From assembly GCA_004298155.1 (NCBI GenBank), contig SCRD01000019.1, positions 62,001 through 126,000 of the forward strand: a DNA stretch of 64,000 nucleotides. The letters are read 5' to 3'. The notes under the pieces were generated by a model, which was not told where the DNA came from, searched no databases, and saw only the letters and a program-made list of their open reading frames with translations. Of this stretch, positions 1 through 64,000 are shown piece after piece. Position 1 is the first letter of the stretch; every line of letters begins with the position of its first letter. Origin of the DNA: Acidobacteriota bacterium (GTDB taxonomy: Bacteria; Acidobacteriota; Terriglobia; UBA7540). Made by a program: the position numbers and the translations under genes.

Positions 1-1400
1 CCCCCTTCTCCCGTGAAGATCAGCGCGCGCTCGGCTTGAAAGTCGCCGCTGAAGTCTACAAACAGATGCCGATCCTGCCTGACAGCAGCCCCGAAACACA
101 ATACATTCAGAACCTCGGCCGCCGGCTTGTAGCCACCATTCCGTCGCAATACAGTTGGCCTTTTGAATTCCATGTGGTCGCCCAGAAGGAGATCAACGCG
201 TTTGCCTTGCCTGGCGGTCCCATGTTCGTCAACCTCGGGACCATCACCGCCGCCGCAAACGAAGCCCAGCTTGCCGGCGTCATGGCGCACGAAATGTCAC
301 ACGTTTACATGCAGCACTCTGCCAAGCAGGCAGCAAAGGCGCAGACCACGGGCATGCTCGCCGGGCTTGCCGGGGCCATCCTCGGCGGGACCGTGGGAGA
401 AAAGGCGGGCGGATTGGTGGGGCAACTGGGACAGATGGGAATTCAAATGGGGGCCCAGGGCGTCATGATGAAGTACTCTCGCACCGACGAATCGCAGGCC
501 GATAACGTGGGCGCCATCATCCTGTACAAAGCAGGCTACAATCCGCAGGCCATGGCCGATTTTTTCAAGACCCTCCAGGCACAAGGCGGTCAGTCACCTC
601 CCCAATGGCTCAGCGATCATCCGAATCCCGGCAATCGCGAGAATGCTATCCAGCAGGAAATCAGCAACTGGCCGGCGCAGAAGTATGCCCTCGATAGCCC
701 GGCTTTTCAGCAGGTGCGCCAGCAAGCCATGGGAGTGAAGGTTTACACCGGCCAGGAGATCGCGCAGGGAGCAAAGTCCGGCCAATGGGCTGCGCTCAAT
801 AAGAAGAATGGGGCAATTTTTACTCCAGCCGGTGGAAAGGCGCTGCCCACAAGCGCATCGGCAACTGCCGCCGGTTCGCCCCCTAATGTGGCTGCGCCCT
901 CATTGCAGAGCGTACTCCCCAGCCGGCGCATGCTCGCTGCGAACCTTGGTACCGTAACGATTCCTTATCCTGAAAACTGGCAGGTCACGCTGCCAGAGAA
1001 GCAGGGACAATATGTCACCATCGCTCCCCGCGCCGGGGTCACGGACAATGGTGTGGGGTATGGCGTGCTTCTCAACGGTGTTTCGCCGCGTGAACGCATG
1101 AACATCGACCAGATCACGGGCCAGCTCATCCAGGACATGCAGCAGAATAACGGCCTCAAGCTGATGGGCAAAGCGCAGCCGTTCATGGTGAATGGTATCG
1201 AGGGCCGCTCTGCCATGTTCCAATCCACTTCACCGTTCCCGGCCGCCAACGGTCAGCCACAGGTGGAGCAGGACTGGCTGGTAACTGTTCCAAAGCCTGA
1301 CGGCGCCGTCGTCTTCATGGTCTTTGTGGCGCCGCAATCAGAGTTCAACCGTTTCCGGCCAACCTACCAGTCGATGCTGAAGAGCGTGCAGGTCCGGTGA
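1..1400 (+). CDS. M48 family metalloprotease, 5' end cut by the window edge
   Basis: Zinc-dependent endopeptidase of family M48, probably exported. The reading frame is open to the left edge (first full codon at base 3) and reads PFSREDQRALG there, which is typical M48 sequence before the catalytic core, so the true start and any signal peptide lie outside the window; the TTG at 36 is probably not the start. The zinc motif HEMSH is coded at 288-302 and the third-ligand region DESQAD follows about 65 residues later. A Gly/Ala-rich segment between them looks membrane-associated. The last 150 residues form a separate domain beginning near PYPENW. The gene is convergent with the C45 hydrolase that follows. 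A second M48 gene of different architecture lies at 14774-16246. Confidence 0.9.
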   Translation, partial: PFSREDQRALGLKVAAEVYKQMPILPDSSPETQYIQNLGRRLVATIPSQYSWPFEFHVVAQKEINAFALPGGPMFVNLGTITAAANEAQLAGVMAHEMSHVYMQHSAKQAAKAQTTGMLAGLAGAILGGTVGEKAGGLVGQLGQMGIQMGAQGVMMKYSRTDESQADNVGAIILYKAGYNPQAMADFFKTLQAQGGQSPPQWLSDHPNPGNRENAIQQEISNWPAQKYALDSPAFQQVRQQAMGVKVYTGQEIAQGAKSGQWAALNKKNGAIFTPAGGKALPTSASATAAGSPPNVAAPSLQSVLPSRRMLAANLGTVTIPYPENWQVTLPEKQGQYVTIAPRAGVTDNGVGYGVLLNGVSPRERMNIDQITGQLIQDMQQNNGLKLMGKAQPFMVNGIEGRSAMFQSTSPFPAANGQPQVEQDWLVTVPKPDGAVVFMVFVAPQSEFNRFRPTYQSMLKSVQVR

Positions 1401-1694
1401 CTACTCGCTCACAACTTCATCTGGCCAATCCTACACGAGCGCCGCGTAACAGGCTATCTGCCGGGGAGACTGCCCCAGGCGTTGCGGCTCGAAATTTTAC
1501 GCGGATTAGTTCTCGGGTCCCGCTGATTGAGATCTGGACCGCTCGGCGGCGCAGATGCTCGCCTTGTAGCGTGCGATTACGCGAGGCGAGAGACACTGGT
1601 ATTTTTTCGCTCCGCCACTCAGAACAAAGCACCAGGATTTTCCGCTTGGCTCCGCCGTCCTCTTCATAGATGCGCCACCCGCCCTGGGACACAA

Positions 1695-3347
1695 TCACTC
1701 TGAAGCGGCAGTTGTTGGAGGATCCAGCAGGGACAAGCGGTCCCACGGGCCGACCCACTCGCATGGTCTGCCTTTGGTGCGGAAAGACGTCAAGTCATCT
1801 GCCACGGACAGGCTGACATAAGTATCGACGCCCTTGAACGTATCGACCCCTGCGGGCCCGGAGCTGTGCCAGCAGAGCGTTGCAGCATGTGGCACAAGAT
1901 TGGCCGGAACTTTGCGGCCCTCTACCTCGATAAAGTCGTGCCGGCTTCCCGACTGGTCGTAGATGAAATGCGACCTGCGCCACGCCTGCACCATGTCGAC
2001 GGTGATATGCCCGTATTGCCTTTTGATCAACCACATGAACGTCCAGAACCGCATGCCGGCGAGGTTCAGTCCGAGGTATGTAGGATGCTGACTGGCGTTC
2101 CCGTGCTGGCTCATTGGGTGACCCGAGTCGTGTACATTGTCCTCGTTATAGCTGTCCTTAGCCTCGACGTTATTTGTGGAGACAATGTATTGGCCGCCGG
2201 TCTCACCCATCTGTCCGGGCTTCCGGATCGCATAGCGCGCGATTCCTTTTTGGTCGGCTGGAATGCTTTCGACCACAAACGCTTCATGGCGGTCGGAAAT
2301 CACCCAATTGACCCCAAGCGCGCATTTGCCGATCACGATCTTGTAGCCCGACCTGGCTCGGTATTCCGGCCGGCCGACGGTCAGCAACTCGACGGCGTGC
2401 CGCGCCGAGTCGGCAAATGCGGCCGCATAAAAATCCCCCACTTGCCAGTCCAAACCCGGCCTGCGGTATCCCGAAAACGGCTGGGCGAGCGTCGGGCTGA
2501 GGATTCCGGAATGCCCACCCGCATATCCGCTCACCGTCACGCCGCGATCGTTCTGCGCGTGTTCGCTGCCGATTTCGCCCGCCGAATCGGTCACGGTGTA
2601 TCGATGGGCCCGATGGTCACTCGGACGGGCAATGAATGTGACGAGATATTCCTGCGGGAAGAAGTGCTGGTCTTCAGAGCTGACGTGAATGGTTTTCGCG
2701 TCTCGCGTTGCAGGACCGAGGATGACCGCGCCGCTGCAACAGTGGACCGCGGCTTCCACCGGGGCCAGTTCGGCAGTCGCCGAAACGGGCGGTTTCGCCT
2801 GAAGGCCGAAATAGCTGTTGATCATCAGAACTTTGTGAAAGTGGCTGAGCTCGCGGGGAAAAGCTGAGTGAGAAAGCTCAGTTGCAGCGCCGTCAGCGAT
2901 GCCATGCATCATCTCGAGCGCCTCGGGAGCCAGAAATTCGTAATAGCGTTCCTGCTGGCGCAGATAGGCGGCGATGACGTCGGGGCTGCCCTGAACCGGA
3001 AGCAGTTCCCGGTACCAGCCCTCATACACCATGCGGATTAGGTCTCCGGCTCGTTCTCCATATTGCCTGCCGATTTGGTGCCACGACCCGTGAAGCTCGC
3101 CGAGGTAGCGCGGATGCGGCTCATAGGCCGGATAATGCGGGGCAACGTGGTAGCCGTCGAGCTTCCGGTTGCGGCCCGTCCATTGCGACGGCGTGCCGGG
3201 TGCCGTTGCCGCTGGTGGAAGCGCGGCAGCCGCGGGCAGGGCCCTCAGGGTATCAGCAGAGAAGGCCATCGCGCCCGCCGAGGCAGCGAGCTTTAGCCAC
3301 TCCCGGCGGGTAATTCCTGCAGTGGCGTAGTTTTGAGGGGACTTCAT
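1695..3347 (-). CDS. Tat-exported C45-type Ntn-hydrolase/acyltransferase
   Basis: A 550-residue protein resembling family C45 (acyl-CoA:6-aminopenicillanate acyltransferase-like) N-terminal-nucleophile hydrolases, which mature by self-cleavage and act on amide bonds. Residues 13-19 carry the twin-arginine pattern TRREWLK followed by an Ala-rich hydrophobic stretch, so export by Tat is likely. The region GELHGSWHQIGRQYGE (83-98) matches the family N-terminal signature. The candidate nucleophile is Cys203 or Cys204 in HCCSGAVILG, followed by the family-like pattern AT-x-D-x-K-x-I-H. The substrate cannot be read from sequence. The start at 3347 has a GAGAGG box upstream. It is divergent from the cytochrome c gene; the adjacent PQQ dehydrogenase is not obviously related in function. 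Confidence 0.75.
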   Translation of the reverse strand: MKSPQNYATAGITRREWLKLAASAGAMAFSADTLRALPAAAALPPAATAPGTPSQWTGRNRKLDGYHVAPHYPAYEPHPRYLGELHGSWHQIGRQYGERAGDLIRMVYEGWYRELLPVQGSPDVIAAYLRQQERYYEFLAPEALEMMHGIADGAATELSHSAFPRELSHFHKVLMINSYFGLQAKPPVSATAELAPVEAAVHCCSGAVILGPATRDAKTIHVSSEDQHFFPQEYLVTFIARPSDHRAHRYTVTDSAGEIGSEHAQNDRGVTVSGYAGGHSGILSPTLAQPFSGYRRPGLDWQVGDFYAAAFADSARHAVELLTVGRPEYRARSGYKIVIGKCALGVNWVISDRHEAFVVESIPADQKGIARYAIRKPGQMGETGGQYIVSTNNVEAKDSYNEDNVHDSGHPMSQHGNASQHPTYLGLNLAGMRFWTFMWLIKRQYGHITVDMVQAWRRSHFIYDQSGSRHDFIEVEGRKVPANLVPHAATLCWHSSGPAGVDTFKGVDTYVSLSVADDLTSFRTKGRPCEWVGPWDRLSLLDPPTTAASE

Positions 3348-3866
3348 GTCGATGCCTCTCTTCCTTTGATGCCGGGTTCGCGACCTGCCGGGGGACTTGC
3401 ATTGTAATGTTCGCGCTCTTGCGAAGCGAGAGGTTTCTTTCTGAGCTTCTTATCTGACAGCTCGTTATGACCTTTGGGGAGCATGCGGCGAAACGGGTCT
3501 GGCATCGCACCATCCTGCATCCCAGATGTTCTGTACACATTGCGAACTGCAGAACTTGTGTGCTGCCGACACAAACGTCGCGAGATGGCAATGCTGCGTG
3601 CGCCAACACCAGATGAACCGCATACCTCGAAAGCGGAGGCTCTCGCTGATTGTTTTTGGGGCTGGCACTTATTGGGAAATCGAAGTATGATTACGCTTTT
3701 CTTACGGCTGGTTGCGGGGCTGGATTGCCGCAGGTGTTCGCTCCGGGGCTTTGAAGAACAACTCTTCAATAGAGCAGGCCGTTCAATCGCAGCCCTCGCT
3801 GTGTGCCGTGGCGCCATCCAGTGGAGCTCCCGGCCTGCGCCAAAACTACCATGCGAGATGGTCCGA
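3348..3866. other. Intergenic region between divergent genes
   Basis: About 520 bases separate the C45 hydrolase and the cytochrome c gene. Open frames cross it, but none resembles a protein. Bases 3627-3650 hold a degenerate copy of a small dispersed repeat (pattern ACCTC-GAAAGC-GGAGG) also seen near 9165 and 12546. I see no clear promoter or terminator. Confidence 0.5.
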
Positions 3867-4709
3867 ATGAATGTGAGGAAAAATAGAAAACCAACGGCCG
3901 GCGCAATCTGGAAGGCTCTGCCGTTCGCGCTGGCTTTTGTCATGATTGTGCTGGCGGCGCGGCCAGTACCTGCGCAGGAGAATCCTGCGCCCGGGGCGAG
4001 GCATCACCGGAGGACGGCCGAATTAAAGCCTACGCCGGCAGTGGAGCGCGGCCAGAAGACTTACGAGGGGAACTGCGCCTTCTGCCACGGCGAGGACGCA
4101 ACGGGCGGGCGCGGGCCGGACCTGGTTCGGTCGCCCCTGGTTGCGCACGATAAGGCCGGAGATCAGATTGGCCCGGTGATCCTCAACGGCCGGCCCAGCA
4201 AAGGCATGCCGCCCTTTCACCTGAGCGGCGCCCAGATCAAGGACATCGCCGAGTTTCTGCATTACCGGCAGGCGGAGGGTCTCGAGTCCGCGCACCTGCC
4301 GAGCGACTACGCGCTCAAGTGGATGTTGACCGGCAATGCCGCCGCGGGCAAGGAGTTCTTCAACGGGGCGGGGAAGTGCAAGGACTGCCATTCGCCCGCT
4401 GGCGACCTGGCGCACGCTGCAACCAAATACTCGCCGCTGGAGCTGGAATCGCAGATGCTCTATCCCCGTGGGGCGAAGCGGACCGTTACCGTGACGCTGC
4501 CCTCCGGCCAGACCATCGAGGGCCCGCTCGATCATCTGGATGAGTTCAACGTGGCACTGCACGATTCCGCGGGATGGTATCGCTCATTCCCGCTCGACCA
4601 GGTCAAGGTGAGCGTTCATGATCCGCTTGCCGCGCATCGCGAACTGCTGGACTCGCTGACCCAGGCGGACGTTCACAATCTCTTTGCCTATATGGAAACC
4701 TTAAAATAA
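3867..4709 (+). CDS. Di-heme cytochrome c, electron acceptor of the PQQ dehydrogenase
   Basis: A 280-residue periplasmic c-type cytochrome. Residues 1-36 form a Sec signal peptide ending near PVPAQ. Two heme-attachment motifs are visible: CAFCH at 70-74, with a probable Met ligand in GMPPF (Met114), and CKDCH at 171-175. The second domain has an extra segment of about 50 residues (TVTLPSGQTIEGPLDH region), and no Met ligand is obvious there. The frame is open further upstream to 3474, but that extension has no protein-like features. ATG 3867 (or 3858, three codons earlier) places the signal peptide correctly. The stop lies 11 bases before the PQQ dehydrogenase start, so the two genes form an operon in which this protein probably accepts the electrons. 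Confidence 0.88.
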   Translation: MNVRKNRKPTAGAIWKALPFALAFVMIVLAARPVPAQENPAPGARHHRRTAELKPTPAVERGQKTYEGNCAFCHGEDATGGRGPDLVRSPLVAHDKAGDQIGPVILNGRPSKGMPPFHLSGAQIKDIAEFLHYRQAEGLESAHLPSDYALKWMLTGNAAAGKEFFNGAGKCKDCHSPAGDLAHAATKYSPLELESQMLYPRGAKRTVTVTLPSGQTIEGPLDHLDEFNVALHDSAGWYRSFPLDQVKVSVHDPLAAHRELLDSLTQADVHNLFAYMETLK

Positions 4710-4720
4710 GGACGTTGTCG

Positions 4721-6373
4721 ATGACACACCGCCGCGCTGCCTGCCTCGGGCATATCCGGAGGCTCACTCTCAATCTGATCGCCCGACACTTTCTGCGGTT
4801 GGCATGTTGCCTGCTGCTCGCTGCGGCCGCCGCGTCTGCTCAGGGACTGACTGACAAAGCCCTGCTGGAGCCGCCCACCTCCAACTGGCCGACCTATAAT
4901 GGAGATTATTCCGGCCGCCGCTACAGCACGCTTGACCAGATTAACTCGTCGAACGTTCATTCATTGGCGCTGGCATGGCTTTTCGCCACCGGCACGCAAG
5001 GCATCAAGTCAACTCCGCTTGAAGCGAACGGCATTCTCTATTTCAGCGTGCCGGACAACGTCTGGGCCATTGACGCTCGCACGGGACGGGAAGTCTGGCA
5101 CTATTACCGCCAGTCGGAAGGCGACCACATCGGCAACCGCGGCGTCGGCATGTGGCATGACCGGCTCTACCTTACGACTCCTGACGCGCAGCTTGTTTGC
5201 CTGAACGCCAGGGACGGCAAGCTCATCTGGATTGTCAAACTCGCCGACGCTGATCTTAAATACTTCTCCACCATGTCACCCCTGGTAGTGCGCAACCACG
5301 TGTTTGTGGGCGTCTCGGGCGATGTGACCGACATCCCGGGCTTCCTCGATTCAATTGATCCGGTGACGGGCAAGCTGCAGTGGCGCTGGTGGGTTGAACC
5401 TCTGGCGGGTGAGCAGGGCGCCAATACCTGGCCCAACGTGGAATCCATGCGGCACGGCGGCGGTATGACGTGGATGACCGGCACCTACGATCCCGAGCTC
5501 AACCTGCTCTACTGGGGCACAGGGAACCCGAACCCCGTGCTGGTGGGCTCCGCGCGGCCAGGCGCGAACTTGTACACCTGCTCGATTGTGGCGCTCAATC
5601 CTGATACCGGCAAGATGGTCTGGTATTATCAGGCTTCGCCGCACGACGTGCACGACTGGGACAACGTGGAAACGCCGGTGTTGTTCGACGGCGAGTTTAA
5701 CGGCAAGCCCATGCACCTGCTGGGACAGGCCGCGCGCAATTCCTTCTTCTTCCTGCTTGACCGCACCAACGGCAAACATCTGCTGACCGCACCGTTCATC
5801 GATCAGACGTGGTCGTCCTCCTATGACGCCGACGGCCAGCCCATTCCCAAACCGCACGTTGCTCCGTCGCCTGACGGCGCGCTGGTAGAGCCCGCCACGG
5901 GAGGCGGCACCAACTGGATGGCGCCCAGTTACGATCCGCAAACGGGACTGTTCTATGTCACTGCTACTCGAACCTTCAGCATCTACTACCTGACGGCGCG
6001 CGGCAAAGCCGAAGGCTGGGGTGGACGCGATCGCGGTTTGTGGGATGACACGGCCACGCGCGCCATTGACTACAAGACGGGCAAGATTGCCTGGACCCAC
6101 GAACTCGGACGCGGCGGTTCCAGCGCCGGGAACCTTTCAACCGCCGGCCGCCTGCTGTTCACGGCCGACAACGCAGGCAACCTGCTGGCGCTTGATCCGG
6201 CCACGGGCAAGACGTTGTGGCACGTTAACACCGGCGGGCAAATGGAAAATTCCCCCATGACCTACATGCTCGATGGGCGGCAGTATGTGGTGGTCGCGGC
6301 CCAGGACCGCCTGATGGCCTTCGCGCTGCCGGAGCAGCCATCGGTGACGGGCGTGCAATCAGCACAGCGCTGA
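4721..6373 (+). CDS. PQQ-dependent alcohol dehydrogenase-type quinoprotein
   Basis: A 550-residue periplasmic quinoprotein of the methanol/ethanol dehydrogenase superfamily that oxidises alcohols or related substrates using pyrroloquinoline quinone. A signal peptide spans about residues 1-42 (ending AASAQG). Mature features include NWPTYNGDYSGRRYS, which is typical of the family N terminus, and repeated propeller blades with the pattern D-x-x-TG-K-x-x-W. The usual vicinal Cys-Cys pair near the PQQ site is not present: only isolated Cys residues appear in LVCLN and YTCSI. ATG 4721 is preferred over the in-frame TTG at 4715 because AATAAGGA precedes it. It forms an operon with the di-heme cytochrome c upstream. 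The substrate is unknown. Confidence 0.88.
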   Translation: MTHRRAACLGHIRRLTLNLIARHFLRLACCLLLAAAAASAQGLTDKALLEPPTSNWPTYNGDYSGRRYSTLDQINSSNVHSLALAWLFATGTQGIKSTPLEANGILYFSVPDNVWAIDARTGREVWHYYRQSEGDHIGNRGVGMWHDRLYLTTPDAQLVCLNARDGKLIWIVKLADADLKYFSTMSPLVVRNHVFVGVSGDVTDIPGFLDSIDPVTGKLQWRWWVEPLAGEQGANTWPNVESMRHGGGMTWMTGTYDPELNLLYWGTGNPNPVLVGSARPGANLYTCSIVALNPDTGKMVWYYQASPHDVHDWDNVETPVLFDGEFNGKPMHLLGQAARNSFFFLLDRTNGKHLLTAPFIDQTWSSSYDADGQPIPKPHVAPSPDGALVEPATGGGTNWMAPSYDPQTGLFYVTATRTFSIYYLTARGKAEGWGGRDRGLWDDTATRAIDYKTGKIAWTHELGRGGSSAGNLSTAGRLLFTADNAGNLLALDPATGKTLWHVNTGGQMENSPMTYMLDGRQYVVVAAQDRLMAFALPEQPSVTGVQSAQR

Positions 6374-6918
6374 GCTTGAACGGAAGGGAACCTCCAATTT
6401 GCAATTTTTACCCGCTGTTCGATAATTGAACAGGTTTTGCCAAACTGCCTGCAACGTGATGCTACGAATAATATATAAATATCTTATTATCAGCAAATTA
6501 CAATTTTAAGAATTTTTTGTCTCAAACGTCCCATACGTCCCATTTGAGGGGCGAATCGATGCTGTATGTAGCCTACTGAAGTGAGCTATATTCAGCGCGG
6601 CCGGCCAGGCGCCGCTCCGCACCTTTTGCCTATCCTCACCCGCCGCTTCCTGCTCCGCCCTGGCGACCTGTTACTAACGCGTCCCGGTTCGCAGGGTTTC
6701 CGCCAGCCGGCTGGCCGCGGGAAGCGCCCTCATGTCTTAGGTTATCAAATAGTATATTGACATCCCATTTACCTCGCGCTTATACTTCCCGCGTCTCTCA
6801 GGTTGAATTGCGGCTCTCTTGAAGATAGCCAGCCGCGTCGCTGGCGAGTCGGAAAATTCCACAACAAAATTGCGGGCGCAATGGGGATGCTGCCTGCTGA
6901 GAAACGAGGATTACTCCA
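6374..6918. other. Intergenic region with AT-rich segment
   Basis: This region of 545 bases lies between the PQQ dehydrogenase and the lectin gene. Bases 6450-6520 are strikingly AT-rich compared with the rest of the window, which suggests foreign or regulatory DNA. No protein-like frame is present. A sigma70-type promoter is called separately at 6757-6786. Confidence 0.5.
6757..6786 (+). promoter_or_regulatory. Candidate sigma70 promoter for the lectin gene
   Basis: A perfect -35 hexamer TTGACA (6757-6762) is followed after 18 bases by TATACT (6781-6786), a 5/6 match to the -10 consensus. Transcription would start near 6793 and leave a leader of about 125 bases before the lectin start codon at 6919. 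Confidence 0.55.
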
Positions 6919-8751
6919 ATGATGCTGCCTCCCCAGAAGTTGACTGCGGTCTACAATTCGGGCGTAATCGTCATCACGTGGCAGGTCGCCCCGACATCGG
7001 ATACTCCCACAGAAATCAGCGTCACTCTCAACAACAAGATCACCGGCGTGCAGCAGCTATTGCCCGGCAACTCCGCCGGGGCCACTGTTCCAGGCTCGAC
7101 GGTCAGCCAATTTGCCGGCACACTGGTCAGCGTCTACGTCACCTTCATCAGCACCACGGCGCATGACAGCGCAATGGCGGCAACCACCGTCACGGTTCCC
7201 GCAAGTGGCGCCACCCCTCCACCCCAGCCGCCGCCCGGGCACTACAAAGTTTCGCCGCCGGTGAACCTGAGCGTCATTCCGAATCCTGCCGCGCATTCCG
7301 TTAATTTCCAGTGGCAAAACCAGGGGCCCTATTCCGGGAACGCATACGACAAAGTGCTGGTGCTCTGGGGCAGGACGAACGACCCTCTGCCATACCACCA
7401 GCAGTTTGATTTGAGCGGGAATGCCCAGCAGAAGACGCTTGGCCCCATTTACCCCAACACGGCCTACACCTTCCAGGTGGAAGGCGGGGTTACGGCAGGC
7501 ATCACTGGCTACACCTACTCAGGCTGGTCGAACTTGCCCTGGCTCTCTCCGGCCGGGTCCGTTCCCGATGTCGGCTGGTTCCGAAGTTGGTTTCAAATCC
7601 ATCCGGAGGCGCCGCTGGAGCCGTCAAACCCGCGCCTGAGCCCTGGCAAGAGCGTCACGGCGCTCTGGCGCGATGGCACAAGTGATCTTCATCTTGACCT
7701 GTTCCTGGCCGGCGGCATACCCACGCTGGGAGAGACATGGTCGGCCTGGTGGCAGCCCAACGAGGCCTGGCAGCCGTGGTTCAATCCCGGGAACGCGGTC
7801 TGGGCCCCCAATGTGAGTGTCATGCCGGGGGCGAAGGTCACCGCCCTGTGGCGCCCGGGCAGCAAGCACCTCGACCTGTTTGCCACCGCCAACAACGGTG
7901 ATGTCTGGAGCACCTGGTGGGAAAACGGTCCCGGCTGGCAGGAGTGGTTCCTGGTCCACCCCCAGGCGCGGATGCAGCGCGGCACGCCCGTCACTGCGGT
8001 CTGGCGGCCGAACAGCAATCATCTGGACCTTTTTGCCACGGGGGCTTCAGGGCCGCTCGGGGTGGTGTGGAGCACGTGGTGGGAGCCTGATAAAGGCTGG
8101 CAGCCGTGGTTTACAGTCAGCAACGCTGTCTGGGCGAACAACGTCAGCGTCAAGCCGGGGGCGGAAGTCACCGCTCTCTGGACCGGCGGCGGCAACCACC
8201 TTGATTTGTTTGCCACCGCCAATGACGGCACGGCCTGGAGCACCTGGTGGGACCGGAATGAGGGCTGGCAGAACTGGTTTGCCATCGATCCGGCCGCAAT
8301 GCTCGAGCCCGGTGCGCCCATTACGGCGCTCTGGTCGTCAGCGGAAACGCTGGAGCTTTTCGCGACTTCCGGCGACGGAACGGTGCTCAGCGCGCGATGG
8401 GACGCCGCGCATGCGTGGCATGCATGGTCGGCGGTGATGGGGAATGCTGTCAGGCTGCAACCAGGGGCGGCCGTCACCGTGGTTCGGGGCCCCCAGTTGG
8501 CCTACACCTTGCAGGCTTTCGGGACGGCAGCAGATGGGGTTGTCTGGAACACCTCCCGCCCCGGCATCTACCCGCAGGGCTCCTGGCAGCCATTGACGCC
8601 CATCCATCCTGAGACAACCATGGTGCCGGGCGCTACTATTGCCGCCCTCCTGCAGCCCAGCGATTCATCGCCCAACCATCTTGACCTGTTTGCCCGGGCG
8701 AGCGACGGCTCGGTATGGTCCATCTGGTGGGAGGCCGGCTACTACGACTGA
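6919..8751 (+). CDS. PLL-like seven-bladed beta-propeller lectin with N-terminal Fn3-like domains
   Basis: A 610-residue protein not matched to a named gene. Residues 1-100 and about 113-210 look like two fibronectin-III-like beta domains joined by a Pro-rich linker (TPPPQPPPG). From residue 215 to the end there are seven repeats of 49-74 residues with the core pattern PG-x-x-VTALW-x(5-8)-HLDLFATA-x-DG-x-x-WSTWW-x(5)-GW-x-x-WF. This resembles Photorhabdus PLL-type fucose-binding lectins, which are seven-bladed propellers. No signal peptide is visible, so release would need another route. The start is supported by GAGGA eight bases upstream. Its role may be glycan binding on surfaces or hosts; the ligand is an inference. 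Confidence 0.75.
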   Translation: MMLPPQKLTAVYNSGVIVITWQVAPTSDTPTEISVTLNNKITGVQQLLPGNSAGATVPGSTVSQFAGTLVSVYVTFISTTAHDSAMAATTVTVPASGATPPPQPPPGHYKVSPPVNLSVIPNPAAHSVNFQWQNQGPYSGNAYDKVLVLWGRTNDPLPYHQQFDLSGNAQQKTLGPIYPNTAYTFQVEGGVTAGITGYTYSGWSNLPWLSPAGSVPDVGWFRSWFQIHPEAPLEPSNPRLSPGKSVTALWRDGTSDLHLDLFLAGGIPTLGETWSAWWQPNEAWQPWFNPGNAVWAPNVSVMPGAKVTALWRPGSKHLDLFATANNGDVWSTWWENGPGWQEWFLVHPQARMQRGTPVTAVWRPNSNHLDLFATGASGPLGVVWSTWWEPDKGWQPWFTVSNAVWANNVSVKPGAEVTALWTGGGNHLDLFATANDGTAWSTWWDRNEGWQNWFAIDPAAMLEPGAPITALWSSAETLELFATSGDGTVLSARWDAAHAWHAWSAVMGNAVRLQPGAAVTVVRGPQLAYTLQAFGTAADGVVWNTSRPGIYPQGSWQPLTPIHPETTMVPGATIAALLQPSDSSPNHLDLFARASDGSVWSIWWEAGYYD

Positions 8752-9626
8752 TCCGGCCTGTGAGCGCGTGGCGCACTCCGCGCCCCGTGCAGCGCCGCCC
8801 TTCGGGCCCGCATAAACCGGCGGGAAAACTTAGCTGCGAGTTCGCCTTGCCACCTGGCTTTGCAGCGGCGGCTCTGCGTCGCCAGCACGCCGGGGCAAAC
8901 CTTCCGCTGCAGGGCGGCGAAGCCTTCTGTTGGCCGCTTTGATAATTCACAACTTGGAATTGTTTCCAGAGCCCATTTGCGGTACACTCTGCCATGAAAT
9001 TTTGCGGCCAACGGCGGCCGCGCACGGTAGCGCAGGCCCTCGCGGCCTGCGGCGCTTGTCTTTTGAAGGTGCAATCGATTCGCGCCGCGAAGGGCAATCA
9101 TCGTCTCGTAGCGCAGACCGCCGTATTTGCGGTTTGCGGATTTTATCTTTGATCGATCAAACAACCGCGGACCTCAAAAACGGAGGTCCTCGCTACCACG
9201 TTCCGTGCACCGCCGCCTGCGCCGCTCAGATGCCCGGATGGCAATCGAGCCACAGGGCCACAAGGTCACAAGGGTTTGGACCGTGGGGGGCCGATCCACA
9301 ACACGCAAAAGGCTCAATTGCTGAACCCCCCGGCCCAATTAAAAGCAAGCTGAATACGGGAAGCACAAACCTCCGCCGCCAGCTCAATCGCTCCCGCTGC
9401 TCCATTTCCCGTCAGCTTGATTCCTAAGGGCACACCGCCGGCTCTTGTCTGCACATTCGTGCCCGCAAATGGGGCTGGTTGCCAGACCTCGGCCCGCGGT
9501 TTAGGAGCTTTACAAGTTGAAGTTGCTAGCCGGTGTTTTGGGCAGACTTTTACGACTATGTCCGCACAGCCTTGAAAGCGTTGCGTCTGGCTGCCATGCG
9601 GGATATTGCCAACGGAGGTGGTTCCA
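8752..9626. other. Intergenic region with dispersed repeats
   Basis: About 875 bases without a convincing gene. Frames of up to 165 codons exist but run through repeats and lack protein character. Bases 9108-9190 hold a repeat pair also found near 12449-12575: a TAGCGCAGAC unit and a hairpin with stem GGACCTC/GAGGTCC (9169-9175 with 9183-9189). This marks the left edge of the accessory stretch. Confidence 0.5.
9169..9189. repeat. Dispersed hairpin repeat, copy 1
   Basis: Perfect 7-bp inverted repeat GGACCTC / GAGGTCC with a 7-base spacer. The same unit in changed form (CGCGGACCTC-GAAGGCA-GAGGCTCGCG) occurs at 12544-12570 next to the transposase gene, and a degenerate one occurs at 3627-3650. 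Confidence 0.6.
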
Positions 9627-11630
9627 ATGCGGCTGCACAAAATGCGCGTCACTAACTTTAAGATCGTAGAAGACTCAAATGAGTTTACGCTTGACCGGGT
9701 GACGTGCCTTGTCGGCAAGAACGAGTCAGGCAAAACAGCAATACTTGAGGCCCTTTATCGCCTCAATCCTTACGACGAGGGCGACTCACAGTACGACAAG
9801 GTAGAGCAGTATCCCCGCAGATATTTGACGGATTACGCGGAGCGCCACGAGGGAGAGGAAGCCCGCGTTATAACGACGCAGTGGGAACTGGAAGATCGCG
9901 ATATGGAAGCTGTGGAAGCGGTCCTTGGTAAGGGTTGCCTGAAGTCTAGGGATGTGTCCGTGCACAAAAACTACGGCGGGGCCAAGACGATCTGGGCTGT
10001 CCCAGTTGACGAACCTCGGGTGGTGCGAAACCTCATCGATATGGCGGCCCTATATGAAGAGGAAGCAGCACCGGCAAGGGAGCATACGACGGTTGCAAGC
10101 CTCAGAAAATACCTCGACGGCAAGGGGGTAATCGAGTCCGAGCGTGAAAAGAAGCTCCTAGAGATGCTCAGCCGATTCAGGGATGGCAGTCCTCACAGGG
10201 CTGCCATTGATGCGTTGCACATGCCGAAATTCTTACTTTTCGCTAACTACGATTTGATGTGCGGAAACGTGGCTGTTGACGACTTACTCAGGCGAAAGGC
10301 TGACCCGAAAAATCTGATGCCTAGCGAAAAAGTATTCTTCGCTTTTCTTGGCCTCGTCGGCACAACGCTTGAGGAGATAAGTAAGATAGACAGATTCGAA
10401 CCTCTTAGGGCCAGGCTGGAGGCCGCTTCAAACAAAATTACACGGGACACGTTCCGATATTGGACGCAAAACAGGGATCTCCGAGTAGTATTCACGCTCG
10501 ACGCAGCGCTGCCGGGCGATCCCGCGCCATTCAACTCAGGCAAGATTCTGCATACCAGGATATACAACAATCTCCACGATGTCTCCGTGGACTTTGATGA
10601 GCGCAGCCGTGGCTTCGTGTGGTTCTTCTCGTTCTTAGTGCTTTTTTCCCAAGTGAAAAGGGATTATGGGAAGAATGTAATCATTCTCTTGGACGAGCCG
10701 GGCCTCAGCCTACACGCAAAGGCTCAGGGTGATCTGCTTCGATACATAGCCGAGCAGTTGGCCCCTAACCACCAGGTCGTGTATACCACCCATTCTCCGT
10801 TTATGGTCGATCCTGGAAACTTAATGGCCGTACGCACCGTTGAGGACCTGACCGTCCGCGAAGCCGACGGGGGCGTAAAGGAAATCCTGGGAACGAAGGT
10901 CGGGGACGAAGTTCTGAGCACAGACAGGGACACTCTTTTCCCGCTGCAGGGTGCTCTGGGCTACGACATAACGCAGGCCCTTTTCGTTGGGAAGCACGAC
11001 CTCCTCGTGGAGGGGCCCTCGGACCTTCTTTACCTCACCGCGTTCTCGGCTGAGCTCAGGAGCAGGGGAAGGATTTCGCTTGATCCACGATGGACGATAA
11101 CCTGCGTGGGCAGCGTCGACAAGGTTGCCGCTTTCGTTCGTCTCTTCAGCAGTAATAACCTCCACGTGGCGGTACTTTTGGACTACGCGCACGGCCAAAA
11201 AAAGAAAGTTGAGGATCTCAGGCGGTCAAGAATCCTACAAGACAACCACATCGTTACCTTAGATACGATCACGGGAAAGCCAGAGGCCGACATAGAGGAT
11301 GTGATCGGTTGGATGAATTACATGTTCTTAGTCAATTCGTGCTACGGCCTCGAAGGGCCGAATTCACTTCAAGACCCCGAGTGCCGGGACAAGCGCGTGG
11401 TTAAAAACGTCGGGGAGAGGTTTGCCACGCTGCCACCCGATGTGCCCGAATTCGACCACTACACGCCGTCCGAGTATCTTCTGAAGAACCGGCCGGCCAC
11501 AATCGGGGGTATGCCCGAAATCGACTCGGCACTCGAGAGATTCGAGCGTATCTTTGTGCAGCTAAATGGGATGCTCCCGCCGGGAACGCGATTGATTGCG
11601 GCCAACAGCTGCACGAAGAGACAGACGTAA
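9627..11630 (+). CDS. OLD-family ATP-dependent nuclease (AAA/ABC ATPase plus TOPRIM)
   Basis: A 667-residue protein of the overcoming-lysogenization-defect type: an ABC-class ATPase fused to a TOPRIM nuclease domain, a layout used in phage defence (for example GajA of Gabija). Walker A is GKNESGKT at 30-37, Walker B is LLDEPG around 354-359, and the switch histidine is His389 in YTTHSPF. The TOPRIM part begins with Glu462 in LLVEGPSD. The next acidic motif reads LLDYAHG (Asp519), so the second Asp of the canonical DxD is Ala. ADIEDVIG (554-560) supplies later acidic residues. ATG 9627 has GGAGGTG upstream and is preferred to TTG 9606. The next gene begins 16 bases after its stop. Confidence 0.85.
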   Translation: MRLHKMRVTNFKIVEDSNEFTLDRVTCLVGKNESGKTAILEALYRLNPYDEGDSQYDKVEQYPRRYLTDYAERHEGEEARVITTQWELEDRDMEAVEAVLGKGCLKSRDVSVHKNYGGAKTIWAVPVDEPRVVRNLIDMAALYEEEAAPAREHTTVASLRKYLDGKGVIESEREKKLLEMLSRFRDGSPHRAAIDALHMPKFLLFANYDLMCGNVAVDDLLRRKADPKNLMPSEKVFFAFLGLVGTTLEEISKIDRFEPLRARLEAASNKITRDTFRYWTQNRDLRVVFTLDAALPGDPAPFNSGKILHTRIYNNLHDVSVDFDERSRGFVWFFSFLVLFSQVKRDYGKNVIILLDEPGLSLHAKAQGDLLRYIAEQLAPNHQVVYTTHSPFMVDPGNLMAVRTVEDLTVREADGGVKEILGTKVGDEVLSTDRDTLFPLQGALGYDITQALFVGKHDLLVEGPSDLLYLTAFSAELRSRGRISLDPRWTITCVGSVDKVAAFVRLFSSNNLHVAVLLDYAHGQKKKVEDLRRSRILQDNHIVTLDTITGKPEADIEDVIGWMNYMFLVNSCYGLEGPNSLQDPECRDKRVVKNVGERFATLPPDVPEFDHYTPSEYLLKNRPATIGGMPEIDSALERFERIFVQLNGMLPPGTRLIAANSCTKRQT

Positions 11631-11646
11631 AGTCACGGAGGAGTCA

Positions 11647-11982
11647 GTGAAATATAGGTACCAGTCTGAAAAATTCTCGACCGCCCGACGTCTGCTGATG
11701 TTGCCGCACCCCAGAGGAGAGACCCATTCTATTGTGTCCGCCTTCCACGAGTGTTCACTGGGATTGCAAGACGTTTCCGAGGAAGACCTTGATGAGACTG
11801 CCGGCGAGTATGTCCGCCGACTGCGAGAACTGATGGACACAACGGGGCTAGAAGATCCCACCGGGGAGGGCGTCTGGTGGGTTAAAGCCCGCGCCATGAC
11901 TGAGAGCGATGAATTCGAGATCGCACGGATAATAGACGAACTTGCTAGCTGGTTCGGTCGCGAGTTTTGGTCGAACCGATAA
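11647..11982 (+). CDS. Small hypothetical protein paired with the OLD nuclease
   Basis: A 111-residue protein that I do not recognise. It is acidic and mainly helical in appearance, with conserved-looking stretches (LMLPHPRGE, GVWWVKARAM, FGREFW) and no signal peptide or membrane segment. GTG 11647 is chosen because GGAGGAG sits just upstream; an earlier in-frame start at 11596 would overlap the preceding gene. The spacing of 16 bases from the OLD gene indicates co-transcription and a linked role, perhaps as regulator, inhibitor or cofactor of the nuclease. That link rests only on gene order. Confidence 0.65.
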   Translation: MKYRYQSEKFSTARRLLMLPHPRGETHSIVSAFHECSLGLQDVSEEDLDETAGEYVRRLRELMDTTGLEDPTGEGVWWVKARAMTESDEFEIARIIDELASWFGREFWSNR

Positions 11983-12022
11983 CAGAGTTGTTCTTCAACT
12001 CGGCGGTTGTATTCTTCGCGGG

Positions 12023-12191
12023 TGGCGCAGACGTTGACTTTTAATGTCTGCGATCAGCGGAGCTGAGCCGGGCTGGCGTGAGAGGGTGTGACAACCGCGC
12101 TGCGGCAGGCTGCCTCAGGAATCGCGCCGGACGGCCTGGGACGAATTTCAAAAAAGGGCCTCTCGCTCCGCGAAATCGCAGACACTATAAG
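12023..12191 (+). repeat. Q-S repeat unit, left copy
   Basis: A 169-base unit starting TGGCGCAGAC and ending with CTATAAG that recurs in the same orientation, also as 169 bases, at 13276-13444. The middle parts (GCTGCGGCAGGCTGCCTCAG and CTCGCTCCGCGA) are nearly identical. The first part forms a hairpin with stem CGCAGAC/GTCTGCG. Confidence 0.8.
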
Positions 12192-12193
12192 CG

Positions 12194-12282
12194 GGTAGCC
12201 ACAGTCAGTGGTTTTCTGACTGTGGGCTCTTGATGGAGGATAAACCCACGGTCAACCGAAAACATGATTGACCGTGGCTACC
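12194..12282. repeat. Three-way-junction hairpin element A
   Basis: The outer stem GGTAGCCAC (12194-12202) pairs perfectly with GTGGCTACC (12274-12282). Inside are two perfect 10-bp hairpins: CCACAGTCAG/CTGACTGTGG (12199-12225) and CCACGGTCAA/TTGACCGTGG (12246-12277). They overlap the outer stem by a few bases, so the structures compete. The arrangement recalls paired REP/BIME elements of RAYT transposases. Confidence 0.6.
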
Positions 12283-12284
12283 GG

Positions 12285-12444
12285 CTCAGGGGCTGAAGCC
12301 CTTAAACGGAATAATAACGGCGACGTGTTTCGGCACGGATGAATCCGTGCCCTTTCGCACCGGAGGTTTTATTTTCCGCAGAATTGACTATTGCGGGGCT
12401 GGCGCAGACATTGATTCTTAACGCCTGCGTTCAGCGAAGCTGAG
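12285..12444 (+). repeat. P-Q repeat unit, left copy flanking the RAYT gene
   Basis: A 160-base unit that recurs in the same orientation at 13163-13320. It contains the perfect palindrome GGCACGGAT-GA-ATCCGTGCC and ends in the Q part (TGGCGCAGAC to AAGCTGAG) shared with the Q-S unit. The two copies flank the transposase gene as direct repeats. Confidence 0.8.
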
Positions 12445-12486
12445 TGGTGTAGCGCAGACTGCCGGGGTTGCAGTTTGCGGCCCGTC

Positions 12487-12535
12487 GTAGCGGCGACTTT
12501 ACGTCGCCACGATGGCGGGCTAAACCCGCCGCTAC
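12487..12535. repeat. Three-way-junction hairpin element B (REP-like)
   Basis: The outer stem GTAGCGG (12487-12493) pairs with CCGCTAC (12529-12535). The inner hairpins are GCGAC/GTCGC (12493-12507) and GGCGGG/CCCGCC (12514-12530). A related half-element with stem GGCGGC-TTTAT-GCCGCC lies at 24449-24465, so the family is dispersed. Confidence 0.55.
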
Positions 12536-12679
12536 ACAAGAACCGCGGACCTCGAAGGCAGAGGCTCGCGCTACTACGCAAGGGGCCACGCGCGCAGCGT
12601 CTGTCGAGAAAGGGCACGAGTTTACTCGTGCCGTCAACGTGTGATGTCAGGATGGCGGCTTCAGCCGCTGAGCCTTTCT

Positions 12680-13174
12680 ATGTCTAAACCGGATCGCCCG
12701 GTTCATTCGCGCGGCAAGAATTGCCAGACGACGAGAACATTCTTTGTATCCTCTGCTACCTGGGCGCGTCGCAGCCTCTTCCAATCTGAACGGATGGCGA
12801 GGCTTTTTCTTGAGGTCCTTTCCGCGTACCGTGCACAGGGTCGGTACCTGCTCCACGAGTTTGTCCTGATGCGCGAGCACTTCCATGTTCTGATTTCCGT
12901 GCCTCCCAAGTTGAGCGTCGAGCGAGCGGTGCAGTTGATGAAAGGGGGCTTTTCTTACCGGGCACAGAAGGAACTTGGAGTTCATGGGGAGATCTGGCAG
13001 CGTGGTTTTAGCGATGAGTATGTCATAGACGCTGCTGGATACAGGGCGCGATGCGAATATATACGGCAAAATCCGGTACGGGCTGGTTTTGCGCGCGTCC
13101 CGGAGGAATATCCCTACGGTTCGACGGGGTCAGGAGTTGAAACTGATCCGATGCCGGAGCACCTCAGGGGCTGA
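12680..13174 (+). mobile_element. REP-associated tyrosine transposase (RAYT, Y1/HUH family)
   Basis: A 164-residue single-strand transposase of the IS200-like Y1 superfamily. The HUH motif is EHFHVL with His67 and His69. The C-terminal part contains the RAYT-typical stretch YIRQNPVRAGF (127-137); tyrosines at 114, 121 and 127 are candidates for the catalytic residue. RAYTs are domesticated or slowly mobile enzymes linked to dispersed REP hairpins. ATG 12680 is chosen because the family begins close to it; the ribosome-binding site is weak. The gene is flanked by direct P-Q repeats and its last codons and stop lie inside the right copy. Hairpin families around it are its probable substrates (inference). 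Confidence 0.88.
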
Positions 13175-13320
13175 AGCCCTTGAATGGAATTAGAACGGCG
13201 ACGTGTTTCGGCACGGATGAATCCGTGCCCTTTCGCACCGGAGGTTTTATTTTCCGCAGGATCGACTTCCGGGGCTGGCGCAGACGTTGACTTTTAACAT
13301 CTGCGTTCAGCGAAGCTGAG
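13163..13320 (+). repeat. P-Q repeat unit, right copy
   Basis: Second copy of the unit at 12285-12444, running from CTCAGGGGCTGAAGCCCTT to AAGCTGAG, with the same GGCACGGAT-GA-ATCCGTGCC palindrome. The last three sense codons and the stop of the RAYT gene are inside it. It continues directly into the S part of the Q-S unit. Confidence 0.8.
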
Positions 13321-13862
13321 CCGGGTTAGCCTGGCGGGGTGTTACGACCGTGCTGCGGCAGGCTGCCTCAGGAATCGCGCCGGACGGCACGGGACGGATT
13401 TCAAAAAGGGGCCTCTCGCTCCGCGAGATCGCAGACACCATAAGGCCAGCGTCTGCGCCAGCCGCGAACATGAAAGAGACCCCTCACCCGCAGTCGTACC
13501 TCCGGCACCCTCTCCCCAGGGGCGAGGGCATTATTTGGGGGGGATGGTTCGGCGTGGGAGGCACGCAGGGCGAGCGGTCTATTTGGAAATGAATTCTTTC
13601 GCCCCTCCGGGGCTAGGCGGTGTTTGGATGGCGCACGCTGTCCCATGGCTCACGCCATGGGCTAAAGTCTTCCGCCCTCTACGAGGGCTGGAATGCCAGA
13701 GCCGCCCTCTACGGGGGGCTGGCCTCCCCAGGCTGGACACATCGCAAACAGCACAACCTGTGCGGCGCCCACGAAACCATGATCAACAGAAAACATGGCG
13801 GGCGGCGGGCTCACGTTGCCTGCTCAGCAAGCCACAAGACAGGCGCACCGAGGAAGCCGCTT
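13175..13862. other. Repeat-rich region downstream of the transposase
   Basis: No gene is supported. It contains the right P-Q-S repeat block up to 13444, then G-rich sequence. A perfect 8-bp hairpin CCCATGGC-TCAC-GCCATGGG lies at 13642-13661, followed by two imperfect copies of CCGCCCTCTACG-x-GGGCTGG around 13673-13720. Open frames here are by-products of GC-rich sequence. Confidence 0.5.
13276..13444 (+). repeat. Q-S repeat unit, right copy
   Basis: Copy of 12023-12191 with the same length of 169 bases. Here Q is shared with the P-Q unit, giving the continuous order P-Q-S, whereas left of the gene the order is Q-S, hairpin element, P-Q. Confidence 0.8.
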
Positions 13863-14807
13863 TCAAAATTGCAAACCGGCCCGCGCAATCGCTTTGTATT
13901 TCTCACGTTTGCCGTTGATGTCGCGAAATGCCTCAACCTTGAACTTGTGGAACTTGCCATCCTGTTGGGCGTGCGGCGTGTAGACCAGACGGTATTGCAG
14001 ATCCACGACCTGCATAGTTCCAGCGATGACATCCGGAAAAGCCTGCTCAAATTTTGGGAACCACGACTCTCCTCCACTTTCGTCCGCAAGCGTTCGGAGG
14101 AAGTTCTGCGCCTGCAGAAGCGTCATTCGATGATGCGAGCTCAAATAATTGGCATATCGGCCCCGGAAAGCCGAGCCGGTTCCCACTCCGAAGATCGTAA
14201 TGTTTGAAGCGCGCACCTGTTTCCGAACAGCATTGAGATTTTGCGTGCTGAAACTGTTCAGGCCCGACCCAATGACGATCAGGACCGCACGTCCAGGATG
14301 CCTGCGCATCGCTTCGAGCATGTCGTAGACGGCGTCGTAGGTGTTGATTTCGGCAGACATCGGGCGGCCGAGACTGCCAAAGGCTTCGGCAATTTTTCCG
14401 TGCAACTTGGTGAAGTCAACATTAACCTCGAGCTTCTGCGCAAAGGTTGCGAGCGCATACCAGTTGCCCTCCGGCGCGGCGTTCATAAAGCCGCGAATCG
14501 AGGCCTCAACATCGTTGAAGTATGCGGCAGAACTCTGACTGAACTCAGCCAGCAGCGCAATCGTAACCGGCTTCTCCGGCTCCTCCAGCTTGAATTCCAC
14601 GGGCTTGCCGTCTTCGTAGAGCCGGAAGTTGCTTTCGCTGAGCCCGCTGATCAATTTGTCTTCTTTGGTCACGGTCACATACACGGACACGGGTTGCCGG
14701 CTCTGCGCAACGGCGCGAGCGCCTGCAAGCAGGCTTGTGATCAGCACCAGCGAACAGGCCAGCACGGGGCCTGCTATTTCTGATTTTTTTGCGAAGCGGC
14801 AGCGCAT
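13863..14807 (-). CDS. Exported VWFA-related acidobacterial domain protein
   Basis: A 314-residue protein of the acidobacterial VWFA-related family. Residues 1-35 form a signal peptide ending AVAQS. A short beta region (VSVYVTVTKEDKLISGL) leads into a von Willebrand A fold. The MIDAS motif, normally DxSxS, reads EFSQS at 88-92, so metal binding may be altered. Its start overlaps the 3' end of the upstream M48 gene by 34 bases and has no clear ribosome-binding site, which points to translational coupling. Function is unknown; extracytoplasmic protein-protein contact is the usual assumption for this family. Confidence 0.85.
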   Translation of the reverse strand: MRCRFAKKSEIAGPVLACSLVLITSLLAGARAVAQSRQPVSVYVTVTKEDKLISGLSESNFRLYEDGKPVEFKLEEPEKPVTIALLAEFSQSSAAYFNDVEASIRGFMNAAPEGNWYALATFAQKLEVNVDFTKLHGKIAEAFGSLGRPMSAEINTYDAVYDMLEAMRRHPGRAVLIVIGSGLNSFSTQNLNAVRKQVRASNITIFGVGTGSAFRGRYANYLSSHHRMTLLQAQNFLRTLADESGGESWFPKFEQAFPDVIAGTMQVVDLQYRLVYTPHAQQDGKFHKFKVEAFRDINGKREKYKAIARAGLQF

Positions 14808-16246
14808 AGGTTTTCAATCGGCTGGCCCGGCTTATATTCAAGCTTTTGAGGCGGCGTGCAGCCCTGCTCAGCGGTCATCCGCAGGCTCGGCTTGCCCTTC
14901 TCTTCTTTTTCCGCCGCCGCAGAAATGGGCGCAAGAGCTTTCTTCATACTTTCAAACGCCGTGGTTTGCAGCATCAGGTTCTCTTTCTTCGGGAGAAACG
15001 CAATCTCGCGCTGGGTGTCCACCATCCGCTGATAGAACGGAGGATGCGTGCGGAACCAGCTCACGCTGTTAACATAGCCGGCCCGCGTGGCCATCTTGTC
15101 GAAAAAGCGCGTGAACCCGGAAGGGCCATACCCTGAATTCCAGGCATACTGGACGCCAAGCTGGTCGGCTTCCAGTTCATATTCGCGGCTCACGCCCAGC
15201 AGTTGAAGGCTCAGCACCAGACCCAGACCATAGAAGCCGTACTGCAGCGCGTAGTACATGCCAATCCCGGCTATCCCGCCCGTGAGCACCATGGCAGCAA
15301 CCTGCGCGGCCTGATAGAAAATGCCGGCGATGGTGGCTTTCTTCATCAGCTTGTTGCTGTGCCGGGCGACATCGTGGGCAATTTCGTGCGCCAGCACGCC
15401 CGCAAGCTCGGATTCATCGTCTGCTTCTTCGAGCAGGCCCCTCTCCACAAAAATGTACCCGCCCGGCAGCGCAAATGCGTTGACCTCCCTCGATTGCAGC
15501 ACCGTGACGTGCAGCGGGATTTTAAGGTCCGACTGCTTCGCGATGCGCTGCGCGACGGAATCAACGTATTCCTGAATGTTCTTGTCTGGCAGGTCCGGGG
15601 GCATAATCCCGGCGCGTTTCATCTGCTGGATCGCTTCCTGGCCTCTCCGAATATCGTCCTGCTGCCCCGCCGTGATTTCCCGGAAGCCGATGTCCTTGAC
15701 ATCGCCCCACCGCCGCTGGTTGTAAGAACCGTCGGCAATTTGCTGTTCAATCAGCTTGTGCTCGGCCGGCCATTTTTGCACCACGTCCAGTTTGGCGGCG
15801 AGATTGTCATAGGCAGTGGGGATGGCATGCCGCGAAAGGACTTCAGCCTCGCTCCTCAGTAGTTCGAGATTTTGAATCTGGCAGTGCATGTCCTTGCGCT
15901 CTGCGTCGGAAAGCTTCCCTGTTTTTTGTTTCAGGTCATTTCGCGCCGTGGTTATCTGCTTCTCGTAATTTTTCGCATGGGTCTTGAACTGGTTGACGCA
16001 GAACTTCTCGCCACTTTGCAGGTCTTTGCGCTGCTTATCAATCTCCGCTGTTGAGAAAGTGAGCCTGGGCGCAGTCTCGAAGAGCTCCACGTAAGGTTTC
16101 TGCAAATAATCGCGCAGCGAAGCGCTCTCTGCGGCGGGAGACGGGGTTTGGGCCACCCCTCGTCCTGCTTTAGCGGCCATGAGTGGCAGGCAGACCAGCA
16201 CCTCGCACAATACGACTGCAACCGCCTTGCGGACCTGACCTGACAT
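14774..16246 (-). CDS. Exported M48 family metalloprotease with long N-terminal region
   Basis: A 490-residue zinc protease. A signal peptide is followed by about 200 residues rich in charged helix (probable coiled coil around 70-140), then the M48 core with HEIAH at 287-291 and EYELEAD near 355-361. A hydrophobic segment of about 45 residues between these motifs (IAGIFYQAAQ to LSLQLLG) suggests membrane attachment. ATG 16246 is chosen because ATAGGAG precedes it; the GTG at 16264 lacks a site. The gene is the first of a two-gene unit with the VWA protein, overlapping it by 34 bases. A periplasmic role in protein quality control, as for BepA/LoiP-type M48 enzymes, is plausible but inferred. 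Confidence 0.9.
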   Translation of the reverse strand: MSGQVRKAVAVVLCEVLVCLPLMAAKAGRGVAQTPSPAAESASLRDYLQKPYVELFETAPRLTFSTAEIDKQRKDLQSGEKFCVNQFKTHAKNYEKQITTARNDLKQKTGKLSDAERKDMHCQIQNLELLRSEAEVLSRHAIPTAYDNLAAKLDVVQKWPAEHKLIEQQIADGSYNQRRWGDVKDIGFREITAGQQDDIRRGQEAIQQMKRAGIMPPDLPDKNIQEYVDSVAQRIAKQSDLKIPLHVTVLQSREVNAFALPGGYIFVERGLLEEADDESELAGVLAHEIAHDVARHSNKLMKKATIAGIFYQAAQVAAMVLTGGIAGIGMYYALQYGFYGLGLVLSLQLLGVSREYELEADQLGVQYAWNSGYGPSGFTRFFDKMATRAGYVNSVSWFRTHPPFYQRMVDTQREIAFLPKKENLMLQTTAFESMKKALAPISAAAEKEEKGKPSLRMTAEQGCTPPQKLEYKPGQPIENLCAAASQKNQK

Positions 16247-16488
16247 ATCGACTCCTATCTCCACGCCTGGAACCTAATATAAGGCCCCCCAGGCACACTC
16301 AGTTGGACTTGAAAGATCGATACGGCCACACCTTACAACGCAGGTTTCCGCAAGTCAACCCGAAAGCCATTATTGGCGAGCCACTGAACCATCACAGACG
16401 GGCAGGGCGCAAGCTGCGTTCGCTTTTTATTGGAAAGGCCAAAGTAGCCAGTAGGGAATCGCCCCGGCCCATCGGGTCCTTCAGAATC

Positions 16489-16956
16489 TCAGGCAGCCTG
16501 GTAAATGGAGCGCCGATGGTGGGCTCCCGAGGAATTGGACTCCTGTTCAGCCGCTTCCGGCTGGTACAGAACAGACTCGACCTTCAGCCTCCGGGTCCCG
16601 GCAGGCACTTTCCATTCGATGATGTCTCTTACTCTTGAACCCAGCAGGGCCGTCCCGATCGGAGCCAGGATGGAAATCCGGTTCCTGGAAAAATCGGCGT
16701 CTCGTGGAAACACCAGAGTATAGACCGTTATATCTCCGCTATCCAGGTCTCTGACTCGAACCTGAGAATTCATGGTGATGACGTCAGGCGGGATATCGGC
16801 GGCCGCAACGACTTCCGCGCGCTCCAGTTCCTGGCGCAGCGCGTCCAGATAGCGCTGGTCCCGTTTCCACACGTTGCTGACGTAATCAAACAAGTCTTCC
16901 AGCTTTGCCTTGTCGGATTCCGTAACGTAAATGGTACGCGTGTCTGTCTTCATCAT
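16489..16956 (-). CDS. rnk: GreA/GreB C-terminal-domain protein, Rnk-like RNA polymerase-binding factor
   Basis: A 155-residue protein with a short N-terminal helix pair (DKAKLEDLFDYV...) and a GreA/GreB-type FKBP-like C-terminal domain (SQVRVRDL ... VYTLVFPRDAD ... IGTALLG). This is the layout of Rnk, once called regulator of nucleoside diphosphate kinase, which binds RNA polymerase. The N-terminal coil is too short for the cleavage activity of GreA. ATG 16956 follows AGGAG by seven bases. It lies 86 bases behind the hpf-like gene on the same strand, so both may belong to one stress-related transcript. The last 20 residues are divergent. Confidence 0.8.
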   Translation of the reverse strand: MMKTDTRTIYVTESDKAKLEDLFDYVSNVWKRDQRYLDALRQELERAEVVAAADIPPDVITMNSQVRVRDLDSGDITVYTLVFPRDADFSRNRISILAPIGTALLGSRVRDIIEWKVPAGTRRLKVESVLYQPEAAEQESNSSGAHHRRSIYQAA

Positions 16957-17042
16957 CTTCTATCTCCTTATTTATCCAATTCATCCCACCTGGCCCCTTC
17001 ATCAGGCTGCCGGAGCTTTTTGGCCCGTTGCCCGCGCCGAAC

Positions 17043-17417
17043 TCAGGGTTGCATCTCGATAAGCCGGAGGCGGATGCCTTCAGGTTTCCTTATCGACATC
17101 CGCCCCCTCCTCGACTCGCGCGTCCGCCCCAGGCAGCGGGCGAGAGCGCGCTCCAGGCGCGCCGCCGCGCGGTCAATAGCCGCGTACAGGTCCGAGTCCA
17201 CAGCCTGCAACGAAACCGCCCGCGCGGGCAGGACGCCAGCCGTTATCTGGCAGCGCTTGTCAGCCCCTCCCCGCGGGCCGTTGAGGTCTGAGAGCCGGAC
17301 GGTTACGCGGCCCAGATCTCCAGCGAACTTCCGCAGCGCAAAGCCCAGGCGTCGTTCCGCGTAACGCTGCAAGGCATCCGACATTCTGAAACCCTGGCTG
17401 CGAATTTCCATGTTCAT
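17043..17417 (-). CDS. hpf: HPF/RaiA-family ribosome hibernation factor
   Basis: A 124-residue basic protein of the ribosome-associated inhibitor family, which binds the 30S decoding centre and silences ribosomes in stationary phase. It starts MNMEIRSQGFRMSDALQRYAE, matching the family pattern I-x-G-x-x-x-x-x-x-x-x-x-YAE, and has an Arg-rich second half. It lacks the C-terminal dimerisation domain of long HPF, so it is a short form. ATG 17417 has GGAGGAG upstream; longer frames to 17618 read through sequence without family resemblance. It is divergent from the NhaR-like regulator and upstream of rnk. Confidence 0.75.
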   Translation of the reverse strand: MNMEIRSQGFRMSDALQRYAERRLGFALRKFAGDLGRVTVRLSDLNGPRGGADKRCQITAGVLPARAVSLQAVDSDLYAAIDRAAARLERALARCLGRTRESRRGRMSIRKPEGIRLRLIEMQP

Positions 17418-17644
17418 AATCTCCTCCAAACGCTTTTCGGGGTGCCGCCTCCGCCCTCCGTCGCGGTTTCCGCCGCCATCTCCGATTTGCGGGAGGCGAG
17501 GAGGGGCCCGCCAGGACCGTGCTTCTGCATTTCCTGGCAGCGGGCCGGCGTGTATTCCCTTGGCTCGACCCGGCCGGCCCTTTCCGGCCCCTCCATTCCT
17601 ATGATTAACCAGGGCCATGAATTAGAAAAGTAGAAAGTTTCAAC

Positions 17645-17673
17645 GTGACACATCGGTTTTTACTAACTATAAT
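17645..17673 (+). promoter_or_regulatory. Promoter of the NhaR-like gene, predicting a leaderless mRNA
   Basis: GTGACA (17645-17650, 5/6 to the -35 consensus), a 17-base spacer and a perfect TATAAT (17668-17673). The start codon ATG is at 17680, six bases after the -10 box, so the transcript should begin at or next to the start codon. No Shine-Dalgarno sequence could fit. Confidence 0.65.
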
Positions 17674-17679
17674 GGGACC

Positions 17680-18582
17680 ATGGAATGGCTCAATTACCAT
17701 CACCTTCTTTACTTCTGGGTCGTGGCCCGCACTGGGAGCATCGTCAAGGCCTCAGAAGAACTCCTTCTGGCGCCGCCCACCATCAGCGCGCAGATCAGCC
17801 AGCTCGAAGAGAACCTCGGCGAAAAACTCTTTTCCCGCACCGGCCGGACACTTGTTCTCACCGAGGTGGGGAAAATTGTTTATGGTTATGCGCAGGAGAT
17901 TTTCTCGTTGGGCCGGGAGCTCACTGACACGTTGAAAGGCCGGCCTACGGGCCACCCGATCAAACTCCAGGTAGGGGTTGCGGACGTACTGCCCAAGGGC
18001 CTTGCTTATCGCCTCATTGAACCAGCCCTGCACCTGGCATCACCTGTTCAGGTGATCTGCCGGGAAGACCCTCCCGACCGCTTGCTGGCGCTGCTGGCAC
18101 TCCACGAAATCGACCTCATCCTGTCCGATGCGCCCTTCGGGGCGGGAATCAGCGTCCGCGCGTACAATCACCCGCTGGGCGAATGCGGGGCCGGCTTCTA
18201 TGCGATGCCCAAGCTCGCGGCAAGCTATAGACGGAAGTTCCCGAAGTCTTTGAACGGCGCTCCGTTCCTGCTTCCCACGGCAAGCGCCTCGATGAGGGTG
18301 AACCTCGACCAGTGGTTTGAAAGCAAGGATATTCGCCCGGCAGTAATGGGAGAATTTGAAGACTTCATGCTTCTAAGGGCCTTCGCGGAGGGAGGGCATG
18401 GCGTTTTCGCCGCGCCTCGAGTGCTCGACCGGGAAATGCGCCGCGTTGGATTCAGGTTGGTTGGCTATACAGAAGAAGTGCGGGCCCGCTTCTATGCCAT
18501 ATCCGTCGAACGAAGAATAAAGAACCCTGCAGTTGTGGCTATTTGCGAGGCCGCCCGTGAAGAGATGTTTGGATCACCATAA
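17680..18582 (+). CDS. nhaR: NhaR-type LysR-family transcriptional regulator
   Basis: A 300-residue LysR-type regulator closest to NhaR, the activator of Na+/H+ antiporter genes in enterobacteria. The N-terminal winged helix-turn-helix begins LNYHHLLYFWVV and contains TGSIVKASEELLLAPPTISAQ, matching NhaR. The effector domain starts near residue 90 with the NhaR-like LQVGVADVLPKGL and later shows LILSDAPFG and LGECGAGFYA. No antiporter gene is adjacent, so the target could be the divergent hpf-rnk unit. The start sits six bases behind a consensus -10 box, which implies leaderless translation. Confidence 0.85.
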   Translation: MEWLNYHHLLYFWVVARTGSIVKASEELLLAPPTISAQISQLEENLGEKLFSRTGRTLVLTEVGKIVYGYAQEIFSLGRELTDTLKGRPTGHPIKLQVGVADVLPKGLAYRLIEPALHLASPVQVICREDPPDRLLALLALHEIDLILSDAPFGAGISVRAYNHPLGECGAGFYAMPKLAASYRRKFPKSLNGAPFLLPTASASMRVNLDQWFESKDIRPAVMGEFEDFMLLRAFAEGGHGVFAAPRVLDREMRRVGFRLVGYTEEVRARFYAISVERRIKNPAVVAICEAAREEMFGSP

Positions 18583-19335
18583 CTTTGCCGGGTCAGGGGC
18601 AGGTAGCGTAGGCATTCATCCCCGATCGATGCGATCAGTGAAGGCGAGCGGAGTTAGAATGGGGCGGGACCGGAACCGCGCCGCCACTGCCGCCCTCCGT
18701 GGTCAAAACAACCCGCCGGATATGAAGCCCGTAAGGGCCGGTCCCCTTCGCAAAACCTAAGGCGGCTAAGGTGATTAACCGCGTCACGCGCGGGTCGCCG
18801 TTTTAAGGCTGTCAAGGGGCCAAGAGCCGGCGCCAAAGGCCAGGGAGGGCAGGCGCAATGGGAGTTTCGTGTATCGAGTTTGCCGACGGCCGATGATGAC
18901 GAGGCACATTTACGAATAGGTGGGCAATCCATTTCAACATTGCGGCAAATGGCCCAAAGGGTCCTGCCGCCATCAAAAATTCCACCTGGGCGGAAATTTG
19001 TTCTTCCCCGGAAGTCCGCCTGACGGAGCGCCGGCCCTTAACCCCTAAAACTTTGAACAACTTGCGGCTGCAGAGAACGGAACTGAATTTGCTCTGACAA
19101 TCAGCGTAGGGGCGATTTAAGTTCCAGGCCTGATCCAACCGCAATGGAAAAGAGATTTCGCCCCGAGGAACGCTGACCGGGAACTACGCCGGTTGCGCGC
19201 ACGCGAGTAGAGGCTAATATTGTAGCGTAGCGCAAGCCGGTTGATGCCGCATGGCGAAATGGATTTCTGCGCGAGGCAATTGCCATGGCCCCAAGGCGAA
19301 TCGAAGCTATCCTTGCGATCAGGAGCAGGTCATCG
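18583..19335. other. Long intergenic region, no feature recognised
   Basis: About 750 bases after the regulator gene. Short frames are present on both strands, for example 92 codons at 18654-18932 on the minus strand, but none has a convincing start, composition or family resemblance. I see no RNA gene signature. Confidence 0.4.
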
Positions 19336-20271
19336 ATGACGCGGAATTATGCAGTGCGGCTTATCGTGGAGGGGACCGGACAAGCGGTATGCTTCGTTGC
19401 GATCCTCAGCCTGCTGTTCAGCGCCCCAGGGTCATCGTTGTCCGCTGCCTCGAAGGACGGCCAACCGACAGGCGGGGACGCCCGTGAGCTTGTCAAGCAA
19501 GTTACCGCCAATGAGGGCCGTGCCCGCCGGGACCCCAGGAACTATTACAAGTTTGTTCAGAAAGAGGTAACTCCTGAAGGGTCCGAAACCACAGTCCAGA
19601 TAGAAACTCCGCAGGGCGAAGTCGGCAAGCTGGTTTCCATTAACAACAAGCCGCCTTCACAATCAAAGTGTCGGACTGATGCCAATTCCTTGAAGCGCCT
19701 AGTGACGGACTCGAATACTCAGCATCGCCGGTTGAGGGAGCAAAAGGAACAAACGGACCGGATCGAGAAACTGATGGCGGCAGTCCCAGATGCTTTTGTC
19801 TTCGAAAATCACGGACAACAGCAAGGCACCGGATGGATTGAAATTAAGTTTTATCCCAACCCGCAATTTCAACCACAGTCGCGTGAATCCTACTTGCTCA
19901 AAGGGATGCGCGGCACACTTTGGGTGGACCCCGAAAGCCGTCGGCTGGCCAAAATCGACGGCGCCCTCTTTAAAGACGTAAAGTTCGGGTGGGGATTCCT
20001 GGCAAGCCTCTACCAGGGTGGCCATTTTGAGATGGAACAATCAAAGGTCCCGGGTGGAAGCTGGAAGCAGACACTCCTCCAGGTAGACCTTGATGGCAGC
20101 AAATTGGTGTTTGGGCAACTCCACGTGCATTTCAAGGACTTGTCTCAATCCTTTGTCAGACTCCCGGATACTCCCACTCTGGCCGAAGCGGTTAGCATGC
20201 TCGAGCAAGGCCCGCCAGCGTGCCACGAAAGCCATGGCAACGGGACCACGACCCAGGCACAGCTCCCTTAA
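19336..20271 (+). CDS. Exported hypothetical protein
   Basis: A 311-residue protein with a hydrophobic signal peptide (about 1-36: ...CFVAILSLLFSAPGSSLSAAS). The mature part begins with a helical region rich in charged residues (NEGRARRDPRNYYKF). It ends in a beta-rich part with the motif LWVDPESRRLAKIDGALFKDVKFGWGF split over strands, reminiscent of outer-membrane lipoprotein-sorting or LolA-like folds. I do not recognise a named family. ATG 19336 has AGGAG ten bases upstream and gives the better signal peptide than ATG 19285. The gene is flanked by long gaps and appears to stand alone. Confidence 0.75.
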   Translation: MTRNYAVRLIVEGTGQAVCFVAILSLLFSAPGSSLSAASKDGQPTGGDARELVKQVTANEGRARRDPRNYYKFVQKEVTPEGSETTVQIETPQGEVGKLVSINNKPPSQSKCRTDANSLKRLVTDSNTQHRRLREQKEQTDRIEKLMAAVPDAFVFENHGQQQGTGWIEIKFYPNPQFQPQSRESYLLKGMRGTLWVDPESRRLAKIDGALFKDVKFGWGFLASLYQGGHFEMEQSKVPGGSWKQTLLQVDLDGSKLVFGQLHVHFKDLSQSFVRLPDTPTLAEAVSMLEQGPPACHESHGNGTTTQAQLP

Positions 20272-20673
20272 ACACTCGCCTTTGAAGAGATTCCGGGTAA
20301 CCAGCTTCTGCTCTGTTTCATTGGCCAGCCACTTCCACTATCGGGAGCGGATTGGAGGGCGTTGAACACGCGGCCGCCCTGAAAATCGTAATCCACTGCT
20401 GCTCTCAGCGGTTCCGCAGTTCGCCTAAGAATCCTTTGTAACGGCAGGAAACTCTCGCCACGCGGAATGGCTGGCGTTACAATGCGTCCGTGGCTTATGC
20501 GTTCCACTGTTATGAATGTATGCGCGAGGCCGCACACATCGCCAAGACCGCGACGTGTGCGCCACCCATGGAACTGCCGCTTTTGTTTTCGACGGCGATA
20601 GCTGGCGCTACTGCACCGCATGGCCGCGCGCTACCAGCTACCAGCTTGCGCGGTAGCAAACCGGAGGGGTGAG
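20272..20673. other. Intergenic region
   Basis: About 400 bases between the exported hypothetical protein and the amidohydrolase. It holds no gene with protein-like character. A short inverted pattern (GCGCTACCAGC / GCTTGCGCGGTAGC) lies just before the amidohydrolase start at about 20628-20655. Confidence 0.4.
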
Positions 20674-21804
20674 ATGAGATTGTGGAAACTGAAGTTGACT
20701 TTGCCGGTACTGGCCCTGGCGGTGCTAGCCGTGGCGCTGGTGAATGCCTCCTGCCATAACGGCGGTACGCAGCAGGAAGCCAGAACCGCAAGCGCGCCGG
20801 CCGGCGATCTTGCAGACTTTGCAGCCGTGGCGCCCATCGACGTGCACGTACACGTTTACAAAGATGATCCGTCATTCGCCGCCATGGTCAAGCGTCTCAA
20901 CCTGCGCCTGCTGAACATCTGCGTGATCGATGACCGCGATCCTTTCTTCAAAAGCCTCGAACCGCAGCGCAGCGACGAACTGAAAGTCCGCAGCGCCACC
21001 GACGGCCGCGCCGCTTTCTGCACGACCTTCAGCCCTTACGGGTTTGAGGAGCCGGACTTCAAGGAAAAGGCAGTCAGCCAGTTGAACGGCGACTTTTCGA
21101 ACGGCGCCGTAGCCGTGAAGATCTACAAGGTGATGGGCATGGAGATGAAGAACAAGGCCGGGAAGTGGGTGATGCCCGATGATCCGGCCTTTGAGCCCGT
21201 CTATCAGGACATCGCTGCGCACGGCCGCACCGTGGTGGCGCATATTGCCGAGCCTGATTCCTGCTGGCAGGCGCCCAATCCCGCAAGCCCTGACTACAGC
21301 TATTATAAGGAGCATCCGCAGGAATACGCCTACCTGCATCCCGGCTGGCCCTCGAAGGCCGCCATCCTGGCGGCTCGCGACCACTTGCTGGCGGAAAATC
21401 CCAAGCTGCGCGTAGTGGGTGCGCACCTGGGCAGCATGGAGGCCGACGTTGACCAGATCGCCCAGCGCTTTGACCGCTATCCGAACTTTGCCGTCGATAC
21501 GGCGGCGCGCGTGCAATACCTGATGATGCAGCCGCGCGAAAAGGTGAGAGCGTTCCTCATAAAATACCAGGACAGGGTGGTCTACGGCACCGATCTTGAA
21601 CTGATGCCCGGCGCAAACACAACGGCGGCCCTCGAGGAGTGGCAGCAGCGCTACAGCCGGGACTGGAAATACTTTGCCACTGACGAATGGGTGGATTATC
21701 AGGGCAAGAAGTACGAGGGATTGAAACTGCCTGGGCCCGTGCTGCGCAAGATTTTCCACGACAACGCTGTCCATTGGTTTCCCGGCATCGTGCCCGGCAA
21801 GTAA
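20674..21804 (+). CDS. Amidohydrolase-family protein, probable lipoprotein
   Basis: A 376-residue TIM-barrel metal hydrolase of the amidohydrolase-2 type. The N terminus is a signal sequence with a possible lipobox ending ASC (Cys near residue 25); the -3 position is Asn, so lipidation is uncertain. Metal-site elements appear in order: DVHVHVY (HxH), AVKIYK, VVAHIAEP, VVGAHLG and YGTDLEL, fitting the superfamily's His-His-Lys-His-His-Asp set. The substrate is unknown; carboxylic or lactone substrates are common for the subgroup. ATG 20674 follows GGAGGGG. The next gene, a YncE-like propeller, is on the same strand 174 bases downstream. Confidence 0.85.
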   Translation: MRLWKLKLTLPVLALAVLAVALVNASCHNGGTQQEARTASAPAGDLADFAAVAPIDVHVHVYKDDPSFAAMVKRLNLRLLNICVIDDRDPFFKSLEPQRSDELKVRSATDGRAAFCTTFSPYGFEEPDFKEKAVSQLNGDFSNGAVAVKIYKVMGMEMKNKAGKWVMPDDPAFEPVYQDIAAHGRTVVAHIAEPDSCWQAPNPASPDYSYYKEHPQEYAYLHPGWPSKAAILAARDHLLAENPKLRVVGAHLGSMEADVDQIAQRFDRYPNFAVDTAARVQYLMMQPREKVRAFLIKYQDRVVYGTDLELMPGANTTAALEEWQQRYSRDWKYFATDEWVDYQGKKYEGLKLPGPVLRKIFHDNAVHWFPGIVPGK

Positions 21805-21978
21805 GGCACGCAAGGCAAAGGATATGTAACAGAGCGTGCCGCGTCGGCGCCCGCCTCTGCCAGAAGGACCATCAAGGCAACATGCTTTGCGGTGGTGAGG
21901 GTGGTTTGCACTTTATAGAATCTGACATATTCTGGAGACCTGAATTTTATTGGAGGATGGCAAAACAGGAGGAGAATT

Positions 21979-22992
21979 ATGAAGAAGCTTGCCGCACTAT
22001 TGATCTTACTTGTGTTTGTGACAGGGACCACGGCCGTGGCGCGTGCGGCGGCTCCCTTGAAGCTCGTGGCAAAATACGAAATGCCTGCTGCAGTGAAAGG
22101 ACGATTTGATCATCTTGCCGCCGACGTTCCGAATAACCGCCTTCTTGTCACGGCAGAGACCGCCCATGAAGTTCTGGTGTTCAACCTTCGCACCGGCAAA
22201 TATCTTCGGGCCATCACGGGCATCGAAATTCCTCACGCCATTTTTTTCCGCGACGATCTCAACCGGATTTACGTTACGGACGGCGGAGCGGGCGAACTCA
22301 GAATCTACAACGGAAAAACTTACCAGCAGATCGGAGCCGTCAAGCTCAAGGTGGACTCGGATTCCATCGGTTATGATCCCGCGTCCCACGACCTTTACAT
22401 TGTCAACGGCGGGGGAGACGCTCACGAACCTTTCTCCATGGTGAGCGTCGTTAACACGACAACGGACAAGAAAGTTGCCGACATCAGGATTGACGGAGAC
22501 ACGCTGGAAGCCATGGCGCTGAACGATGCAGGCCCTTTGCTTTACGTCAACAATCCCTCGAAGGGTCTGGTGGACGTGGTCAACCGCCGGACGCATTCCG
22601 TGGTCGAGACCTGGCCGGTCACGATGGGCAAGCGAAACGTTGCGATGGCTCTTGACCAGGCTACGCACCGCCTGTTCGTTGCCTGCCGCAGCGGAGTGAT
22701 TGTGGTCCTCGACAGCGAAACCGGAAAAGAACTGCAAACGCTCCCTATCGGGACGGGCGTGGATGATTTGATCTTTGATCCGGCGTCCAAGCGGATTTAT
22801 GCCGCGTGCGGCAGCGGCGCCATCGCCGTCTATGGGGAAGATGGACCCGATCATTACACACATCTTGGGGATGTGGCTTCAGCGCAAGGCGGGAAAAACG
22901 AAGTCCTCGTGCCTCAAATGAATCGCCTGTTTATCACCGTTCCACCCAACGGGACCACCCCGGGAGAAGTTTACGTCTACCAGGTGCAATAA
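21979..22992 (+). CDS. Exported YncE-like beta-propeller protein
   Basis: A 337-residue periplasmic protein with a signal peptide (about 1-25, ending ARAAAP) followed by six to seven blades of the YVTN/YncE type, with repeats such as NNRLLVTAE, LNRIYVTDG, SHDLYIVNG, THRLFVACR and SKRIYAACG. Members act as binding scaffolds; no catalytic residues are evident. AGGAGGAGAATT precedes the ATG, a strong ribosome-binding site. It precedes a small exported Cache-like gene on the same strand by 79 bases, so the two may be co-transcribed. Confidence 0.85.
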   Translation: MKKLAALLILLVFVTGTTAVARAAAPLKLVAKYEMPAAVKGRFDHLAADVPNNRLLVTAETAHEVLVFNLRTGKYLRAITGIEIPHAIFFRDDLNRIYVTDGGAGELRIYNGKTYQQIGAVKLKVDSDSIGYDPASHDLYIVNGGGDAHEPFSMVSVVNTTTDKKVADIRIDGDTLEAMALNDAGPLLYVNNPSKGLVDVVNRRTHSVVETWPVTMGKRNVAMALDQATHRLFVACRSGVIVVLDSETGKELQTLPIGTGVDDLIFDPASKRIYAACGSGAIAVYGEDGPDHYTHLGDVASAQGGKNEVLVPQMNRLFITVPPNGTTPGEVYVYQVQ

Positions 22993-23071
22993 AGCAGCAG
23001 AGCCGGGAGGTTGCAATGTTTGCCGCTATTCAACGAGAAGCAATCTCGCAAACTCTGACAAGGAGAAAACG

Positions 23072-23551
23072 ATGAGGAAACTTAAAATCTATAGCCTGGG
23101 ACTCGGATTGCTGGTCTGTGCGGCGCTCACGGGACTGCCTCTGAACGCCCAATCGAAAAAGAACCAGGCGCAGAAGCTGGTTGAAAAAACCATCCGCATC
23201 CATCGGGAAGTGACCGGACTGGAACTCTCCGCAGCCCCCGCAGGGCAGAAGAACTGCATCACCATCGCCGCGACAGAAGCGGGCGACCTGGGACAAGCAT
23301 GCGACGAAGATGAGCACGCCGCTCTCAAGACTCTGAAGCCTTACGTCGAGCACGAGGCCGATGGTTACGACGTTACCGCGCCTCTGCGCGACGCGAATGG
23401 AAAATTGGTCGGGGTCATGGGAATCGACTTCAAACCCGAAGCCGGACAGACCGATACCGAAATCCTGGGGCTCACGGCCACCCTTCTTCAAGAAATGGAA
23501 CGGCAGATTCCGTCGAAGGAATTTCTGTTTCAAGCTGCTTCAACTCAATAG
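23072..23551 (+). CDS. Small exported protein, Cache-like sensor fold
   Basis: A 159-residue protein with a signal peptide (about 1-27, ending LNAQS). The remainder reads like a stand-alone Cache/PAS-type ligand-binding domain: the strand pattern YDVTAPLRDANGKLVGVMGI resembles the terminal strands of Cache sensors. There is no transmembrane helix or signalling domain after it, so it may be a periplasmic binding protein. Cys72 and Cys86 could form a disulfide. AAGGAG precedes the start. No specific family name can be given. Confidence 0.7.
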   Translation: MRKLKIYSLGLGLLVCAALTGLPLNAQSKKNQAQKLVEKTIRIHREVTGLELSAAPAGQKNCITIAATEAGDLGQACDEDEHAALKTLKPYVEHEADGYDVTAPLRDANGKLVGVMGIDFKPEAGQTDTEILGLTATLLQEMERQIPSKEFLFQAASTQ

Positions 23552-23688
23552 CCCGAAGCGGCATCGTGGGTGAAGCATCGATCGCGCGGCTTGCGGTCTG
23601 TGCGACGGGAGTCGGCTTGTGAGGGAATCGCCCCACACCGGCTGAGACTGAAGATAGGAAGTCTGGAGTCGAGTATAAACTTGTAGCC

Positions 23689-23844
23689 ATGGAAAAAATT
23701 CAAATCAACCAGCAGGGATTTATGGGCATGGTCTGGGTCGCCGCCTGGCTGTTTACCATCGGCTTCCTACACCTGGCGTTCTGGAAAGGCGTTTTTGCGG
23801 TTGTGCTTTGGCCCTACTATCTGGGCCTGGCTTTCGGCAAGTGA
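23689..23844 (+). CDS. Small membrane protein (51 residues)
   Basis: A 51-residue frame from ATG 23689 to TGA 23842-23844, too short for usual gene callers. About residues 12-47 are strongly hydrophobic and rich in Trp and aromatic residues (MVWVAAWLFTIGFLHLAFW, then VFAVVLWPYYLG), enough for two membrane spans with a short turn at WKG. There is no clear ribosome-binding site. The 3' end overlaps the convergent tag gene by 28 bases. The composition is far from random, which is the main support. Confidence 0.55.
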   Translation: MEKIQINQQGFMGMVWVAAWLFTIGFLHLAFWKGVFAVVLWPYYLGLAFGK

Positions 23845-24410
23845 TCCTGGCGCGCGCGAAGGCAGGAATCGAGGTGGTCGTTCACCATCCCGACGGCTTG
23901 CATGAAGGCGTAGCAGACTGTTGTACCCACAAATTTGAAACCACGCTTCTTCAGGTCGCGGCTCAAAGCGTCGGATTCGGGGGTGTGGGCAGGAACGTCA
24001 CGCATCGTCCGGCGGCGCCTCCGAATGGGCGAACCGCCCACGAATTGCCAGAGGTAACGATCGAAGCTTCCAAACTCGTCGCGCACTTTGAGAAAGGCTT
24101 TTGCGTTCCCGATGGCTGCGAGGACCTTCAGGCGGTTGCGCACGATGCCGTCGTCAGCCATGAGCCGCATAAAATCTTTCTCGTCAAAGCGGGCGATCTT
24201 TTCGGCGTTCCAGCCAACGAATGCGCTCCGGTAATTTTCCCTCTTGCGCAAAATGGTGATCCAGCTCAATCCTGCTTGCGCGCCTTCGAGGACGAGCATT
24301 TCAAAGAGGTGGCGATCGTCATGCGAGGGCACTCCCCATTCGTTGTCGTGATAGGCAATGTAAAGCGGGTCGTCTCCGGCCCAGAGGCAGCGTTTTAGGG
24401 TTCGAGCCAT
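23817..24410 (-). CDS. tag: DNA-3-methyladenine glycosylase I
   Basis: A 197-residue base-excision repair enzyme that removes 3-methyladenine from alkylated DNA. It begins MARTLKRCLWAGDDPLYIAYHDNEWG. The zinc ligands of the Tag family are visible as the Cys in RCLWA, the His in YHDNEWG, and the His and Cys in NDHLDSC near the C terminus. The catalytic Glu is in LEGAQAGLSW. The length is normal for the family. It is convergent with a tiny membrane-protein gene and separated from the upstream GNAT gene by a hairpin-rich gap. Confidence 0.95.
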   Translation of the reverse strand: MARTLKRCLWAGDDPLYIAYHDNEWGVPSHDDRHLFEMLVLEGAQAGLSWITILRKRENYRSAFVGWNAEKIARFDEKDFMRLMADDGIVRNRLKVLAAIGNAKAFLKVRDEFGSFDRYLWQFVGGSPIRRRRRTMRDVPAHTPESDALSRDLKKRGFKFVGTTVCYAFMQAVGMVNDHLDSCLRARQDHLPKARPR

Positions 24411-24448
24411 AGCCTTCTATTTTCCGCGCGTTGCTGAAAACATCTAGC

Positions 24449-24556
24449 GGCGGCTTTATGCCGCCACCCGTGACCGAAAATGATGGGACTTTTGGCGAGA
24501 TAATCTCGCAGTTACAGTCCACCAGACCAGTTTTTCAACAGCCTTTCAGTTGAAAA
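24449..24556. repeat. Cluster of three hairpins between tag and the GNAT gene
   Basis: Three inverted repeats in about 110 bases: GGCGGC-TTTAT-GCCGCC (24449-24465), GCGAGAT-A-ATCTCGC (24495-24509) and TTTTCAAC-(9)-GTTGAAAA (24532-24556). The first resembles element B near the transposase. The last could end minus-strand transcripts of the GNAT gene, although no T-run follows. Confidence 0.5.
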
Positions 24557-24612
24557 CGGCCTGATGCTGAAGTCGCCGGTCCGCAGTGGGCAACGGAACT
24601 CTATCTTCAGGT

Positions 24613-25578
24613 TCAGCGCCAGTCGTCGATGACGTAGACGTCGGAGCGGTTAAAGCTGCCTGCGTGCGGGCGGTGCATGGCAACGCCTTGGATAGCTGTG
24701 CGGTAGCCATGCGCGCGCATCCGCCGGTAGGCGTCCTCACGGGCGAGGTTCACGCCGGCCTCGATGGCGGCACAGCGCGAAACCGCGAAGCGGTCGCACG
24801 CCTCCAGTAACGCATCGAAACGGTCGCCCGCGCCCGGACCGCTGCGCGCCGCAGCGAACTTGATGTAACAGGCTTGTTCCCCGCCTTCGGACCCGGGTCC
24901 GTGCAGGCAGATGGCAAAAGCGTCCAGCTCTCCGCCCATGGAGAGCAGCACTATGTCACCAGTGCGCTGCTCGAGCGCGGCGCGGATTTCGCCGCTGAGG
25001 TCGAGCCCTTCATCGATCTGGTGGGTGAGTTTCCGGCAGGCTTCGATCTCTTGCTCGCGCCGGCTGGCGTCGAGCGAAGAGATTAAAACCGCGTTGCCTG
25101 CTTTCTGCCCGCCCGGCTTCGCACCGTCCTTCGGCGTGTGGGTCATGATCGCGGTCAGGTAGCGCGGCCAGTAGCCGAACTTCTGGTAAAGGCCCACGTG
25201 TTTGGGGCTGTGCGCGAAGGTGAACAGCCCCGTGTGGCTCACGCCCCACGCGTGAAAGATGTCCATCGTATCTATCAGCAACCGTTGCGCAACGCCGCGG
25301 TCCCAGTATTCCGGCAGCACCGTCAACGGCCCGAAGAAACCGAACGAGCCCCAGCGCGTTGCAAAATTGGACCCGATCAGATGTCCGTCGTGACGGGCCG
25401 CAAGCGCTTTGACGTGGGACGCCGCCCAGCGGGATGCGGCAAAGGAGCGGTCGCCCATGAATTCCAGCGGATCGGGCATAGCCAGAAACGTTCCAAAGGC
25501 CAGCCGGACAATGCGTTCCGCCTCACCGAGCTCATTCTGCCTGAGAGGCCCCACCTGGACGGATCCTGCGTTTTGCAT
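24613..25578 (-). CDS. GNAT-family N-acetyltransferase, two-domain
   Basis: A 321-residue protein. The N-terminal half is a GNAT acyltransferase domain: FGPLTVLPEYWDRGVAQRLL contains the acetyl-CoA pyrophosphate-binding pattern (here W-D-R-G-V-A), followed by GLFTFAHSPKHVGLYQKFGYWP, which is the usual end of the fold. The C-terminal half (about 190-321) looks like a second, degenerate GNAT repeat ending RRMRAHGYRTAIQGVAM. The substrate cannot be deduced. No operon partner is evident; the upstream neighbour glpK is divergent. Confidence 0.8.
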   Translation of the reverse strand: MQNAGSVQVGPLRQNELGEAERIVRLAFGTFLAMPDPLEFMGDRSFAASRWAASHVKALAARHDGHLIGSNFATRWGSFGFFGPLTVLPEYWDRGVAQRLLIDTMDIFHAWGVSHTGLFTFAHSPKHVGLYQKFGYWPRYLTAIMTHTPKDGAKPGGQKAGNAVLISSLDASRREQEIEACRKLTHQIDEGLDLSGEIRAALEQRTGDIVLLSMGGELDAFAICLHGPGSEGGEQACYIKFAAARSGPGAGDRFDALLEACDRFAVSRCAAIEAGVNLAREDAYRRMRAHGYRTAIQGVAMHRPHAGSFNRSDVYVIDDWR

Positions 25579-25765
25579 CTCCTGATACCCCTTTGATGTT
25601 TGAAAGCCCCGAGATCGGTCTCATTCGCGCCCCAGGGAATTGGAAAGATTTTAGCATTTTCCGGTGACCGGGAGAGAGTTATCTGGAGCCGGTGAGAGAC
25701 CCCCGATTCTTCATTTGCATTCGTGCCGGGAACTCCATTAGTCTAGGTTCCCCGGAGGAAGCCAC

Positions 25766-27262
25766 ATGTCCCAATACGTTCTTGCACTCGATCAGGGAAC
25801 TACGAGCTCACGCGCCATCCTCTTTGACCATGATGGCGAAGCGCGCGCGTCCGCCAGCCAGGAATTTAAACAGTATTATCCGCAGCCGGGATGGGTTGAA
25901 CACGACGCAAATGAAATCTGGCAGTCGCAGCGCGCCGTGACCGAGAAGGTGCTGGCCGATGCGAAAGCCGGGCCGGGCGACGTGGCCGCCATTGGCATCG
26001 CCAACCAGCGGGAGACGGTGGTGCTGTGGGACCGCGCAACCGGCGAACCCGTCCATCACGCCATTGTGTGGCAGTGCCGCCGCACGGCCTCCATGTGTGA
26101 TCGGCTGCGCGCCGAAGGTTATGATAAAACCCTGCGCTCCAAAACCGGCCTGATGACCGACGCCTATTTTTCCGGCACCAAGATCGCCTGGCTGCTGGAA
26201 AATGTTCCCGGCATTCGCGAGCGTGCCGAACGCGGCGAACTGGCGGCCGGAACCATTGATGCCTGGCTCATCTGGAAGCTTTCGGGCGGAAATGTCCATG
26301 CCACAGATGTTTCAAACGCCTCGCGCACGCTGGTTTTCAACATCAATTCGCTGGAGTGGGACGAAGAGATCCTGAAACACTTAAGGATTCCACGCGCGTT
26401 GCTGCCGCAGGTGAAAGAATCGAGCGGCGTGATTGCCGAAACGGAAATCTTTGGCGGGCGAATTCCCATTGCCGGAGTGGCCGGCGACCAGCAGGCATCG
26501 CTATTCGGGCAACAATGTTTTGCCAAGGGCAGTGCGAAGAATACTTATGGCACGGGGCTGTTTCTGCTGATGAATGCCGGCGAGGAAGTCCCAAAGTCAG
26601 ACTCGGGCCTGGTGGTGACGGTGGGCTGGGGGCGCAGCGGCCGGACGACTTATGCCCTCGAAGGCAGCGTTTTCATCGCCGGTGCGGCGCTGCAATGGCT
26701 GCGCGATGAAATGGGGCTGATCAAAGACGCGGCAGAAAGCGAGGCGATGGCGCAGGCGGTCGCGGACACCCACGGCGTCTATTTTGTTCCGGCGTTTGTC
26801 GGACTGGGCGCTCCGCACTGGGACGCCTACGCGCGCGGCACCATTGTGGGCCTCACGCGCGGCAGCAATCGAAATCACATTGTCCGCGCGGCGCTCGAAT
26901 CCATTGCCTACCAGACGCGCGAAGTGGTGGACGCGATGGCCAAAGATACCGGCGCGCGCCCGGCAGCGCTGCGGGTGGATGGCGGCGTGGCCCGGAACGA
27001 TTTCATGTGCCAGTTCCAGGCCGATATTCTCGGCATCCCGGTGGAGCGGCCGGTGACGACTGAGGCTACCGCGCTCGGCGCGGCTTACCTGGCGGGCCTC
27101 GCCACCGGCTTCTGGAAGGATGAGAAGGAATTGGCATCGCAGCTCAGGATCGCAAAGAGATTTGAGCCCACCATGCTGGAATCACGCCGTAGCGAACTTT
27201 ACGAAGGCTGGTTGCGGGCCGTGGAAAGGGCGAAGGGCTGGGCCAGGACGGAATCGTACTGA
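25766..27262 (+). CDS. glpK: Glycerol kinase
   Basis: A 498-residue FGGY-family kinase that phosphorylates glycerol to glycerol-3-phosphate with ATP. The phosphate-binding loop is [10 protein letters not shown] at 9-18. The glycerol-contact Arg-Glu pair is in NQRET near 79-83, and the adenine-site region contains [13 protein letters not shown] and later [22 protein letters not shown] split over helices. The length equals the family norm. CGGAGGAAG precedes ATG 25766. No glycerol facilitator or glpD is adjacent, so it stands alone. Confidence 0.97.
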
Positions 27263-27628
27263 CGTTTGCAGAAGAGGGTAGCGCTCATCTGCTGTGGCGG
27301 CGCTCCATGAACGTCGGGCCTATCTGCAGAAGCACCGGCGTCGCAGACCGCCGGTAAAGACCCGCACACACCGTAAAAGATGCGATGCATGCGCCACCGG
27401 GAAGCCTGTTGTCTATCTCCTCCGGCATCAAACTACTTGACGCTCCTTTCGCTTGTGGGCTACCGTCATAAGGTAAACCCCGGTGTTGATGCGCTGTTCC
27501 GGCCCTGGCGCCGGACTCCTGGCAAACCGCCGAAGACGCGAATCGCAACCCTCTTGATCAAGGCATGCGGCAGGGTTCACGTCCCGCAGCCGGAAGCCAT
27601 CTCCCCGGTTTGAATGAACCACATCTGA
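27263..27628. other. Intergenic region, nothing recognised
   Basis: About 365 bases between glpK and the dapE-like gene. Short frames on both strands lack protein character. No clear promoter, terminator or RNA structure is visible to me. Confidence 0.4.
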
Positions 27629-28639
27629 ATGAGCGAGCAGGTCATGGAGCTATTTGAGCTGACCAAGGCGTTGGTGAACATTGAGTCGATCACGGGCAAT
27701 GAAAAGGCCTGCGGCGAATTCCTTGCGGACTACCTCGAGAAGCACGGCTTCAAGACCGCGTTCCAGCCTGTTGAGCCGGGGCGCTCCAACGTATTTGCCA
27801 CGCTAGGACGGCCGGACGTGGTGCTGAGCACCCACATGGATACCGTGCCGCCGTTCATTTCCGCCGGCGAGGACGACGAATGGATTTACGGCCGCGGTTC
27901 CTGTGACGCCAAAGGGATTCTGGCAGCGGAGGTCATTGCTGCACAGGGTTTGAGGGCCGCGGGCGTCCGGGACTTTGCGATGCTTTTCCTGGTGGGAGAG
28001 GAAATCCTGAGCGACGGTGCGCGCAAAGCGAACGAGCAGCCGCCGGACGCGAAATACATCATCAACGGCGAGCCCACGGAAAACAAGCTGGCGGTCGGGA
28101 CCAAGGGCATTCTGCGCATCGACATCCAGACCCGCGGCAAGGCCGCCCATTCCGCCTATCCGGAGATGGGAGAGTCTGCCATCCTGAAGCTGCTGGACAT
28201 TCTCGAGGATGTGCGGCGCATTCCGCTGGCGGAAGACCCAGTGATGGGGACCGCTACGGTGAACATCGGCGTGATTGAAGGCGGCAATGCCATCAACGTG
28301 ATTCCGGACAGCGCTTCCGCGAAGGTCCTGTTCCGCACGGTCAGCGCCACCAGCGAGCTGCGCGAGCGAGTGGAAGCAGTGGTCAAGGGCCGATGCGAGT
28401 ACGAATTCGTTCGCGACACCAAGCCCATCCGGACGGAACATTTTGACGGGTTTGAAACCGAAGTGGTCTCATACTCGACTGACCTGCCAAGCCTGACGCG
28501 ATGGGGGCGCCCGCTGCTGCTGGGTCCGGGCTCGATTCGCGTCGCCCACACGGACCACGAACGCGTTCGGAAGTCGGAGCTGCTGCACGCAGTTGAACTC
28601 TATACACGCCTGGTGAAAGAATTAAAGAAGCGCATTTAA
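27629..28639 (+). CDS. dapE: M20 family deacylase, probable succinyl-diaminopimelate desuccinylase
   Basis: A 336-residue di-zinc amidohydrolase of the ArgE/DapE group. The ligand and catalytic residues are visible: His69 and Asp71 in STHMDTVP, Asp93 in GSCDAKG, the Glu124-Glu125 pair in LVGEEILSDG, Glu148 in NGEPTE and a final His in VAHTDHERV. On sequence alone it could be ArgE, LysK or DapE. The neighbours asd, dapB, dapA and dapD favour DapE, which is needed to finish the succinylase branch that DapD opens. The start may be ATG 27644 (five codons later), since neither ATG has a strong site. Confidence 0.75.
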   Translation: MSEQVMELFELTKALVNIESITGNEKACGEFLADYLEKHGFKTAFQPVEPGRSNVFATLGRPDVVLSTHMDTVPPFISAGEDDEWIYGRGSCDAKGILAAEVIAAQGLRAAGVRDFAMLFLVGEEILSDGARKANEQPPDAKYIINGEPTENKLAVGTKGILRIDIQTRGKAAHSAYPEMGESAILKLLDILEDVRRIPLAEDPVMGTATVNIGVIEGGNAINVIPDSASAKVLFRTVSATSELRERVEAVVKGRCEYEFVRDTKPIRTEHFDGFETEVVSYSTDLPSLTRWGRPLLLGPGSIRVAHTDHERVRKSELLHAVELYTRLVKELKKRI

Positions 28640-28770
28640 CGCTCCGGCTGAAAAAGGCTGGCGTGATGCTGGGCGCAACGGCGCATCTGCTGCTTCTTTT
28701 TTGCATCGAATCAAGCAGGCCCTTGGCGCTGCTCACGTTGACGACGCAAGGGAGAGAAGGATGAATTGTT

Positions 28771-29820
28771 ATGAAGAAGATTGAGGTTGGGATCTTAGGC
28801 GCCACGGGAATGGTGGGCCAGCGCTTTGCGGCCATGCTGGAACATCATCCGTGGTTTCAAGCGGCATGGTTTGCGGCTTCAGACCGTTCAGCCGGGAAGA
28901 AATACGTGGAAGCGTGCAACTGGCGCCTGCGGACTCCCATGCCCGCCGGCATGCGCGACATGGTGGTCGAGGAGTGCAAGCCGGGCAAAGCGCCGCAACT
29001 GATCTTTTCCTCGCTCGATTCGAAGGTAGCGGGCGAGGTGGAGACGGAGTTTGCCCGTGCGGGCCACGTGGTGGTCTCCAATTCCTCTAACCATCGGATG
29101 GACACAGACGTCCCGCTGCTGATTCCGGAAGTGAACCCGGACCACCTGGCCCTGGTGTACGAGCAGCGCAAGCACCGCGGCTGGAAGGGCATGATCGTTA
29201 CCAACCCCAACTGCACCACGGTGGGACTGGTAATGTCACTGGCTCCGCTGGAGCGCGCGTTCGGCCTGGAAAAAGTGCTGGTGACCAGCATGCAGGCGGT
29301 TTCCGGCGCAGGGTATCCGGGTGTGCCCACGCTCGACATTCTGGGCAACGTGATTCCGCACATCGGCGGCGAAGAAGAAAAGGTGGAACGCGAAGCCCAC
29401 AAACTGCTGGGTAAGCTCCAGGACGGCCAGGTAGTGAAAGGCAACTTCATCGTGAGCGCACACTGCAACCGCGTGCTGGTGGAAGACGGCCACACGGAAG
29501 CTGTTTCGCTCTCGCTTCGGCATGAAGCGAAACTGGAAGACCTGATCGAAGCCTGGAAGAAATTCCGTTCGCTGCCTCAGGAGCGGGGACTCCCCACGGC
29601 GCCCAAACATCCCATCATTGTGCGCGATGAGCATGACCGGCCGCAGCCGAAGTTTGACGCGGACGCTGAAGGCGGCATGGCCGCCGTAATCGGGCGCGCG
29701 CGGCGCTGCCCGGTGCTGCAATTCAAGTACATCACGGTAAGCCACAACACCGTCCGGGGCGCGGCCGGCGCGGCACTTCTGAACGCCGAGCTGATGAAGT
29801 CTGAAGGATACCTGGATTAA
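28771..29820 (+). CDS. asd: Aspartate-semialdehyde dehydrogenase
   Basis: A 349-residue enzyme that reduces aspartyl phosphate to aspartate semialdehyde with NADPH, the branch point to lysine, threonine and methionine. The N-terminal nucleotide-binding loop is GILGATGMVGQRF (8-20), the catalytic Cys148 is in NPNCTT, and the catalytic His region is VSAHCNRV. The sequence type (long insert with HIGGEEEKVE and C-terminal TVRGAAGAALLNAEL) is that of the archaeal/fungal-like Asd class. It is the first gene of the set asd-dapB-dapA-dapD; the gap to dapB is 188 bases. Confidence 0.96.
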   Translation: MKKIEVGILGATGMVGQRFAAMLEHHPWFQAAWFAASDRSAGKKYVEACNWRLRTPMPAGMRDMVVEECKPGKAPQLIFSSLDSKVAGEVETEFARAGHVVVSNSSNHRMDTDVPLLIPEVNPDHLALVYEQRKHRGWKGMIVTNPNCTTVGLVMSLAPLERAFGLEKVLVTSMQAVSGAGYPGVPTLDILGNVIPHIGGEEEKVEREAHKLLGKLQDGQVVKGNFIVSAHCNRVLVEDGHTEAVSLSLRHEAKLEDLIEAWKKFRSLPQERGLPTAPKHPIIVRDEHDRPQPKFDADAEGGMAAVIGRARRCPVLQFKYITVSHNTVRGAAGAALLNAELMKSEGYLD

Positions 29821-30008
29821 TGCAGCAAGACGGGCAATGTCCTCGGTTGTGAGAGGCCCTGCGGCTGCTGCTCACTTCAAACAAATGCGCGCAGAGTCTG
29901 AGAACCACAGCCTCCGTGCTGCTCTTCCTTTGTCTCACCAGGTTGCTTTTTCATCATTCATAATTCAGAATTCATAACTTAAACTTTCCGATCAGGAATC
30001 GAAGCGCC

Positions 30009-30743
30009 ATGTCCATTCCAGAGCTTAGTCAAACTCAGCCGCCCCGCAACCTTAACCTGGCATTACTGGGCCACGGGAAGATGGGAAGCGCGGTGGCGCG
30101 CATCGCTCCCGAGCGCGGCTTTGACCTGCGGCTGATTCTGACGATCGAATCGAACCCGGACGGCGTGGCCATTACGGAAGAGAACTTCCGCGGCATCGAC
30201 GTTGCCATCGATTTTACACAGCCTGATGTGGTGGTGGAGAACATCCGCCGGGTGGCCGGACTGGGCGTCAACCTGGTGATAGGTACGACAGGCTGGAACG
30301 GCCGGTTTGCAGAAGTTGAGACGATCGTTGCCGAGAGCGGCATCGGGCTCGTGCACGCGGCCAACTTCTCAATCGGAGTGCAGCTTTTTTACCGCCTGGC
30401 GCGCGAAGCAGCAAGAATTTTTGCGCCTTATTCAATGTACGAACCCTACATTGTTGAAGCCCACCACAAATTCAAGAAAGACGCGCCTTCAGGCACAGCG
30501 TTCGAACTGAAGCGCCGCATCGAACCGCATCTGCCTTTACGCGAAATTCCCACCTCCAGCGTGCGCGGCGGCTATATTCCCGGCACGCACGAGCTGGCAT
30601 TTGATTCTGAAGCTGACTCGGTGATTGTCCGGCACAACGCGCGCAGCCGCCAGGGGTTTGCCGAGGGCGCGCTTTACGCGGCGCGCTGGGTGGTTGGCAA
30701 AAAAGGGATGTTTGGCTTCGATCAAATTCTCGATCAGCAGTAG
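30009..30743 (+). CDS. dapB: 4-hydroxy-tetrahydrodipicolinate reductase
   Basis: A 244-residue enzyme that reduces the DapA product to tetrahydrodipicolinate with NAD(P)H. The dinucleotide loop is LLGHGKMG (19-26). The DapB signature is EAHHKFKKDAPSGTA with its catalytic His and Lys and the substrate-binding SGT. It is slightly shorter than E. coli DapB (273 residues). It lies between asd and dapA on one strand. Confidence 0.95.
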   Translation: MSIPELSQTQPPRNLNLALLGHGKMGSAVARIAPERGFDLRLILTIESNPDGVAITEENFRGIDVAIDFTQPDVVVENIRRVAGLGVNLVIGTTGWNGRFAEVETIVAESGIGLVHAANFSIGVQLFYRLAREAARIFAPYSMYEPYIVEAHHKFKKDAPSGTAFELKRRIEPHLPLREIPTSSVRGGYIPGTHELAFDSEADSVIVRHNARSRQGFAEGALYAARWVVGKKGMFGFDQILDQQ

Positions 30744-30763
30744 CCTCAGCAACGGTAGTCTTT

Positions 30764-30786
30764 TATAATCGTACTTTCCATGGAAA
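30764..30786 (+). promoter_or_regulatory. Candidate -10 box and palindromic operator before dapA
   Basis: A perfect TATAAT (30764-30769) lies 42 bases before the dapA start, followed by the 12-base perfect palindrome TTTCCATGGAAA (30775-30786), which would overlap the transcription start. No good -35 hexamer is seen, so an activator or an extended contact would be needed. The palindrome could also be chance. Confidence 0.3.
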
Positions 30787-30811
30787 ACGGTTTGTGGCCG
30801 TAGGAGGCTTT

Positions 30812-31711
30812 ATGAGCTTGGACATTCGGGGCTGCGGCACCGCGCTGGCGACTCCCTTTTCAGAAGACGGCACTCTGGACGTTGATGCTCTCCGGGGGCT
30901 GGTTGAATTCCAGCTCCGCGAGGGCATTGACTTCCTCGTTCCCTGCGGGACCACGGGAGAAGCTCCGACGCTTGAGCACGAAGAGTATCTGGGCGTAGTC
31001 CGTGTTGTGGCGCAGGAGGCCAAAGGGAAAGTTCCGGTCATTGCGGGCGCGGGGGGCAACAATACGAAAAAGATCTGCAATCTGGTGCAGGACCTCCAGG
31101 CGCTGGGCGTCCAGGGAATCCTCTCCGTCGCTCCTTACTACAACAAGCCAACGCAGGAAGGCCTGTATCAGCATTTCAGAGCGATTGCCGACTCCACCGA
31201 CCTTCCGGTGGTTCTTTACAATGTGCCATCGCGCACCTCTTCAAACATTTTGCCGGAGACGGTAGCGCGTCTGGCCGAGATTCCCGGCATCATCGGCATC
31301 AAGGAAGCTTCCGGCAGCATCACGCAGCAGATGGAAGTGTTACGTGTTGTTCCCCCGAATTTCAGGGTCCTCTCCGGAGATGACGCGTTCACCTTTCCGC
31401 TGATGGCGCTGGGTGGGGCGGGAGTCATCTCCGTGGTCTCGAATGAGATTCCCCGGCAGATGGCCAGCCTGGCCCACCTGATGCTGGAAGGGAAATACGA
31501 CGAGGCGCGCAAGCTGAACGCAAGTCTCCTTCCACTGATGCAGATCAACTTTATCGAGACGAACCCGATTCCGGTGAAGGCGGCACTCGCTATGATGGGC
31601 AAGATCAAGGAAGTATACCGGCTGCCCATGTGCGCCATGCAGCCGGAGAACCGCGCCAAACTGGAAAAAGTTCTGGCTGAACAGGGGCTGCTCCAGACAC
31701 AAAAAGTGTGA
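30812..31711 (+). CDS. dapA: 4-hydroxy-tetrahydrodipicolinate synthase
   Basis: A 299-residue TIM-barrel aldolase that condenses pyruvate with aspartate semialdehyde. GTTGEAPTL (46-54) binds the substrate, Tyr136 lies in YNVPSRT, and Lys164 in GIKEASG forms the Schiff base with pyruvate. ATG 30812 is chosen because TAGGAGG sits just upstream; the GTG at 30794 would add six residues without a site. The length is that of the family. Confidence 0.96.
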   Translation: MSLDIRGCGTALATPFSEDGTLDVDALRGLVEFQLREGIDFLVPCGTTGEAPTLEHEEYLGVVRVVAQEAKGKVPVIAGAGGNNTKKICNLVQDLQALGVQGILSVAPYYNKPTQEGLYQHFRAIADSTDLPVVLYNVPSRTSSNILPETVARLAEIPGIIGIKEASGSITQQMEVLRVVPPNFRVLSGDDAFTFPLMALGGAGVISVVSNEIPRQMASLAHLMLEGKYDEARKLNASLLPLMQINFIETNPIPVKAALAMMGKIKEVYRLPMCAMQPENRAKLEKVLAEQGLLQTQKV

Positions 31712-31826
31712 TGGTTCCCTCGACCCTGCGTGGCAGTGAGGGCGTCTATCGCTCCTGGACGGCCTCCCGGCGGGAGGGGAACAGTTTGCGCCCATTCATC
31801 GAGGCGTTGCAATCCTTTCACAACTT

Positions 31827-32663
31827 ATGACACTACAACAACAGATCGAAAACCTTTTCGCCAGCCAGTCGGACCGCTACGGGGCAGAATACTTCGCTGC
31901 CTTTGAGGAGTTCAAGAAAGCTTTGAACGAAGGAGAGGCGCGGGCCGCAGAACCGGATGCGAAATCGCCCACGGGGTGGAAGGTGAACGCCTGGGTGAAG
32001 AAAGGCATTCTGCTGGGGTTCCGCATTGGACGCGCGGTGGAGATGCCACCCGCCGGCTTCCAGTTTCGTGACAAGCAGACGTATCCTCTGAAGCAGATTC
32101 CCCCTGGCCAGAATGTCCGCGTGGTCCCGGGCGGCTCCTCCATCCGCGACGGCTGCTACATTGGCAGGAATGTGACCTGCATGCCGCCGATGTACGTGAA
32201 TGCAGGCGTCTACGTGGACGACGGGACGATGATTGATTCCCACGCGCTGGTAGGCTCCTGCGCGCAGATCGGCAAGCGATGCCACTTGTCTGCGGCCGCG
32301 CAAATCGGCGGAGTGCTGGAACCGGTGGGCGCGCTGCCGGTGATCATTGAAGATGACGTTCTGGTGGGAGGCAATTGCGGCGTCTATGAGGGCGCCGTTG
32401 TGGGCAGGGAAGCTGTGCTGGCCGCCGGGACCATCCTGACGGGCTCAACTCCGGTTTATGATCTTGTCCGCGAACAGGTTTATCGCCGTGAAGGCGAACG
32501 CCCGCTGATGATCCCTGCCGGCGCTGTGGTCGTGCCCGGCGCGCGTGCGGTGACTCATGGACGCGGCAAAGAATGGAACCTTTCGCTTTACACACCAGTG
32601 ATCATCAAGTACCGCGACGAAAAAACGGACCAGGCCGTGAGACTTGAAGATCTGCTTCGCTAA
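31827..32663 (+). CDS. dapD: 2,3,4,5-tetrahydropyridine-2,6-dicarboxylate N-succinyltransferase
   Basis: A 278-residue left-handed beta-helix acyltransferase that succinylates tetrahydrodipicolinate, committing lysine and diaminopimelate synthesis to the succinylase branch. Family marks are [32 protein letters not shown] and [14 protein letters not shown] (each a run of hexapeptide-type turns), then [16 protein letters not shown]. The length matches E. coli DapD. Its stop is nine bases before the OsmC-family selenoprotein start, which puts that gene in the same transcript. Confidence 0.96.
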
Positions 32664-32672
32664 GGAAGTTCA

Positions 32673-33149
32673 ATGCCGGAAAACAGCAAAGTAGCCTACA
32701 CTTCGCGAGTAAGGATCGAACGCCTGACCGGACCAATGCGTCTTGCCTATCTGCCTGCCGAAAAAGAGCCCGTACAATTTGGCGTACACTCGGAAGTCGC
32801 CGCGCATTACAAGGTCCCGCCGGGAAAATTCCCCCCATGTGCCACCACGCTGGACTATGTGGTGGCCGCGGCAGGCGGATGACTGACCGGCACTTTTGGT
32901 GGCGCGCTGGAAGCGCGCCAGATTGATGCCAGCAACGGCAAACTGACTTCTGAAGTCACAGGTGAAATTGAAGTAGACGGCGGCGTCCTGGTCATCCGGC
33001 GGATCCACGCTCACTACAAGCTGCGGGCCCCGGAATCGTACCGCGAAACTATCGATCGTGTACACGCCATGCACGCGGACCACTGCCCGGTGGCGCGCTC
33101 GATCAAAGCCGCCATTGATGTCTCCACTTCATACGAGTTGGTTGATTGA
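32673..33149 (+). CDS. OsmC-family protein with in-frame TGA read as selenocysteine
   Basis: A 158-residue OsmC/Ohr-fold peroxide-reducing protein, provided the TGA at 32880-32882 is decoded as selenocysteine (residue 70). The reading frame continues without any shift to a TGA at 33147-33149 and stays protein-like. The TGA stands in DYVVAAAGG-[TGA]-LTGTFGGAL, exactly where OsmC proteins carry the peroxidatic Cys; the second conserved Cys is kept as Cys138 in HADHCPVARS. A strong hairpin follows the TGA (annotated separately). AAGGAAG precedes ATG 32673, nine bases after dapD. Without recoding the product would be a useless 69-residue fragment. A plain nonsense mutation is the alternative, which I consider unlikely. 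Confidence 0.85.
32900..32920 (+). promoter_or_regulatory. Bacterial SECIS-like hairpin of the OsmC gene
   Basis: The stem is TGGCGCGCT / AGCGCGCCA, 9 bp and perfect, with loop GGA. The loop lies 26 bases after the in-frame TGA and begins with G, within the usual rules for bacterial SECIS elements (loop 16-37 bases downstream, G in its first two bases). It would bind SelB inside the coding region. Confidence 0.7.
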
Positions 33150-33363
33150 CGCCCTCCACTGGACGAAGGCGCGATTGCGCGAAGTCTTCCACCGCCTTAT
33201 GCCTCATTTGAGGAGGCTCTATGACCGCCTGGGGCCACCCGCCATCTGGGCCTTATCTGCGCTCCGCCTGCTGCGATAACTGAAATCTATTTTGTCAATA
33301 AAAATTTGTAATTTCACTTCCAGGCGACAGTAAGCCTATCCTTGGCATATCAGGAGAAATCCA

Positions 33364-34335
33364 ATGAAACCCAGTTCTGTCCTTGTCAAGGTGCCTGCGA
33401 CCGTCGGGAATTTTGCGGGCGCGATGAATTGCGCTGCGCTGACGCTTGACGCCATGTTTAATGTGAAAGTGACTCCGAGGCTGAATGGCCGCGTCGGCAT
33501 CCGGTACTTCGGTGAAAACGGAGACCGTGTTCCGCGAGACCGCTCCAACCTGGTGGTTCGGGCGATGGAAGCGGCGCTCCATTTGAAGGGCCTGGAATTC
33601 AGCGGAGCCGATTTTGAAATTTACAGTTCCGTACCGGTGGGCGGAGGAATGGGATCGAGCACTGCAGCGGTGCTGGCAGGATTGATTGCGGCGGACAGGC
33701 TGTATTCGCTGGGGATGGACGAAAAGACCCTGTTTGAGCTGGCGCGGATCTATGAGCGGCGAACGGACAACCTGCTTGCCGCCTGGCACGGCGGGTTTGT
33801 AGCCTGCACAGGCGAAGGGCCGGCTCAAGTCCTTCGGCGAACATTTGTGCCTGGGGACTTTGTGCTGAGCGTAGTTACTCCGGAAACAGGGCCACTTGCT
33901 GTGGTTGCCGGTGGCAGGGATCCGGCTGGACCCGCCACGCAGGAACTGTCGCTTCATTTAGAGCGGGCACGGGCAATTGCAGACCTGTTTTCGCGGCCTG
34001 GCCGGCACTCCGCAGCGGGGTTGGACCCTGCCGAGCCTCCTCTTTACCGGAAAACAGCGCCCGGGCTGGAGGAAGTCCTCAAGGCGAGCATGGAGGGGGT
34101 AATGGGTGTTTTTATCTGCGGGTCTGGTCCAGCAATAGGGATTCTGAGTCAACGCAATGCAGACGTTGCCATCCGGGCCGTGCGCCAATATTTCCTTGAG
34201 AACGCCATCGTGTCAACTCATGGGACGTTCAGGCCAACCAATGTGGGCGCGAAGGAACTGAATGCTGCAATGCCCCAAATCACCTTTCCTGCCTTACGCC
34301 GGGCGGAAAAACGAGTGAGTGGAACGGTATCGTAG
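33364..34335 (+). CDS. thrB: Homoserine kinase
   Basis: A 323-residue GHMP-family kinase that phosphorylates homoserine for threonine synthesis. The N terminus VKVPATVGNFAGAMNCA is the family start, and the ATP loop is PVGGGMGSSTAAV (91-103). A late Gly-rich motif FICGSGPAIG is also conserved. A ribosome-binding site (CAGGAGAAATCC) precedes the ATG. It shares the aspartate branch with the dap genes upstream, 214 bases after the OsmC gene; homoserine dehydrogenase and threonine synthase are not in the window. Confidence 0.92.
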   Translation: MKPSSVLVKVPATVGNFAGAMNCAALTLDAMFNVKVTPRLNGRVGIRYFGENGDRVPRDRSNLVVRAMEAALHLKGLEFSGADFEIYSSVPVGGGMGSSTAAVLAGLIAADRLYSLGMDEKTLFELARIYERRTDNLLAAWHGGFVACTGEGPAQVLRRTFVPGDFVLSVVTPETGPLAVVAGGRDPAGPATQELSLHLERARAIADLFSRPGRHSAAGLDPAEPPLYRKTAPGLEEVLKASMEGVMGVFICGSGPAIGILSQRNADVAIRAVRQYFLENAIVSTHGTFRPTNVGAKELNAAMPQITFPALRRAEKRVSGTVS

Positions 34336-34805
34336 TTCCCGCCGGCATTAAACACCGCGCTTCGTTTCTGCATAACCTCGTTACATCCCGGAAGCAATGA
34401 AGATGCGGGTTGTGGCACGGCTCTAAATCACGGGCGACCTGAAAGCGTAGCTGCACTGCGTCTTCACCTTTGAGGGGTGGAATAGAGCGATGTCTGACCC
34501 ATGGTTGGCCGTGCCTCTCTCAGAATACGGAGAACACATGAGTTCAGTGGAGGTCCAGCAGCTGGGGGGCTTTCAGACCTGTTTGCGAAAGCGTTGAGGC
34601 GCTTCCCGGAGGCAAAGGGTTTTGGATGGCGATTTTCTGGAGACCCAGCGCGCCACGGCGAAGGTGAGTGCGAGGCATGTGCTTTCGGTTCAAGACCTCC
34701 CGTCTTTTAACCTCGCGCGCAGCGTGTGCACGAATAGGTTTGACCGGTTGGAAATCTCTCTGTTATCGTATCGATTTGCACTTTTTGGGGGAAGGCATCT
34801 AAGTA
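34336..34805. other. Long leader/intergenic region before thrS
   Basis: About 470 bases between thrB and thrS with no protein-like frame. It could include a thrS leader with regulatory structure, but I see neither the T-box core AGGGTGG nor a clear terminator hairpin with a T-run. Confidence 0.4.
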
Positions 34806-36743
34806 ATGGGGAACGTTAAAGTTACCCTGCCCGATGGCACTCAAAAGGAATATCCTCAGGGAACCACTGCCCGCGAGGTGGCCCAGTCGATCGGTGCAGG
34901 GCTTGCCAAGGTGGCGCTTGCGGCCAAGGTGGACGACCATCTGGTGGACCTGAGCGCGCCTCTTGAGGCAGACAGCGCGTTCCAGGTGATCACGCCCTCT
35001 TCTCCAGAAGGCCTGACGATTTACCGGCATTCCTCCGCGCACCTGCTGGCGGCTGCCGTGCTCGAGCTTTTCCCCGATGCGCACCCCGGCATCGGGCCGC
35101 CAACGGATACGGGATTCTTTTACGATTTCTACCGCGAGAAACCATTTACCGAGGCCGACCTTGCCCGGATTGAAGTTAAGATGAAGGAACTGGCTGACGC
35201 TGATCTGGCGTATGAACGCGTGTACTTTCCCAAAGAAGAAGGCCTGAAACTCTTCGAAAAGATGGGTGAGTTCCTCAAGTGCGAACTGATCGAGGAAAAG
35301 GCGGAGCCGGTTTTCTCAGCTTACAGGACCGGTAAGTTTCTCGATTTCTGCCGAGGCCCGCACATTCCATCGACAGGCCGGATCAAAGCGTTCAAGCTGT
35401 TAAGCGTTGCCGGAGCGCACTGGAAAGGCGACGAGAAGTCGCACCCGATGCAGCGGATCTACGGCACTTCGTTTTTCTCCAAAAAAGAATTAGACGAGTT
35501 CATCAACAAGCTGGAAGAAGCAAAGAAGCGCGACCACCGGCGGCTGGGCAAAGAGCTTGACCTGTTCAGCATCCAGGAAGATGCCGGGCCCGGCCTGATT
35601 TTCTGGCATCCCAAAGGCGGCATCATCCGCAAGGAAATCGAAGATTGGCTGCGCGATGAGCTCATCGCGCATGGCTACGATATGGTCTATACACCGCATG
35701 CCATGCGGCTCCATTTATGGGAGATCAGCGGCCACGCCAACTTTTATCGTGAAAACATGTTCGGACCGATGGAAGTGGAAAATGACCGCTACCAGCTCAA
35801 GCCGATGAATTGCCCGGGCCATATCCTCATTTACAGAGACCGGCGCCGCAGCTACCGAGAACTGCCGATTCGCATGGCGGAACTGGGGACCGTTTACCGC
35901 TACGAGCGCTCGGGCGTGATGCATGGACTGTTGCGCGTGCGCGGCTTTACGCAGGATGACGCCCATATCTTCTGCATGGCAGAGCAGCTTGAAGGTGAAG
36001 TCCAGGATTGCATCGAGTTTGCCCAGTTGGTTCTTAAGACATTTGGCTTCGACAGGTTTGAAGTGGAACTCTCGGCCCGCGACCCCGAGCACTCCGAGCA
36101 CTATGCCGGGACGGTGGAGGAGTGGAACCTGGCTGAGAGCGCGTTGATGAGCACCCTTAAGAGGATGGACATTCCATACAAGTATATGCCCGGCGAAGCG
36201 GTGTTTTACGGCCCCAAAATTGATGTCAAGCTCGTGGACGCCATCGGCCGGCCCTGGCAGTTGACGACTGTCCAGTTTGATTTCAACCTGCCCCGACGAT
36301 TCGGACTGGAGTACACGGCTGCGGACGGCAAGCCGCACACCCCCGTGATGGTTCACCGGGCGCTGCTGGGTTCCATCGAGAGGTTTTTTGGTGTTCTGAT
36401 TGAGCATTACGGGGGCGCCTTCCCGGTGTGGCTATCGCCCGTTCAGGCGGTGGTGTTGCCCATCAGCGAAAAGCACATGGATTACGCTCGCCAGGTGGCG
36501 GCCGAGTTGCGCGCGTCCCGTATCCGCGTTGACCTGGATGACCGGAACGAGAAGCTAAACGCCCGAATCCGCGATGCGCAGCTCCAGCGAGTCCCGTTTA
36601 TGCTGGTGGTAGGTGACCGCGAGTCGCAGGGCGGGGGAGTGGCCGTTCGAAGGAGAGACACGGGCGATGCGGGTTTCCGTCCGCTTGGTGAGTTTAAGTC
36701 TTACCTTCGCGAACTTATCGACACGCGGGCCAATAAATGGTAA
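34806..36743 (+). CDS. thrS: Threonyl-tRNA synthetase
   Basis: A 645-residue class II synthetase that charges tRNA-Thr. An N-terminal TGS domain (GNVKVTLPDGTQKEYPQGTT...) is followed by the editing domain with HSSAHLLAAAV (HxxxH) and the class II core with MNCPGHILIYRDRRRSYRELP split over motif 2, where the Cys and His bind zinc. Motif 3 lies in HRALLGSIERFFGVLIEHYGG. The C-terminal anticodon-binding domain runs from about 545. The length is standard. It opens a translation gene cluster with infC, rpmI, rplT, pheS and pheT. Confidence 0.97.
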   Translation: MGNVKVTLPDGTQKEYPQGTTAREVAQSIGAGLAKVALAAKVDDHLVDLSAPLEADSAFQVITPSSPEGLTIYRHSSAHLLAAAVLELFPDAHPGIGPPTDTGFFYDFYREKPFTEADLARIEVKMKELADADLAYERVYFPKEEGLKLFEKMGEFLKCELIEEKAEPVFSAYRTGKFLDFCRGPHIPSTGRIKAFKLLSVAGAHWKGDEKSHPMQRIYGTSFFSKKELDEFINKLEEAKKRDHRRLGKELDLFSIQEDAGPGLIFWHPKGGIIRKEIEDWLRDELIAHGYDMVYTPHAMRLHLWEISGHANFYRENMFGPMEVENDRYQLKPMNCPGHILIYRDRRRSYRELPIRMAELGTVYRYERSGVMHGLLRVRGFTQDDAHIFCMAEQLEGEVQDCIEFAQLVLKTFGFDRFEVELSARDPEHSEHYAGTVEEWNLAESALMSTLKRMDIPYKYMPGEAVFYGPKIDVKLVDAIGRPWQLTTVQFDFNLPRRFGLEYTAADGKPHTPVMVHRALLGSIERFFGVLIEHYGGAFPVWLSPVQAVVLPISEKHMDYARQVAAELRASRIRVDLDDRNEKLNARIRDAQLQRVPFMLVVGDRESQGGGVAVRRRDTGDAGFRPLGEFKSYLRELIDTRANKW

Positions 36744-36816
36744 GCTTCTCGAAGTGGATGAGAATAGAAGAGCTTACCTGAAAGCAAGAAGTACCCATGT
36801 CACTTTGAGTTAGAAT

Positions 36817-36829
36817 GGTCCGTTGGACC
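36817..36829 (+). promoter_or_regulatory. Small hairpin next to the infC ribosome-binding site
   Basis: GGTCC-GTT-GGACC forms a perfect 5-bp hairpin ending one base before the Shine-Dalgarno AGGAGGG (36830-36836) of infC. It could influence initiation or stand in for an operator; this is inference. Confidence 0.35.
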
Positions 36830-36842
36830 AGGAGGGCTATTT

Positions 36843-37469
36843 ATCAGTCGGAATTACATACGAGTCAATGAAAGAATTCGCGCCAAAGAAGTTCGCCTGA
36901 TCGATGAGGATGGCAACCAGGTCGGAGTGATGCCTCCATTTGAAGCTTTGAAGGTTGCACGGGGGCAAGGGCTTGACCTGGTGGAAGTAGCGCCTCAAGC
37001 CAACCCGCCTGTTTGCCGCATTATTAATTACGGCAAGTACCTGTATCAGCAGAGTAAGCGGCAGCATGAAGCCCGCAAGCATCAGAAGGCGGCCGGGTTA
37101 AAAGAAGTAAAAATGCGTCCGCGTATTTCGGTCCATGATTATGAGACCAAGCGGAACCGCATCATCGAGTTTTTGAAGGACGGAGCGAAGGTCAAGGCTG
37201 CGATCATGTTTCGCGGCCGTGAGAACGCACACCGCGATTTGGGCTGGGAAATGATGAAGCGGTTGTCCGAAGACCTCAGCGATATCGGACAACTGGAGAT
37301 CGGGCCACGGCAGGAAGGACCGAACCTCTCAGCCATTTTTTCTCCCAAAAAGCCGGCCGCGAAATCGTCCAAACCGGGAAAGCCTGCCGCGCAATCCGAC
37401 GAGCCACGCGCGCAGGTCTCGCAGGAGCAGCAGAAACCTGCGCCGGTCCATGAGACCACTGGAGGATAG
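36843..37469 (+). CDS. infC: Translation initiation factor IF-3, ATC start codon
   Basis: A 208-residue factor that binds the 30S subunit and checks start codons. The full family N terminus is present only if translation begins at ATC 36843: [22 protein letters not shown] matches IF-3, and AGGAGGG lies seven bases upstream. No ATG, GTG or TTG exists in this frame before ATG 36927, which would remove 28 conserved residues. infC in other bacteria uses ATT or ATC so that IF-3 can limit its own synthesis. The C-terminal domain shows [14 protein letters not shown] Pro/Ala/Lys-rich tail of about 35 residues after IFSPKK is extra. Its stop precedes rpmI by two bases. Confidence 0.93.
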
Positions 37470-37471
37470 TT

Positions 37472-37678
37472 TTGCCGAAGACGAAGCTGAAGACGCATAA
37501 GGGCGCTGCCAAGCGGTTCAAGCTGACCGCGGGTGGCAAAGTGATGAGTGGACACGCTGGAGCTCGCCACATTCTGACCTCAAAGTCGCGGAAGCGCAAG
37601 CGGAGGCTGGGATCGTCCTCCGTTATTGCCGACGCCGACGTCCATCACGTGAAGGCCATGCTGCCTTACGGGCGCTGA
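37472..37678 (+). CDS. rpmI: 50S ribosomal protein L35
   Basis: A 68-residue basic ribosomal protein. [16 protein letters not shown] is the typical L35 start, followed by [15 protein letters not shown]. The start codon is TTG at 37472, with GGAGG eight bases before it, placed two bases after the infC stop, so translation is coupled. The next gene, rplT, is unusually far (233 bases). Confidence 0.95.
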
Positions 37679-37811
37679 GCCAACCCCCCGAGTACACGTT
37701 CCAAATGAGCATCTGCCGGGTGTTATTGTGGCATAGGGGATGGAGCGGCTAGCAGGTTTCACCGCCGGGAGGCTCGAAAAGTGCCACTATACCGGAGCGG
37801 GACATCTGATT

Positions 37812-37904
37812 TATAATGCATTACTTGCAGTAATGCAGTCCTTTGCGGGTGCGGAAAGGCTAAGGGCAGGGTGCCTTTGCTGCCCCGAAATTCTCTGAAA
37901 GGAG
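37812..37904 (+). promoter_or_regulatory. Candidate structured leader of rplT
   Basis: The gap between rpmI and rplT holds TATAAT (37812-37817), a perfect hairpin TGCATTAC-TTGCA-GTAATGCA (37817-37837), and then two interleaved complementary pairs: AAAGGC (37855-37860) with GCCTTT (37873-37878), and GGGCAG (37864-37869) with CTGCCC (37880-37885). The interleaving could be a pseudoknot or two exclusive hairpins just before the Shine-Dalgarno AAAGGAG (37898-37904). L20 represses its own operon through a leader pseudoknot in E. coli, so autoregulation is a reasonable guess. Confidence 0.4.
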
Positions 37905-37911
37905 CAAACCC

Positions 37912-38274
37912 ATGCCAAGAGTCAAACGCGGAACTGTGCGCCGCGCCCAGCGGAAGAAGCTCGCTAAACTCACCAAAGGCTACTTCCTCAAAAAGAGCAA
38001 GCTCTACAAATTCATGAAAGAGGCCGCGGACCGCGCGGGGCGTTTTGCCTATCGCGACCGCCGGCGCAAGAAAAGGGACTTTCGCCGTCTCTGGATTGTG
38101 CGGATAGGTGCGGCGGCGCGGCAACAGGAGCTCACCTATAGCCAGTTTATTCATGGGATGAAGAAGCTGGGTGTAGAGCTTGATCGCAAAGCCCTTGCTG
38201 AAATGGCTGCCCTTGACCAGCCGGCCTTTGTCGAGCTCGCAGCCCGGGTGAAAGCAGCTTTAAAGACAGGCTAA
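37912..38274 (+). CDS. rplT: 50S ribosomal protein L20
   Basis: A 120-residue ribosomal protein that binds 23S rRNA early in assembly. It begins MPRVKRGTVRRAQRKKLAKLTKGYF and contains AYRDRRRKKRDFRRLWIVRI split over the globular part (here FAYRDRRRKK and LWIVRIGAAARQ), as in all L20 proteins. AAAGGAG lies seven bases before the ATG. pheS starts three bases after its stop. Confidence 0.97.
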   Translation: MPRVKRGTVRRAQRKKLAKLTKGYFLKKSKLYKFMKEAADRAGRFAYRDRRRKKRDFRRLWIVRIGAAARQQELTYSQFIHGMKKLGVELDRKALAEMAALDQPAFVELAARVKAALKTG

Positions 38275-38277
38275 AAC

Positions 38278-39507
38278 ATGTCCGGATCCGAACCTGAAAA
38301 TCGGATTCCTCTCGACAAAGCTGGAACGCGATCCCTGATGTTGATCGACGACAAGACCAGGAAGACGCTGAAAGACCTCGATGTCAGGACCCCTGAGGAC
38401 ATCGGCGAGTTGTTCGCTGAAGTCTCGTCTGCTCTGGACCAGGAGAGGCAGGCACTGATTGCCGAAGGTGCGGCCGACGAGCGAGACCGCGGCCAGAAGG
38501 TCAAGGAATTACGCGACCGGTGGCTGGCGCGCAAGGGCGGTTTTATCTCGCTGATTGATGAGAACTGGCTGAAGGAGGCCCCAAAAGAATTAAAGCCTTC
38601 CGTGGGCCGCGCTTTCAATGAATTGCGGCAGCAGGCGGCTTCCGTTGATACTCTTGTGCTCCTCCAGGATGTTCCAATCCGCCACCATGCAACGGCCCTG
38701 CCAGCGCAGGTCACGGCGAGGTTTGGGGTGGGCGCTGTATCCGTAAAGATTACAGAGGGCGCGATGGACCTTACCCTGCCTGGCTATCGCAGGCCGCTTG
38801 GCTCCGTCCATCCCGTTACCCAGGTGATGAGGGAGATCGAGGAAATATTTCTGGCGCTTGGCTTTTCCATCGAGTCGGGGCCGGAGATTGAATCAGTCTA
38901 TTACAACTTTGACGCGCTCAATATTCCCGAAAGCCATCCGGCGCGGGATGACTGGGACACGCTCTACGTGAATTCTGAAACCGTGTTGCGCACCCACACC
39001 TCTCCCGTGCAGATTCGAGCCATGGAGAAGCATGGCGCGCCGCTTTATATTCTTTGTCCCGGCAAGGCCTATCGGCATGACAATCCTGACTCTACCCACG
39101 CCACCATGTTCCACCAGGTGGAGGGGCTGGCGGTCGATACAGACATTAGCTTCGCAGACCTGAAGGGAACTCTCGATTATTTTGCAAAAAAATTTTTCGG
39201 TGACAAGATCAAGACCAACTTTTCTCCCAGCTTCTTTCCCTTTACGGAGCCGAGCGGTGAGCTGGCCATCAGCTGCGTCTTCTGCGGTGGCGAAGGCTGC
39301 CGGGTGTGCAAGGAGAGCGGCTGGGTTGAGGTGATGGGCTGCGGAATGGTGCACCCGGAAGTGCTGCGCCACGGCGGCGTTGATCCGGAGCGCTACTCCG
39401 GCTGGGCTTTCGGACTGGGTGTGGAGCGCTTTGCGATGATGAAGTATGACATCAATGACATCCAGCTTTTCCAACAGGGGGATGTGCGGTTTCTTGAACA
39501 ATTCTGA
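38278..39507 (+). CDS. pheS: Phenylalanyl-tRNA synthetase alpha subunit
   Basis: A 409-residue class II synthetase subunit that carries the catalytic core for tRNA-Phe. Motif 2 is around HTSPVQIRAMEKHGAPL and KAYRHDNPDSTHATMFHQVEG (split), and motif 3 is GWAFGLGVERFAMMKYDI. The N-terminal coiled coil is present (RWLARKGGFISLI). It is about 60-70 residues longer than usual PheS because of an extended N terminus; a later start, for example Met at residue 21, is possible. It lies directly after rplT and 63 bases before pheT. Confidence 0.96.
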   Translation: MSGSEPENRIPLDKAGTRSLMLIDDKTRKTLKDLDVRTPEDIGELFAEVSSALDQERQALIAEGAADERDRGQKVKELRDRWLARKGGFISLIDENWLKEAPKELKPSVGRAFNELRQQAASVDTLVLLQDVPIRHHATALPAQVTARFGVGAVSVKITEGAMDLTLPGYRRPLGSVHPVTQVMREIEEIFLALGFSIESGPEIESVYYNFDALNIPESHPARDDWDTLYVNSETVLRTHTSPVQIRAMEKHGAPLYILCPGKAYRHDNPDSTHATMFHQVEGLAVDTDISFADLKGTLDYFAKKFFGDKIKTNFSPSFFPFTEPSGELAISCVFCGGEGCRVCKESGWVEVMGCGMVHPEVLRHGGVDPERYSGWAFGLGVERFAMMKYDINDIQLFQQGDVRFLEQF

Positions 39508-39570
39508 AAACGTTAATTTTGCGCTGCAGTGCTAATTGAGCGCAGCGTTCTCTTTTCGAAGACTCAGAAA

Positions 39571-41631
39571 ATGAAGGTCTCACTGAACTGGCTGAAAGAA
39601 TTCGTGGAAGTTCCGGTGGATGCCCGCCGGCTGAAGGCGGACCTCGTTTCACTGGGCCTGAATGCGGAATCGTTCCAGGCGGTGGGCGGAGACGTGGTTT
39701 TCGAAGTCGAAATCACCGCCAACCGGCCCGACTGTTTAAGCCATTACGGCGTAGCGCGGGAAGTGGCGGCGTTCTACCGCAGACGGCTGGCGCAGCTCGA
39801 TTTTACCTGCAAGGAAATCGCTGTACCGGCATCCACCGAGGCTTCCATTGAGATCCTTAACCCGGAGCTCTGTCCGCGCTATTGTGGCCGTGTAGTCCGG
39901 GACGTTCAAGTCAAGCCTTCGCCAGAGTGGCTTGTGCAGCGCCTTGAGGCCGTCGGCCAACGTTCCATAAATAACGTCGCCGATGTCACCAATTATGTGC
40001 TGATGGAACTGGGCCATCCGCTCCACGCTTTTGATCTGATCCGCCTCGAAGAACGCAAAGTGGTTGTTCGGTCCGCACGGCAAGGAGAACAGCTTCGGAC
40101 TTTGGACGGCGTGAACAGGACGCTCTCGGCCAGCGACCTGGTGATTGCGGATTCGGCGCATCCGGTTGCATTGGCGGGCGTGATGGGAGGCGAAGGGTCT
40201 GGGATATCTGACCACACTCACACCGTCCTGCTGGAGAGCGCCTGGTTCGATCCTGGTAGTATTCGACGCACCTCGAAATCCCAGGGCCTGCACACGGAAG
40301 CTTCGCACCGCTTCGAACGTGGCGCCGACATTGAAATGGCTCCGTTAGCCCTTGACCGCGCGGCGATCCTGATTTCGCAGCTCGCGGGAGGCAAAATACT
40401 ACGCGGGGTAATCGATGTTTATCCCGTTCCCAGACGGCGCACTCACATTGACCTGCGACGGAAGGAAATTCAACGCCTGCTGGGGGCGGAAGTTTCGTGG
40501 GAAGTAGTCGAGCGAGTCCTTCGCGCACTCAATTTTAAGGTTGAGCGTCGCGGGACGGAAGGCTGGCGAGTGACGCCGCCCCTGTCACGTCTGGATGTGA
40601 ACCGGGAAGTTGACCTTATTGAGGAAGTGGCCCGGCACTACGGCTACAACCGGTTGCCGGCTCGAGTGCGCCCCGCCCCGCCCCGGCTAGGCACCGAAGA
40701 GATTCGAAACAAAGAAATCAGAATCAGCGGCATGCTGGCGGCGCTCGGTTACCGGGAAATCATTCCCTCCGCCATGGTCGATCCGGCGGAGAACGCGAGG
40801 TTTACGGATCGCCCTCCCGTGGTTCTTGAAAATCCGCTCAGCCAGGATGCTTCCGCCATGCGGTCTTCGGCAGTGCCGAGCATGCTCCATACGATAAAGT
40901 GGAACCTCGACCGCCTACGCAGCGACCTTCGGCTTTTTGAAATGGGAAAGGTCTATAGTGCGAGGGAGAAGGGCCTTCCGGATGAGCGCCGCGTTCTGGT
41001 GCTCGGGGCTACTGGGAAAAGCGAACCCCCGTTCGTGCACGGCACGGAACCCGAGATCGGCTTTTTCGATTTAAAGGGTGACCTTGAACAACTTCTCAGC
41101 TGCTTTGATTTGCCGAGGCTCAGGTTTGAACCTTTTTCTGTCTGCTACCTTGAAGATGGGCAGGCCGGCCGGTTTGTGGCGGCGGACGCAACTATTGCCA
41201 CGTTCGGCCGCCTGAATGAAGACCTGGCGCGCGGCTATAAATTACGACAGGCGGTGTTCGTAGCAGAGGTTGATCTCGACGCTTTGCTGAGGGTTGCCTT
41301 AAAGCAGAACAGCTTTAAGGCGATTTCAAAATTTCCGCAGGTCGAGCGTGACTTTTCTCTGGTCTTACCCTGCACCACAGAGTACGGGCGGCTGGAGCAT
41401 ACAATTCAAGGGCTGGGGATTGAAGAAATCCAGTCTTTGGCGCCAATTGAACGCCGTTCCAGCGAGGAGCTTCCAGCAGGTACAATCCCCACGGGGCATG
41501 CGAGCCTTCTGTTACGCGTCACATTTCAAAGCCCGACCAGGACGCTGGCAAGCGACGACGTTGAAGTTCATAGCCAGCGAATCATCAGTGCCCTCGATGC
41601 GCTGGGGGTTCAAATTCGGGCGCAGAGTTAA
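39571..41631 (+). CDS. pheT: Phenylalanyl-tRNA synthetase beta subunit, short form
   Basis: A 686-residue subunit; E. coli PheT is near 795. It starts MKVSLNWLKEFVEVP, then passes almost directly to VVFEVEITANRPDCLSHYGVARE, so the EMAP/OB-type tRNA-binding insertion (domain B2, about 110 residues) normally found between them is absent. The B3/B4 editing part (GEQLRTLDGVNRTL), B5, the catalytic-like domain and the C-terminal ferredoxin-like anticodon-binding domain (SKFPQVERDFSLVL) are all present. ATG 39571 gives the family N terminus; the frame extends to 39529 without resemblance. Confidence 0.95.
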   Translation: MKVSLNWLKEFVEVPVDARRLKADLVSLGLNAESFQAVGGDVVFEVEITANRPDCLSHYGVAREVAAFYRRRLAQLDFTCKEIAVPASTEASIEILNPELCPRYCGRVVRDVQVKPSPEWLVQRLEAVGQRSINNVADVTNYVLMELGHPLHAFDLIRLEERKVVVRSARQGEQLRTLDGVNRTLSASDLVIADSAHPVALAGVMGGEGSGISDHTHTVLLESAWFDPGSIRRTSKSQGLHTEASHRFERGADIEMAPLALDRAAILISQLAGGKILRGVIDVYPVPRRRTHIDLRRKEIQRLLGAEVSWEVVERVLRALNFKVERRGTEGWRVTPPLSRLDVNREVDLIEEVARHYGYNRLPARVRPAPPRLGTEEIRNKEIRISGMLAALGYREIIPSAMVDPAENARFTDRPPVVLENPLSQDASAMRSSAVPSMLHTIKWNLDRLRSDLRLFEMGKVYSAREKGLPDERRVLVLGATGKSEPPFVHGTEPEIGFFDLKGDLEQLLSCFDLPRLRFEPFSVCYLEDGQAGRFVAADATIATFGRLNEDLARGYKLRQAVFVAEVDLDALLRVALKQNSFKAISKFPQVERDFSLVLPCTTEYGRLEHTIQGLGIEEIQSLAPIERRSSEELPAGTIPTGHASLLLRVTFQSPTRTLASDDVEVHSQRIISALDALGVQIRAQS

Positions 41632-41655
41632 ATGGTTGTTACGAGGCCGATAGAC

Positions 41656-41919
41656 ATGGATCTGAACGAAAGTTTCCAGCAACTGGAAGTAAAACTCGCC
41701 AGGGCAAGTGAAGTCCTCAAGCACGCTATTACTGAAAAGCATAATCTTCAGAAAACCCTTGAAATGCTGAAGCAAGAGACAGGCGGCAGCCAGGGGCGCC
41801 TGGAGGCGTTGCAGAATGAGATCAAGGCTTTGAGGCGTGAGCGGGAAGAAGTCCGGACTAGAGTTGAGAAGCTACTGAGCCAGATCGAGGAGTTGACGGG
41901 CCAGGACAGCACGGGATAA
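41656..41919 (+). CDS. Short coiled-coil protein upstream of zapA
   Basis: An 87-residue protein predicted to be one long coiled coil: heptads of Leu, Ile and Val run from about residue 3 to 80 (SFQQLEVKLARASEVLK and later IKALRREREEV). It resembles ZapB-like or SlyX-like small coiled-coil proteins but is not clearly either. ACGAGG precedes ATG 41656. It lies between pheT and zapA on the same strand, so a role with ZapA in division-ring organisation is possible (inference from position). Confidence 0.7.
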   Translation: MDLNESFQQLEVKLARASEVLKHAITEKHNLQKTLEMLKQETGGSQGRLEALQNEIKALRREREEVRTRVEKLLSQIEELTGQDSTG

Positions 41920-41983
41920 TGACTGGCAGGTCGCTGAAGCCCTTATTGCCCGTGGGAGCCGGCAAGGGGCCGAAAGGAGGCGC

Positions 41984-42283
41984 TTGGACAATCCAACGGG
42001 TTCCATCCGAATCGAAATTTACGATCAGGAATACCACGTCAAGGGCAGCCTGAATTCGGCGTATCTCGAAGATCTTGCCCGCTACGTGGATGGCAAGATG
42101 CGCTCCATTGCGACGCGGAGTCACAATGTGGATTCGTTGCGGGTAGCGGTGCTTGCCGCGCTCAACATCGCTGACGAATATCACCAGATGAAGACCAGGT
42201 ACGAAGCTACCACGCGTCAGGTGCAGCAGAAGGTCGGCGAGTATAGCGAAGCGCTGGACCGGCTGCTGAAGCCGGCCGTTTGA
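41984..42283 (+). CDS. zapA: Cell division protein ZapA
   Basis: A 99-residue protein that cross-links FtsZ filaments. Beta strands SIRIEIYDQEYHVKG lead into YLEDLARYVDGKMRSIA and the conserved VAVLAALNIADEYHQMK, ending in a coiled coil. The start is TTG 41984 after AAAGGAGG. The length is normal for the family. Confidence 0.87.
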   Translation: MDNPTGSIRIEIYDQEYHVKGSLNSAYLEDLARYVDGKMRSIATRSHNVDSLRVAVLAALNIADEYHQMKTRYEATTRQVQQKVGEYSEALDRLLKPAV

Positions 42284-42332
42284 GCTTCCGCGAGCATCCC
42301 CGCTGCTCTGGAAAAAACCTGAATTTTCAAAG

Positions 42333-42360
42333 CCGGCGCCGATTTCCTTCGCTGCGCCGG
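42333..42360 (+). promoter_or_regulatory. Hairpin before the YmdB-like gene
   Basis: CCGGCGC (42333-42339) pairs with GCGCCGG (42354-42360) across a 14-base loop, ending just before the AAGGAG ribosome-binding site of the next gene. No T-run follows, so it is not a typical terminator. Confidence 0.3.
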
Positions 42361-42377
42361 CGGTCGCAAGGAGAATC

Positions 42378-43172
42378 TTGCAGGACACCGTTACGATTCT
42401 GTACATCGGCGATATTTTCGGAAGGCCCGGACGAAGCGTTTTGAAAGAACGCCTGCCTGAGCTTTTGTCGCAATATGCGCCTGACCTGGTCTTTGCCAAT
42501 GTCGAGAATGCAGCCGCAGGTTTTGGCATCACGCCAGGCCTGGTAGACGAGTTGCTAGGCCTTGAGATCGCTGTTCTGACTACGGGAAACCACATTTGGG
42601 ACAAGAAGGAAATCTATCCTTACCTGGTTGAACACGCTGACGGCCCTTTGCTGCGGCCTGCCAACTATCCGCCCCAGGTTCCCGGGCGAGGGCTCTATCT
42701 TGGTAAATCACGGGATGGCTTGGAGTTTGCGGTCATCAACCTGCAAGGGCGAGTCTTCATGCCGTCAATTGACTGCCCTTTCCGGACTGTCGATACTCTC
42801 CTGGAAAGTATTCCGGAGTCCGTGAAAATCCGCTTTGTTGACATGCATGCCGAGGCCACTTCAGAAAAGCTGGCGATGGGATGGTATCTGGACGGCCGTG
42901 TGACCGCGGTGGTGGGAACGCATACTCATATTCCGACTGCGGACGAAATGGTTCTGCCCGGCGGGACTGCTTATATCACTGACCTTGGGATGACAGGTCC
43001 CTATGAGTCTGTGATCGGAATAGATAAAGACATCGCCATCCGGAAATTCCTCAATCAGCTTCCTGAAAGGTTTGATGTTGCAAAAGGGGACGTCCGGCTC
43101 TGCGGGGTCGTCGTACGGGCTGACGCCAGGACGGGCCGGGCTGTTTCCATCGAAAGAGTTGTCCGGAAATAG
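42378..43172 (+). CDS. YmdB-type metallophosphoesterase
   Basis: A 264-residue di-metal phosphoesterase of the TIGR00282/YmdB family, which in Bacillus acts on 2',3'-cyclic nucleotides and affects biofilm choice. Metal-site motifs are visible: GDIFGRPGR (Asp), FANVENAAAG (Asn/Glu), LTTGNHIWDKKE (GNH), VDMHAEATSEK (H) and VVGTHTHIPTAD (HTH). The start is TTG 42378 with AAGGAG six bases upstream. It is on the same strand as zapA, 94 bases downstream of it. Confidence 0.9.
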   Translation: MQDTVTILYIGDIFGRPGRSVLKERLPELLSQYAPDLVFANVENAAAGFGITPGLVDELLGLEIAVLTTGNHIWDKKEIYPYLVEHADGPLLRPANYPPQVPGRGLYLGKSRDGLEFAVINLQGRVFMPSIDCPFRTVDTLLESIPESVKIRFVDMHAEATSEKLAMGWYLDGRVTAVVGTHTHIPTADEMVLPGGTAYITDLGMTGPYESVIGIDKDIAIRKFLNQLPERFDVAKGDVRLCGVVVRADARTGRAVSIERVVRK

Positions 43173-43243
43173 CGCGGTGAAACAGATAACTGTGGCTACG
43201 AGTTGAAGTGAGTATGCGCCTGTGTTAGTTTGTTAACTCTTGA

Positions 43244-44026
43244 GTGAACAGTTTAGCAGACGATGGGCCCGCCGTGAAAACCAGAACATCCAACGCTGAC
43301 CTGCACTCACAAATCGATCTGGGACGGTTACCCAACCATATCGCCGTAATTATGGACGGCAACGGGCGATGGGCCCGGAAGCGGCATCTGCCAAGGATTG
43401 CGGGCCACCGGGCGGGCATCGGGGCAGTCCGGCAAGTGGTCGAGGCCTGTGCGCGCCTGGGAATTCCCTGTCTTACGCTTTACGCCTTCTCTGTGGAAAA
43501 CTGGAAGCGTCCCAGAACAGAAGTGAAACTTCTGATGGGATTGCTGCGCGAGTATTTGAAAAAAGAGATCGCTGAACTCAACCGGAATAACATCCGGTTC
43601 AACTCCATCGGGAGAATTGAAAGCCTGCCGGAGGCCGTGCAGCGAGACCTGCGTGAGACGGTTGTAAAGACACGATCGAATACGGGATTGAAGCTGACTC
43701 TGGCCCTGAACTACGGCGGGCGGGCCGAATTGATTGACGCCGTCCGGAGCCTGGTTTTGCAATTGAAAGGGACGGGCTCTCTTGATCCTGAATCCATTAC
43801 CGAACAGAGTTTCAGCCAGCATCTCTACACCCACGATCTGCCCGACCCGGACCTGCTGATTCGAACCAGCGGCGAGATGCGCCTGAGCAATTTTCTTCTG
43901 TGGCAGGTTGCCTATAGCGAAATCTGGGTTACCGACATCCTTTGGCCTGATTTCACGGAGCGCGAATTATTCCAGGCCGTAATCGATTTTCAGCGGCGGG
44001 AGCGCCGATATGGTGGGCTGGGGTGA
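43244..44026 (+). CDS. uppS: Isoprenyl transferase (undecaprenyl diphosphate synthase)
   Basis: A 260-residue cis-prenyltransferase that makes the C55 lipid carrier for peptidoglycan. The catalytic loop is AVIMDGNGRWARKR, followed by HRAGIGAVRQVVE, LYAFSVENWKRP and the terminal IRTSGEMRLSNFLLWQ (the last two split by an insertion as usual). The start is GTG 43244 without a clear ribosome-binding site; the first 20 residues are not conserved, so a later start is possible. It leads the set uppS-cdsA-dxr-rseP-ispG. Confidence 0.95.
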   Translation: MNSLADDGPAVKTRTSNADLHSQIDLGRLPNHIAVIMDGNGRWARKRHLPRIAGHRAGIGAVRQVVEACARLGIPCLTLYAFSVENWKRPRTEVKLLMGLLREYLKKEIAELNRNNIRFNSIGRIESLPEAVQRDLRETVVKTRSNTGLKLTLALNYGGRAELIDAVRSLVLQLKGTGSLDPESITEQSFSQHLYTHDLPDPDLLIRTSGEMRLSNFLLWQVAYSEIWVTDILWPDFTERELFQAVIDFQRRERRYGGLG

Positions 44027-44092
44027 TAGTGCCGGAACTGGCTCGGACGATGCCTGACGCGCCGGTTCTGCCTGGCTTTTCCATTTGATCCC

Positions 44093-44914
44093 ATGAAGCG
44101 ACGGATTCTAACCGGGTTGCCACTGGCCCTTGTGGTTGTGTATCTGATTGTTCAGGGCCGCGAATGGCTGTTTACTCTTGCCGTGCTGGCTACCGTGATG
44201 ATCAGCCTTCAAGAGTATTTCCACATCAGCCGGGAGGCGGGCTTGAACGGTTGGCCGTGGATTGGTTATCTGGGCGCGGGACTCCTTTGCCTGGGCCAAC
44301 TTGCGAGCTTGCACAATCAGGCGTTTAGCGAATCGGCGCTGCTGCTGTTACTCGTTCTGGCTATTCCGGTTGTGGGTTTAGTTACGTCGCCTGACCTGAA
44401 AACTTACTCGGGAGGCCTGGCTTCTACTTTGCTGGGGACCTTATACGTTGGATTCGCCTTTTCGTGGATTATTCCTCTACGCTTTACTGACTCGACCACC
44501 GGCCGGCGGTTGACCATCATGCTGTTCCTGGTAGTTTGGGCGGGGGACATTTTTGCTTATGCCGTTGGGCGCTTGGTGGGGCGAATTCCCCTGGCAAAGG
44601 CCATTTCACCGAAAAAGACGGTCGAGGGGGCCATTGCGGGGCTTGCCGGGAGCATGCTGGTGGCCTGGTGCTTTTCATACTGGTTTTGGCAGACAGGCGA
44701 CCAAAAAACAGTTATCCTATTAGGAGGTGTGGTTGCCTTGGCCGGACAGGCCGGCGATCTTGTGGAATCTGCCCTCAAACGGGCTGCCAACCTGAAGGAT
44801 TCAGGAACTATCCTTCCGGGGCACGGAGGGTTGCTCGACCGGATTGACAGCCTCTTGTTTGCCGCCCCGGCCCTGTGGTTGGTTTGGCATCTGAAGGACT
44901 TCTGGCATCGATGA
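44093..44914 (+). CDS. cdsA: Phosphatidate cytidylyltransferase
   Basis: A 273-residue integral membrane enzyme that makes CDP-diacylglycerol from phosphatidate and CTP. Seven or eight hydrophobic segments are visible. The CdsA signature is in the C-terminal part: ISPKKTVEGAIAG, then KDSGTILPGHGGLLDRIDSLLF (the metal-binding pattern, split here at GTILPGHGG). Its stop overlaps the dxr start by four bases (ATGA), so translation is coupled. Confidence 0.94.
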   Translation: MKRRILTGLPLALVVVYLIVQGREWLFTLAVLATVMISLQEYFHISREAGLNGWPWIGYLGAGLLCLGQLASLHNQAFSESALLLLLVLAIPVVGLVTSPDLKTYSGGLASTLLGTLYVGFAFSWIIPLRFTDSTTGRRLTIMLFLVVWAGDIFAYAVGRLVGRIPLAKAISPKKTVEGAIAGLAGSMLVAWCFSYWFWQTGDQKTVILLGGVVALAGQAGDLVESALKRAANLKDSGTILPGHGGLLDRIDSLLFAAPALWLVWHLKDFWHR

Positions 44915-46104
44915 AGGGATTGTGCATTCTGGGCTCGACCGGTTCGATCGGTCAAAACTGTCTGAACGTTGTCAGGGGGCGTGAGGATCGTTTTCGCGTA
45001 GCCGCGCTTTCCGCAGGCAGGAACCTGGAGGTCCTGGCTGCTCAGGTTGCCGAATTCCGGCCCTCGGTGGCTGCGGTGGCAGATGCGAACTCTATCCCCT
45101 TGTTACGCGACTGTCTCCAGGCATTGGGCTTCCGTGAAAACGTAAAGATTGTAGCCGGGACGGAGGGCCAGGTGGAGGCGGTCAATCATCCCGAGACCAA
45201 TTTTGTTGTCGCGGCATCCCATGGAACCACAGGCCTTGTGGCTGTGTATGAGGCTATCTGCGCGGGCAAGGCGGTTGGGCTGGCTAACAAGGAAGTTATG
45301 GTGGTGGCCGGAGAACTAGTCACCCGCACCGCACGCGAACGCGGGGTAGACGTCCTTCCGATCGACAGTGAACATTGCGCCATCCACCAATGCCTGAGGT
45401 CTGGCGCCCATCAGGAAGTCCGGCGGCTTATCCTGACGGGTTCCGGAGGGCCGTTTCTCAAGACTCCCCGTAAGCACCTGGAGACAGTTACACCTGAGCT
45501 GGCACTGAGACATCCGGTTTGGAAGATGGGAGGCCGGATCACAATTGATTCCGCCACCCTGATGAACAAGGGGCTTGAAATCATAGAGGCCCATTGGCTT
45601 TTTGGTTTCCCTTCACAGCAGATTGACGTCATGATTCATCCCGAATCAATCATCCATTCCATGATTGAGTTCTGCGATGGTTCGGTAATGGCCCAGCTTT
45701 CCGTCGCTGACATGCGACTTCCCATACAATATGCTCTGACCTACCCGGAGCGCATGGATGCCGACGGGTATTTGCCTCTGCTGGATTTGATTGCGGCCGG
45801 AAGCCTTCACTTCAGGGTGCCTGACGGACGCCGTTTCCCTTGCCTGGAGCTGGGCAGGGCGGCGCTCGAAGCGGGCGGGGTGATGCCTTGTGCCCTGAAC
45901 GCCGCCGATGAAGTCGCCGTAGAGGCGTTTCTCAGGGGCGAATTACGTTTTCCCGATATACCCCGTGTGATTGAAAAGGTGATGTGCGAGACTCCTGCGA
46001 GTCATCCAAATAGCTTGGAAGATGTTCTGGAAAGCGATCGGGAGGCCCGACTGTGCGCGCGCGAGTCGGTGGCCGGGATGGCACGTCCATACACGGTTGT
46101 GTGA
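44911..46104 (+). CDS. dxr: 1-deoxy-D-xylulose 5-phosphate reductoisomerase
   Basis: A 397-residue NADPH-dependent enzyme, the first committed step of the MEP pathway. It begins MKGLCILGSTGSIGQN (nucleotide loop). The metal and substrate residues are in PIDSEHCAIHQ, and the conserved GGRITIDSATLMNKGLE is clear over two segments. ATG 44911 overlaps the cdsA stop by four bases; a longer frame to 44875 lies inside cdsA. The operon also holds ispG of the same pathway and uppS, which consumes its product. Confidence 0.96.
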   Translation: MKGLCILGSTGSIGQNCLNVVRGREDRFRVAALSAGRNLEVLAAQVAEFRPSVAAVADANSIPLLRDCLQALGFRENVKIVAGTEGQVEAVNHPETNFVVAASHGTTGLVAVYEAICAGKAVGLANKEVMVVAGELVTRTARERGVDVLPIDSEHCAIHQCLRSGAHQEVRRLILTGSGGPFLKTPRKHLETVTPELALRHPVWKMGGRITIDSATLMNKGLEIIEAHWLFGFPSQQIDVMIHPESIIHSMIEFCDGSVMAQLSVADMRLPIQYALTYPERMDADGYLPLLDLIAAGSLHFRVPDGRRFPCLELGRAALEAGGVMPCALNAADEVAVEAFLRGELRFPDIPRVIEKVMCETPASHPNSLEDVLESDREARLCARESVAGMARPYTVV

Positions 46105-46124
46105 AAAGGAGAAAGGTTTAGCTT

Positions 46125-47453
46125 ATGGTTTCAAGTTTCCTCACGGACGCCGTTGTTGTCATCGTGGTTCTGGGAGTGATGGTTTTTGTCCATGAGGCAG
46201 GCCATTTTCTGGCCGCCAAAGGATTCGGCGTGCGCGTGCTGACTTTTTCGCTGGGCTTCGGCAAACGAATTTTTGGGTTTGAGCGCGGCGGGACAGATTA
46301 CCGGGTGAGCATTCTGCCGCTGGGCGGCTACGTCAAAATGGCGGGTGATGATCCTACGGCCGTCCTGACCGGCGATCGAGGCGAGTTTCTTGGTCGCCCG
46401 CGGTGGCAACGATTCGTCATCGTTCTGATGGGCCCAATGATGAACTTTGTCCTGGCAGTGGTGGTCCTTGCCGGACTTTACATGTTCCACTTCCAGAAGC
46501 CTGCATACGAAGACCAGCCGGTTGTAATTGGCGCCGTCGATTCAGATTCAGCAGCAGCGGTTGCCGGACTCCAGGCTGGGGACCGGGTTGTTCAGTTTGA
46601 CGGCATCAGGGACCCTCAATGGCACCACATTAAGTTCAAAGTCCTTACCGGTGCAGATCACCCCATTCCTCTCACGGTCGATCGCGGCGGCCAAGTCCTG
46701 CACATGAGCCTCACTCCGCATACGGAAGGCCCGGATGGCGCGGGCGTGGCCGGATGGTATCCATACGTCCCCCTGGTGATTGACAAGGCCGAACCGGGCC
46801 AGCCTGCCAGCGATGCGGGATTGAAATCAGGTGACATGATTGTCGGACTGGATGGGAAACCTATTTATTACTGGGCGCTGGTTGTACAGGCGCTGAGGGA
46901 CGGCAAGGGCAACCCTGTTGACCTCACGGTTGAGCGTGACGGGAAAGAATTTCAGGCGCACTTAAAGCCGGCCTTTACGGACGTGATGGGCTTGAAGACA
47001 TGGCGGATTGGCGTAACGATTCGCCAGACGGAGTTTGTCGTCCGCAGGCTGCCACCCGGAACTGCGGTTGATTACTCCATCAGGGCGAATTACCGGTATT
47101 TCCTCGAAACGTTCGACGTGTTGGGGAAAATTGTGACGCGCCAGATGTCCACCAAGTCGCTGGCCGGGCCGATTGGGATCGCCCAAATCTCCGGAGAAGC
47201 TTACCGCCGCGGAATCGCTGATCTTCTCCTTTTTGTTTCGTTTATCAGCCTGCAGCTGGGCATTGTTAACCTCCTGCCGATCCCGGTAATGGACGGCGGA
47301 CATATCTTTATGCTGGCGATTGAAGGCCTGATGCGGCGTGATCTAAGCCTGGCGGTGAAGGAGCGGGTCATCCAGGTGGGAGTGGTGCTAATCGTCCTCC
47401 TCTTTGTTTTTGTGATGTATAACGATATCATGAAGAGTCTGCGTCCTTCCTGA
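46125..47453 (+). CDS. rseP: RseP-type site-2 membrane protease
   Basis: A 442-residue intramembrane zinc metalloprotease that cleaves anti-sigma factors and signal-peptide remnants. The zinc motif HEAGH lies at residues 23-27 inside the first membrane helix. Two PDZ domains follow (AAVAGLQAGDRVVQFDG and ASDAGLKSGDMIVGLDG). The third zinc ligand region is NLLPIPVMDGGH near the C terminus. The length fits the family. It sits between dxr and ispG, a common order. Confidence 0.95.
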   Translation: MVSSFLTDAVVVIVVLGVMVFVHEAGHFLAAKGFGVRVLTFSLGFGKRIFGFERGGTDYRVSILPLGGYVKMAGDDPTAVLTGDRGEFLGRPRWQRFVIVLMGPMMNFVLAVVVLAGLYMFHFQKPAYEDQPVVIGAVDSDSAAAVAGLQAGDRVVQFDGIRDPQWHHIKFKVLTGADHPIPLTVDRGGQVLHMSLTPHTEGPDGAGVAGWYPYVPLVIDKAEPGQPASDAGLKSGDMIVGLDGKPIYYWALVVQALRDGKGNPVDLTVERDGKEFQAHLKPAFTDVMGLKTWRIGVTIRQTEFVVRRLPPGTAVDYSIRANYRYFLETFDVLGKIVTRQMSTKSLAGPIGIAQISGEAYRRGIADLLLFVSFISLQLGIVNLLPIPVMDGGHIFMLAIEGLMRRDLSLAVKERVIQVGVVLIVLLFVFVMYNDIMKSLRPS

Positions 47454-47469
47454 TTGCAGGCGCAGCGGT

Positions 47470-48666
47470 TTGAATCTCAAGCAGGGGCGTTTAACTGTGA
47501 ACTTTAGCGACAAAGAATACTTTCCGGCAAGACGCAAGACCCGGCCTGTCAAAGTTGGGCAATATACGATTGGCGGGGATGGCGCGATCGTCGTGCAGTC
47601 CATGACCAAGACGGACACGCGCAACGTTGATAAAACCGTTGAGCAGATTCAGCAACTGGAACAGGCAGGGTGTGAAGTGGTCCGCCTGGCCGTGCCCGAC
47701 ATTGAGGCAGCAGAGGCCCTGAAAGAGATTCGGAAAAAATGTCCCGACTCCGTGCTGGTCTCTGACATTCATTTTCAGTACAAGTTCGCGCTGATGGCTC
47801 TGGATGCAGGAATCGACAAGCTGCGTATTAATCCCGGCAACATCGGCGACGCGGAGAAGGTCCGCACGGTGGTGCGGCGCGCCCAGGAACAAAAGGTTCC
47901 GATACGGATCGGCGTGAACGCCGGCTCGTTGGAGCGGCGCTTGCTGGAAAAATACGGATTCCCGACTCCGGAAGCGATGGCGGAGAGCGCTGAGTACCAC
48001 ATTCGAATCTTGGAAGACCTGGGTTTTGGCGACACCATCATTTCCCTGAAATCTTCAAACGTCAAGCTCACCGTGGCAGCTTACCGGCTGCTGGCTCGAC
48101 GTTGCGATTATCCGTTTCACCTTGGAATTACCGAGGCGGGAACGCAGTTTTCGGGCACGATCAAGTCCTGCGTGGGCATGGGGATGCTGCTGGCGGAAGG
48201 CATTGGCGACACAATTCGAGTTTCGCTTGCCACTGATCCCCGGGAGGAAGTCCGGGTGGCTTATGAGCTATTGAAGTCGCTCGAACTCCGCAGCCGGGGT
48301 CCGGTAGTGATTGCATGCCCCACCTGCGGCCGGCTGGAAGTTGACCTGTTCAAGATCGCGGGCGAAATCGAGCAGGCAACTTCACACATCAAGGTGCCGC
48401 TCTCACTTGCCGTGATGGGTTGTGCCGTTAACGGCCCAGGTGAAGCGCGCGAAGCAGACCTGGGCGTCGCCGCCGGACGCGGTAACGGAATGATTTACCG
48501 CCAGGGAAAGGCTATCCGGCGCGTGAGTGAAGAAGAAATTGTTCCGGCCCTGCTTGAGGAAATTGAGCGATTTGTGGCGGATAAGATCGCCGGACGCGTG
48601 GCAGAACCCACCGGACCTGTTGAGGAAACTCAGGCGCCCTCAAGCCCGCTGGTCAGTATTCGATAG
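47470..48666 (+). CDS. ispG: 4-hydroxy-3-methylbut-2-en-1-yl diphosphate synthase
   Basis: A 398-residue iron-sulfur enzyme of the MEP pathway that reductively opens the cyclic diphosphate to HMBPP. The TIM-barrel part starts TIGGDGAIVVQSMTKTDT. The 4Fe-4S cluster ligands are in IACPTCGR and VMGCAVNGPGEA, with the following Glu as the fourth ligand. It is the short bacterial form without the insertion seen in plants. The start is TTG 47470 or GTG 47497; neither has a strong site. It is the last gene of the uppS-cdsA-dxr-rseP-ispG set. Confidence 0.95.
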   Translation: MNLKQGRLTVNFSDKEYFPARRKTRPVKVGQYTIGGDGAIVVQSMTKTDTRNVDKTVEQIQQLEQAGCEVVRLAVPDIEAAEALKEIRKKCPDSVLVSDIHFQYKFALMALDAGIDKLRINPGNIGDAEKVRTVVRRAQEQKVPIRIGVNAGSLERRLLEKYGFPTPEAMAESAEYHIRILEDLGFGDTIISLKSSNVKLTVAAYRLLARRCDYPFHLGITEAGTQFSGTIKSCVGMGMLLAEGIGDTIRVSLATDPREEVRVAYELLKSLELRSRGPVVIACPTCGRLEVDLFKIAGEIEQATSHIKVPLSLAVMGCAVNGPGEAREADLGVAAGRGNGMIYRQGKAIRRVSEEEIVPALLEEIERFVADKIAGRVAEPTGPVEETQAPSSPLVSIR

Positions 48667-48771
48667 GCGCATTGGTTAAAGCCTGCCGGCATCCAAATTG
48701 CCGCCGGAGTAGCTGTCCTGGAGGCCTAGCGATCGCTCTGCTTAAGCTCCCCTAGGCCGGTCCTTTTCTAC

Positions 48772-49512
48772 ATGGCTCGGGTTGAAGACCTTCAATTTAC
48801 ACATCGCCTTTTTATTGAGACCTATCCGTTCCGGAAAGTGAATTGGGCGCCGGGAGCGCGGCTGGCAAGGCCGGTGGCACAGTCAAAAATTGTCCTCATC
48901 TCTTCTGCGGGCGTACATCTTCCCGACCAACTCCCGTTCGATCTGGCTTTTCGCGGCGGTGACTTTTCCTTTCGCGAATTGCCCAACTCTCTTGACGTTC
49001 GTCATCTGAAGATTTCACAGAGGAGTCCCGATTTCGACAAGACAGGGGCCATGTCAGACGCGAACCTGGTGTTTCCGCTCGATCGTTTTCGGGAGCTCGT
49101 CGAGCGGGGAGAAGTCGGAGAGTTAAATCACAGGCACATCAGTTTTATGGGCTCGATTTCAGCGCCAGGAAGGCTGCTTTCCGATTCCGCGCCGCAGGTT
49201 GCGAAGATGCTGCGAGAAGATAGGGTGGATGCCGCTTTCCTGGTTCCGGCCTGACCGATGTGTAATCAGTCCGTGGGGCTGATCGCTGGCATCATTGAAA
49301 GGGCAGGAATTGCCACCGTAGGGTTGTCGCTTCTCGAGTTGATTACCAAAAAAGTTGGACCACCGCGAAGCCTGCACGTGCCATTCCCTTTCGGCTATCC
49401 TCTAGGTAAACCGAATGACCCAAGCCTGCAGCACCGGGTCATTCGCGCGGCCTTGGATCTGTTGGAGAGCTCCGAAGAGCTTCCGATTCTGCGGAATTTT
49501 ATAGCAGATTGA
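48772..49512 (+). CDS. GrdB-like selenoprotein B family protein with in-frame TGA (UxxC)
   Basis: A 246-residue protein related to selenoprotein B of glycine/sarcosine/betaine reductase and to proline reductase PrdB, if the TGA at 49252-49254 is read as selenocysteine (residue 161). The first part (160 residues) ends VDAAFLVPA. After the TGA the same frame goes on PMCNQSVGLIAGIIERAGIAT and stays protein-like to TGA 49510-49512. Together this restores a U-P-M-C redox motif where relatives have CPxC. Other family marks are SSAGVHLPDQ, FRGGDFSFRELP and PFGYPLGKP. A SECIS-like hairpin follows. It is isolated, so it is probably not part of a full glycine reductase; its role is unknown. Confidence 0.83.
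49265..49283 (+). promoter_or_regulatory. Bacterial SECIS-like hairpin of the GrdB-like gene
   Basis: The stem is ATCAGTCC / GGGCTGAT, 8 bp with one G-U pair, and the loop is GTG. The loop begins 19 bases after the in-frame TGA and starts with G-U, as in the well-studied formate dehydrogenase SECIS loop. Confidence 0.65.
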
Positions 49513-49652
49513 GCTTGATATGTTTCCGGCCTGGCGCCCGATGCGAGTTGAAAAAGGTTCCGGATTTTCCATAGTAGATCATTTGCGGGCATTTGGTATG
49601 GCGTCAGCCGGACATTTTCGAAATACTGCTGCCTGAACGGAGGTGAGAACCG

Positions 49653-51086
49653 ATGCCAAAGTTCCAGGAATTCGCCTTTATGGACGCAACCCGGCAGGCG
49701 GAACTGGTCCGCCGAAAGGAAGTTGCGCCTCTCGAGCTGGTTGACGCCGCAATCGAACGAATCGAGCGAATGAACCCCGCGCTGAATGCGGTGGTCACAC
49801 CCATGTATGAGCAGGCGAGGGAAATCGCCCAGGGCGTTTTGCCGGAGGGCCGGTTCCGCGGGGTTCCCTTCCTTCTGAAAGATCTCCTGGCTTCCTATGC
49901 TGGCGTCCGTATGACCTGCGGGAGCGCGTTCTTACGGGACTTTGTACCTGACCACGACAGCGAACTTGTCCTTAGGCTGAAGCGGACAGGATTAGTTATC
50001 GTGGGCAAAACGAACACTCCTGAGCTTGGGATCGTTCCAACTACAGAACCACTGCTGTTCGGTCCAGCACGGAATCCCTGGGACCTTAGACGTTCAACAG
50101 GCGGATCGAGCGGGGGATCGGCGGCTGCTGTTGCGGCAGGCATCGTTTCCATGGCGCACGCGAATGACGGCGGTGGTTCCATTCGCATCCCAGCCTCCTG
50201 CTGCGGAGTTTTCGGATTGAAACCGACCCGGGCACGCAACCCTCTGGGGCCCGACCTGGGCGACATGATGGGAGGTCTTGTTGCCGAGCATGTCGTCTCA
50301 CGTTCGGTCCGGGACAGCGCCGCCCTCCTGGATGCAATTGCTGGACCCGACGTTGGCGATCCTTACTGGGCACCGCCTCTTGTTCGGCACTATGTTGAGG
50401 AAGATGGGATCGATTCCGGCCGTCTGCGGATTGCCTTTTCAACGAAGGCGCCCACCGGCGCGAAGATTCATCCCGATTGTGTGGAGGCTGTTCGTGACGC
50501 TGCCGTCCTATGCGCTGATCTTGGACACGAGGTAAGCGAAAGCGCTCCGGAAATAAACGGGCCATTGCTGGTGCAGGCCTTTACATCCGTTTGGGCGGCG
50601 GGATGCGCCGCAGGGATTGGCGGATTTGCCTTTCTGACCGGCCGGACGCCAAAACCGGCTTTTTTCGAGCCTCTCACGTGGGCGCTTTACGAGATGGGCC
50701 ACCGCACAACGGGATCGACTTACCTGATGTCACAGGCGGTCCTGCAGCAGATTTCGCGTCAAATTGCGTGGTTCATGGAAAAATATGACATGTGGCTGAC
50801 TCCCACGCTTGCCGAACCGCCTCTGCCACTCGGCTCGTTCGATGGAACTCCGGATGATCCCATGCGTGGTTTTTACCGAGCGGTGGACTACGTTCCGTTC
50901 ACTCCCATCGCCAATGCCACGGGCCAGCCCGCGATGTCGGTTCCACTTTTTTGGAACAAGGAAGGGCTGCCGGTAGGGGTCCACTTTTTTGGACGTTTTG
51001 GCGACGAGGGAACACTGTTCCGGCTCGCCAGGCAACTTGAAGCAGCACGCCCCTGGGCTGGCCGCCGGCCTCCTGTTCAGGGTTAG
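49653..51086 (+). CDS. Amidase signature family hydrolase
   Basis: A 477-residue amidase with the Ser-cisSer-Lys triad. The Lys lies in [14 protein letters not shown], and the Gly/Ser-rich signature is [18 protein letters not shown] with the cis-Ser and nucleophile downstream in [14 protein letters not shown]. It is closest to the group of 6-aminohexanoate cyclic-dimer hydrolase rather than GatA, because gatB and gatC are absent and the C-terminal part ([23 protein letters not shown]) has the wider amidase pattern. CGGAGGTGAGAACCG precedes the ATG. The substrate is unknown. Confidence 0.9.
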
Positions 51087-51122
51087 AACGGTTGTGCCGC
51101 AACGCCTGGCGTCCTGGATTGA

Positions 51123-52103
51123 CTACGTGCCGGCAGGAGTTGAATGGCTGGGCCGGGACCACGTTCCGCTCAGCCTTTTCGCCAGGCGGAAGAATTTCAC
51201 TGATCTCTGGATATCTTGTCCTATCTGCCGTTTCAGTGCCTCGGCATTTGGGAATTTGATTTCGTCCCGCAACCGGTGGAGGAATTCAACATCCATTTCT
51301 TCGGCATCGATCTCCCCACGAAAATCGAGCAGGAAGCTCTCGACGGTCAGGCGGTGATGTCCGAACGTGGGCTTATGGCCAACGTTCGTCACCGAATCGT
51401 AAACCGTGCCACCCACACAGGTGCGGGTGATGTACACGCCGATCTTGGGAAGCTGCTGTTCAACAGGGCCAAGATTAAGGGTCGGGACTGTCTCCTTGTG
51501 GCCCACGCCTTCCCCCGGCGTGATGGGTCCACTCACCCCATACGGCCTGCCCAACATGCGGCCTGCGGTTTGCACGCGGCCCTCGGAAAGGAATTGACGA
51601 ATATGGCTGCTTGAGACTCGATAACCACGCACCTTGATCATGGCCAACGTTTCCACTTGGAATCCACTCTTCCTGCCGAGGTCAGCAAGTAAGGAAGTAT
51701 CTCCAGCTCGTTGATAGCCAAATCGAAAGTTTGACCCTACGTGAACGGAGACAGCACGGAGCTTCTCCACCAGGATGCTGCCGGCGAATTCGGCAGGAGA
51801 AAGCAGGGACAATTCACGCGTGAAACGCAGGACGATGAGCAGATCAATCCCCTCCCGCTCAATTAGACGCGTCTTTAATGCGAGTGGGGTGATGGTTTTC
51901 GGTGCGTGCTCAGGAGCGAGAACCTGTGCCGGGTGCGGGTCAAATGTGACCACCACGGAGGTCCCGCCAATATCCCGGGCCGAGTGCACCACTCGCCGCA
52001 GCAGTTCGCGGTGGCCCAGGTGAATTCCATCGAAGTTGCCGATGGTCACAGCGCTTTTGCGAAGAGGCTCGTGCAATTCCGAAAGGTCGAGGACAACTCG
52101 CAT
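51123..52103 (-). CDS. ribF: Bifunctional riboflavin kinase/FAD synthetase
   Basis: A 326-residue enzyme that turns riboflavin into FMN and then FAD. The N-terminal nucleotidyltransferase domain shows TIGNFDGIHLGHREL, and SSHIRQFLSEGRVQTA ends that domain. The C-terminal kinase domain begins near GRPYGVSGPITPGEGVG and includes VTNVGHKPTFG. Length and order are standard. It starts three bases after the stop of the MBL-fold gene on the minus strand, forming an operon with it and DUF1844. Confidence 0.95.
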   Translation of the reverse strand: MRVVLDLSELHEPLRKSAVTIGNFDGIHLGHRELLRRVVHSARDIGGTSVVVTFDPHPAQVLAPEHAPKTITPLALKTRLIEREGIDLLIVLRFTRELSLLSPAEFAGSILVEKLRAVSVHVGSNFRFGYQRAGDTSLLADLGRKSGFQVETLAMIKVRGYRVSSSHIRQFLSEGRVQTAGRMLGRPYGVSGPITPGEGVGHKETVPTLNLGPVEQQLPKIGVYITRTCVGGTVYDSVTNVGHKPTFGHHRLTVESFLLDFRGEIDAEEMDVEFLHRLRDEIKFPNAEALKRQIGQDIQRSVKFFRLAKRLSGTWSRPSHSTPAGT

Positions 52104-52106
52104 GGG

Positions 52107-52868
52107 TCAGTCCAGATTAACTTCCAGGCCGTCATAGGCCAACCTCACGTTGGACGGGAGGGTAGCGTTTGTTTCTTCATGGCTCAGCTCGTGGGCGATA
52201 TGAGTGAAATAAGCACGAGATGGCTTGAGGCGTTCGACCAGAGCCAGAGAATTCTGGATGGTGGAATGCGTTGGATGAGGGTTGTGGCGTAACGCATCGA
52301 GTATCAGCACATCCAGGTTTTCAAGCATCTCTAAAGTTGAATCTGGAACCATGCTGAAGTCCGTGACATAGGCGCCGCTCCCGAACCGGAAACCAAGAAC
52401 CGGCAGGGTCCCATGCAGCACCGGCAGCGGAACCAATTGTGTGCCCCACAAGCTGAAAGGGCCATCGATCAGATGAGGATCAACTTTCAGAATCCCGCCA
52501 TAAGGATAAGTCTGGTCGAAAATATAGGTGAAGATCCGGCGCAAACTCTCCATGCAGCGGCTGTCTGCGTAAACCGGAATGGGCTCTTTCTGCCGGAAGT
52601 AATAAGGACGAACGTCATCCAATCCCAGCACGTGGTCGGCATGAGCGTGAGTGAAAACGATCGCGTCTACTCGCTCTATCTTTTGGCGAAGGGCCTGCGA
52701 GCGAAAATCGGGGGTGGTATCAATCACGATCGTACGCCCCGAGTATTCAAGCAACAGGGAAGGGCGCGTCCGCTTATCGCGCTCAGCCGTTGAAGTGCAG
52801 ACCGCGCAACGGCAGCCGACAGTGGGAACTCCTGTGGAAGTACCTGTACCCAGGAACGTCAGTTTCAT
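52107..52868 (-). CDS. MBL-fold metallohydrolase, PhnP-like
   Basis: A 253-residue metallo-beta-lactamase fold phosphodiesterase. It opens MKLTFLGTGTSTGVPTVGCRCAVCTS, where the cysteines recall the extra zinc site of PhnP. The catalytic motif is FTHAHADHVLGLDD (HxHxDH), with further ligands in VLHGT, TDFSMV and FTHIAHELSH. PhnP-type enzymes cleave cyclic phosphodiesters, but no phosphonate genes are nearby, so a general role is more likely. Its start overlaps the DUF1844 stop by four bases. Confidence 0.88.
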   Translation of the reverse strand: MKLTFLGTGTSTGVPTVGCRCAVCTSTAERDKRTRPSLLLEYSGRTIVIDTTPDFRSQALRQKIERVDAIVFTHAHADHVLGLDDVRPYYFRQKEPIPVYADSRCMESLRRIFTYIFDQTYPYGGILKVDPHLIDGPFSLWGTQLVPLPVLHGTLPVLGFRFGSGAYVTDFSMVPDSTLEMLENLDVLILDALRHNPHPTHSTIQNSLALVERLKPSRAYFTHIAHELSHEETNATLPSNVRLAYDGLEVNLD

Positions 52869-53308
52869 TTCTGCTTGCTAGCCCGCTTTTGAACTTCAAG
52901 GAACGTCATTCGCAGTTCGTAAAGGACGTCATCAAGGAGTTTGGATTCCTGGCCTGTCAGGTTTCCGCGTGTCTTTTCCTGCAACACTTCCAGGAGGTCG
53001 ACGGTTCGGCTGGCATTGGCGAAATCGGCCGGAATGTATTCTCCACCAGGCCCTGGCAGCAACCCGAGCTGAAACATGGCCGTGGTGCTCAGATACGATA
53101 CCAGCATGGCAAACCGATCCGAAGTTTCCTCGTCTTCCGGCTCAAGTTCACCCGGTGGTGTCACCTGGGGCTTGAGAGGGACAGGCGATTCCGGCTCCCG
53201 CTTCTTCTCCTCCTTTTCAACCTGGCCAGGAATGCGGGTACCCTCGCTTGTGAAAGCCCGGCGGTCAACAACCTTAAACTCCGAAGATTCAGTGTTTTCC
53301 TCTGGCAT
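52865..53308 (-). CDS. DUF1844 domain protein
   Basis: A 147-residue protein. The first 60 residues are charged and probably disordered (KEEKKREPESPVP). The second half is the DUF1844 domain: RFAMLVSYLSTTAMFQLGLL followed by ANASRTVDLLEVLQEKTRGNL, all helical. Function is unknown for the family. GAGAGGAT precedes the ATG. It leads an operon with the MBL hydrolase (four-base overlap) and ribF, and is divergent from mazG across about 265 bases. Confidence 0.85.
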   Translation of the reverse strand: MPEENTESSEFKVVDRRAFTSEGTRIPGQVEKEEKKREPESPVPLKPQVTPPGELEPEDEETSDRFAMLVSYLSTTAMFQLGLLPGPGGEYIPADFANASRTVDLLEVLQEKTRGNLTGQESKLLDDVLYELRMTFLEVQKRASKQK

Positions 53309-53574
53309 GAAGATCCTCTCGATTGGTCAATATTCTTCACAGTAAAGTTAATTCCGTAGTTATGCTGAATTGTTAGTTTAACAACAAGCCCTCTTCTTGA
53401 ACAAGAGCACCCGGTTGTCCCCGGATTGCTGGCGGCCCGGCAAAGGGGCTTAGTACTGACGACGCATCTTTTGGATGTTAGCCTGAGAAGATTAGTACAA
53501 GCAAATTCCGGCGCTATTGCGCGCGGTTTCGACGGCTTGGTACATTAGTAGGTTTGCATCGTCGGAAGGTTTTG

Positions 53575-54396
53575 GTGACAGCGATGGGTAAAACGGCGGG
53601 GGAAAAACTTATTCGACTGGTGGACCTGATGGCACACCTGAGAGGGCCGGACGGGTGTCCATGGGACCGCGACCAGGATTATGACAGCATTAAAGGTATG
53701 CTGCTGGAAGAAGCATACGAAGTCGTGGACGCCGTCAATCTGAAAGACTTCAAGGGGCTTGAAGAAGAGCTTGGCGACCTGCTTTTCCAGGTGGTTTTTT
53801 ATTCTCGCCTGGCGGAAGAGGACCGGAAATTTGACATCGATGGCGTCATCCGGAACGTGCATGACAAGCTCGTCCGGCGGCATCCGCACGTTTTCGGAAA
53901 AACGCGCGCGGCAAATGCCGAGGAGGCGCTGAAAAGCTGGACAACTGCAAAAGAAAAAGAAAAGAACAGCCATACAGACTCTCGTGGCGCCTCCCTGTTG
54001 GATGGCGTTGCCTCCGCCCTCCCTTCCACGCTCGAATCCTACGAACTGGGGCTGCGGGCGGCAGCGGCCGGATTCGACTGGGTGAAAATAGAGGACCTAC
54101 TCGATAAGGTCGAAGAGGAACTGTACGAAATACGGAAAGAACTCACCGGCTGCACCGTGCCTGATCAAAATCGGCTCAAAGAAGAAGCCGGGGACTTGAT
54201 GTTTGCCGTAGCCAACCTGATTCGTCTGGTCCGATCTGACCCGGAAAGTTGCCTGCGCGCTGCGAACCAGAAATTTCGGAGGCGGTTTCAGGCCCTCGAG
54301 GGCGAAGTCAAACGGCGCGGGAAGTCAGTCCAGGATTGTACACCGCAGGAGTTGGACGGCATCTGGGAGTTGGTGAAGGCACAGGAGAAGCGATGA
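53575..54396 (+). CDS. mazG: Nucleoside triphosphate pyrophosphohydrolase MazG
   Basis: A 273-residue enzyme that hydrolyses nucleoside triphosphates to monophosphates and diphosphate, cleaning damaged nucleotide pools. Two MazG domains are seen: the first with DGCPWDRDQDY, LLEEAYEVVDA and EELGDLLFQVV, the second with VEEELYEI and EEAGDLMFAVANL. GTG 53575 is chosen because GGAAGG lies five bases upstream; TTG 53554 or ATG 53584 are alternatives. The stop overlaps the following GNAT gene by four bases. Confidence 0.93.
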   Translation: MTAMGKTAGEKLIRLVDLMAHLRGPDGCPWDRDQDYDSIKGMLLEEAYEVVDAVNLKDFKGLEEELGDLLFQVVFYSRLAEEDRKFDIDGVIRNVHDKLVRRHPHVFGKTRAANAEEALKSWTTAKEKEKNSHTDSRGASLLDGVASALPSTLESYELGLRAAAAGFDWVKIEDLLDKVEEELYEIRKELTGCTVPDQNRLKEEAGDLMFAVANLIRLVRSDPESCLRAANQKFRRRFQALEGEVKRRGKSVQDCTPQELDGIWELVKAQEKR

Positions 54397-55127
54397 GCTA
54401 CACAGTCCGCCCATGCAAAACGGTCGAGGATTTTGCCAGCTGCGTTTCGCTGCAGAAGGAAATCTGGGGCTATCCGGACCGTGAAATTTACCCGGCGAGG
54501 ATGTTCCTGAACATCTCCCGGACGGGCGGGAACGTGGTGGGCGCGTTTACGGACGAAGGTTCCTTGGCAGCATTTGTGGTTTCGGTTCCGGCCTGGCGTA
54601 AAAGGCACCGCTATTTCTACTCGTTACTGTTGGGGGTTTTGCCAGCGCATGAAAACCGGGGCCTTGGGAGATTACTTAAGGTCGCACAACGGAAGGCAGC
54701 GCTCCGTGCAGGCATAGAACACATTGAGTGGACGTTTGATCCAATGCGTGCAAAAAACGCATACTTCAACATTGTCCGGCTGGGCGCTATCGCCCGGCGC
54801 TACTGTCCCGACTATTACGGTCCTATCCTCGGGAAGCTGCAACGGGAGTTGCCCTCAGACCGGTTGGTGGCGGAGTGGCCGCTGAAATCTGCTAGAGTAA
54901 GAAAAGCGCTGGCGGAAAAGAGTTCGCGTCCTGCAAAAAAGGTTGCGTCCGCTTCAGTGACTATTCCGCTTGATCTGGACGCTCTCGTGTCGCGGAAGCC
55001 GGCGCAGGCTCGCGAATGGCAAGCCTCCGTCCGGGGGCAACTGCAGGCCTGCTTTACACAAAAACTTGCGATTACGGGGTTCGAGAAAACAGAAACTGAA
55101 GCCCGATACATCCTAAACCGCGTATGA
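54393..55127 (+). CDS. GNAT superfamily acetyltransferase of the COG3375 type
   Basis: A 244-residue protein. It begins [21 protein letters not shown] and contains [22 protein letters not shown] with the acetyl-CoA loop, then [22 protein letters not shown], which is characteristic of a GNAT subgroup found beside enolase-superfamily genes. ATG 54393 overlaps the mazG stop (ATGA) and has AGGAG eight bases upstream. Its own stop overlaps the menC-like gene by four bases. The pairing suggests that the two enzymes act on the same N-acyl amino acid or dipeptide-like substrate (inference). Confidence 0.82.
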
Positions 55128-56239
55128 AAATCGAACGAATTGAGCTGCGGGAAATTCGAATGCCTCTGGTCCACTTTTTTGAGACCAGCTTCGGTAGAAC
55201 GACCGATCGAAGAATTGTCCTGGTCCGTGCCCGTGCCGACGGTCTGGAAGGGTGGGGCGAGGTCACCTGTGGCGAGATGCCCTTTTACAGCTATGAAACG
55301 CCGGACACATCGTGGCATATCCTGCGTGATTTCCTGATTCCTTGGGCGCTTGAGAAGTCCTGGGATTCCCCGGCCGACCTTGCCGATCGCTTCCGCCCTG
55401 TCCGCGGACATAACATGGCCAAGGCAGCGCTCGAAAACGCGATGTGGGACATTGAAGCCCAGACCAGGGGAATGCCTCTGGCCCGATTGCTGGGTGGGAC
55501 GCGCGAGGAGATCCCCTGTGGGGTATCCATCGGGATCCAGAACTCGCCTGAGGAACTGCTGGAAAAAATCCACACTGAGGTAATGGCAGGATACCAGCGG
55601 ATCAAGGTGAAGATCAGGCCAGGCTGGGACGTCGAAGTCCTGGAGTCGATTCGCAAGGAATTTCCGGACATCAAACTGATGGCCGATGCGAACTCCGCGT
55701 ATACATTGGCCGATACTGATCATCTTAAATTGCTTGACCGCTTTAGGCTGATGATGATTGAGCAGCCGCTGGGTTGGGACGACATGGTCGACCACGCGCG
55801 CCTCCAACGTGAGTTGAAGACGCCGATCTGCCTGGATGAATCAATCCACAGTGTTGAGGACGCCCGAAAGGCAATCGAACTCGGTGCCTGCAGGATCATC
55901 AATATTAAACTGGGTCGGGTAGGCGGCCACTCCTCCGCACGTAAGCTCCACGACCTGTGCCTCGCCCGGCAGGTTCCAGTGTGGTGTGGCGGGATGCTCG
56001 AATCGGGCATTGGACGGGCCCACAACATAGCTATGTCATGTCTGCCGGGTTTTGTTTTGCCCGGAGACGTCTCCGCCAGTCGCCGATACTGGAGCCAGGA
56101 CATCATCGATCCTGAGGTAACGGTTCTGGCACAAGGGACGATTACGGTGCCGCAAACACCGGGCCTTGGTTACATGCCCAACCTGGCGCGGATCGAGCGC
56201 CTGACTGTGCAGAAGGAGAGCTTTGAAAAGCGCGGTTGA
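55124..56239 (+). CDS. menC: o-Succinylbenzoate synthase / N-acylamino acid racemase-like enolase-superfamily enzyme
   Basis: A 371-residue muconate-lactonizing-type enzyme. Catalytic elements are the KVKI lysine pair ([12 protein letters not shown]), metal ligands in [20 protein letters not shown] and CLDESIHS, and the second lysine in [11 protein letters not shown]. Members of this branch are either OSB synthases for menaquinone or N-acylamino acid racemases, often both. No other men gene is present and the GNAT gene overlaps it, so racemase activity is at least as likely. The gene symbol is tentative. The ATGA overlap shows coupling to the GNAT gene. Confidence 0.8.
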
Positions 56240-57173
56240 ACCGGCCGTCTTAATACAGAAATCCTCGCATCCCTTCAAAACTCATCACTTGATGCACATA
56301 GCCATGGTGATTGCTGTTTCCTGTTGGGCGGCCAATATGGTGGCAGTCAAAGAAGCTCTCAACGGCTTCGGCCCGATGGCGCTGTCATTGGTGCGGGCCA
56401 TGGCTGTGGCCTTGGTTTTTGGATTCCTGTTTCTGCTGTTGAGAGAATGGTCTTTTATGAGATTGACGCGCCGGCAGTGGGTTCAGTTTGGAGTGATTGC
56501 CTTTTTTGGGGTCACGGTGAATCAGATACTCTTCATCTATGGTGTGGCGTACACCAACATCCCACATGCGGCACTGATCATCGCGATTGAACCGGTGATG
56601 GTTCTTATCCTTTCAGTGGTCATGCGCCTTGAGGTACTGACAACGCTCAAATTTGTGGGAATGACCATTTCATTTGCTGGTGTTGTATTGTTGACCTACG
56701 GAAAGCCTGCCCAGGGTAGCCAGGCCTACTGGCTCGGTGATTTAATTTTAATGGTCGAGGTCGTGGTTTTTGCTTACTACACGATTCTAATGAAAGAGGT
56801 CGTCAATCAGTACGACGTTGTAACTCTCAACACTGTGGTCTTTGGCCTGGGGGCGCTAATGATGATACCCTTCGGCGCCCGTGCGGTTCTGCATGTGAAC
56901 TGGTCTCAGGTTCCCGTGCGCGCTGTGTTCGGACTGGGGTTTATGACCTTTTTCTCCTGCGTCATTGGATACCTGCTTTTCGCCTACGCCCTGCAAGGGC
57001 TGACGGCGTCGCGCGTGGCAGCCTTCAACTATATCGAACCGGTTATGGGGACGGCCCTCGGGGTCTGGCTGCTTCACGACAAGGTGGGTCTGTGGGGGAT
57101 ACTTGGGGGAGGGCTGATCCTCCTGGGTGTCTACTTTACCGAGTGGGAGCGTGGCGAGGAGGAAGCAGCCTGA
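56223..57173 (+). CDS. EamA-family (DMT) membrane transporter
   Basis: A 316-residue membrane protein with ten hydrophobic segments arranged as two EamA repeats; the first repeat starts [19 protein letters not shown] and the second around [18 protein letters not shown]. Such proteins export metabolites or amino acids. The start is TTG 56223, supported by AAGGAG just upstream and overlapping the previous stop by 17 bases; ATG 56292 is the alternative and would fit the usual length as well. Its coupling to the GNAT/racemase pair suggests export of a related compound. Confidence 0.87.
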
Positions 57174-57258
57174 AGGCTAAACTTTAAACTCACACGTGGA
57201 GTCCAGGCCAGAGCCCGTCCATTCAATATTTGCGCCTGAGTCGCCCACCCAATAATTC

Positions 57259-57969
57259 TTACGTTTGCCACGGCCGGGCCTGGACGGCCCTGCGCTGCCG
57301 CGTCGGCATTGCGAGGGCAAGGAGTAATCCCAGAATGAATCCTCCTACATGGGCCCACCAGGCCACGCCCCCTTTGGTCGCAGACTCGATGGCTAGCGTC
57401 TGATACCCTGTTGCAAACTGAATCGCAAACCAATACATGAGTATCAGGAGGGCAGGAATTCGGACGGTCCAAAAGATGATAAACAAGGGGATCAGGGTGG
57501 TAATGCGAGCCGTGGGAAAACTGACCAGGTAGGCGCCCAGAATGCCGGCGATGGCGCCGCTCGCTCCGATGGTGGGCACCCGCGAACCCATGTTGAACAA
57601 GATGTCGATGACGGCGGCTCCGAACCCGCTGAGTAAATAGAGCAGCAGAAACTGGCCGTGCCCATAGCGGTCCTCAATGCTGCGTCCAAAAACGAAGAGG
57701 AAAAGCATGTTGCCAATCAGATGCAACCACCCTCCGTGGATGAACATAGACGTAAATATCGGAACGATGAAGGCGGTGAGGCTGGTAATGATGATGCCAC
57801 CGTGCGGAGTGGTATATCGGGCCGGGATGAGGCCGAAGATGAGGATAAACTGGTTGACCGAGGGGCCCAGCGAGAGTTCATAGATAAAAACAGCCGTGTT
57901 GAGGGCGATGAGCGCAAGAGTTGAAAACCAGAAAGTCTGACGTCGAATATTGTCATTTAAGGGAATCAT
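57259..57969 (-). CDS. Rhomboid-family intramembrane serine protease
   Basis: A 236-residue protein with six or seven membrane helices. The catalytic Ser is in TIGASGAIAG and the His in WWAHVGGF, the standard Ser-His dyad. The rhomboid HxxxN is seen as HLIGNMLFLFVFG. The long first loop with GLIPARYTTP is typical of the bacterial group. It is convergent with the EamA gene. The substrate is unknown. Confidence 0.93.
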   Translation of the reverse strand: MIPLNDNIRRQTFWFSTLALIALNTAVFIYELSLGPSVNQFILIFGLIPARYTTPHGGIIITSLTAFIVPIFTSMFIHGGWLHLIGNMLFLFVFGRSIEDRYGHGQFLLLYLLSGFGAAVIDILFNMGSRVPTIGASGAIAGILGAYLVSFPTARITTLIPLFIIFWTVRIPALLILMYWFAIQFATGYQTLAIESATKGGVAWWAHVGGFILGLLLALAMPTRQRRAVQARPWQT

Positions 57970-58205
57970 GCGCGATGCATTTTAACCTGACCCTCATTTT
58001 GGCCCAAGCAGAATCGGAATGGGAGCTTTACATTCTGGCGCAAATCGCCCGCATGGTCTCGTTGAAATTCCCGTGCCGTTGACCTCTGTTCTGGCCGTTC
58101 GATATACTCCAGGCAGCGGGTTTTGAAGGAGATTGCTGGCCAGGGCCATCGCGCTGCCTTCGAGGCATTCATCCAGCCTGCTCCCAGCGGCCCGCGCAGG
58201 TGTTC

Positions 58206-59627
58206 ATGACGCCCGAGACACTCATAAAAGAATTAATAGCCATTATGGGTCGGCAAGGTGTGTTAACCAGACCTGAAGACCTGATGCTCTACGAGTACGA
58301 TGGCCTTTCCGCGTTGGAAACGCCCGAAGCCGTCGTTTTCCCGACAACCACAGACCAGGTGGTTCGAATGGCCAGATTGGCCTCGGCCTGGAAAACGCCG
58401 ATCATCCCGCGCGGCGCAGGGACGGGACTGAGTGGTGGGGCGGTTGTCACCCAGGGCGGAATTGTCGTCAGCTTCGCCAGGATGAAGAAGATCCTTGAAA
58501 TCGATCTTGAGAACCACCGCGCACGGGTACAGCCCGGAGTGGTGAACACTGATTTGAGCCTGGCTGTCGCCGATGCGGGATATTATTACGCTCCCGATCC
58601 TTCCAGCCAAAAGGCTTGCACCATTGGCGGCAACGTAGCTGAAAATTCCGGTGGCCCGCATACTCTTGCATACGGAGTGACCACCAATCACGTTCTGGGC
58701 CTGGAAGTCGTGCTGGCGAATGGCGAAGTGGTCCGTACCGGCGGGAAATGCTGGGACCTTCCAGGTTACGATCTGACCGGCCTGATGGTTGGTTCCGAAG
58801 GAACATTGGGCATTGTGACCGAAATTACAGTCAGGCTGATGCGCACTCCAGAAGCGGTGGAAACCATGCTTGCCGTTTATGACCGTGTGATTGATGCCAC
58901 GCGCACTGTGGCTGCCATCACGGCGCAAGGCATTACTCCTGCGGCGCTTGAAATGATGGACGGCTTTACGCTTCGCGCGGTGGAGCAGGCAACGCATGCG
59001 GGGTATCCGATGGATTCGGCAGCCGTTCTGTTGATCGAGGTGGAAGGGTTGCATGAAGCTGTGAAGGAACAAGCTGCAAAGATTGAGGCGGTCTGCGCAG
59101 GCAACAAGGTTCGGAGCGTTCGTCGCGCTAGGAGCGGCGATGAACGCGCCCTACTCTGGAAAGGCCGTAAGAATGCCTTTGGGGCCCTGGGAAGAATCAG
59201 CCCGAACTATTATGTGCAGGACGGCGTGATCCCCCGCACCAAGCTTCCCGAAATGTTGGAATACATTGAGGAGGTCGGACGGAAATACGATTTGCAGATT
59301 GGAAACATTTTTCATGCTGGAGACGGAAACCTGCACCCTCTTCTGATGTTTGACGCCCGTGATCGTGATCAGTCCAAAAGAGTGGTGGAAGCCGCACAGG
59401 CAATCATGGCGCGCTGCGCCGAATTGGGTGGCTCGATCACCGGTGAGCACGGCGTGGGTATGGAAAAGAATGAACTGATGCCTCTGATCTTTTCTGAAGA
59501 TGATCTGGAATTTCAGCAGCGGATCAAGACCCTGATGAATCCCACAGGATCTTTTAATCCCGGCAAGGTTCTGCCTACCGGTAAAATGTGCGGGGAAATT
59601 CGTGTCCAGGTGAGCGCTGGAGGCTGA
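58206..59627 (+). CDS. glcD: Glycolate oxidase subunit GlcD (FAD-linked)
   Basis: A 473-residue flavoprotein of the FAD-binding PCMH type that oxidises glycolate or a related 2-hydroxy acid. The FAD loop is PRGAGTGLSGGAV. GGNVAENSGGPHTLAYGVT and VGSEGTLGIVTE follow, and the C-terminal substrate region has IFHAGDGNLHP and GEHGVGMEKNE. ATG 58206 is likely; the GTG at 58200 adds two residues. Together with glcE and glcF it forms the three-subunit enzyme. D-lactate dehydrogenase-type activity cannot be excluded. Confidence 0.93.
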   Translation: MTPETLIKELIAIMGRQGVLTRPEDLMLYEYDGLSALETPEAVVFPTTTDQVVRMARLASAWKTPIIPRGAGTGLSGGAVVTQGGIVVSFARMKKILEIDLENHRARVQPGVVNTDLSLAVADAGYYYAPDPSSQKACTIGGNVAENSGGPHTLAYGVTTNHVLGLEVVLANGEVVRTGGKCWDLPGYDLTGLMVGSEGTLGIVTEITVRLMRTPEAVETMLAVYDRVIDATRTVAAITAQGITPAALEMMDGFTLRAVEQATHAGYPMDSAAVLLIEVEGLHEAVKEQAAKIEAVCAGNKVRSVRRARSGDERALLWKGRKNAFGALGRISPNYYVQDGVIPRTKLPEMLEYIEEVGRKYDLQIGNIFHAGDGNLHPLLMFDARDRDQSKRVVEAAQAIMARCAELGGSITGEHGVGMEKNELMPLIFSEDDLEFQQRIKTLMNPTGSFNPGKVLPTGKMCGEIRVQVSAGG

Positions 59628-59628
59628 T

Positions 59629-60984
59629 GTGGCAGGCGTGGCTGAAGCAGCCCTGACAGAACTTGCTGGAATCGTCGGTGAATCGCAGTGCACTGCTGCG
59701 GCGTCCGAACGGGAGTTCTTCGCCGTGGACGGTCTAACACCGGGCTGCGTTGTCTATCCAGATTCTGCAGAGCAGGCGGCCCAGACGCTGGAGTGGGCGG
59801 CAGGCCGCGATCTGGCAGTGATCGCTTGTGGCGGCGCTACGAAGCTTGGCATCGGGAACTCTCCCCGAAAGTACGATATTGCGCTTTGCACGCGAAACAT
59901 TACCAAGGTCGATTACTATGAGCCCTCGGACCTGACCGCTGGCGTCGGGGCCGGAATGGCGTTGACCGACTTTCAAAAACAACTGAAGCCAGATGGACTC
60001 TGGCTACCCCTGGATCTTCCAGGATGCGCGAAGGGCACCCTGGGCGGTGTCGTGGCTACCAACGCGTCGGGGCCTCTGCGGCATTTCTATGGGGCCCCCC
60101 GGGACATGGTGGTTGGCATGCAAATTGCCACTCCCGAAGGCAAGCTGATCAGGACGGGTGGCCGGGTGGTAAAGAACGTGGCGGGGTACGACCTCGGGAA
60201 GCTCATGATCGGGTCGTATGGCACCCTGGGGGTTATTACGGAAGTCAACCTCAAACTTTTTCCTCTGCCCGCCGAGTGCCAGACTTTTGTGCTTTCCGTC
60301 GGCACTCTGGATATAGCTCGTGACCTGCGCCGGAGGATCCTGGCCTTGCCCATTGAGCTGCTACGAATGGTCCTGCTGGATGCTGAAATGGCAGGAATTG
60401 CACATCCTGGCCTGCAACCCGGCCGGCCAGCTTGCGGGCCCCAGATATGGCTTGAGGCCGGTGGATCAAAGTCCGTGATCGACCGGACTCGAAAGGAGCT
60501 TGAAGCCGTGAGCCGGGCTGCAGGCGCTAAGTTCCACTCATGTGAATGGGAAGCCTCCGAGAAAGTCTGGAAGATGATTTCCGATTTTGCCAACTGGTTC
60601 GGAAAGACATATCCAGGAGCAGTTGTGCTGAAAGGCACCATGCCCATTGCCCATGGCGAAGAATTCCAGAGCTTTGCGCAGCAGGAAGCTCAGAATGAGA
60701 AAATTAAATTGGTCGTGGTTTCGCTGCCCGGTGTTGGCATGCTTGAGTTAGGATTGCTGGGGTTACAAAATGCCGCCCAGGCGGCTGGCTTTGTCAGTCG
60801 CATTCGCAAAGTCGCAGAAGAGTCCGGCGGCGCGTTGACTGTGATTTCGGCCACTGCCGAGGTCAAGGCGCTGGTGGACGTGTGGGGAGGGCCCGAAACC
60901 ACCTTTGAACTGATGCGCAAATTGAAGGCGGCTTGGGACCCGGAGGGCGTCCTCGCGCCGGGCAGATTTGTGGGTTCAATCTGA
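59629..60984 (+). CDS. glcE: Glycolate oxidase subunit GlcE (FAD-binding)
   Basis: A 451-residue second FAD-binding subunit, longer than E. coli GlcE (350). Motifs are LAVIACGGATKLGIGN, the FAD-site LPLDLPGCAKGTLGGVVATNASG (two parts), VKNVAGYDLGKLMIGSYGTLGVI and the end region AAWDPEGVLAPGRFVG. GTG 59629 is the start, with GGAGG six bases before it, one base after the glcD stop. The middle part (about 230-400) is extended compared with the family. Confidence 0.9.
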   Translation: MAGVAEAALTELAGIVGESQCTAAASEREFFAVDGLTPGCVVYPDSAEQAAQTLEWAAGRDLAVIACGGATKLGIGNSPRKYDIALCTRNITKVDYYEPSDLTAGVGAGMALTDFQKQLKPDGLWLPLDLPGCAKGTLGGVVATNASGPLRHFYGAPRDMVVGMQIATPEGKLIRTGGRVVKNVAGYDLGKLMIGSYGTLGVITEVNLKLFPLPAECQTFVLSVGTLDIARDLRRRILALPIELLRMVLLDAEMAGIAHPGLQPGRPACGPQIWLEAGGSKSVIDRTRKELEAVSRAAGAKFHSCEWEASEKVWKMISDFANWFGKTYPGAVVLKGTMPIAHGEEFQSFAQQEAQNEKIKLVVVSLPGVGMLELGLLGLQNAAQAAGFVSRIRKVAEESGGALTVISATAEVKALVDVWGGPETTFELMRKLKAAWDPEGVLAPGRFVGSI

Positions 60985-61031
60985 ATTGTTGGAGAGAAGC
61001 TTTGGAAAAGGGGAAGGTGCCGGTTATCTGA

Positions 61032-62375
61032 ATGATCGAGATCGATGACACTGCGGTTGTAACCACCGGGAGCAGCGGCTACGGACCGGGTGAGGCCCCG
61101 GAGTGGGATTACTATTCTAAGTGCATCCACTGCGGTCTTTGTCTAAACGCCTGCCCAACTTACCGTGAACTTGGGCTTGAGATGGATTCGCCCCGCGGAC
61201 GAATCTACCAGATTATCCAGGTGGACCGCGGCAGGCTGCCGCTGGGCGAGAGTTTCGTTCGGCACATCGATTCCTGCCTCGACTGTCGCGCGTGCGAAAC
61301 TGCGTGCCCCTCCGGCGTGGAATACGGCCGGCTGGTTGAGGCGGCTCGGTCCCAGATCTGCCAGTACTACCAGCGTCCGGGTATCGGCCGATATATAAGC
61401 CATATTTTCTTTCAGAAACTGCTGCCTGACCGCAGGATGCTCAACCAGGTTGGGACACTGCTTTGGCTTTTCCAGAAATCGGGCCTGGAAGCCATTTTGG
61501 TGAAATCAGGAATCCCCCGGCTCTTATCGAAACGATTGGGCCGTGTAGCTGCATTGTCACCGCAAATGGAGAAGCCTTTCTTTACGAAGCGATTGGGCCA
61601 GGTGGTCAAGCCTGTCGGCGACTTGCGTTACCGCGTGGCTTTTTTTGCCGGATGTATTGCGAACCTGGCCTTTGCCCGGTTGAATGACGCAACCGTCCGG
61701 GTCCTGGCTCGCAACGGATGCGAAGTCGTGATTCCTGAGGCACAGGGATGCTGTGGCGCTTTGCACGTCCATGCGGGCATTCGTGGCAAAGCGCGAGAAC
61801 TTGCAAAGCAAAATATCCGGACGTTCCTTGACGGAGGGTTTGATTATTTCATCACCAATGCTGCCGGTTGCGGTTCTGTGCTGAAGGAGTATCCTTTACT
61901 CTTTGAGCATGAAGAGCATGAGTTTTATGAGCAGGCACAGGAGTTCAGCTCCCGGGTTCGTGACGTGACGGAGTTTCTGGCAGGCATCGAATTCGACCGG
62001 AATTTTGGTGCCATCCGCGCACGGGCCACTTACCAGGACCCCTGCCACTTGGGACATGCACAGCACATCCGGAGCGCCCCTCGAACGCTGATGGCGGCGA
62101 TCCCTGGTCTCGAGCTGGTTGAACTGAAGGAATCCGAAGTTTGCTGTGGGAGCGCAGGCATTTATAATGTGGTCCAGAACGAAATGGCGGACCGGCTACT
62201 TACGGCCAAGATGCAGCGAGTGGACGAGACCGGCGCCGAGCTGGTACTGACTGCCAATCCTGGATGCCTTTTGCAGTTGCGGGCTGGCGTTGCCCGGTCC
62301 AGGCTTAAGCGGCGTGTGCTCCATGTGGTTGAGCTGCTTGATGAAGCTTACCGAAGCCGCGTTCAGGCCGGATGA
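61032..62375 (+). CDS. glcF: Glycolate oxidase iron-sulfur subunit GlcF
   Basis: A 447-residue protein that passes electrons from GlcDE to the membrane quinone pool. Two 4Fe-4S motifs are clear: Cys31, 34, 37 and 41 in CIHCGLCLNACP, and Cys82, 85, 88 and 92 in CLDCRACETACP. Two C-terminal CCG domains follow, seen as EAQGCCGALHVHAG and ESEVCCGSAGIYN, with PCHLGHAQ between. The length is near the family norm. No strong ribosome-binding site precedes ATG 61032. acs follows after 188 bases. Confidence 0.94.
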   Translation: MIEIDDTAVVTTGSSGYGPGEAPEWDYYSKCIHCGLCLNACPTYRELGLEMDSPRGRIYQIIQVDRGRLPLGESFVRHIDSCLDCRACETACPSGVEYGRLVEAARSQICQYYQRPGIGRYISHIFFQKLLPDRRMLNQVGTLLWLFQKSGLEAILVKSGIPRLLSKRLGRVAALSPQMEKPFFTKRLGQVVKPVGDLRYRVAFFAGCIANLAFARLNDATVRVLARNGCEVVIPEAQGCCGALHVHAGIRGKARELAKQNIRTFLDGGFDYFITNAAGCGSVLKEYPLLFEHEEHEFYEQAQEFSSRVRDVTEFLAGIEFDRNFGAIRARATYQDPCHLGHAQHIRSAPRTLMAAIPGLELVELKESEVCCGSAGIYNVVQNEMADRLLTAKMQRVDETGAELVLTANPGCLLQLRAGVARSRLKRRVLHVVELLDEAYRSRVQAG

Positions 62376-62563
62376 GGATTCACCGAGTCAGTTTCCCTGG
62401 CGCCATCTACTGGGGCTGGCGGACGGGCAGGGTCCGTTCGAGTAAAGTCGTTTCCCGTTTTCGGAATCTCTCGCTAGAATGACGGGTTAATAGATTTTCC
62501 CCGGCTTCTAGCACTTTCTTGGCTTATGATTGGACACAAATTTTCTGGCTGGGAGTGTCGAAA

Positions 62564-64000
62564 ATGACTGATAAGACGGATACCTCACAAGAAAGGCTTG
62601 AAGCCCTGCTCAAAGAGGGGCGGAGTTTCCCTCCGTCTGAGGAATTCCGCCGGCAGGCCAACGTGTCTGATCCCAAAATCTATGAAGAGGCGCACCGTGA
62701 CCCCGAAGGGTTTTGGGCTCAAGAAGCAGACCGGCTGGATTGGTTTGAGAAATGGAACACGGTGCTCGAATGGAAGGCACCGTGGGTGAAATGGTTTCTC
62801 GGAGGCAAGCTGAATGCCACCTACAACTGCGTAGACAGGCACGCGAAATCTTCGCGCCGAACCAAGCGGGCAATAGTCTGGGAGGGGGAGCCGGGCGATA
62901 CGCGCGTACTGACGTTTGAGGACCTCGCAAGGGAGGTAAACCGGTTTGCCAACGTGCTTAAGTCGCTGGGCGTGAAGAAAAGTGACCGCGTGGCGATCTA
63001 CCTCGGAATGGTTCCGGAACTTGCCATAGCCATGCTTGCCTGCGCGAAAATTGGCGCACCGCACAGCATTGTGTTCGGAGGGTTTTCTGCGGATTCCCTC
63101 CGGGAGCGCATCAACGATGCGCAGGCGAAAATCGTTATCACGGGAGATGGCGCATGGCGGCGAGGCAGCGTGGTTCCGTTGAAAGCGAATGTCGACGAAG
63201 CGCTCACCGGGACGCCCAGCATAGAAAAGGTAGTGGTAGTGGAGCGAGTGGGCAAAGCGACCCAAATCTCGATGCAGCCTGGGCGTGATTTGTGGTGGCA
63301 TGATCTGATGGCAAATGCTTCAGATCAGTGCGAGGCTGAGCCCGTCGATTCTGAAGACATTTTATACATCCTCTACACCAGCGGCACTACAGGCAAGCCC
63401 AAAGGAGTAGTGCACACAACAGGCGGTTATCTGGTGGGCACCGCGACAACCCATCGCATGATCTTCGACATCAAGGAGGACGACGTTTACTGGTGCACGG
63501 CGGACATCGGCTGGGTTACCGGACACTCGTACATCATTTACGGCCCGCTGGCCAACGGCTGCACTACCCTGATGTATGAAGGGAGCCCCGACCACCCCGA
63601 CCGCGGCCGTTTCTGGGATATTATCCAGAAATATAACGTCAGCGTTTTTTATACAGCGCCCACCGCTATTCGCGCCTTCATGCGATGGGGAGCGGACTGG
63701 CCTGCCAAGTACGACCTTTCCTCGCTTCGTGTGATTGGATCGGTGGGCGAGCCGATCAATCCCGAAGCATGGATCTGGTATCACCAGAATATCGGCAGAG
63801 AACGTTGCCCGATTGTCGATACCTGGTGGCAGACCGAAACCGGAATGATCCTGATCTCGCCTTTGCCTGGAATTACGGCCACCAAACCCGGCTCCGCAAC
63901 CCAACCCTTCCCAGGTATCGAGGCGGAGGTGCTGGATGACAAGGGCCAACCGGTTGGCCCCGGAGCTGGCGGATACCTGGCGCTGACCAAACCTTGGCCT
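62564..64000 (+). CDS. acs: Acetyl-CoA synthetase, 3' end cut by the window edge
   Basis: A partial gene, open to the right edge: 479 codons of an expected 650. The product activates acetate to acetyl-CoA through acetyl-AMP. It starts [19 protein letters not shown] at ATG 62564 with GGGAGTG upstream. Family marks are [35 protein letters not shown], the P-loop [11 protein letters not shown] near residue 270, [12 protein letters not shown] and [11 protein letters not shown]. The hinge and the C-terminal domain with the acetylated lysine are outside the window. It follows glcDEF on the same strand, so both may serve two-carbon metabolism. Confidence 0.97.

Follow-up and report, generated by a model that had tools for sequence, protein, structure and literature searches.

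The window, a 64,000-nucleotide stretch of the genome of an Acidobacteriota bacterium (positions 62,001 to 126,000 of contig SCRD01000019.1, assembly GCA_004298155.1), carries on its plus strand, at 32673..33149, a gene that very probably encodes a selenoprotein of the OsmC fold with an OsmC-type thiol/selenol redox chemistry. We regard it as nearly certain that residue 70, specified by a TGA codon, is selenocysteine (Sec). All features of the window described below lie on the same strand.

Results

The reading frame comprises 159 codons and is open from its ATG except for two TGAs, the internal one at 32880..32882 and a terminal one at 33147..33149, where the homology ends and which is read as a stop; the product would thus have 158 residues including Sec70. 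The internal TGA in an otherwise uninterrupted frame had been described in an earlier reading made from the sequence only, and our analysis confirms it, the second TGA being the terminal stop. Judging by the sequence, AGGAAG at 32663..32668, 4 nt before the ATG, is the probable ribosome-binding site. Under the standard code a gene caller reports an ORF of 69 amino acids, the fragment that had been predicted. The read-through protein matches the Pfam OsmC model PF02566 with 51.9 bits (cut-off 27.5) over residues 60–152, most of which lie behind the TGA. A search of the solved structures with the single sequence gave no match, and a profile of the family found OsmC of Thermus thermophilus (1UKK). 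In this alignment the TGA column falls on the cysteine of the AGC motif, as expected for the peroxidatic cysteine position, and C138-P139 falls on the CPV of 1UKK. The second cysteine (codon at 33084..33086), the putative resolving one, is indeed kept in the motif HCPVARS, where both C and P are invariant.

Behind the internal TGA lies a hairpin with the 5' arm TGGCGCGCT (32900..32908), the apical loop GGA (32909..32911) and the 3' arm AGCGCGCCA (32912..32920). Coordinates and folding agree with its first description: the stem has 9 bp, 17 nt separate it from the TGA and 26 nt lie between the TGA and the loop. RNA folding of 51 nt gave a minimum free energy of -22.2 kcal/mol (z -3.3), and none of 200 shuffled sequences folded as well. 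The published constraints for bacterial SECIS elements (bSECIS) include a 3-nt loop beginning with G and an energy limit of -7.5 (PMC13188914); with its GGA loop, 9 bp, 26 nt and -22.2 kcal/mol the window hairpin falls within them, so that the SECIS search proposed at the outset had a positive outcome.

The synonymous codon choice in the family keeps the hairpin stem at a fixed place. Of 109 distinct homologues, 100 have the loop GGA and 6 the loop GGC, and in 98 at least 7 contiguous pairs form at the same place, against a mean of 6.5 (SD 2.3, maximum 16) in 300 rounds in which the codons were redrawn synonymously using each gene's own usage. In the 11 genes that have Val81 (GTG) in place of Ala81 (GCG), Ala78 is encoded by GCA 9 times; nearly all the other genes use GCG for Ala78, and the use of GCA elsewhere in the family genes is about 10%. 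The wobble base of Gly76, immediately outside the core stem, is unconstrained. A separate count over 36 sequences found 98.4% of the cells paired and 7 double changes, a value reached in none of 500 shuffles.

The window genome (G000, 97.6% complete) contains selA, selB, selC and selD, and the absence of selB and selC, which would have spoken against a selenoprotein, is not observed. The tRNA-Sec scores 68.4 bits and is also called as tRNA-SeC by ARAGORN, SelA scores 478.7 bits, SelB 368 bits (over the cut-off) and SelD 377 bits, the last from a gene with an in-frame TGA of its own. This selD locus (L021, G000 C17:121050-121973) is broken by the one TGA, in the context GUAAK, and has a hairpin behind it. 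From the signal and the machinery together we infer that Sec is inserted at UGA-70: SelB with Sec-tRNA(Sec) would bind the mRNA hairpin just after this codon and deliver selenocysteine there. The reading of the gene as a functional selenoprotein is supported by the cysteine alignment, the SECIS features and the four sel genes, selenium incorporation and catalysis themselves remaining predictions.

The window gene has two paralogues in G000 (79 and 75% identity); all three are intact and each has one TGA. Within the phylum, a search of 396 Acidobacteriota-type genomes gave 35 matches in 32 genomes, every one with one TGA. selB was found at E <= 1e-60 in 256 of the 396 genomes and in 28 of the 32 carriers; G055 and G277 instead show a strong selA, G080 (75% complete) has only part of selA, at the end of a contig, and in G317 neither selA nor selB was detected. 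When 84,980 species were scanned with X standing for Sec, 208 loci resulted, and the TGA stands at the aligned site in all of the best 80 that were kept. Of 32 genomes that hold loci from other species, 29 have a selB that exceeds the cut-off and another has a long selB fragment; in two the selB search gave only scores such as general elongation factors also reach.

The family is widespread in about ten bacterial phyla. The names recorded are Acidobacteriota, Chloroflexota, Actinomycetota, Gemmatimonadota, Thermodesulfobacteriota, Myxococcota, Nitrospirota, Nitrospinota, Poribacteria, KSB1, Dormibacterota and Thermomicrobiota, of which single assignments may be wrong because most of the records are metagenome bins. 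The recurrence of the TGA, the frame and the hairpin in more than 100 homologues is more than chance would give. A search of a plasmid collection produced only one remote OsmC match.

Sense codons at the Sec site are rare among the loci kept and read, and further Cys forms may occur in the weaker matches of the scan. In a sample of 400 genomes of Chloroflexota, the phylum of a Thermoflexus bin, 28 of the 30 loci read have TGA. One of the other two (L216) has TGG and a broken, frameshifted N-terminus and is likely decayed. The other (L217, in G842) has TGC and is the only Cys homologue found whose frame is intact. Two breaks interrupt its stem, and in the tree it stands among Sec members on a long branch, with a rooting that the very distant outgroup makes uncertain. 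The broken stem and the place among Sec members fit a late change from Sec to Cys. Decayed copies, which the sequence-only reading had named as evidence against itself, exist in two relatives: in G397, of the same genus, an in-frame deletion has removed about residues 17–82 together with the TGA and the hairpin (L185), and in G399, of the same family, the copy is frameshifted (L186). Both genomes have selB, and the gene is therefore dispensable in that lineage, whereas the three paralogues of G000 and more than 100 homologues are intact.

Taking these data together, we lean towards an OsmC family of ancient origin that occurs in about ten phyla and is (nearly) confined to Sec. It would have been missed for two reasons: gene callers cut its members at residue 69, and the usual selenoprotein searches depend on Cys homologues. 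Cys would be a rare late replacement in it, accompanied by the loss of the SECIS stem.

An AlphaFold2 model built from 36 homologues with Cys written for Sec (pLDDT 96.4, pTM 0.89) has OsmC and Ohr as its nearest solved structures (best Foldseek E 1.2e-9; best VIA Z 14.7 over nearly the whole length), at a sequence identity of 10–20%; the top PDB matches place the predicted model within the OsmC fold. Residue 70 lies within the central helix 59–80 and C138 between two C-terminal helices, so that both redox positions of OsmC are present, the first as Sec70 and the second in the invariant C138-P139. The residues invariant in the 36 sequences are R23, H39, Y46, D61, U70, G73, T74, L79, R82, G97, C138 and P139. 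D61 stands nine residues ahead of Sec70, as the catalytic Glu does relative to the Cys of Ohr; R23 is a candidate for the catalytic arginine.

Discussion

The chemistry that we propose follows the Cys-based Ohr/OsmC proteins. Sec70, which lies on the central helix, would attack a hydroperoxide, probably an organic one, the oxidised Sec70 would then form a selenenylsulfide with Cys138, and this bond would be reduced by a dithiol such as dihydrolipoamide. Both the peroxide substrate and the dihydrolipoamide reductant are suggested by family resemblance; solved complexes of Ohr with dihydrolipoamide, its reductant, are among the structure matches. On this analysis it is likely that the window protein reduces peroxide. 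A less probable reading, which we nevertheless take seriously, is that Sec70 is inserted and that its substrate is a disulfide, a sulfenate or a sulfur or selenium species instead of a hydroperoxide. The family resembles Ohr and OsmC only distantly, with 20 bits or less against the respective NCBIfam models, and the genes around the window copy belong to lysine and threonine biosynthesis. A dapD-like gene (tetrahydrodipicolinate N-succinyltransferase, 31827..32663) ends 9 nt before the ATG and is probably co-transcribed with the OsmC-type gene in this genome, and asd, dapB, dapA and a GHMP-kinase gene (homoserine-kinase-like) lie nearby. No neighbourhood, the dapD arrangement included, is conserved across the homologues in a search blind to neighbours split by a TGA. 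The only Rfam match over the cut-off in the window is an Acido-Lenti-1 RNA at 13642-13689 (plus strand, 44.6 bits).

Against a substrate other than peroxide stands the retention of both OsmC redox positions, as Sec and Cys, and the surroundings of the two paralogues also point to peroxide chemistry. Each of them lies about 60–70 nt behind a Prx-like gene with a TGA in the motif RGGWUPHC (L028:853-1428 on contig C8; L027 863-1435, minus strand, on contig C24), and a second Prx-like gene, with a TGA in RGYWUP[HY]C, follows downstream, so that three putative selenoprotein genes stand together. The best NCBIfam match of the directly upstream genes is the SelL-related redox protein, below its cut-off. 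A read-through search found a related Prx-like TGA gene also near L096, L103 and L220, and such genes near only five distinct loci in all. These Prx-like UxxC neighbours support a role of the family in peroxide handling.

It is highly improbable that the TGA is read as some amino acid other than Sec, through a changed code or near-cognate readthrough. The frame would be open under such codes, but TGA terminates 52 of 112 family genes, the window gene included, and is therefore still a stop; since one codon would stand for Sec at position 70 and end translation at 159, it is probably the hairpin that tells the two apart. The SECIS geometry of the hairpin, the complete Sec machinery of the genome and the position of the TGA at a cysteine site, where TGC stands in the only sense homologue whose frame is intact, likewise argue for selenocysteine.

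Decoding of UGA as Sec always competes with termination, and one could imagine the codon as a selenium-dependent switch whose 69-residue N-terminal product is functional when selenium is lacking. We give this idea very little credence. The gene is under purifying selection on both sides of the TGA, to a similar degree: in the paralogues and near homologues dN/dS is 0.07–0.24 behind the TGA and, where dS could be measured, 0.06–0.14 before it. Moreover, the 69-residue part ends within the helix H59-80 of the AlphaFold2 model and is thus unlikely to fold alone as an OsmC protein. Least probable of all is a pseudogene or sequencing error, by which an ordinary Cys-OsmC gene would have acquired a nonsense mutation: TGC and TGT are only one base away from TGA and decayed copies do exist in G397 and G399, but the same TGA recurs in the three paralogues and in more than 100 homologues, the hairpin is kept at synonymous sites, and the low dN/dS behind the TGA excludes a recent nonsense mutation.

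The preferred reading, a selenoprotein family in which Sec70 is the rule, bears on how selenoproteins are found. Most selenoproteins have many Cys homologues, on which the search programs rely, and the authors of deep-Sep noted that a lack of Cys homologues may cause selenoproteins to be filtered out (PMC12013277). A widespread OsmC family with Sec as the rule shows that families of this kind exist and are truncated by standard gene calling. It also contributes a fold of the peroxidase type for which Sec seems almost obligatory, and the reason for keeping Sec can be tested directly, by comparing the Sec form with the Cys form, of which nature provides one example.

OsmC-like selenoproteins with the motif UxxT have been in the literature since 2005 (PMC1088965, PMC2398784, PMC9312934, PMC13188914), the first report coming from the Sargasso Sea (PMC1088965). 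The statement in the sequence-only reading that such proteins were known from metagenomes was thus correct, but they form a different subfamily, NF041052 (NCBIfam OsmC_like_Se, OsmC-related (seleno)protein), which from its UxxT motif we infer to be the Sargasso family. The window protein scores 18.3 bits against this model and the family 17–29 bits, far from the cut-off of 95, and in place of UxxT the window protein has U-L-T-G-T, with G at +3. A true member of NF041052 in G377 (L174) reads FULLTQL. Both belong to the OsmC fold family and have a Sec at the equivalent position with a predicted bSECIS behind it; they differ in the motif, UxxT versus U-[LM]-x-G-T, in the CP motif, absent in L174 and kept in the window family, and in the Cys homologues, of which 10 and 17 are listed for the Sargasso OsmC-like family (PMC1088965) and which are almost absent here. 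We class the window protein as a member of the OsmC superfamily and as a bacterial selenoprotein outside NF041052.

The Cys-based OsmC/Ohr proteins (TIGR03562, TIGR03561; 1UKK, 1NYE, 6EBG) share the fold with the window protein (Z 12–15), and their first Cys aligns with Sec70 and their CPV motif with C138-P139. They differ in having Cys for Sec and in the family-specific invariant residues R23, H39, Y46 and D61 of the N-terminal half; against TIGR03562 the window protein scores 20.1 bits, far below the cut-off of 85.8. Two YhfA-type OsmC genes, L169 (G066 C46:22700-23068, LGTUTSITV) and L170 (G128 C136:24586-24960, LGAUTSMTI), also have a TGA at the first cysteine of the OsmC fold and a stable hairpin behind it. 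They represent a further OsmC selenoprotein subfamily, distinct from the window family by the motif U-T-S-[IM]-T. The Prx-like UxxC selenoproteins (listed in PMC13188914) resemble the window family as selenoproteins of the thiol-peroxidase type and differ from it in their thioredoxin fold and unrelated sequence. No NCBIfam or Pfam model and no paper that we found names the window family, our coverage of the literature being incomplete and an earlier mention possible. Set beside these systems, and going by motif and alignment, it is a separate, nearly Sec-only OsmC subfamily that is marked by U-[LM]-x-G-T and has Sec as its normal state.
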